Below are positions 1 to 25,373 of a DNA stretch of 25,373 bases, piece after piece. The position numbers were made by a program, and so were the translations under genes. The stretch covers positions 1 through 25,373 of the IMG/VR virus record IMGVR_UViG_3300032288_000280. The stretch is one strand, 5' to 3'. How positions within the stretch are numbered: position 1 is the first letter of the stretch; every line of letters starts with the position of its first letter. The notes under the pieces are model-generated. The model saw nothing but the letters and a program-made list of their open reading frames with translations. It was not told where the DNA came from and made no database searches. Origin of the DNA: a virus.

Positions 1-684
1 ATTGATTTGTGGAGCGGCAGGCGCTGGCATGCGCTGATCTTCTTCTGGCTGCTGCGCCAGCTTGGCGAGCTGAAGCAGGCCGCTAGCAATGCCGGCAGCA
101 CCCTTCGACATATCGGCACGCTGCGCCATGTCGATCCTCTGTTGCGCCGCCTGTTCTGTTGTCAAAGGTGTAGGAGCATCGACAAGGCTTGGCGCGATCG
201 TGTTACCAAGCCATCGAGCTGCCGTGCCAAGGTCTGCCGAATAGACAGGAGCCGCAGGCGTTGCTGCGGCAGCTGTTGTCTGCACTGGCGGAAGATCAGC
301 GACCTGAACCGGGTTCTTCACGCCGACGAACTCTTGAAACCACGTCGGCGTTCTATTCAGAGATGCGCTTGTCTTGTCTGGACCCCAAGCGCGAGGAGCG
401 CCAATATCGGCATGCACGCTCTGGCTGTCGGGGTAGTAGCCGAAACCCGTTGCACCGCTCTCGCGCAGATACTGAAGCACAGCGCGCTGCTGATCTTCTG
501 GCAGATTGCGAACGCTGAAATCGAACGCATTGCCGTGTATATGCTGCGAGCCTTTAGCCCCGCCGACAGCAGCATTGCGCGCCGGGTCGCGGAAGCCAGA
601 AGTCAGCTGAACTTGCGGGAACCGCTCACGCAGCCCCGTCACCATCGCAGCAACACGCGGGTCAAGTCTGCTCACATCGACCAT
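1..684 (-). CDS. M15-type zinc peptidase, N-terminal part of a virion or lysis protein (3' truncated)
   Basis: The reading frame opens at ATG 684 and stays open for 228 codons to the window edge, so the C-terminus is missing. Residues about 7-95 look like a D-Ala-D-Ala carboxypeptidase/endolysin domain of the M15 family. SGFRDPARN (29-37) is followed by SQHIHGNAFD (46-55), which matches the SxHxxGxAxD zinc-binding signature (H48, D55), and then by VHADIG, where H91 is the likely third zinc ligand. From about residue 120 the chain becomes Ala/Pro/Gln-rich and then helical. Such enzymes cut peptidoglycan cross-links. Because it is the last gene of the internal-virion block rather than of the lysis cassette, I infer an ejection-associated peptidase that is the N-terminal domain of a larger protein. 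The ATG overlaps the stop of the upstream gene (TGATG), indicating coupling. A soluble second endolysin is the alternative. Confidence 0.82.
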   Translation of the reverse strand, partial: MVDVSRLDPRVAAMVTGLRERFPQVQLTSGFRDPARNAAVGGAKGSQHIHGNAFDFSVRNLPEDQQRAVLQYLRESGATGFGYYPDSQSVHADIGAPRAWGPDKTSASLNRTPTWFQEFVGVKNPVQVADLPPVQTTAAAATPAAPVYSADLGTAARWLGNTIAPSLVDAPTPLTTEQAAQQRIDMAQRADMSKGAAGIASGLLQLAKLAQQPEEDQRMPAPAAPQIN

Positions 685-1370
685 CAAATCACCTCATGCC
701 ACTGCTGGCGAATTGCGTCACCGATCAGACCGAGACGCCGCTTCACTTCAGCCTTGCGCTCTTCCGGTAGGTTGTCGATCCGTACCTTATTCTCGTCTAA
801 ATACGCTGTGCAGTCCCAACAGTCACGCCCCGTCTTCTCGCCTTCGTTATAACCGGGCGGAAAGTCTGCGCGCATCTCGTCGAGATAGTCATAGACTTGT
901 TCTGTCGTCCAGTTCTCGATCGGATGAACGAGCTGGATGCCGTCGACGATGTCGCCGTTACGAAACTGTGACTTGCGCTTATCTTCCAAGCGCGTGCCGC
1001 GAATGATCCGCTCGACGCCCATCTCGACCATTGCATTGTGCAATGGGAACCAAATGTTCGCCGCGCAGCACGACAGATAAGGCTGTATCAGCGGGCCATC
1101 GTTTTCTGTGATCGATTTTCCTGCCGTCGTGCTGTTGACCGGAACAACGTCAGCCGGCCACCCGAACTCCGCAATCTGCTGCGGCTGGTTCGACTTGATC
1201 TCGATGAAATTCGGCAGGCGCTCTTTCCACATCCGCATGTAGTCCTGCATCTCTGGATAGGCCGCACCAGAGTTGAGCCACGCCACAGGCAGCGTCTCCC
1301 AATGGTCACGGAAAAGGTAAAGACAAGCGAGGCTGTCTTTACCGCCAGAGAATTGAAGGACCGTCCGCAT
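684..1370 (-). CDS. PP-loop ATPase of the PAPS/APS reductase family (CysH/DndC-like)
   Basis: This is a 228-aa adenine-nucleotide alpha-hydrolase. SGGKDS at residues 8-13 is the PP-loop that binds the pyrophosphate of ATP or (P)APS, and RGTR (124-127) resembles the conserved arginine segment of the family. A cysteine pair at 101-102 and a CxxC at 184-187 match the spacing of the [4Fe-4S] signature (CC-x~80-CxxC) of bacterial APS reductases and DndC. The C-terminal catalytic ECGLH cysteine of true reductases is absent, since there is no cysteine after 187. Canonical sulphonucleotide reduction is therefore doubtful. Nucleotide-dependent sulphur chemistry or another adenylation role is more likely. 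The gene sits between an internal-virion gene and the peptidase gene, with TAATG and TGATG overlaps on both sides, so it is made late with structural proteins. The exact substrate is unknown. Confidence 0.85.
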   Translation of the reverse strand: MRTVLQFSGGKDSLACLYLFRDHWETLPVAWLNSGAAYPEMQDYMRMWKERLPNFIEIKSNQPQQIAEFGWPADVVPVNSTTAGKSITENDGPLIQPYLSCCAANIWFPLHNAMVEMGVERIIRGTRLEDKRKSQFRNGDIVDGIQLVHPIENWTTEQVYDYLDEMRADFPPGYNEGEKTGRDCWDCTAYLDENKVRIDNLPEERKAEVKRRLGLIGDAIRQQWHEVI

Positions 1371-2272
1371 TAGAAGATCGTTGCAAGAGAAGCGCCGATC
1401 GACGCGACAGTTCCGGCAGCACCAAGTCCCGTCATAAGGCTGTTACCACTCTGACGCGGAGCCGTGCTTGTCGTTGTCGATGTGCCGCCGTAAGGAGTTG
1501 CCGACGTTGCACCGAGACGGAGATTGAGCATCTCGATCGGATAGTTGCGCTGCTCAAGATAGCGATTGTATGCGTCATCAAGTTGCGCCTGCTGCATCGC
1601 CTGACGCTGCATGCCGATCTGTTCCAGCAGCGATGCGTCTTGAATACGAGCCGCCTGCTGCTGTTGAGCGAGAGAGCCGAGCTGGTTGGCAGCGCCCATG
1701 CGGAGCTGTGCTGCCTGCGCCGCACGCGCCTGATCTGCACCGAATTGCGAAGCCGCCTGATTGAACGCATCCGCCCGCAAACGAGCAGAGAGATCACCGA
1801 TACCAGTTGCCGCCTCAGACGCTGCAACGCCTTCCGCGATCCCCTGACGAGAGCCGCCGAACGCGCCGGCAGCACGCGCCTGATCTCCGATCCGGTTCGT
1901 GGACATACGCAGAGAACGGTTCGCAGCGTCGATCGCTCGATCCTCAATGTTCTGCGTGAACGGGTTCATATACCCTTGCAGATTGGCATTGAGAAAGCTC
2001 GTCGGCTGATAGCCAGCGACATCAGACGTGACGCCAGTTGCTCGCGCATAAAGCGGGTCAGTCATGCCGACACCGCCACGCATATAATCGAATGCCTGCT
2101 CCTGTTCTGGAGCGAAGCCCGCGATCGTCTGACCGCCGTAAGCTTCATAAGGACGTTTCGAGATCGTGTCAGCGATAGAAAGGTTTTCTTTCGTAATACC
2201 CTCAAGCCACGCCGGAAGCTCCGTCTTCTGGATCGTCGTGGTCGTCGCTGGTGCTTTGCTTCCGCCGCCCAT
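1370..2272 (-). CDS. Ala/Gln-rich internal virion (ejection) protein candidate
   Basis: The protein has 300 aa. It opens with MGGGSKAPATTTT and an Ile-Gln-Lys linker, a start style common among internal or DNA-ejection proteins of podophages. The middle (about residues 95-245) is strongly helical and rich in Ala, Gln and Arg (AARIQDASLLEQIGMQRQ), suggesting a long coiled coil. The C-terminus (about 275-300) is hydrophobic and Gly/Ala-rich and ends SIGASLATIF, so it could insert into a membrane. There is no enzyme motif. It lies downstream of the gp10-like tail protein and a GNAT-like virion protein, as expected for the ejection block. The start ATG lies one nucleotide after the previous stop and its stop overlaps the next start (TAATG). 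The family is recognised only by style and position. Confidence 0.6.
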   Translation of the reverse strand: MGGGSKAPATTTTIQKTELPAWLEGITKENLSIADTISKRPYEAYGGQTIAGFAPEQEQAFDYMRGGVGMTDPLYARATGVTSDVAGYQPTSFLNANLQGYMNPFTQNIEDRAIDAANRSLRMSTNRIGDQARAAGAFGGSRQGIAEGVAASEAATGIGDLSARLRADAFNQAASQFGADQARAAQAAQLRMGAANQLGSLAQQQQAARIQDASLLEQIGMQRQAMQQAQLDDAYNRYLEQRNYPIEMLNLRLGATSATPYGGTSTTTSTAPRQSGNSLMTGLGAAGTVASIGASLATIF

Positions 2273-2273
2273 G

Positions 2274-2609
2274 TCAGTTCCCCTTCGGGTGATATTCCAT
2301 CAAGATGGACTTCCTCTTCCAGCCTTGCTGCTTGAAGATGTCCTCAAAACCGGGACGGACAAACGCCCGACCGAAATCTGCTCCTTGTGCTATCGCCCAT
2401 TCCCTAACTTCAGGGAAAAGACTAAGCACCGCATCCATGTCGCCCGCAGACATAAAGAACTCGACATACTTCTTCTGCGGAGCTTCGACGATCGAGGTCA
2501 CAATGATTGCTCGATCGTTTGTGAACGCCTGCATCTCGCCTCGTTTGAGGCATCCGATCACGTCGTCCAAGCTATGCGTATCGCTCCCGACCTTGAGAGC
2601 CTTACGCAT
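2274..2609 (-). CDS. Small GNAT-like internal virion protein
   Basis: The protein has 111 aa from ATG 2609, which comes one base after the upstream stop (TAAGATG). An in-frame TTG at 2639 would add ten residues but overlaps the upstream gene, so I prefer the ATG. The pattern is an N-terminal helical segment, then beta strands (AIIVTSIVEAP, KKYVEFFMSAG), then DMDAVLSLFPEVREWAIAQG and a C-terminal FEDIFKQQGWKRKSILMEY. This layout resembles the degenerate GNAT-fold proteins found near internal-virion genes of T7-like and P22-like phages (T7 gp13 type). No acetyl-CoA-binding loop is obvious, so a structural or assembly role is more likely than acetylation. There is no clear Shine-Dalgarno, so translation is probably coupled to the gene before it. 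Confidence 0.7.
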   Translation of the reverse strand: MRKALKVGSDTHSLDDVIGCLKRGEMQAFTNDRAIIVTSIVEAPQKKYVEFFMSAGDMDAVLSLFPEVREWAIAQGADFGRAFVRPGFEDIFKQQGWKRKSILMEYHPKGN

Positions 2610-2610
2610 C

Positions 2611-2859
2611 TTAGTAAGGAGGCGCGCCTTGCTGTCCAAGAGGAACCGCCGAAGTTGTTAGGTTGCCTGCGTTATCTACCTCAACCTTATAGACGCTTCC
2701 GTCAGGAGATTGAAGTAGCACCGACGAGACCGCCACGTCCTTGATGACCGCCGACGCGATGGTCCTGTTCAGATTGTTCAGCGTGCGCGCGAAATAAGAC
2801 GCATCGTACCGATCTGGCGGGATCGGCAGGACTACGCTAGGCGCAGGGTAGGTCGTCAT
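2611..2859 (-). CDS. Small conserved virion-associated protein, function unknown
   Basis: The protein has 82 aa. The N-terminus contains a Pro-rich lead-in (YPAPSVVLPIPP) and then RYDASYFARTLNNLNRTI, a pattern seen in short proteins that follow gp10-like tail genes in podophages. The second half is beta-rich (SVLLQSPDGSVYKVEVDNAG) and ends in a flexible Gly/Pro tail. The start overlaps the gp10-like stop as ATGA (2859-2856) and the stop precedes the next ATG by one base, so it is translated as part of one chain of coupled genes. No catalytic motif is visible. A small tail or internal-virion component is inferred from position only. Confidence 0.7.
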   Translation of the reverse strand: MTTYPAPSVVLPIPPDRYDASYFARTLNNLNRTIASAVIKDVAVSSVLLQSPDGSVYKVEVDNAGNLTTSAVPLGQQGAPPY

Positions 2860-4814
2860 CGACGGCTCCCCTGCGGCGTGAGGTCAAGCCGCATTTCACC
2901 GATCGACCACGGCGCATCCTGTGTCGCCTCGATCTTGACCCTGAACTCTCGACCTGTGGCGCGCGTGTCTGTGTAGCCGTTGGAGCGAGGATTGAACGGC
3001 CCCACGGTCGTCTCTGCCCCTTCAGGCGTGAATGACGTGTAGAACGTCAGCGCCGTTGAGGAGTAGCCGTAGCCGCTGTCTGTCAAAGCCTGCCGGATGA
3101 ACGTCAGCCCATTACCTTGTTGAAGGTTAAGCGATCCGCTCTCGGCGTACCGCTCACCGACCAGCGACGTGCCGGCGGCATCCCATCCGTCTTCTTGGTA
3201 GTAGACGTTGTTCTCGGCGTCTGCCGTGATCGGGAACGGGAACACGCCTGCGCCTTCAGCTGCCGTGCGCGTCATCTCTCCGATCGACCACCAGCCTTCG
3301 GCGTAGTTGTAGATCACATAACGATCAGGGGCGATGCTGCCGATCGTCGGATACCAGAACCAGACCTCATTGAAGAGGCCATTGTCGGAGCCGTGCGTAT
3401 AAAGGCGGCTCGCGTTAGGGTCCAAGTTGTCGAACACATATGCACCGACTTCGCACGGCAACGGCTTCACATAGCCGCCGTCGTAAATCCACCAGCCCTC
3501 GCGCCCGATCCAGATGCAGCGTCCGGCAAACGTAGCAAACGAACGCGGAGCCATCAGCCCGCAGCCGTAGCCGATCCGCTCGATGCCGTAGATATACGGA
3601 AGGCCGATAAAGCGCATTAGCCACGCTTCGTCTTCCGTCCAGATCAGCGTGCCTTCACGCACAGCTGTCGCCATCACAATGCGGCTCGACGTTTCGAGAT
3701 CGAGGTATCCAGCCGTGTTCGTCGGGTCTGCGAAATCCCAATCCGTGTAGTCTTCTCGACTTGACCAAGCCACGCGGCGAGAGTTTCCACCGCATCCGAA
3801 TAAGACGGCATGACGCTCCTGCGTCACGACCACTCCACGATTGTTCGTCGGGATGCCTTCTTCAGAAATCGTTCCGCCTGTGCCAGTAGCGTTTGTTCCG
3901 CTGTCAGCAAAAGTGAATGTTGTGTCTGACGGGACGCTGGCAATCGTCCACGTTCCATTGAACGTGCTTTCGCTATTCCCGACGATCACGACTTCATTGC
4001 CAGTGGTATATCCGTGATGGAATGTCGTCGTCACCGTGACAATGTTCGACACACGCGATGCCGTCAAAATAACCGCATCGCCCGCTTCGTTTGCTACCGT
4101 TTCGCCGTGGCTCCAATGCAGCAATCGACCGTCGCTCGATGCGACGGCGAGGAGGTCTTCGCCCCAATTATCAAACGTCCAAGTGAAGCTAGGCACATAA
4201 AATTGAGAAATAGGACGCCGATCGGCAGCAACCAGAAGACACACACCGCCGCTAGACGAGGCATTCGCTGCCGTCTGCGCGTAGGTGAAAGTCGTCGAGG
4301 TAGGAACCGAAGCCACAGTGAAGTTTCCGTTGAACGAGCTGTTCGTCACGTTTTCAACTGTGATCTGTAGGCCGACGATGTATTGATGCGCCTCTGCCGT
4401 CGTGATCGTCACGACGTTAGAAGATCGGACTGCGCTTGTGATGTCATACGCAGCCACGTCGAGGCCATACAGCAGCTCGCCGTAGTCTCCTGCACCAAAC
4501 GCACCATAGATGCCGTTGCCGGCCCCAAGGAACGTCGCAGGCGTGATGTTCCGGTAGTTAGAGCCGTCTAGGATGTACAAATGCTCTTCGCATCCGACAG
4601 CACAATACGGAGCGTTGACGTTGTCAGTCCACGACATCATTGCGCGAGCTGTAGATAGGAGAGGCGTGCTTGAAATGCGCGACCACCCGCCGACTGGCTG
4701 CAACTTGCCTGCTTGCCAGCGGATCAGATTAGCGTCCCAAAAACGTCCTTTAGCCTGCAACGGGGTTGCGGGTTTCACGACACCGGGAGGAAGTTGGATC
4801 GGCGCTAGGGGCAT
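2856..4814 (-). CDS. P22 gp10-like tail / packaged-DNA stabilisation protein with two inserted beta modules
   Basis: The protein has 652 aa. The body has repeated Trp/Gly-rich blades (RRVAWSSREDYTDWDF, LIWTEDEAWLM, CIWIGREGWWIYDG, VWFWYPTIGS) typical of the beta-propeller tail-hub or stabilisation proteins that plug the portal in podophages. N-terminal residues LPPGVVKPATPLQAKGRFWD are typical of this family. Two homologous inserts, residues about 126-190 and 249-314, share the pattern SN(V/I)VT(I/V)TT...HxY..G..V.(V/I)...(S/T)FNG.(F/W)T(V/I)ASVPS.TTFT and lie on either side of the 'DNWGEDLLAVASSDG' blade. They probably form small Ig-like decorations. The start overlaps the endolysin stop (TGATG) and the end overlaps the next start (ATGA). 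Confidence 0.85.
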   Translation of the reverse strand: MPLAPIQLPPGVVKPATPLQAKGRFWDANLIRWQAGKLQPVGGWSRISSTPLLSTARAMMSWTDNVNAPYCAVGCEEHLYILDGSNYRNITPATFLGAGNGIYGAFGAGDYGELLYGLDVAAYDITSAVRSSNVVTITTAEAHQYIVGLQITVENVTNSSFNGNFTVASVPTSTTFTYAQTAANASSSGGVCLLVAADRRPISQFYVPSFTWTFDNWGEDLLAVASSDGRLLHWSHGETVANEAGDAVILTASRVSNIVTVTTTFHHGYTTGNEVVIVGNSESTFNGTWTIASVPSDTTFTFADSGTNATGTGGTISEEGIPTNNRGVVVTQERHAVLFGCGGNSRRVAWSSREDYTDWDFADPTNTAGYLDLETSSRIVMATAVREGTLIWTEDEAWLMRFIGLPYIYGIERIGYGCGLMAPRSFATFAGRCIWIGREGWWIYDGGYVKPLPCEVGAYVFDNLDPNASRLYTHGSDNGLFNEVWFWYPTIGSIAPDRYVIYNYAEGWWSIGEMTRTAAEGAGVFPFPITADAENNVYYQEDGWDAAGTSLVGERYAESGSLNLQQGNGLTFIRQALTDSGYGYSSTALTFYTSFTPEGAETTVGPFNPRSNGYTDTRATGREFRVKIEATQDAPWSIGEMRLDLTPQGSRR

Positions 4815-5350
4815 CAGGCAACCTCTGTTCTCGACATCACCGATGCGTAATGTTCTACGTCATTAACGCGCCGCGTCCAACCCCTGCCGAACGTGTTGAA
4901 CGTGCCTAGCCCTTGCAGGAAGTCCATCCGCGCATCCGTATAGGCTTGAATGAACGCTTCGTCGCCCTTTAGGTCGCAGTAGTCCTTTATCTTCGCCAGA
5001 GTTTTCGGCCCCATCGCACCGTCTTGCGTTGCGCCTGCAATCTTCTGCGCGTAACGAACGGCGCGAGCAGGGCCAGAGTTCACCGCGAAGTCGTAGATCA
5101 CGAAGTCCACACCGGACGGAAGCTCGTCGCCGCCGACCCTGTTCCAGTACCGATCGCGGTAAAGCGGCTTCACCTTTTCTGGCGTCAACGCACGCATGTC
5201 GGCCTCACTGGCCTGCCGACCCGTGTAGTCCTCCCACACGCGCTTCGTCACGCCGAGGTTCGTCATTCCGCCGGGATCGCGCGGATGATCTGCCCATCCG
5301 CCTTCGTGCTTCAGCGTCTCAATAAAGGCTCGATCGAAGTTCTCTTTCAC
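4814..5350 (-). CDS. Endolysin, GH108 N-acetylmuramidase with C-terminal peptidoglycan-binding domain
   Basis: The protein has 178 aa, the usual size for this family. The N-terminal catalytic domain has LKHEGGWADHPRDPGGMTNLGVT (residues about 13-35), where E16 of the EGG motif is the expected catalytic acid of glycoside hydrolase family 108. It cuts the glycan strands of peptidoglycan. VDFVIYDFAVNSGPARAVRYAQ (81-102) followed by GDEAFIQAYTDARMDFLQGL matches the adjoining PG_binding_3 region. There is no signal peptide, so release needs the adjacent holin, whose stop region overlaps this gene's start by four bases (ATGA). It ends in a TGATG overlap with the gp10-like gene, so lysis and tail genes share one transcript. 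Confidence 0.93.
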   Translation of the reverse strand: MKENFDRAFIETLKHEGGWADHPRDPGGMTNLGVTKRVWEDYTGRQASEADMRALTPEKVKPLYRDRYWNRVGGDELPSGVDFVIYDFAVNSGPARAVRYAQKIAGATQDGAMGPKTLAKIKDYCDLKGDEAFIQAYTDARMDFLQGLGTFNTFGRGWTRRVNDVEHYASVMSRTEVA

Positions 5351-5736
5351 CGCGCTACGCCTTTAACCTTCTCAAACGTGCGAAGACCGCCGAGGCCTAG
5401 CATGCCGAGCGTCAGGCCCATGAGTGCTTCGACGTTAAAAGACGGAAGCGGAATGGGATTTCCTGCCATCGTCGAAATCCATGTGACGAGCGGGCCGAAA
5501 ACGTAAATAAACGCAAAAGCGAATGTACAAGTCCAACCTAAAGCGGGACGCCATCCAGAAACAAATATCGACGAGTGCTTTGCCTCTTCGATGTTGATGT
5601 CGGTCTGGCCCTTGTCCCAAGCCTGAAGATCACGGCGAAGAGCCTCTTCGGCTTTTATCTTCTCCTGCGGGTCAGGGATGAACTTGTCGATGACCTTCAG
5701 GCCAGCGGCGACAGCGTCTCCGATACCGAACGTCAT
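5347..5736 (-). CDS. Holin, 3TM type related to gene-transfer-agent release holins
   Basis: The protein has 129 aa. A soluble, charged N-terminal half (DKFIPDPQEKIKAEEALRRDLQAW) is followed by SSIFVSGWRPALGWTCTF, which matches the conserved S-WRP-GW signature of the GTA_holin_3TM family. After this come hydrophobic segments (FAFAFIYVFGPLVTWIS and MGLTLGMLGLGGL). It would form inner-membrane lesions that let the muramidase reach the cell wall. It overlaps both neighbours by ATGA junctions (5736-5733 and 5350-5347), placing it in a three-gene lysis cassette with the coiled-coil membrane protein and the endolysin. The number of membrane passes that can be read directly is two to three. Confidence 0.88.
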   Translation of the reverse strand: MTFGIGDAVAAGLKVIDKFIPDPQEKIKAEEALRRDLQAWDKGQTDINIEEAKHSSIFVSGWRPALGWTCTFAFAFIYVFGPLVTWISTMAGNPIPLPSFNVEALMGLTLGMLGLGGLRTFEKVKGVAR

Positions 5737-5966
5737 TTGTCCACCTTCCCGTCGAGCTTGTCGAAAATCTTTATCAGCATGTCTTCAACGCGCCGCATGG
5801 CATCGACGAAGTCGTCCTTGCGAACGTAATGCACTGGAAGGTTGCGCTCGAGCGTGCGGATGTCGTCACGCAGGGCTGCAACCGCATCCCATAGTTGACG
5901 AGCGAACCAGCCTAGAGCGGCAAGGACCGTTCCAATGGCGAAGTTGAGGACGTGCTGCAAGTCCAT
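5733..5966 (-). CDS. Small membrane-anchored coiled-coil protein of the lysis cassette
   Basis: The protein has 77 aa. One N-terminal hydrophobic helix (NFAIGTVLAALGWFARQLW, about residues 8-26) is followed by a heptad-like helix (VAALRDDIRTLERNL) and a second charged helix (DFVDAMRRVEDMLIKIFDKL). This is the build of an inner-membrane spanin-like or holin-partner protein, but no lipobox partner gene was found next to it and no defining family motif is present. A GGAG Shine-Dalgarno lies eight bases before ATG 5966. Its stop overlaps the holin start (ATGA), so it is probably co-made with the holin and affects lysis or its timing. Its function is inferred from position and topology only. Confidence 0.72.
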   Translation of the reverse strand: MDLQHVLNFAIGTVLAALGWFARQLWDAVAALRDDIRTLERNLPVHYVRKDDFVDAMRRVEDMLIKIFDKLDGKVDK

Positions 5967-5981
5967 CGCCGCAACTCCGTG

Positions 5982-6158
5982 TTACTTATGCGGGTCTTCG
6001 CCAAACGGCGGATGCGGCAGCTGCGGGTGGTTCCAATCCTTGATGTAGTCACCAAGACCATCGCTGTCGTTTTGGAGCATGATCTTGCCGCCAAACGGAA
6101 AGAAGTCAGCTTCTGTAAGCTGCTGGTAGTAGTCGCGGATTTGTTCATACAACGTCAT
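5982..6158 (-). CDS. 58-aa small protein, function unknown
   Basis: The ATG at 6158 overlaps the stop of the upstream C1q-like gene as TAATG, and the frame closes with TAA at 5982-5984. The peptide starts MTLYEQIRDYYQQLTEADFF, then has FGGKIMLQNDSDGLGDYIKDW and a Pro/His-rich tail (NHPQLPHPPFGEDPHK). It fills the only gap between the fibre cluster and the lysis cassette. The tight coupled start, the absence of a better frame and a composition like that of a folded protein support it as real. Similar short proteins occur near phage lysis genes, but I cannot name a family. A competing frame at 6148-5912 has a Ser/Arg/Thr-rich, shadow-like composition and overlaps the next gene. Confidence 0.7.
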   Translation of the reverse strand: MTLYEQIRDYYQQLTEADFFPFGGKIMLQNDSDGLGDYIKDWNHPQLPHPPFGEDPHK

Positions 6159-6679
6159 TACACGGCCCTCACTAGAGATGCTTGGAAGTATGTGACGGCT
6201 AATCCAGAAGTGATAGTAATTGTTCCACTTCCACCTATAAAAGCATAAAGCTCTATGTAGTCGGTCGAACCGTTAAAATAAATCAATGCAGAAGCAGTAG
6301 AAAGCAAATTACTTACTCCTGAGCTATCTCTTATGACGGACCCGGCTTTAAATGCCGATCCATTCTTGTAGATGCTACAAAAAATTACAGTGGTGTTTAC
6401 TGACCCGCCGCCACTTACGGCACCATTAACTTGATAATAACCCGCAACCGTAGGAGTGAACCTATAGTTCGTTGTTGGGTCGAAATTGCTGTTTGTGTCA
6501 AACTCTTCTGTATTAATTTGAACTTTCGTTTCTGTTGCTACAGTTATCGTTTGTGATCCATTACGATAAGCACTAAACGCCGGACCAGTGCCAGCCACAC
6601 CAGACGCAACTTTAGGCTGCGACACAGTTCCATTCTGGATCGCATCAATGCCAGTTGTGCCGTCGATTACAACCGTCAT
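6158..6679 (-). CDS. C1q/TNF-like fibre or receptor-binding protein (copy A)
   Basis: The protein has 173 aa. The N-terminus (VVIDGTTGIDAIQNGTVSQPKV) is a short attachment module widely seen in phage fibre proteins. From about residue 31 it has a C1q-like jelly-roll: GPAFSAYRNGSQTI, RFTPTVAGYYQVNGAV, IYKNGSAF, ALIYFNGSTDYIELYAFI, ending in a short LVRAV tail. C1q-like folds form trimers and bind surface ligands, so a receptor-binding role at the tail tip is inferred. It is a paralogue of the product of 7939-8496. Base composition is clearly lower in GC than that of the portal gene. The start ATG overlaps the preceding stop (ATGA at 6679-6676). Confidence 0.8.
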   Translation of the reverse strand: MTVVIDGTTGIDAIQNGTVSQPKVASGVAGTGPAFSAYRNGSQTITVATETKVQINTEEFDTNSNFDPTTNYRFTPTVAGYYQVNGAVSGGGSVNTTVIFCSIYKNGSAFKAGSVIRDSSGVSNLLSTASALIYFNGSTDYIELYAFIGGSGTITITSGLAVTYFQASLVRAV

Positions 6680-6861
6680 GCCTGATCTCCTTCAGCTGGC
6701 TGAATGACGAGCTTGCCTTCAGCGACAAGCGTCATGATGTTCGCGTAGTCCGTGTTCGCGGGGTCGAGCGGGACGAACGAGGTCACGTTGTTGATGTCAA
6801 CTCGGATACCAGTCACCTCATCAGAGATGCTATCTTTTGTGTATTGCGCGTTGCTATACAT
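6676..6861 (-). CDS. Small fibre-cluster protein, function unknown
   Basis: The protein has 61 aa. The start is placed at ATG 6861, two bases after the stop of the fibre gene and downstream of a GGAG-like site within that gene. Upstream in-frame codons would only extend into the fibre coding end. The sequence MYSNAQYTKDSISDEVTGIRVDINNVTSFVPLDPANTDYANIMTLVAEGKLVIQP is typical of short phage proteins in which residues like VPLDPANTDYANIM describe a common tail-fibre accessory pattern. A chaperone or small tip component is possible. It ends in an ATGA overlap with the C1q-like gene, suggesting that the two proteins work as a pair. Confidence 0.72.
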   Translation of the reverse strand: MYSNAQYTKDSISDEVTGIRVDINNVTSFVPLDPANTDYANIMTLVAEGKLVIQPAEGDQA

Positions 6862-6863
6862 GA

Positions 6864-7895
6864 TTAAAGCTCCGCCGCTGATGCCCAAAGGAACTGATAA
6901 TACGCAGCTGTTGACGAAGCATTTGAAGATGGGTCAACGCGGAAATATCCCGTCTGATTTTCGCCAACAGTCGGAGCTGATGAAGGGAAGCCACTTCCAG
7001 ATATTGACGAAAACGATAAAGTAGCTGTTGCACGCTTTGTGACCTTATAGTTTGTTGCCAAATAGTAAGGCGACGAACCGTTCGTATATCCAGACCAAAT
7101 GTTATATCCAGTCTCATAATACCGTTGGCACATAGCCAATTCTTGCGGGTAAAGACGCCGCTCAAATGGTGTGGCGACGGAGCCAACTTCTAGCTGAACG
7201 CCTGTGAGGTAGAAGGTTGCGCCGTTGGTGCCGACAACAGAGACTGCGCCAGTGGGAGCTACATAATTTCCTGCCGTCCAAGCGCCAGCCGTAGTGCTAT
7301 ATGTAGAGCCTGTGCCAATAGAAAAACTGACATTCAAGCCAACGCCTGTTGTCGTTAGCCACGTGCCAGATGTGTCGCCGGGAACAGAGACTGTTTTGTA
7401 TTCCCAAGTATTTGCAGAGCTAATGCTGTAGGAGAAAACATAAGACCGATCAGTGGCGCTATTTCTTATTGAGCCGCCGAATGTCCCAGTCAGGGAAGAG
7501 CGCACCCAAAACGATAGGCTGATAGATTTAGCGCCAGAAGTTCCCCAAGATAAATCCGTAACATTTTGCCCCTCAACCATTTGGCGCATCAAAAAAAAGT
7601 CGCCAGATACAATGCTGTATGATGAGAGAGATGTTAGGATGCAAGAGTTTTTAAAGCCAGTCGGGACTACCGTGCTTTGCTGCACAGAGTACTTGCTTGA
7701 TTGTGAGAGGTCAAAAGCCCAACGGTCCAGCACATAGTTATTTGTTGCCGGAGTAACACTAGCCCCCGCATTACGCTGGTCGATCTCCATCGCGCCGTTG
7801 ATGATCTTATTACGAGCGCCGAGGCTGACCGCAGTTCCTACAGCCGTCCCGTCGTTGAACGTGATGCCGTTCGTGCCGTTAATAGAAACTGCCAT
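6864..7895 (-). CDS. Tail fibre protein with carbohydrate-binding-type jelly-roll
   Basis: The protein has 343 aa. The N-terminal MAVSINGTNGITFNDGT module is shared in style with the C1q-like protein at 6158-6679. RNKIINGAMEIDQRNAG followed by YVLDRWAF (residues about 28-59) is the signature of a widespread phage tail-fibre family with a carbohydrate-binding, CBM-like beta-sandwich. The middle is beta-rich (LSFWVRSSLTGTFGGSI, YVFSYSISSANTWEYKTVSVPG, FYLTGVQLEVGSVATPFERR). The segment LEVGSVATPFERRLYPQELAMCQRYYE is a hallmark of the end of this domain, and the C-terminal domain may bind the receptor. It lies between two C1q-like genes and is probably a receptor-binding fibre of the tail. Confidence 0.85.
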   Translation of the reverse strand: MAVSINGTNGITFNDGTAVGTAVSLGARNKIINGAMEIDQRNAGASVTPATNNYVLDRWAFDLSQSSKYSVQQSTVVPTGFKNSCILTSLSSYSIVSGDFFLMRQMVEGQNVTDLSWGTSGAKSISLSFWVRSSLTGTFGGSIRNSATDRSYVFSYSISSANTWEYKTVSVPGDTSGTWLTTTGVGLNVSFSIGTGSTYSTTAGAWTAGNYVAPTGAVSVVGTNGATFYLTGVQLEVGSVATPFERRLYPQELAMCQRYYETGYNIWSGYTNGSSPYYLATNYKVTKRATATLSFSSISGSGFPSSAPTVGENQTGYFRVDPSSNASSTAAYYQFLWASAAEL

Positions 7896-7938
7896 CTTCA
7901 GCCTCGATCGTTCGCGTTAATAAACACACAGCATATCA

Positions 7939-8496
7939 TCACGCAGCCCTCACTAAGCAGCCTGAAAGTTGGCACGCAACGCCGGAAGAGTTGTAGTCAA
8001 ACGATGGGCTTGTCGCTGTTATGAAGCCGTATAGCTCAACGTAGTCGGTTGAACCATTAAGATAAATCAAACCGGATACAGCGTTCGCCAAACCTGAAAT
8101 GCCTGTGTTCACTACAGTATTTGATGCGGTGTAGATTGTGCCATTTTTGTAAATAGCTGCACTTGTTGCGGTTACGTTGTTGCTCGCTGATACACCACGC
8201 ACAACACCATTAAACTGATAGTAGCCAGCCACAGTTGGTGTGAAGCGGCTGCTTGCAAAGCAATTATTAGTATCGAAAATTTCATTTCCAAGCGTAACTT
8301 TTGTCCACGTCGAAGACGTTACGCTTTGGTCTACCGTGCTTTCTGCCATGAACGCCGGACCATTCCCTGCGAACGTGGAGCCAGTCGAAATCAGAGTGCC
8401 GCTGTTGTCTGGCAACTCAAGGACACGGTTTGATGCGGTGTTCGGCTCATTCAACGTGATGGAGCCACCGCCAGCGGAATTGAGAACAATAGACAT
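7939..8496 (-). CDS. C1q/TNF-like fibre or receptor-binding protein (copy B)
   Basis: The protein has 185 aa from ATG 8496, which overlaps the upstream stop as TGATG. The N-terminal module is SIVLNSAGGGSITLNEP...LELPDNSGTLIST, a phage fibre attachment pattern different from that of copy A. The C1q-like domain follows from about residue 45: GPAFMAESTVDQSV, RFTPTVAGYYQFNGVV, AIYKNGTIY, GLIYLNGSTDYVELYGF, then a CLVRAA end. The core lines up with copy A over most of its length, so the same domain has been attached to two different N-terminal modules. A homotrimeric receptor-binding role is inferred. The 43-base gap after its stop holds only the ribosome-binding region of the next fibre gene. Confidence 0.8.
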   Translation of the reverse strand: MSIVLNSAGGGSITLNEPNTASNRVLELPDNSGTLISTGSTFAGNGPAFMAESTVDQSVTSSTWTKVTLGNEIFDTNNCFASSRFTPTVAGYYQFNGVVRGVSASNNVTATSAAIYKNGTIYTASNTVVNTGISGLANAVSGLIYLNGSTDYVELYGFITATSPSFDYNSSGVACQLSGCLVRAA

Positions 8497-9032
8497 CAGA
8501 CAACCACCCAACGTGAGCCAGTGGGAACAGTGACAACCACGCCAGAATTGACCGTGATCGGCCCTGCTGACATTGCGTTGCTATTTGACGAGAGCGTGTA
8601 GCTGGCCGTGACGGTCTGACCGTTCTCGTAGAAGATCGCGTTACCGCCAGCGCCAGACGCGCCGCCGAGAGAACCCCACGACGAACCGTTGTAGCCTTCA
8701 AAGCGGTTGATCGTCGTGTTGAAGCGGAACATGCCGGCAGACGGAGACCCGCTCTTCTGAGCGTCCGTGCCAGCCGGAACCTTGATCTGGCCGGTTCCAG
8801 ACATGGTCAGGTCTACAGACGACGTAAACGTGCCAGTGACAGCTAATGTGCCACCTACTGAAAGCGTCTTTGCTGATCCAACATTCAACCCGACCGACGT
8901 GCCTGTGCCGTCCGTCTTGAAGACGAGGTCTACTGCGGTCAGATCTGAGTTAAGCTTCGTCCCCCAAGTGTCACGGCTTGCGCCGACCTCGGGGAGCGTC
9001 AGGTTAAGATACGGGGTATAACTGTCTGCCAT
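8496..9032 (-). CDS. Short tail fibre protein
   Basis: The protein has 178 aa. The N-terminal YTPYLNLTLPEVGASRDTWG pattern is a very common opening of phage tail-fibre proteins and probably anchors to the tail. A beta-rich stalk follows (SVGGTLAVTGTFTSSVDLTMSGTGQIKVP), then the module PSAGMFRFNTTINRFEGYNGSSWGSLGG. The C-terminal residues ENGQTVTASYTLSSNSNAMSAGPITVNSGVVVTVP are a recurring fibre end module. It is likely to be a trimeric beta-helical appendage. Its stop overlaps the next start (TGATG). Host-binding specificity cannot be read from the sequence. Confidence 0.85.
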   Translation of the reverse strand: MADSYTPYLNLTLPEVGASRDTWGTKLNSDLTAVDLVFKTDGTGTSVGLNVGSAKTLSVGGTLAVTGTFTSSVDLTMSGTGQIKVPAGTDAQKSGSPSAGMFRFNTTINRFEGYNGSSWGSLGGASGAGGNAIFYENGQTVTASYTLSSNSNAMSAGPITVNSGVVVTVPTGSRWVVV

Positions 9033-9041
9033 GTTGGCCCC

Positions 9042-10817
9042 TTAGTTCAATCGCTGCCAGCTGTCGGAACCGGACGGGAGAACCGTCCATGATTTAGCAA
9101 GAATATCGCTCGGCGTCCACGTTTGAGATGCGACGGCCTCTTTCTCCCACAAGAACCGCGCCTGAGCGGACATCGAACTCGAAGAAGCACAAGTTGCATA
9201 CCCGGCAAAAATGCCCTTTGCGCCAGCACTTACGTCAGACACAACGGCACAAGTCAATGAGCAACTATAGACAACAACCGGGGCTGCCTCAACGTGCGAT
9301 TGCGCGCTGATTGTCTCTAGCGCAATGGCTACCCGAACCCCAGACGCTGTCATGCTCGAGGAGGCAGAGATCGTTTGCGTCGCAAACACAATCCGTTTTG
9401 CTGCTGCCGTCATATTTGACGTTGAAGTGCTATCTGCGGCAGCTTCGGCAATACGAACGCCAGAAGCTGACATACCACTTACAACTGGGATAGTTGCCGA
9501 GACGCTGTATACGGTTTTTGCGAATGCAGATGCGCTTGATGTTGACGCGCCAGTAGCCGAGGACAGAAAAACCTCAACCGCAGATGCAGTTGCGCCTGAC
9601 GAACAAGGTAGAGTTTCTGTAACTTTGACCAAGCGGACAGGGTCTGCTGACGCGGCGCTTGTTGCCGCGATTGTCGCAGAAGCTTCTACAAAGCCGCTTT
9701 TTCCATACGGACCCGCACCGTAGTACGAATACCCGTATTCACCGCTCAAGATCGAATAAACCGTCCCTGTTGAAGTTGATGCGCCAGTGCCAGCAGCCGT
9801 GACGATATTTCTGACTTCATAAGTGACGATGATGGCAGCGTTCGCACCGGAACCGGCATTGCCAACCGTTGTAATGGCTACGCCAGAACCACCACCGCCG
9901 CCTCCATACAAAGCGCCATTGCCAGCTACGCCGCTGGTACCGCCAGCCGTTGTCGTTGCGTTACCGCCGGAGCCACCACCGCCGCCACCTGCGCCAGCCG
10001 TGCCACCTGCCGTGATCGTGTAGTTTGTGCCCGCACCACCATTGCCGCCTGTGCCAGATGCGCCAGCACTATTATTAAACCCTCCGCCGCCACCGCCGCC
10101 GCCGCCATTCGCCCCTGCGCCAGCATTGCCGCCGACAGCCGTTCCGGCAGTACCACCCGCCGTGTTCGAATAAGTATTGCCGCCCGCGCCACCTGCGCCT
10201 GAGAGGGTCGCAGCACTATTCCCCCCTGCGCTGCGAACGCCGCCGCCGCCGCCGCCCCCCGATCCGTTCAATGCTCCGGCGTTGCCACCGGTAGCCCCGA
10301 CGCCAAGATCAGAGCCTGCCGCGCCACCACCGCCACCGCCACCGCGTGACGTAATACCAGCACCCGTGCCGCCCGTGCCACCTGAGAAAACCGTCGTACC
10401 AAAACCGGAAGCAGACGCGCCACCCGCAGCATTGCCAGAAGCTGTACCACCAGCGCCACCCTTAGCGAGGACGCCTGTCGTGTTAGACGTTGGGGCAGTA
10501 TTAGAGGATGTGCGGGTTGACGTGTTCCAGTTCAGCCAACTGTCGCCACCCGCAACGCCATTTGATCCAGCCGTTGTCGACGTTACACCGCCTGCACCAA
10601 TGGAAATATAGACTGTAGTATTTGGCAGGAGGTTTAGAGCACTAGAAGAAAAAGCCCCGCCACCGCCACCACCGGAACCACTTGATGCGCCGGAAACACC
10701 TTTACGACCTGACCCGCCAGCGCCAAGTACAACGACCGTTGCATTGACGTTCGGATCAAGGTCAGAAGGTGTCGTCCACGTTGTGCCAGACGTGAGAAGG
10801 ACTGTTTTAGTTGGCAT
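9042..10817 (-). CDS. Glycine-rich adhesin / tail fibre with exact 20-residue repeats
   Basis: The protein has 591 aa from ATG 10817, chosen because GAGGGGG lies six bases upstream; an earlier in-frame start would add five residues. Residues about 1-35 form a beta-rich head, which runs into a large Gly-rich domain (about 30-330, with runs of 6-9 Gly such as GGGGGGAF and GGGGGSG) like the Gly_rich_2 adhesin fold, whose glycine loops often form polyglycine-II bundles. Residues about 376-555 are nine tandem 20-residue units with the pattern x(T/A)I..S..(M/V)(S/T)A..(V/A)R(V/I). A short Trp-containing tail (SQTWTPSDILAKSWTVLP) ends it. It is probably the receptor-contact protein of a tail fibre. 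The gene overlaps the upstream one by 11 bases. Confidence 0.85.
   Translation of the reverse strand: MPTKTVLLTSGTTWTTPSDLDPNVNATVVVLGAGGSGRKGVSGASSGSGGGGGGAFSSSALNLLPNTTVYISIGAGGVTSTTAGSNGVAGGDSWLNWNTSTRTSSNTAPTSNTTGVLAKGGAGGTASGNAAGGASASGFGTTVFSGGTGGTGAGITSRGGGGGGGAAGSDLGVGATGGNAGALNGSGGGGGGGVRSAGGNSAATLSGAGGAGGNTYSNTAGGTAGTAVGGNAGAGANGGGGGGGGGFNNSAGASGTGGNGGAGTNYTITAGGTAGAGGGGGGSGGNATTTAGGTSGVAGNGALYGGGGGGSGVAITTVGNAGSGANAAIIVTYEVRNIVTAAGTGASTSTGTVYSILSGEYGYSYYGAGPYGKSGFVEASATIAATSAASADPVRLVKVTETLPCSSGATASAVEVFLSSATGASTSSASAFAKTVYSVSATIPVVSGMSASGVRIAEAAADSTSTSNMTAAAKRIVFATQTISASSSMTASGVRVAIALETISAQSHVEAAPVVVYSCSLTCAVVSDVSAGAKGIFAGYATCASSSSMSAQARFLWEKEAVASQTWTPSDILAKSWTVLPSGSDSWQRLN
9153..9692 (-). 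repeat. Nine tandem in-frame 60-nt units encoding 20-residue repeats
   Basis: Within the adhesin the protein falls into nine consecutive 20-residue blocks with no gaps. Blocks read for example IVFATQTISASSSMTASGVR, VYSVSATIPVVSGMSASGVR and IFAGYATCASSSSMSAQARF. Small residues (Ser, Ala, Thr) alternate with a hydrophobic or aromatic start and a basic R or K near the end of most blocks. The DNA copies have diverged, so the unit is maintained at protein level rather than by recent duplication. It probably builds a regular stalk. Confidence 0.85.
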
Positions 10818-11016
10818 CAGGTTCCCCCTCAATGATTAGAGGAGGATCAGGATCGACAAAATCATTGATGATGCTGTCGTAAACCCACCCGATCTGACAC
10901 GTCGAATGGTCTGCATCAACCAAAAAGCAGCCGTCGGGTGAAATGTCATTGAGGCTTTGAACCACAATGACATTCACCACTATATTTGTCGCAATTTCTA
11001 CGACGGCTGCTCTCAC
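10807..11016 (-). CDS. Small tail-associated protein
   Basis: The protein has 69 aa. I place the start at GTG 11016, five bases beyond the upstream stop, because the resulting N-terminus (MRAAVVEIATNIVVNVIVV) matches the usual opening of a common family of short phage tail proteins that continue to a CQIGWVYD-type motif; the latter is present at about residues 41-48. An ATG at 11055 would add 13 residues and overlap the upstream gene. It ends in acidic, Pro-rich residues (VDPDPPLIIEGEPDAN) that overlap the adhesin start by 11 bases. It resembles tail fibre assembly or tip proteins, but the function is not established. Confidence 0.7.
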   Translation of the reverse strand: MRAAVVEIATNIVVNVIVVQSLNDISPDGCFLVDADHSTCQIGWVYDSIINDFVDPDPPLIIEGEPDAN

Positions 11017-11020
11017 GTTG

Positions 11021-11413
11021 TTAGTCCAGCGTGATGACGAGTGTTCCGGCATCAAAGCGAAGAACGTCCCCGCTGCCGATCGTCTTTGCTGCTGTCAAAT
11101 CGGCAAACGCAAGCAAGTTCCCGCTAGTTGAAGCATCAAAAACGCCAGCGGCGACGATCGTACCCCAAGAACCACTTGCAGTCGGGAACTCAATCGCAGA
11201 TGTGTTTGCTGCTTGTGTTGGAGCCGTGCCAGATACTGTGAATGAAGCAGACTGACGAGCATACGATCCGCCAGAAACTTCAGTGCCGCCGCCAGCTTCG
11301 CCCGGTGCAACCGTATAGAGAGCGACGTACCACGAAGTCGGGCGCGTTGCTGAGTTCGCCGTGAAGAGCCAGTCAAGGACAAGGTCTTCAGCATAATTAG
11401 TAAATCCAGCCAT
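11021..11413 (-). CDS. Gp80-type phage tail/virion protein
   Basis: The protein has 130 aa. FTNYAEDLVLDWLF, then ATRPTSWYVALYTVAPGEAGGGTEV and GGSYARQSASFTVSG, and WGTIVAAGVFDASTSGNLLAFADL match a very widespread small beta-sandwich phage family often called tail fibre protein or Gp80-like. It is usually found beside head-tail connector genes, as here. The role is probably structural (a tail or capsid accessory), not catalytic. The start overlaps the adaptor stop as TGATG. The stop comes five bases before the next start. Confidence 0.85.
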   Translation of the reverse strand: MAGFTNYAEDLVLDWLFTANSATRPTSWYVALYTVAPGEAGGGTEVSGGSYARQSASFTVSGTAPTQAANTSAIEFPTASGSWGTIVAAGVFDASTSGNLLAFADLTAAKTIGSGDVLRFDAGTLVITLD

Positions 11414-12030
11414 CAGTAGACCCTCCTAGCTCGGGCGATAAGCGGCGAACCGCTGTGTGTGGACTTCATGCTCTCTTCGTTTAGAGCTTCGATCCGAGAG
11501 TTGTAAATAGCAGCGAAGACAGGCATGCGCTGATCGTCCATGAGGAACGGCTGCGCGTGCATCAGAGCGCCGTAGAGATAAACGTCAGGCGCTTTCGTCA
11601 GAAGCCAGTTCGTCGATACAACTTCCGACAGCGGTGTGATCTTGCCATAGTAGACCATCTCGATGTCGATGTCTGCGCCGGGAGGCGGGATCAACTCGAT
11701 CGCGCCGTTCATCAGCGAGTACGCTGCGACGTTCGTGAAGAACTGTTGCTTGTTGATGTAGTCGGCCTCGTCGAGCGTGACGAAGCGAAGCGGCTGCGCT
11801 CCATCGACGATGTGGAGATTGATCGCCTCAAGCCAATCAGCCGGCAGTTGCACATATTCGTTGCTGCTCTGCGCTTCGGCACGAACGATCATCTCGCGCG
11901 TGCGAAGGCGCGTGTTCATGTCTGCTTCAGCAAACTGAATGAACGTCGGGATTTGAGCCGTGAGATCAGCACGGTTTAGATAATCCGCGATCGTCGATTG
12001 CAGCGTTGTGTAGTTCGTAATCGTCGCCAT
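11413..12030 (-). CDS. Head-to-tail adaptor (SU10/P22 gp4-like)
   Basis: The protein has 205 aa. The start MATITNYTTLQSTIADYLNRADL, then IPTFIQFAEADMNTRLRTREM, YVQLPADWLEAINL and KAPDVYLYGALMHAQPFL match the phage SU10-type adaptor family, the head completion ring that connects the portal to the tail. Helical N- and C-terminal segments flank a beta part (IELIPPPGADIDIEMVYYGKITPLS). The gene lies directly after the capsid block, in the usual place, and overlaps both neighbours by TGATG. It would act in the mature virion between portal and tail hub. I am confident of the family but not of subunit number. Confidence 0.87.
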   Translation of the reverse strand: MATITNYTTLQSTIADYLNRADLTAQIPTFIQFAEADMNTRLRTREMIVRAEAQSSNEYVQLPADWLEAINLHIVDGAQPLRFVTLDEADYINKQQFFTNVAAYSLMNGAIELIPPPGADIDIEMVYYGKITPLSEVVSTNWLLTKAPDVYLYGALMHAQPFLMDDQRMPVFAAIYNSRIEALNEESMKSTHSGSPLIARARRVY

Positions 12031-12356
12031 CAGCTCGCCATCCAGTGTGTGCGATAGGGCTGCGCTTCGTCAGACTTCAGCCAGCGGCGCATCGCCATCT
12101 TGTCGCCAATGATGTTGCGCTGAAGGAGATCGAGATAGACGTGCATCGGCAGACTTGCGACCTTAACCATGTCGCCTGTCTTAGCCGTGCGAGAAACTTC
12201 ATCACGTTCTGCCTTAGCCTGCTCGACGATCTCATCCACTTGGTAGATGTTCTCGATGTGCATCTTGCCGTCAGGCGTGACGTGCATCTTCGTCATTGAG
12301 CCGGTGAATGCATCACCGCCAAGATCAAACGAGCCGGGGGCAAACTCTTCTGCCAT
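12030..12356 (-). CDS. Small conserved protein following the major capsid gene, function unknown
   Basis: The protein has 108 aa. It has a GGAGAGG-like Shine-Dalgarno just before ATG 12356. The protein begins MAEEFAPGSFDLGGDAFTG, has a beta segment (MHVTPDGKMHIENIYQVDEI), then helices (VEQAKAERDEVSRTAKTGDM and MHVYLDLLQRNIIGDKMAMRRWL). It lies between the capsid-gene terminator and the adaptor gene, the position where head-completion or decoration proteins of podophages are often encoded. No motif decides between these. The stop overlaps the adaptor start as TGATG. A virion-assembly role is inferred. Confidence 0.75.
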   Translation of the reverse strand: MAEEFAPGSFDLGGDAFTGSMTKMHVTPDGKMHIENIYQVDEIVEQAKAERDEVSRTAKTGDMVKVASLPMHVYLDLLQRNIIGDKMAMRRWLKSDEAQPYRTHWMAS

Positions 12357-12373
12357 AAATCCTCTCCGTGAAA

Positions 12374-12399
12374 GAAGGGGCGGGTTTCCCCGCCCCTCT
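12374..12399 (-). terminator. Factor-independent terminator-like hairpin after the major capsid gene
   Basis: A perfect 8-bp GC stem (GGGGCGGG / CCCGCCCC, positions 12377-12384 and 12389-12396) encloses a four-base GAAA loop on the minus strand and is followed by TTCTTT. The capsid stop is at 12405, six bases before the hairpin begins. The T-tract is short, so partial read-through to the adaptor gene is likely. This would give more capsid mRNA than downstream mRNA. Confidence 0.8.
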
Positions 12400-12404
12400 A
12401 TTCA

Positions 12405-13385
12405 TCAAGCCGAAGTCGTGAGGTTGGCGATGATCGCGTGAGCCTTTTCGTTCTTCACGCGGAGGCCGTACTCGACGACGAGTTCCTTTTTCACCGCATC
12501 GCCCGTCGGAGCGATGTCGATGACGCGGAACGGACGGAGGTAGGACACCGAAGCGTATTCGGGGTCTAGGACGAACGCGAAGTTCTCAGGCTGAAATCTA
12601 TTTGGGACTATGGCCAACTCCCCGAAATCTCCGAGGTATACGTCAGCCGTCGCAATAATTTTCAGCGGCTTCACTTGGTTGTAGGTGACGCGCTGTTCAG
12701 CAAGACCAGCGAACGCCGAAGCGACGGTCTTGTTGTACGGGCCGACCATGAGGATCGACGGATTGCCGCCTTCCGACCAAGCCTGCTGCTGCGCTGTCTT
12801 GAGCATCGCTTCAGTGAACGCAACGTCTGTTGCGGTCGAGAGGCTCGTCCAACCAGCGTTCGGGTAGCCGTTGCCACCAGCGCCAGACATCGTCGGAGCG
12901 ACGGCGCTGTTCGCCTGAATGTTCGTCTGCAACCAAGCCGGGAGACCAGCAGTGTTGCGGGCGGTCGAGTTGTTGCCTGCGACAGCCGCTTGGTTGCGCA
13001 ACAGGATAAATTCTATATCCCGTTTTAGCTCTTTCGCTTTTTTGGCCTGTTGGTAGGCCATGACGGTGCGCATCCCGGCAGTGTTGACGGCGTCAGAGGT
13101 GTTCGACACCGAGACGACCTTCGTGCTGATCTGGCAGTAGTTGGCAACGCGCAAAGTTGCGTCAAAGTCGGCATCGCCGGCATTTGCGCCTTCGATCGCA
13201 GCATTTACGCCGGCTGCGGCTAATTCGTCTGTCTGCCACTCAAAATAAGTGTTCGAGGCAGTGTCACGACCGACGTTCGACATGAACGGCGTATCGACGG
13301 GCGAGATGTCGTAGATGATGTTTGCAAGGTCTTCGCGGATCGCGTTGCTTGCGTCGTAGGTGGTTACTTTAGAAACGGAAGCCAT
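12405..13385 (-). CDS. Major capsid protein, SU10 family (DUF5309)
   Basis: The protein has 326 aa. TYDASNAIREDLANIIYDISPVDTPFMSNVGRDTASNTYFEWQTDEL, INRx-like glutamine/asparagine positions and YQQAKKAKELKRDIEFILL match the SU10-type, HK97-fold major capsid protein family. The C-terminal part (FELA...FRVIDIAPTGDAVKKELVVEYGLRVKNEKAHAIIANL) ends in the conserved 'NEKAHAII' type motif. It forms the icosahedral shell around the scaffold. A perfect AGGAGGT Shine-Dalgarno six bases before the ATG and a terminator hairpin right after the stop fit very high expression. It follows the scaffold gene by four bases and is in the correct order after portal and scaffold. Confidence 0.93.
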   Translation of the reverse strand: MASVSKVTTYDASNAIREDLANIIYDISPVDTPFMSNVGRDTASNTYFEWQTDELAAAGVNAAIEGANAGDADFDATLRVANYCQISTKVVSVSNTSDAVNTAGMRTVMAYQQAKKAKELKRDIEFILLRNQAAVAGNNSTARNTAGLPAWLQTNIQANSAVAPTMSGAGGNGYPNAGWTSLSTATDVAFTEAMLKTAQQQAWSEGGNPSILMVGPYNKTVASAFAGLAEQRVTYNQVKPLKIIATADVYLGDFGELAIVPNRFQPENFAFVLDPEYASVSYLRPFRVIDIAPTGDAVKKELVVEYGLRVKNEKAHAIIANLTTSA

Positions 13386-13389
13386 CGGC

Positions 13390-14421
13390 TTACCTCCTGT
13401 CTAGAAGTCCGAAAAAGGCAGCTGCGTCATCGACGCTGCCGGTTTTAGCGAGACGTTGTTTCATCCGCGTGATCTCGGTCGTTTTGCGCGGCGATGATGC
13501 CGCTGTTCCCGCTTTCATCGGCTTAGGCCCTTCCTGCTTTTGAGGTTTGGGGCGGTTAGCCATCAGCTCGTCATATTTACGAGCCTTGTCGAGAACTAAC
13601 AGGGCGCGTGGGTCGTATGCTTGCGCGAGTTCTTCGTCCGTATAGCCGACCTTGCGGCCATAGTCCTTTAGCTTGCTACGCGCGTCGTCCCACTTCTTTG
13701 CGTCACGCCACTCTGGATTTTTCTCGACGAGCCACTTCTGACCCTCTTCGACAATCTTCCGAAGTTGCGCCTGCTCTTCATGCTGACGTAGGTAGCTGAG
13801 ACGTTCCTGTTCGGCTCTCGTCGCAGCAAGGCGCTCCTGATAGTCGCGCCACTGGTCCCTAATCAGCGGATAATTCAAGGGGTCTTCACGATGCAGTTTT
13901 TCCCAGTCTGGCTCTTGCGGCATCATGCTTTCAAGCTGCTGCCGTAGTGCCGGGATTAACTGCGCGTAAGTCTCCTCTAGAGCTTTCGCCTGTTGACGTA
14001 CCGCTTCAACTTCCTGCTTCTCCTCACGGATCGCATTCATGTTGCGCGAATAATCGGACTGCCGTTGATAACCTTCACGCGCTTCTTTCAGAGTGACTTG
14101 CTGCATCTTGCCGTCAATCTTGACGGTTATGAGCGTATCATCCGAAGGCTCGCCCTCCGAACTATCTTCGTCGTCCTCTGCGGTTTCCGTCGCATCTTCT
14201 TCTGACGACGCATCGACCTCGTCGGTCTCTGCGGCCTCTCCGTCATAAGAAGGCGTCTCTTCGACATCTTCCGCAGACGCCTCGACCTCTTCGGTCTCGG
14301 CAGGGGCAACCTGACTTTTGGCGGGTTTGGGTTCGGCTTCGCCTCCCAATAATGCCGCCATCCGATCTGCTGCTTCTGCAATGCCGATTTCGCTAGGCTG
14401 CGACTGCTCGGCTGTGTTCAT
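13390..14421 (-). CDS. Capsid scaffolding protein
   Basis: The protein has 343 aa. The N-terminal third (about residues 20-97) is extremely acidic and Ala/Glu/Asp-rich (ETEEVEASAEDVEETPS, SSEEDATETAEDDEDSSEG), then a compact segment TLITVKIDGKMQQVTLKEAREGYQRQSDYSRNM and a long charged coiled coil (about 125-225). The C-terminal part is basic with MKQRLAKTGSVDDAAAFFGLLDRR, the kind of short helix-turn-helix end that binds coat protein. Position between portal and major capsid gene is that of a scaffold. It guides procapsid assembly and leaves afterwards. The ATG at 14421 is preceded by GGGAG. Confidence 0.87.
   Translation of the reverse strand: MNTAEQSQPSEIGIAEAADRMAALLGGEAEPKPAKSQVAPAETEEVEASAEDVEETPSYDGEAAETDEVDASSEEDATETAEDDEDSSEGEPSDDTLITVKIDGKMQQVTLKEAREGYQRQSDYSRNMNAIREEKQEVEAVRQQAKALEETYAQLIPALRQQLESMMPQEPDWEKLHREDPLNYPLIRDQWRDYQERLAATRAEQERLSYLRQHEEQAQLRKIVEEGQKWLVEKNPEWRDAKKWDDARSKLKDYGRKVGYTDEELAQAYDPRALLVLDKARKYDELMANRPKPQKQEGPKPMKAGTAASSPRKTTEITRMKQRLAKTGSVDDAAAFFGLLDRR
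13392..13398 (-). promoter_or_regulatory. Strong Shine-Dalgarno (AGGAGGT) of the major capsid gene
   Basis: AGGAGGT is complementary to the 3' end of 16S rRNA over seven bases and lies six bases before the capsid ATG. It is also the end of the scaffold reading frame (its TAA lies within the site's last bases), so scaffold termination and capsid initiation are placed side by side. It fixes the capsid start at 13385. Confidence 0.9.
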
Positions 14422-14433
14422 GTATTTACTCCC

Positions 14434-14694
14434 TTATCGGTCGCCCTTCAAGCGACGGTTAAATGCGGTCACGTCTGGCTCACTCGCCAACGCCGCCAGC
14501 TCGTCCCGAAAAGCGCGAATGGCGCGGACAAGTTGGAAACTTGCTTCCCGTGCTTCAAATCCATTCTCGGGGTCAGAGTTCGACCATTCGTTAATCTGCC
14601 GCTGCTCGATCCGTCTGATGATCTCAGCAACAGCGCCGCTCTGCGCGAGGTATTTCGCCTCGCGCCAGAGGTCTTCTTTTTCAAACGTACTCAT
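14434..14694 (-). CDS. Small protein between portal and scaffold, function unknown
   Basis: The protein has 86 aa from ATG 14694, which shares its first base with the portal stop (TGATG); a GTG at 14697 would add one residue. It is helical and charged: FEKEDLWREAKYLAQSGAVAEIIRRIEQRQINEW, then FEAREASFQLVRAIRAFRDELAALA. Short helical proteins of this kind follow the portal gene in several podophage groups. A role in portal or scaffold assembly is possible but cannot be shown. There is no enzyme motif or membrane segment. The 12-base gap to the scaffold start holds that gene's GGGAG site. Confidence 0.75.
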   Translation of the reverse strand: MSTFEKEDLWREAKYLAQSGAVAEIIRRIEQRQINEWSNSDPENGFEAREASFQLVRAIRAFRDELAALASEPDVTAFNRRLKGDR

Positions 14695-16892
14695 CACATC
14701 CCCATCGGCATGCCCATCGGCATCTGCATCGGTTCAGCCGGCTGCGGCGCAACTGCTTGCGCCTGTGCCGCACTGAACATGGCACGGATTTCCTCGCGCT
14801 GGCGGTCAATCTCGCCCTTAATCATCGCCATATCGACTTGAGCGCCATATTTCGCCTGTATCTCGATCGCCTTCAGCATGGCATCGACGACCAGCTTGTC
14901 GCGCTCAAGATCGGCCTGCGCCATCGCCTTCTGCCGATCAAGTTCCTGCTTCGCGGCTTGGATGATGATGTCGGCCTTGATTTTTTCGGCCTCGACCTCT
15001 GCCAGCATCGCAGCCGGGTCTTGCGGCTTGTTCTGGCTCATCTGCTCCATGAACGCGGCGACCTCTTCTGGATTGATCTCTTTCCAGAACTGCGCCGGGT
15101 CTTGGAAGCCGGCGAGCTGCGTCACTTCGGCCAGCGCATCGCGGAGCTGGACGAGGTCGACGAGCGGATTATACGGGCCATAGAGCTGAATGACCTCTTT
15201 CTGCTGCGCGATGATCTGCATCAGGAAGGCCATGCGCTGCTCGTCAGAACCACGGCCAAGCGCGATGTTGACCGTCATGTCCATCGTCGCGTCCCACGAA
15301 CGCGGGTCGATCGGCACGAACTGGTTACGCAGGCGGATGATCTTCGGCTTGTCCTGATGCTGCACGACGAGCTTTAGAAGCCCTTGGAAGCACCGCTTCA
15401 GGCCGTCAGCGAATATGCGCGCGATCATCTCGACGCGCTCCTGCGACGATGTCAGCTGCGCCTGAACGGCAGCGTTCGTCGTCGATTGCAGCACGTCGGC
15501 ATCGAGGCCCTGCGAGGCGCGCGAGATGCCCGTGCGCTGCGTCTTGATCTCGTCGAGGTAGGCCATCACGCCGAGAGCCTGCTGGCCCACGAAAGGCTCG
15601 GAGAGCGGCGCAACCATACCCGGCGCGCGAGCGCGGATAATCGCGCCAGTCTCGACGTTCATCACGTCGTCAAGATTGACCTGACCTTCGACGACGACCG
15701 TGCGGGGATGGATCGACTGCGCGAGGCTGTCGAGCGTGTTCCGCATGATCGACGACTTAATCAGCTGCAAGTCCATCGTCTGATCTGCGATCGACTGACC
15801 GAAGATCGTGTGCGGCGTCGGATCAGGCGAGAGGATCGAGAACGGCGCATGCTGGACGACTTCGTCGTGCAGGATGTAGGCACCATTTCCGACGGAGCAG
15901 ACCTTATGCAGCTCCGCGATGCCGTCGCCATCCTTGTCCACGCGGACATAGCTCTCGACATAGAACACGCGATCGGTGGTCTCGTCCGTCGCGTTCGTGA
16001 TGCCGAAGAACGACTGATCTGCCGGGTTGCGGACAAGAACCTCGAGGTTCTCTTCAAAACCGCCCGTGCCGGCGTTCTGTTCAATGATGTCGCGGTCATA
16101 GCCCATCGCAACCAGCTCAGAGACCGTCGCCAACTTACGGCGACCGACATAGATCGCGTCGTCGATGTTCGTCGCTTCGCTGTCGATCAGAAACTGCTCG
16201 GGCGGAATGCACTCGACGACATAGCGAGGCGATCGCTTCACGCGCCTAACCTTGATGCTGTAGAATGGCATCCCGATCGCGCTGTCGAACTCTTCAATCA
16301 TTTCGTCGATCGTCACGCCCGGCTCGGCCTGAATGAGCATCATCTCTTCGGCCATCAAGCCCGAATAGCTGTAATACTCGACGCTCTCGTCATCGACCTT
16401 ATACCAAGTCAGAACGCCGGTCTTCAGGATCAGCGCGTCCTTCATGGCATCGTGCAGTATGCGGAAGCCGGGGTTCTCCTGCATGAAGATGTAATTGATT
16501 AGGTCTGTCGCCTGCTCCGCCGCAGGCACATCTTCCTTCTGCTTCGGAATGAACTCGACGACCTTCTCAGGCCCCGTGAAGATGCGGAGCAGCGACGGCA
16601 GCATCGCAAGGATCGTGTCGCGCACTTCGGTCAGGACGACCTGCGAGACGCCGTCTTCCTCGTTGCCGAACTTGTCGCCAAGGTAGTACGCCATCGCCGC
16701 TTCGCGCTCGGGCGCGAGGTAGCTGTCGATGTAGCTCTGCGCGTTCTCGATCGCCTGACGCAATACGAAGGCGAACTCGTCGTCATCCATCGGGCCAGCG
16801 TCAGGGACAAGCAGCCCCGTGTCGCCGTTCAAGACTTTCGGCTTCGGGATCGGCGTATAGCTAGGGTCGTACTTACCGGGGAGCATTGCCAT
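14694..16892 (-). CDS. Portal protein (P22/SU10 type)
   Basis: The protein has 732 aa, the length of long podophage portals. The start ATG 16892 comes five bases after the upstream stop; a second ATG at 16886 with AAGGA eight bases before it is an alternative. Features include the N-terminal PDAGPMDDDEFAFVLRQAIENAQSYIDSYL, the segment AAMAYYLGDKFGNEEDGVSQVV, a long crown of LMAEEMMLIQAEPGVTIDEMIEEFD and the SPDPTPHTIFGQSIADQTMDLQ and VVEGQVNLDDVMNVETGAIIRA stretches typical of SU10/P22-type portals. A helical barrel near the C-terminus (EVEAEKIKADIIIQAAKQELDRQKAMAQADLERD) ends in a Met/Gly/Pro tail. Twelve copies form the DNA-entry ring at one vertex. Confidence 0.9.
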   Translation of the reverse strand: MAMLPGKYDPSYTPIPKPKVLNGDTGLLVPDAGPMDDDEFAFVLRQAIENAQSYIDSYLAPEREAAMAYYLGDKFGNEEDGVSQVVLTEVRDTILAMLPSLLRIFTGPEKVVEFIPKQKEDVPAAEQATDLINYIFMQENPGFRILHDAMKDALILKTGVLTWYKVDDESVEYYSYSGLMAEEMMLIQAEPGVTIDEMIEEFDSAIGMPFYSIKVRRVKRSPRYVVECIPPEQFLIDSEATNIDDAIYVGRRKLATVSELVAMGYDRDIIEQNAGTGGFEENLEVLVRNPADQSFFGITNATDETTDRVFYVESYVRVDKDGDGIAELHKVCSVGNGAYILHDEVVQHAPFSILSPDPTPHTIFGQSIADQTMDLQLIKSSIMRNTLDSLAQSIHPRTVVVEGQVNLDDVMNVETGAIIRARAPGMVAPLSEPFVGQQALGVMAYLDEIKTQRTGISRASQGLDADVLQSTTNAAVQAQLTSSQERVEMIARIFADGLKRCFQGLLKLVVQHQDKPKIIRLRNQFVPIDPRSWDATMDMTVNIALGRGSDEQRMAFLMQIIAQQKEVIQLYGPYNPLVDLVQLRDALAEVTQLAGFQDPAQFWKEINPEEVAAFMEQMSQNKPQDPAAMLAEVEAEKIKADIIIQAAKQELDRQKAMAQADLERDKLVVDAMLKAIEIQAKYGAQVDMAMIKGEIDRQREEIRAMFSAAQAQAVAPQPAEPMQMPMGMPMGM

Positions 16893-16897
16893 CGTCC

Positions 16898-17455
16898 TTA
16901 TCCCTTCTTCCGAACGCGCCACCACTGCCAGCCATTCTCAGAGCCGACCTCGCGTCCGGGGAAAACTGTATCCACAGCTTTCTTTACACCATCCATCGGG
17001 TAGTCGTCACCGCCCATGACGCCGCCGGCCTTCACCTTCGGCCACCACGCTTCGATGTCAGCCATGACTTCTTCGTATTCGTGGCCCGCGTCAATCCAGA
17101 CGAAGTCGATCGTCCCATCTTCAAACAAATGCGCCGCAGGAGCCGAAGCCATGCGATGCACATGCAGATCGAGACCGTCGATGCGGTCCATATTTTCGTT
17201 GAAGATGTCAAAAACGCGCTCAAGATCAGGATCAGCCTTGTGCGCCGGCTCGTTTGAGCCGCCCCAATGGTCGATGCAGTGCAATGCGATCGACTTTCCG
17301 CTGTTTATGATCTCGACGCCAAGAAAAGACGCAGATTTGCCTTTCCAGCACCCTAATTCGACGAAGATCGCGCCATCTTCTGCCGCCTTTACCGCCGCGC
17401 GGTAGGGCTTGCTGAAGTTAAACCAGCCGTCGACCTCATCGAAGAAGTGTTTCAC
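16898..17455 (-). CDS. Class I SAM-dependent methyltransferase
   Basis: The protein has 185 aa. IFVELGCWKGKSASFLG (residues 30-46) is the SAM-binding motif I of a Methyltransf_24-type Rossmann methyltransferase, and TIDFVWIDAGHEYEEVMADIEAW (about 114-136) is the motif IV/V region, with D121 near a predicted metal or substrate site. GGVMGGDDY (143-151) supplies a further acidic pair. The start is GTG 17455, which overlaps the preceding stop as GTGA. The closest style is sugar or glycan methyltransferases. It sits next to a glycosyltransferase, so O-methylation of an attached glycan, on the virion or the host surface, is a reasonable guess. A nucleic-acid target is less likely because no DNA-binding domain is visible. 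Confidence 0.83.
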   Translation of the reverse strand: MKHFFDEVDGWFNFSKPYRAAVKAAEDGAIFVELGCWKGKSASFLGVEIINSGKSIALHCIDHWGGSNEPAHKADPDLERVFDIFNENMDRIDGLDLHVHRMASAPAAHLFEDGTIDFVWIDAGHEYEEVMADIEAWWPKVKAGGVMGGDDYPMDGVKKAVDTVFPGREVGSENGWQWWRVRKKG

Positions 17456-17610
17456 TTCTTTTTACTCTTGCCGGCTTCGCTCAAAGCGATCGCAATCGCC
17501 TGCTTCTTCGATTTCACGACCGGACCCTTCTTCGAGCCGCTGTGCAGCTTGCCTGCTGCGTACTCGTCCATCACTTTGCCGATCTTCTTGTCTGATTTCG
17601 ACTTCTTCAT
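17452..17610 (-). CDS. DUF6496-like short basic protein
   Basis: The protein has 52 aa. The start ATG 17610 overlaps the upstream stop (ATGA) and follows GGAGG seven bases away. MKKSKSDKKIGKVMDEYAAG, then KLHSGSKKGPVVKSKKQAIAIALSEAGKSKKK match the DUF6496 family, short Lys-rich proteins with a conserved SGSKKGxxVKxxKQAIAIALSEA core found in many phages and bacteria. The extreme positive charge suggests DNA or RNA contact, but the family has no assigned function. It overlaps the methyltransferase start as GTGA. Confidence 0.85.
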   Translation of the reverse strand: MKKSKSDKKIGKVMDEYAAGKLHSGSKKGPVVKSKKQAIAIALSEAGKSKKK

Positions 17611-18296
17611 TCCGACGCCTCCATTGCTGAAATCTTTTCTGCCGCATCCGCAACATCGAACGGTATGTCTGGCCTGCACTCAACCGCATGATCGTGCGTG
17701 AACTCCATCGTGCCGATATGTTTCACGTCTTTTGACAGGTCATGGTCGATGTAGACCTTGAACCCGTTCGCCTGTGCAAGCTTGCAGAAGTAAATATCTT
17801 CTCCGACCCACACATTGCCAGACGGAAGCCACGCCAGATTAAACCAAGGCAGCGGGCATTTCCGAAAAACGTCCATCTTGATAAGCATGCAGCCCATGCC
17901 GACGGCATCAACCTCTTCCAGCCCCGTGCTTCCGTTATCTGTATAGATGCACTCAAGGTTCGCAAAGTCACGGAAGGCAACCGTCTTCACGGGAATGCGC
18001 CGCGTCGGGTAGTTCGCGGCAACGATGTCCTTGTCGTGCTTTTGCAGCTGCCAGAACGTGTCAGCCGGGAACCGCATGTCAGCATCAAGGAACAGGACGT
18101 AGTCGTAATCAGCCGCAAACGCCTTGCGGACAAGGTTCTGTCGCTGGTCCGCAATGAGCGTGCCGCTGAGAATGTTAATGTTGAACGTCCCACCTTGCGG
18201 CAGACCGGCGTAAATGTTGGCAGTCAACATCGCCAAGTCTTTTGCAAAGCCAGAACACACCGTCTCCCGCGCCGGTATGCAGATCGCTACCTTCAA
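17607..18296 (-). CDS. Family 2-like (GT-A) glycosyltransferase
   Basis: The protein has 229 aa. VAICIPARETVCSGFAKDLAML is the nucleotide-sugar-binding start, YDYVLFLDADMRFPADTFWQL carries the DxD metal motif (D71, D73), and GEDIYFCKLAQANGFKVYID (165-184) holds the ED catalytic-site pattern (E166, D167). The start is TTG 18296; it overlaps, as TTGA, the stop of a 65-aa frame inside the Cys-rich gene, and the Cys-rich gene itself stops four bases upstream. It probably moves a sugar from an activated donor to a phage or host acceptor, but substrate cannot be read. It is one of four accessory genes between terL and portal. Confidence 0.83.
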   Translation of the reverse strand: MKVAICIPARETVCSGFAKDLAMLTANIYAGLPQGGTFNINILSGTLIADQRQNLVRKAFAADYDYVLFLDADMRFPADTFWQLQKHDKDIVAANYPTRRIPVKTVAFRDFANLECIYTDNGSTGLEEVDAVGMGCMLIKMDVFRKCPLPWFNLAWLPSGNVWVGEDIYFCKLAQANGFKVYIDHDLSKDVKHIGTMEFTHDHAVECRPDIPFDVADAAEKISAMEASE

Positions 18297-18490
18297 GACT
18301 TAGTCCTCTTCGTTGTAGCTTTCGTCTTCGGCGGAGCCTTCTTCGTCTTCGCCGTACTCGTCGCCTTCTTCTTCGTCCGTGATCGGCCCGCCGACGATCC
18401 ATGCGTCACAGGTTCGCTCTGCGGCGCACTTGAAGTCGAAGATTTCACAAAATCCAAGATCGCCTGCTTCAATCGTTTCCATAGGGTCAT
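18293..18490 (-). CDS. Overlapping Lys-rich small ORF, uncertain
   Basis: This 65-aa frame lies wholly inside the Cys-rich gene in another frame. The N-terminus MTLWKRLKQAILDFVKSSTSS forms an amphipathic helix and the C-terminus is Lys/Thr-rich (KKKATSTAKTKKAPPK). A frame of acidic GAA/GAC codons read one base over gives Lys/Thr codons, so the basic tail may be only a shadow. The case for a gene is the TTGA stop/start overlap with the glycosyltransferase at 18296 and a plausible helix. I keep it as a low-confidence overlapping candidate. Confidence 0.22.
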   Translation of the reverse strand: MTLWKRLKQAILDFVKSSTSSAPQSEPVTHGSSAGRSRTKKKATSTAKTKKAPPKTKATTKRTKS

Positions 18491-18764
18491 CTGCCATTCC
18501 CTCTCCACCAAGGCCCTGCGCAATGCAGTCCATCATTCTCTCTGTCTGATTGAACGCCGCGCAGTTGCCGCAGCGCATTGTTTTTGCTTCTTCGACCGGA
18601 ACGTCCCACTTCGCAGCCAGCTGCTGCCAGTAGCGATCGTTCGGCTCGCGCGGGTTCATAGGCCCATAGTTAGCCTTGTCGATCGCCTTGCCACGGTTCT
18701 GCAAGTTGATCGTGATGTCGCGCGTAGCAACGGGGCATTGACCGCCCATCATCTCTTCAGGCAT
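18300..18764 (-). CDS. Cys-rich protein with an acidic tail, function unknown
   Basis: The protein has 154 aa. ATG 18764 is preceded by AGGAGG seven bases away. Cysteines at 65, 68, 80, 106, 113 and 119 (CGNC...C...GFCEIFDFKCAAERTCDAW) suggest a zinc or iron-sulphur fold. Sequences with CxxCxxF and KCxxxxTCDxW patterns occur beside phage portal and MuF genes. The final 25 residues are almost all Glu/Asp/Gly (EEEGDEYGEDEEG). A regulatory or redox function is possible; I do not recognise the family with certainty. It stops four bases before the glycosyltransferase start, so translation may be coupled. Confidence 0.75.
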   Translation of the reverse strand: MPEEMMGGQCPVATRDITINLQNRGKAIDKANYGPMNPREPNDRYWQQLAAKWDVPVEEAKTMRCGNCAAFNQTERMMDCIAQGLGGEGMADDPMETIEAGDLGFCEIFDFKCAAERTCDAWIVGGPITDEEEGDEYGEDEEGSAEDESYNEED

Positions 18765-18798
18765 CTGACGCCTCCTGTTCGCGCCGAAAATACGTTGA

Positions 18799-18815
18799 TT
18801 GCGTCCTCAACGCAA
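18799..18815. other. Perfect hairpin just after terL
   Basis: TTGCGT and ACGCAA (18799-18804 and 18810-18815) form a 6-bp stem around a five-base loop within the 54-base gap after the terL stop. On the minus strand it is followed by a short, mixed TATTTT stretch, so it could weakly terminate or protect the terL message. No stronger reading is supported. Confidence 0.4.
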
Positions 18816-18818
18816 ACA

Positions 18819-20228
18819 TTAGACAACGCCCTTGATGTGACGCTTCAAAGCTTTTCCCGGCAACCACTTGAACGCGCGACCTCCGACCATCGCAGCCTGA
18901 GACGCAAACGTCAGGCACAACGCATCGGCCAAGTCAGGCGAACGCATGCGCCGCTTCCGCATGCTGTCCTTGCTCTCAACCTGTACCTTTCCGCTCGATG
19001 TGAACGAATAACGCGGCGCGACCAGCTCATGCCGCAGCTGATCGTCAACCGGCAGCTTCACTGCCCTCGTCGTCAGCCAATCCTTCACGCTCAACCATAA
19101 TTCGTCGCGCAGCTTATTTGCGTTCGGGTTCATAGCAGACGCCTCGGCCACGTTCACGTCTCGCACGTTGTAGCCCATCTCGCGCAGGCGATCGGCCACA
19201 CCAGAACCAAGGCCGATCGTATCGACGCAAATCTCGTCAGGGTTGTCGATCTTCATTTCATTAACGATCGCGCCGACAACTTGCATCGTATCGAGACCGC
19301 CCCACGACTTCACGTCTAGAACGACGTTCCCCTTCCGCTTTACCAAAGCAGTCCGGTCAGTTCCAAAACGCGCCACGTCGAGACCATAAACAAGAGGATC
19401 ATTGGCACCAGCCACCACGTCACGCCCGATTGCCCCATCAACCAACTCCGCCGGTATGAGTGTGTCGTCGTCAGCAAGCGCGAACTCGCCAAGAACACGG
19501 ATACGGAACGCATTGCTCTCGTCGCCATAGGTCGCCTTAATCTGCGCGACGAAGTCAGACGAAACGAGCGGGATATTTAAGCAGGAGACGTGCATCCGAA
19601 ACCAATCGGACGCGAGGTCGTGATGCGTTTTATAGAACAAGCCCGAGTTGCGCGTCGGGTTTGAGATCAGGATCGTCGAAGCCGAGTGACCAGACATCGA
19701 GCCAGCCGCTGCCTCGAACACCTGTTCAGGCACAGCAGACGCCTCGTCGACAACCAGAAGCACATGCTCGGAGTGAACGCCGGCCAAGGCTTCCGGCCTC
19801 TCCGACGAGCTGGTACGCGCCGAGATAAACGAACTCTCAGGCGCTCCCTTCAGCACAACGCGATCGGAGAAAACCTCAAAGCTCTCACGCAAGACAGGCG
19901 GGAGCTTGTTGATCCACGTCTTCAATTCTGAATACAGAGCATCGAACAGCTGCGCAGATGTCGGCGCAGTAACCACCGCCTTCTGCGGATAGCGCGTCGT
20001 CATGTGCCAGATCAAAGCCCACGAACACGCCGTCGACTTCCCAACGCCGTGACCAGCACGCACCGAGATGCGACGCTCGCCACGCGCCAGAGCGTTCAAA
20101 AACTCTTTCTGCCAAGGAAGCGGCTTCGCTTCGAGAACATTCTCGACGAAGCCGACAGGGTCGCGCTCGTACCGTTCAATGAACGTGACGAAGTCGTTAC
20201 CGCTTTCCTTTGCTTCCTTCGAAGACAT
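18819..20228 (-). CDS. terL: Terminase large subunit (Sf6/P22-like)
   Basis: The protein has 469 aa. I place the start at ATG 20228 after GGGGGAAG; an open upstream extension has no Shine-Dalgarno. The ATPase domain has RAGHGVGKST (57-66, Walker A) and VLLVVDEAS (156-164, Walker B with the catalytic E162), followed by the coupling segment ISNPTRNSGLFY (188-199). The C-terminal RNase H-like nuclease has GLDVARFGTDRTA (D284), EICVDTIGLGSG (D336) and RSPDLADALCL (D432, D435). It cuts genome concatemers and drives DNA into the procapsid through the portal. It overlaps the preceding small gene by 32 bases, and a hairpin follows its stop. Confidence 0.93.
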   Translation of the reverse strand: MSSKEAKESGNDFVTFIERYERDPVGFVENVLEAKPLPWQKEFLNALARGERRISVRAGHGVGKSTACSWALIWHMTTRYPQKAVVTAPTSAQLFDALYSELKTWINKLPPVLRESFEVFSDRVVLKGAPESSFISARTSSSERPEALAGVHSEHVLLVVDEASAVPEQVFEAAAGSMSGHSASTILISNPTRNSGLFYKTHHDLASDWFRMHVSCLNIPLVSSDFVAQIKATYGDESNAFRIRVLGEFALADDDTLIPAELVDGAIGRDVVAGANDPLVYGLDVARFGTDRTALVKRKGNVVLDVKSWGGLDTMQVVGAIVNEMKIDNPDEICVDTIGLGSGVADRLREMGYNVRDVNVAEASAMNPNANKLRDELWLSVKDWLTTRAVKLPVDDQLRHELVAPRYSFTSSGKVQVESKDSMRKRRMRSPDLADALCLTFASQAAMVGGRAFKWLPGKALKRHIKGVV

Positions 20229-20409
20229 GAACTTCCCCCTTCGGCGGGTTGAGCATGTAGGTAATGCCAGCCATCGCCTGCAACAAGTAAATACGGGCAT
20301 CCTCGTCGCGCGTTAGATCAATCTGCTGCGCCAATTCACACAACGCGCCAGCCAACTGCGCCAGCTCGCTTTCCTGCCCAACTACGACCACTTCATCTTC
20401 CTCGTCCAT
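20197..20409 (-). CDS. Small acidic protein upstream of terL, function unknown
   Basis: The protein has 70 aa. ATG 20409 comes two bases after the stop of the metallophosphoesterase and follows GGAG seven bases away. The sequence is helical (ESELAQLAGALCELAQQIDL, ARIYLLQAMAGITYML) and starts with a strongly acidic MDEEDEV. It shares the terL region, overlapping the terL start by 32 bases, and could act with the terminase, but no family motif is seen. Both the tight spacing and the Shine-Dalgarno support the call. Confidence 0.68.
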   Translation of the reverse strand: MDEEDEVVVVGQESELAQLAGALCELAQQIDLTRDEDARIYLLQAMAGITYMLNPPKGEVHVFEGSKGKR

Positions 20410-20411
20410 CG

Positions 20412-21485
20412 TCAGTCTCCATACATCGACCGTAGGCTATCCATGCTTATGAAGTTATGCCCAACAATGTGACCGCCACGCAGCTCTAAGTCGAAGATGC
20501 CATACGACCAGCCCGTCGTCGCCGTGCCAGCATACGGAGCCACATACCCCGTCGGCATTGCGCTTCCTAAGTTCAGCACCTCGATGTGCTGCGACGGCCC
20601 GATCTTCGGAACTTGCTTGAACACAGCGCGATGCGTGTGACCCCACACGATCGAGAACAACGCATCATTCCCGATCTGCTGCTCGGAGTTCTTGCCGCCA
20701 TACGCGCGCCCCATGATCGTCTTCGGCGCATGCACGAACCCGACGCCAGCAATAAACAGGAACTCACCATAAGGCTTCGCGCGCCAATCGTAGCGAGCGA
20801 ACACATCCTGCAACGCGCCCACGAACATGCCGTCAGCCTCTGGATGCAAGTCTTGGAACCGATAGACCCGGTCCTCATGGTTCCCCTCGACGACGTGCAG
20901 CTGGATGCCAGAGCCTGAAATTTCCTTGTGGATAAGTCCTAGAGCCTCTTCCAAACTATCAAGATCGCGCCTGTAGGACGGCTTCAATGCCGCACTAAGA
21001 GACCCAATCGGCTCATGCTGCGAGCAGCTGTGGAAGTCTCCGAAGTCACCAATCTGCACAACCTTGTCGGGCCGCGTCTTCGCAATGTGACGCCCGAACC
21101 ACTTGAACCGCGTCTTGTCCTGCGTCGGGCTGTCATGCACGTCCCCGATCGCGCAGACCCGAACCGTCTCACCTTCAGGGTTGCTCCCCGCCCGCACAGA
21201 TACACGCAACCGCTGTGCGGGCGGGAACTCGACTAGACGCGCCTCTGGAGGCTTATCAGCGTCTAAAAACAGCTCATAGAGATCAGGATAGGTTCGGGCG
21301 ATCGGGCCGTCCGAACGCAGCCGGGTGTAGATCGTCGCGCTGTTGATCCCCAACTTGCGCGCCAGCATCATGATCGCCTGAGACTTCGGATGCCCCGCCT
21401 TCAACGCCTGCAAGAGACCGTTGATTGTCTCTTCGGCCTTGGCTCTCGATAAAGGCGGCTGCGGCATCCGGTTCGTCCGTCTCAC
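20412..21485 (-). CDS. Calcineurin-like metallophosphoesterase with an N-terminal HTH-like segment
   Basis: The protein has 357 aa from GTG 21485; ATG at 21467 is an alternative. Residues about 15-58 (AEETINGLLQALKAGHPKSQ and ARKLGINSATIYTRLR) look like a helix-turn-helix. The catalytic part has all dimetal motifs: CAIGDVHDSP (112-120), VQIGDFGDF (143-151), VEGNHEDR (199-206), HAP (252-254) and WGHTHRA (281-287). It hydrolyses phosphoesters such as nucleotides or nucleic-acid ends; the substrate cannot be read. The HTH-like front end is unusual and suggests targeting to DNA. It lies between terS/HNH and terL, so a role in packaging or end-processing is inferred. Confidence 0.85.
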   Translation of the reverse strand: MRRTNRMPQPPLSRAKAEETINGLLQALKAGHPKSQAIMMLARKLGINSATIYTRLRSDGPIARTYPDLYELFLDADKPPEARLVEFPPAQRLRVSVRAGSNPEGETVRVCAIGDVHDSPTQDKTRFKWFGRHIAKTRPDKVVQIGDFGDFHSCSQHEPIGSLSAALKPSYRRDLDSLEEALGLIHKEISGSGIQLHVVEGNHEDRVYRFQDLHPEADGMFVGALQDVFARYDWRAKPYGEFLFIAGVGFVHAPKTIMGRAYGGKNSEQQIGNDALFSIVWGHTHRAVFKQVPKIGPSQHIEVLNLGSAMPTGYVAPYAGTATTGWSYGIFDLELRGGHIVGHNFISMDSLRSMYGD

Positions 21486-21633
21486 ACCCCGGCGGGCTTC
21501 CCGAGCGGCACCATTGCATCAGCACACTCCAAAGTCCATGCGTCGGGCCAAGGTCAGCGGCGAACCGCCAGCCTGCCTCCTCAAACGCAGGAACGTCAGC
21601 GTGTCTGACGTATCGGAACCAGCTGATCGTCAT
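21283..21633 (-). CDS. Small phage protein partly overlapping the phosphoesterase gene
   Basis: The protein has 116 aa. The ATG at 21633 overlaps the HNH stop (ATGA) and follows GAGG eight bases away. The first 49 residues, MTISWFRYVRHADVPAFEEAGW and DLGPTHGLWSVLMQW, match a common short phage protein of about 50-60 residues. The frame then stays open through the start of the metallophosphoesterase gene, and its last 67 residues have low complexity (EGGASEVSGDHDAGAQ). The true protein may be this whole chain or the annotated fold plus a non-functional tail. The function is unknown. Confidence 0.68.
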   Translation of the reverse strand: MTISWFRYVRHADVPAFEEAGWRFAADLGPTHGLWSVLMQWCRSGSPPGCETDEPDAAAAFIESQGRRDNQRSLAGVEGGASEVSGDHDAGAQVGDQQRDDLHPAAFGRPDRPNLS

Positions 21634-22118
21634 CCGAGTGCCTCGCAACGGATCAGGTGGTCGCGCATCTCCCATATATCAAGCGCGCGTCTGGCAATGT
21701 CTTCGTCTTTTGCGCTCAAATGCCGGCGAATAAAACTGCGCGGTCGCCCCGCCATAAGAAGTCTCAATATCTCCGCCTGCTTTTCAGATTGGCCCGGTTT
21801 GCGACGTCGGCCCTTGTCCTTCATGTCGTCGTTATTGGCTCGAGCATCGCCAAGAAACAGGTGTTCGTGGTTACAACAAAGAGGCGTATCGCACGAATGG
21901 CACACAAACATTCCTTCAGGGATCGGGCCATGAGCCAGCTCATAAGCAACGCGATGCGCCCTGAATGTTGCGCGCTTCGGTCCGTTCTCAAACTTCATTT
22001 GACCGTAACCTTGGCTCGTAACAGGCCCTGTCCAGACTAAACAACCAGTTTCAGTCAAACGTGTTTTGCGCGCGAGATGATCGCGCTTCTTTTCGTCAAT
22101 CGGCTTTACCTTGCTCAT
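21630..22118 (-). CDS. HNH endonuclease
   Basis: The protein has 162 aa with a strong AAGGAGG site before ATG 22118. LVWTGPVTSQGYGQMKF (27-43), then HRVAYELAHGPIPEGMFVCHSCD (55-77) and CCNHEHLFLGDARANNDDMKDKGR (81-104) give the HNH_3 pattern. H74 with cysteines 73, 76, 81 and 82 and the C-N-x2-HL end form the metal-binding core. The tail (SEKQAEILRLLMAGRPRSFIRRHL) looks like a DNA-binding helical segment. Such enzymes are either homing nucleases or helpers for terminase cutting; its place between terS and terL favours the second, but this is not proved. Confidence 0.88.
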   Translation of the reverse strand: MSKVKPIDEKKRDHLARKTRLTETGCLVWTGPVTSQGYGQMKFENGPKRATFRAHRVAYELAHGPIPEGMFVCHSCDTPLCCNHEHLFLGDARANNDDMKDKGRRRKPGQSEKQAEILRLLMAGRPRSFIRRHLSAKDEDIARRALDIWEMRDHLIRCEALG

Positions 22119-22142
22119 GCAAACCCTCCTTACCTACCGCTA

Positions 22143-22160
22143 CGGTTAAATCTCTAACCG
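22143..22160. other. Perfect inverted repeat between terS and HNH genes
   Basis: CGGTTA and TAACCG (22143-22148 and 22155-22160) are exact arms of a six-base stem with a six-base loop. It lies 30 bases before the HNH Shine-Dalgarno. It could be an operator or an mRNA structure controlling HNH output, or a DNA-binding site at the packaging locus. There is no T-tract, so I do not call it a terminator. Confidence 0.45.
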
Positions 22161-22163
22161 CGC

Positions 22164-22333
22164 GGGGGTCAAGGGGGGTCTGCACAGTTTTCAACTTTTA
22201 GTTTTTTTTGAGCGAGCCTTACGTTTTGAAGCACCACCCGTAGGGGGGGTCTCCTGTGGTTTTTCGCCCGTATAGAGAGCGGTAGGTGACGCCGAAACCG
22301 CCCCCGCCGGGGTGGCCCTGCCGGGGGGGTCTG
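22164..22333. repeat. Three AGACCCCCC repeats at the end of terS, possible packaging-site element
   Basis: On the plus strand GGGGGGTCT occurs at 22173-22181, 22244-22252 and 22324-22332, with spacings of 71 and 80 bases, and a partial GGGGGTC at 22164-22170. Two copies lie inside terS, one in the gap after it. C-run/G-run repeats this close in the terS region are unusual. Small terminase binding sites (pac or cos) commonly lie in or next to terS, so this is a candidate recognition element. Confidence 0.4.
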
Positions 22334-22871
22334 CGGCATCGACCACAAGCACGGCATCGATCGCCGGCTGCGGAGCATCCAGCCTTTCACCTGAAAAGGT
22401 TGGATCGTTAGTGATATCAATAGCTTGGCCCTCGATGTACCCGAGATCGTTACCCGAACGCCTGTTCGACAGTGCGCGCAGCGCATCGAGATGCAGCTGA
22501 TGCGTGTGCGTGACGTTCGCCTCGACGATCTGTTTGTCGCCGTAAACCTTTGGCAACAAACGAGAAGCCACCCATTTCATGCCGTCGATCGCCACGCGTG
22601 CCACGTCAGGAGGCAGCTCACCTGACTTAACCTGTTGAATTGTAAGTGAAATTTCCTCTGCGTGATGGATCGCACGCGATTGGATCGCGCGCGCATACTT
22701 ATCGCGGAAGTCCTCTTCCGCGTGCATCCACCGCCATATCGTCGCGTGATCCGGCATGTCGTCATCCTTCGACACGCTCAACAAAGATCGACCACTGGCA
22801 ATCCTGATGCATATCTCGTCGATCAGCTCCGGCGTCCGTTTCGACGGCCTTCCGATCTTCGCTTCACTCAC
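22191..22871 (-). CDS. terS: Terminase small subunit (Sf6 gp1-like)
   Basis: The protein has 226 aa. IGRPSKRTPELIDEICIRIASGRSLLSVSKDDDMPDHATIWRWM (residues 6-49) is a helix-turn-helix DNA-binding segment that matches small terminase subunits of the Sf6 type. A helical core (DKYARAIQSRAIHHAEEISLTIQQV, VARVAIDGMKWVASRLLPKVYG) follows and would form the oligomeric ring. The C-terminus is low complexity and ends in Lys-rich residues (GASKRKARSKKTK). The ATG overlaps the previous stop as ATGA. It recognises phage DNA for packaging and recruits the large subunit. The last third contains the GGGGGGTCT repeats and a run of eight A. Confidence 0.9.
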   Translation of the reverse strand: MSEAKIGRPSKRTPELIDEICIRIASGRSLLSVSKDDDMPDHATIWRWMHAEEDFRDKYARAIQSRAIHHAEEISLTIQQVKSGELPPDVARVAIDGMKWVASRLLPKVYGDKQIVEANVTHTHQLHLDALRALSNRRSGNDLGYIEGQAIDITNDPTFSGERLDAPQPAIDAVLVVDAADPPGRATPAGAVSASPTALYTGEKPQETPPTGGASKRKARSKKTKS

Positions 22872-23071
22872 TGCTTCGGTCTCCCCTTCATTCGCAGGCT
22901 TGGGAACCAGATAAGTTTCTGTTCGACCCTAACCTTGTATGTCTTGCCATTGTTGGTGACGGCGATGAACCGCACAGCAGGTTGCTCGTCGTCTGTCAGG
23001 TATTCATCCATGACATCGGCCAGAAGACCGTCCTCGTCGATCTCTGGCCCATCAGAACGGGATTTCATCAT
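22868..23071 (-). CDS. Small acidic protein, function unknown
   Basis: The protein has 67 aa. The first or second of two tandem ATGs (23071 or 23068) is the start; GAAGGG precedes them. The front part is acidic (DGPEIDEDGLLADVMDEYLTDDEQP), then a beta pattern AVRFIAVTNNGKTYKVRVEQKLIWFP and a basic end. It overlaps the preceding gene by 20 bases and the terS start by ATGA. The name cannot be given; a small regulator or accessory of packaging is possible. Confidence 0.66.
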   Translation of the reverse strand: MMKSRSDGPEIDEDGLLADVMDEYLTDDEQPAVRFIAVTNNGKTYKVRVEQKLIWFPSLRMKGRPKQ

Positions 23072-23597
23072 TCAGACCCTTCGCATCTTTCACGCTCTCG
23101 ACTGTCGCGCCGGGGAACAGGCTCTTCGTTTCGCTGATGACCCTGTTCGCCTGAAACTCATCCCACACTAGCAGCAGCTCGGCCAGCGTGACGACGTGCG
23201 CTGGATCGGCTGCGTCCTTGGCAACCTTACTCACGTCGGCCCGATCGAGGCAGACCGTGTATGTCGTGCCTCGATGTTTCGCTGACCAGACGACTTCGGG
23301 ATATGTCTTATGCCCGGCTTCGGTAGCCGCCTTGTCGAGCGCCTGCCATCCACGGATCAGGACTGCCGCCTTACTGACGACAGCATCGAGATCGTTGTCG
23401 CGGATTGCGTCGTTCAGCTTCTCTCGGGCCGACGAGAACTTCGCGGCCATGTCGGGCGGCACCAACCTCTGAAGTCTTCCGACGCCCCACTTTCCTTCCA
23501 TCTCGACTGCAACCCGATCGAGCGGCTCGAGCGCATCTTGCACTGGCCCTCTGTCGATCGGCAGCGGCATCATCGCCCTCTCCATCACCCTTCCCAT
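23052..23597 (-). CDS. Unknown protein ending in an SSB-like acidic tip
   Basis: The protein has 181 aa from ATG 23597. A better-placed alternative is the ATG at 23573, which follows GGAGAGG by six bases and would shorten the N-terminus by eight residues. The helical part (AKFSSAREKLNDAIRDNDLDAVVSKAAVLIRGWQALDKAA) is followed by a beta-rich end (YPEVVWSAKHRGTTYTVCLDRADV). The last eight residues are GLNDEIPF, matching the acidic Asp/Glu-Ile-Pro-Phe tip through which bacterial and phage SSB proteins recruit partners. No OB-fold is evident. It lies next to the helicase gene and the TGTCCG cluster, so a replication role is inferred. Confidence 0.72.
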   Translation of the reverse strand: MGRVMERAMMPLPIDRGPVQDALEPLDRVAVEMEGKWGVGRLQRLVPPDMAAKFSSAREKLNDAIRDNDLDAVVSKAAVLIRGWQALDKAATEAGHKTYPEVVWSAKHRGTTYTVCLDRADVSKVAKDAADPAHVVTLAELLLVWDEFQANRVISETKSLFPGATVESVKDAKGLNDEIPF

Positions 23598-23613
23598 TTC
23601 TACCCCCGTTTAA

Positions 23614-23774
23614 ATCCGGACACTCGGACACTTCCTAGTGTTGTGTCCGTGTCCGTCCGGATATTTAACAACGCATGAACTTGTCCGGATAAATGTCCGG
23701 TAAATGTCCGAACTTCCTAAGCATCTGAAATCCAACACCATTTCGCCCACATACTTATATGTCCGGCTTGTCCG
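23614..23774. repeat. TGTCCG repeat cluster with a long interrupted hairpin
   Basis: TGTCCG occurs seven times on the plus strand (starts 23644, 23650, 23682, 23694, 23705, 23760 and 23769) and CGGACA twice (23617, 23625). Three copies at 23682-23710 are spaced by 12 and 11 bases, about one helical turn. ATCCGGAC (23614-23621) pairs with GTCCGGAT (23655-23662), and CGGACAC (23625-23631) pairs with GTGTCCG (23643-23649). It fills the gap between the helicase and the next gene and enters the helicase end. It looks like a protein-binding array, such as origin iterons or an operator. Confidence 0.65.
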
Positions 23775-25373
23775 AGCTTAGGCACCTCGCGCTCGAACGT
23801 CCGACGCGCGCTGTCGCCCTGTAAATGGGTCATCGTGTCGAAATATGTGCGCCACACGTCGACATTGACGACCTTCTGATGCGGCGGGATTTGGTCTAAT
23901 CCGACCTGTTTTCCCTGCTCCTGAATAGCCATCGCCAGCGCATCGAGCAGCACCTTCTGGTTGCCTGACGCCCGCTTCCGCTTCTTCGGCTGATGTGTCT
24001 CGTTGAGCGGATGCACGACGAGCGACGTTGCGTCTGGATCGAGCGGGCTGACGTGCATGAGGTCGAGCCGGAACGACCACGAGAGGCCATCCATGCCGTC
24101 CTTTTGCTTGGTCGACTTGACCGTGCAGACGGGTTCCTCGGCATCGTCGTCGGAGATGCGCGTCAACTCTAGCTCTGCATCGACGGCAGCGAGGAGCGCC
24201 GACGAGCCACGCATGCCCCTGCTCTCGTCCTTGCCTGTGTGATGGACGACGCAAACCGTGCAATCGAGCGCGTCCTGTAGCGCCGCCATGACGGAGACGA
24301 ACTGCATCATCTCTGCCGACGAGTTCTCCTCGCCGCCGGCATAGGCACGCGCCAGCGTATCGACGAAGATCACGGCAGGCTTGATGCCGCGTTCACGGAT
24401 CACCTCGATCAGCGCCGTGAGGTCGTCGAGGCTGCTGCGAAGGTTCATCTGCGCCTTCACGAAGTGCACTGGCAGATCGTCGGGGAGGTCGTACCGCTGC
24501 ATGAGCGCATCACGTCTGCGCCGCAGGCCAGCACCGCCCTCGAGCGCCAGATAGACGACATCGCCCTGCTCGACGCTGCACGAGAATGCTTCGCGTCCTG
24601 CTGCAACCATTGCCGCTAAATACATGGCAAAGAACGACTTTCCTGCGCCTGACTTGCCATAGATTGCGGAGAATGACTTCGCCGGGAGCATGTCCTTAAC
24701 CAGCCACTTGACCTTCACGTCTTGGAGGTCGTGCCACGGGACGAGGTCGATGCGGCGTTTCGTTTGTTGCGTTTGCTCGACCTGTACTGGTTGCTGCACA
24801 GGTTGCGCCGGCTGCTGGCCCGACAACATGGCGATCTGGTCCATAAGTCTCGGCTGCTTCGGCAGGACAGCACGCGCTGCGGCCTTCCGATCGCCGTTGT
24901 GGTCGAACACGGCGACGAGGTCGAACGGATCGCTGACCTTGTTCGACAGCGGATCGGCAGCGCCATGATGCGAGAATACGCACCAATCGCCACGGGAGCC
25001 GCGAAACACGACGACGCCGGGAGTGCCGCTTTCCGAACCGGGCCGGATGTAGCGGTATTTGTCGCCTTCCTTGAAGACGAACTTATAGCCTTCGCTTTCA
25101 AGCTTCGATCGGACCCACTCGAGGCCATGCGCCTTGTTGAAGGCGTCGATGTCGCCGGACGGTCTTTCATTTGAAAAATTTGGCGCAATTAATTTCTGCT
25201 CGACCTGTTCGCGCTTCTGCCTCTCCTTCGCCCACGCCATCGCCTCGTTGATTGGGAAGGCGTGACCGTCCTCGTTCACTTCGCACAGGAAGGCGTCAGG
25301 CTGCTCGACGCGCGGGAGATACCAAGGCTGCGACCATTTCGAGTTCTCGGTCACGTCGGACAGCCAGACGCCG
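23717..25373 (-). CDS. RepA/KaiC-like replicative helicase with primase-type N-terminal region (5' partial)
   Basis: At least 545 aa are visible from a GTG at 25354, but the frame is open to the window edge, so the true N-terminus is probably outside. Residues 60-165 (from GTG; FVFKEGDKYRYIRPGSESGTPGVVVF, WCVFSHHGAADPLS, DPFDLVAVFDHNGD) resemble the region before the helicase in phage primase-helicase proteins. The AAA_25 ATPase core has IYGKSGAGKS (231-240, Walker A), VVYLALEGG (266-274), VIFVDTLAR (328-336, Walker B) and HHTGK (371-375), with RGMRGSSALLAAVD following. The C-terminal part has a winged-helix-like pattern. It would unwind phage DNA. Downstream of its stop is the TGTCCG cluster. 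Confidence 0.85.
   Translation of the reverse strand, partial: GVWLSDVTENSKWSQPWYLPRVEQPDAFLCEVNEDGHAFPINEAMAWAKERQKREQVEQKLIAPNFSNERPSGDIDAFNKAHGLEWVRSKLESEGYKFVFKEGDKYRYIRPGSESGTPGVVVFRGSRGDWCVFSHHGAADPLSNKVSDPFDLVAVFDHNGDRKAAARAVLPKQPRLMDQIAMLSGQQPAQPVQQPVQVEQTQQTKRRIDLVPWHDLQDVKVKWLVKDMLPAKSFSAIYGKSGAGKSFFAMYLAAMVAAGREAFSCSVEQGDVVYLALEGGAGLRRRRDALMQRYDLPDDLPVHFVKAQMNLRSSLDDLTALIEVIRERGIKPAVIFVDTLARAYAGGEENSSAEMMQFVSVMAALQDALDCTVCVVHHTGKDESRGMRGSSALLAAVDAELELTRISDDDAEEPVCTVKSTKQKDGMDGLSWSFRLDLMHVSPLDPDATSLVVHPLNETHQPKKRKRASGNQKVLLDALAMAIQEQGKQVGLDQIPPHQKVVNVDVWRTYFDTMTHLQGDSARRTFEREVPKLGQAGHISMWAKWCWISDA

Follow-up and report, generated by a model that had tools for sequence, protein, structure and literature searches.

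The window analysed here is the whole 25,373-nucleotide stretch of IMG/VR virus record IMGVR_UViG_3300032288_000280. At its far end it carries a primase-helicase gene on the minus strand, immediately followed by a dense array of the hexamer CGGACA (TGTCCG on the plus strand), a hairpin with inverted copies of the same word, the gene of a 181-aa protein and, two genes from the array, a small terminase gene (Table 1). Elsewhere in the window, at about 5500-8500, G+C falls to 0.48-0.50, compared with 0.55-0.60 around it, and this segment was perhaps acquired.

Table 1. Features of the array region, in window coordinates.
Feature	Position	Strand	Basis
RepA-fold primase-helicase gene	23717..25372	-	AAA_25 6e-40; PHROG families; Foldseek RSF1010 RepA
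Helicase C-terminal winged-helix domain, proposed iteron reader	23720..24010	-	AlphaFold of L004 homologue; divergence from L011/L020
Proposed recognition helix, SARRTFEREVPKLGQAG region	23768..23818	-	Residues aligned to positions co-varying with iteron in relatives
Iteron CGGACA 1, direct, within helicase ORF	23769..23774	-	Exact match
Iteron CGGACA 2, direct, within helicase ORF	23760..23765	-	Exact match
Iteron CGGACA 3, direct	23705..23710	-	Exact match
Iteron CGGACA 4, direct	23694..23699	-	Exact match
Iteron CGGACA 5, direct	23682..23687	-	Exact match
A+T-rich spacer (about 70% A+T) between direct iterons and hairpin	23663..23681	.	Base composition; possible melting site, as we infer
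Iteron CGGACA 6, hairpin arm	23650..23655	-	Exact match, inverted-repeat analysis
Iteron CGGACA 7, hairpin arm	23644..23649	-	Exact match, inverted-repeat analysis
Inverted iteron, opposite hairpin arm	23625..23630	+	Exact match, inverted-repeat analysis
Inverted iteron, opposite hairpin arm	23617..23622	+	Exact match, inverted-repeat analysis
Interrupted hairpin, apex ACACTAGGAAGTGT on minus strand, inverted iterons at both flanks	23614..23662	.	Inverted repeats
Hairpin outer 8-bp arms ATCCGGAC/GTCCGGAT	23614-23621/23655-23662	.	Inverted repeats
181-aa protein gene, often directly downstream of array in relatives	23052..23597	-	Family membership
Small terminase gene terS (Sf6-like)	22191-22871		PHROG/profile matches; two genes from array

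Nine exact copies of TGTCCG or its complement lie within 158 bp (23617-23774), with TGTCCG on the plus strand at 23644, 23650, 23682, 23694, 23705, 23760 and 23769 and on the minus strand at 23617 and 23625, compared with 8 copies in the other 25.2 kb. The window total of 17 matches the chance expectation (16.2 +/- 3.6), and it is therefore the clustering alone that is unusual: at the window's own background rate, the probability of at least nine copies in 160 bp is about 6e-18, and no other hexamer of the window clusters as densely (9 copies vs 6 for the next). The first-pass annotation had described nine copies, three of them with 11-12-base spacing, and a two-part inverted repeat at 23614-23662, all of which our counts reproduce, the copies at 23682, 23694 and 23705 being 12 and 11 bp apart and both the outer 8-bp arms and an inner inverted repeat being present. 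Its description of the gap as non-coding holds for 23598-23716 only: with the helicase stop (TAG) at 23717, two of the nine copies, at 23760 and 23769, fall within the last codons of the helicase. It had also named equal density elsewhere, or absence from close relatives, as grounds for dismissing the array. Across ten contigs, hexamer density is 30-50 per kb inside the arrays vs 0.03-0.67 per kb elsewhere, and close relatives do carry the array.

Comparison of 20 IMG/VR contigs with close helicases located the array at the same place and with the same layout in nearly all those extending past the helicase. In this layout, the end of the gene contains two copies, three more follow in direct orientation at 11-12-bp spacing, and beyond an A+T-rich spacer two direct and two inverted copies surround the hairpin. 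A nucleotide search of phage records gave one weak match only. Four relatives keep the layout with another word, which is CGGGACA in L011 and L012, GGGGACA in L015 and CGTGACA in L020. The window and L011, which differ by CGGACA and CGGGACA, are 94% identical in the helicase core and 37% in the C-terminal domain, while the corresponding values for L008 and L020, which differ by CGGACA and CGTGACA, are 98% and 27%; the C-terminus of the window is itself 37% and 27% identical to those of L011 and L020, despite cores that are 93-94% identical. On these alignments, the iteron word evidently changes together with the C-terminal domain of the helicase in both pairs.

Some of these relatives present peculiarities of their own. 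L009 and L013 mix CGGACA and CGGATA in the array (about 6590-6745 in L009), and their helix has RRTFELHV in place of RRTFEREV, as if a change of specificity were in progress. L018 (about 2420-2492) is without an iteron array and has a hairpin, GCCGGCCCTAGAGGGCCGGC, between TTCGGAC and GTCCGAA, inside the helicase ORF, whose 3' end is extended. Both L015 and L018 are 76-80% identical to the window in the N-terminal part and only 51-54% in the helicase domain, a pattern that points to domain shuffling inside the helicase gene.

The helicase gene comprises 551 codons in the window, its N-terminus lying past the window edge, and encodes about 713-725 aa in relatives. Its product matches AAA_25 (6e-40) and the PHROG DNA polymerase/primase and helicase families, and the best Foldseek structures for the motor are those of RSF1010 RepA (1olo/1nlf/1g8y). 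The N-terminal domain of relatives shows invariant D-G-D and H/K/R positions, Pfam Prim-Pol being matched by 5 and Toprim by 2 of the 37 relatives; from the motifs only, we read this domain in the window clade as a probable archaeo-eukaryotic-type (AEP-like) primase. At the other end of the protein, the AlphaFold model of the L004 homologue (mean pLDDT 82.5) displays a helix-helix-helix-strand-strand succession (H632-648, H666-676, H681-697, E701-704 and E707-710, with pLDDT mostly 88-96), and residues 632-710 are thus predicted to fit the winged-helix pattern. The primase-like region, the helicase and the winged helix-turn-helix (wHTH) are all found within one ORF.

The relationship between the C-terminal domain and the repeat was resolved to individual residues in a set of 54 loci where the word, of the form CGNN(A/C)C, could be compared and the recognition helix identified. 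Glutamine two residues before a conserved phenylalanine coincides with CGTGACA in 10 cases, with two CGTGACA loci lacking it and one locus having it with another word; the hypergeometric probability of this association (3e-8) somewhat overstates the evidence, because the pattern was noticed before testing, and the sequences of the set share ancestry. At the same position, lysine or arginine is paired with CGGGACA, threonine or methionine with CGTCACA and mostly lysine with CGTTACC, whereas CGTTCCC goes with threonine then histidine in the recognition helix. Mutual information between bases 3-4 and the helix peaks two residues before the phenylalanine and one after it (z about 11 and 9), all other positions remaining below 4. 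Each trait changed about 11-12 times on the helicase-core tree, and the closest sister pairs differ in both, such as L242 (RQAFKR, CGTGACA) and L272 (RTAFMR, CGTCACA); these pairs are a stronger argument for a code than the hypergeometric value. Two loci fetched later fit the same rule, a Xanthobacter plasmid (RRKAFKR, CGGGACA) and phage RHph_X2_25, a relative of 16-3 (KRQRFNR, CGTGACA). A trivial co-variation of protein and motif caused by the overlap of array and gene was ruled out by counting copies strictly after the stop codon, where 53 of the 54 loci keep at least four, L189 being the exception. Specificity in this protein-DNA pair appears, as far as sequences can tell, to be set by a few residues. 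Beyond the words of the CG..ACA type, L326 (E. coli p1RM9154-C1) and L196, from different hosts, share the word AAGTGAG and similar helix residues, suggesting that the code may reach further.

To assess how widespread the arrangement is, profile searches added 80 viral loci, 80 loci from bacterial genomes and then 100 further viral loci, of which, after reduction at 90% identity, 188 (phages, prophages and satellites) had enough downstream sequence; gene ends for all counts quoted were set by a profile-based choice of ORF. In 105 of the 188 loci (56%), a single 7-mer is present at least five times within the 350 bp that follow the helicase stop, compared with none of 834 other gene ends of the same loci, and the helicase-end window (-100 to +350) is the most repetitive of its locus in 122 of the 188. 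The repeated word differs by lineage (among others CGGACA, CGGGACA, CGTGACA, CGTCACA, CAAATGG, GTCCGAA, GGTCAAA, ACGGAAT, ATCAGAA, GTATGCA and CGTTACC), with about 15 copies of CGTGACA in Rhizobium phage 16-3 and about 11 of CTACAAA in Roseobacter phage CRP-811. Arrays also follow the helicase gene in an E. coli phage-plasmid and in four circular plasmid records with phage genes or an integrase; these records may carry other replicons. By the exact 7-mer test, about 28-44% of the helicases in the set have no clear array; none was found in MW202711 or Caulobacter phage GB2A, and the layout is therefore not universal. Three actinobacteriophages examined (Gordonia phage Upyo, Mycobacterium phage Dove and corynephage phi673) are also without it.

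The hairpin is kept along with the repeats. A perfect stem of at least 5 bp lies between an iteron and an inverted copy in 105 of 119 arrays, compared with 10% of shuffled middles, its sequence varying by lineage and its apex being often CTTTAG, CTATAG or CTTAAG. The apex CAACACTAGGAAGTGT (23628-23643 in the window) recurs identically in L152, a Roseovarius genome locus with different iterons. Being GC-rich in many relatives and placed just after a gene, the hairpin might be taken for an intrinsic transcription terminator beside incidental repeats, but of 107 hairpins only 1 has a T-run behind it (at least 6 T in 9 nt), that of the window has none, and inverted iterons flank the stem in nearly all arrays; lacking T-runs, the terminator reading was rejected as highly improbable.

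The 181-aa protein is a member of an undescribed family that adjoins the array downstream in 106 of 255 loci (the window and 105 others), including those of very divergent phages. It has no match in PHROGs or NCBIfam, and its matches are uncharacterised phage proteins only, plus one entry named terminase small subunit. Its model (pLDDT 85) predicts a helical N-terminus and a small alpha/beta part, with no recognisable DNA-binding fold. The frequent adjacency of this family could mean that the 181-aa protein, or else a repressor, is the regulator that binds the array; this is very unlikely given that model, the lack of a family member next to the array of Rhizobium phage 16-3 and to most arrays of bacterial genomes, and the fact that the recognition helix of the helicase alone tracks iteron variation. 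The same observations separate the two binders put forward by the first-pass annotation, favouring the helicase over the 181-aa protein.

With a terS gene two genes away, the array might alternatively be a pac or cos site at which the small terminase recognises DNA for packaging; such sites do often bear repeats. Yet a terS-like ORF occurs in the fetched flank of only 37 of 117 array loci and in 0 of 39 in bacterial genomes, and the iteron co-varies with the helix of the helicase; with no such ORF near any of those 39 arrays, this reading was rejected as largely refuted, and we give it scarcely any probability. At the array, the GC skew of the longer relatives shows no change of sign; it is monotonic across contigs and uninformative either way.

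Taken together, multiple short repeats adjoin the presumed initiator gene and stand immediately 3' of it, in the order of a direct set, a short A+T-rich spacer and iterons in hairpin arms; a 20-nt stretch adjoining the hairpin has 70% A+T. The array is very probably the replication origin of the phage, and the gene just upstream of it would supply the reader of its iterons, the C-terminal winged helix of a RepA-type (RecA-fold, SF4) primase-helicase. This account, the simplest, predicts where the array lies, that it is conserved, that its word differs by lineage and that the word is linked to the C-terminal domain. An origin iteron cluster had been one of two guesses in the first-pass annotation and gains support from the association of the array with the helicase gene rather than with adjoining genes in very divergent elements, and from its co-variation with the recognition helix; an operator, the other guess, is less likely for an array lying 3' of the gene and followed by different downstream genes.

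Co-variation shows recognition, not its outcome, and the winged helix might instead bind the array mainly for the control of copy number or expression (autoregulation, iteron handcuffing), with initiation elsewhere. Plasmid iterons also control copy number, and in L005 (6659-7148), L019 (4851-5340) and L010 (6773-7142) the array is followed at once by a separate ORF of about 90 aa, similar to the C-terminal winged helix of the helicase and possibly a competitor or regulator at the origin. We nevertheless consider a purely regulatory role unlikely: the array stands 3' of the helicase gene; different genes come next, which leaves no shared promoter as a target; lineages retain the hairpin and its inverted iterons; and extrachromosomal phage-plasmids carry both helicase gene and array.

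If the array is the origin, the helicase would dock both on the direct iterons and on the inverted ones that flank the hairpin. Melting of the A+T-rich spacer or of the hairpin would allow it to be loaded, and there its N-terminal primase domain (AEP-like in the window clade) would prime, the winged helix and the iterons evolving as one unit. A more speculative generalisation, to which we give a little less than even weight, is that tailed phages and their satellites harbour widespread one-protein replicons in which primase, RepA-fold helicase and origin reader are fused. In these, the winged helix and the 3' iterons would be exchanged together as a specificity cassette, a code from amino acid to base could be read from them, the primase domain would begin synthesis at the hairpin, and stand-alone winged-helix paralogues would act as competitors or copy-number controllers.

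For most phages, to our knowledge, neither the origin nor the specificity of the initiator has been established. On the origin reading, the start site could be read from sequence in more than 100 phages, prophages and phage-plasmids, and many phage origins would now be predictable; the helix-iteron pairs would provide a natural series of specificity changes, and predict which co-infecting elements could use each other's origins.

Several known systems work in a similar manner. According to PMC7581432, which cites Ubeda 2007, the Rep of SaPIs binds iterons directly downstream of rep via its C-terminal domain. Gram-negative PICIs have the same organisation of initiator then iterons, which their authors consider to be shared by no other known bacterial replicon, and the rep-ori of EcCICFT073 drives plasmid maintenance (PMC6092414). 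The resemblance to the window comprises an initiator helicase gene immediately followed by an iteron array, the proposed origin, in the position of the SaPI/PICI Rep-ori, proposed C-terminal recognition and iterons that vary between elements (PMC7581432, PMC6092414). Unlike in SaPIs and PICIs, the array of the window ends in a hairpin flanked by inverted iterons. The Rep helicases of SaPIs are related to the DUF927 and Primase_Cterm families (PMC7581432), whereas the proposed initiator of the window falls outside them, with an AAA_25 motor of RecA fold nearest to RSF1010 RepA; the layout called unique to PICIs (PMC6092414) would thus extend to a different helicase family. In SCCmec, the direct repeats bound by the Cch2 helicase closely follow its operon, with inverted repeats nearby, but this helicase belongs to another family, has only three iterons and works with separate primase subunits (PMC7581432).

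With respect to its motor, the window is closest to RSF1010, whose oriV shares with it the RepA fold (a fold match in the window), iterons, and hairpins that RSF1010 uses for priming. The alpha helicase of phage P4 is of another family than that of the window. Alpha likewise combines a primase, a helicase and a winged helix binding origin repeats, its primase being of the Toprim type, while helicase, primase and iteron binder are three proteins in RSF1010 (RepA, RepB' and RepC; PMC4234260) and apparently fused in one ORF in the window. For primase proteins that contain a helicase of the RepA or another type, a winged helix has been suggested as the origin recogniser (PMC5862659); in the open-access literature, to which our survey was confined, we found no description of iterons after RepA-fold phage helicases. 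Replication of pRN1 needs a stem-loop directly 3' of the primase-helicase gene ORF904, and phage BIP-1 was proposed as a phage example of this type (PMC4234260). As in the window, primase, helicase and winged helix are in one protein and a stem-loop lies 3' of its gene, but the helicase is of SF3, the stem-loop is large and, according to the authors, there are no iterons (PMC4234260), in contrast to the AAA_25 motor and iterons of the window. It is the RepA-fold motor that sets the system of the window apart from those of SaPIs and PICIs, SCCmec and pRN1, despite their similar working.
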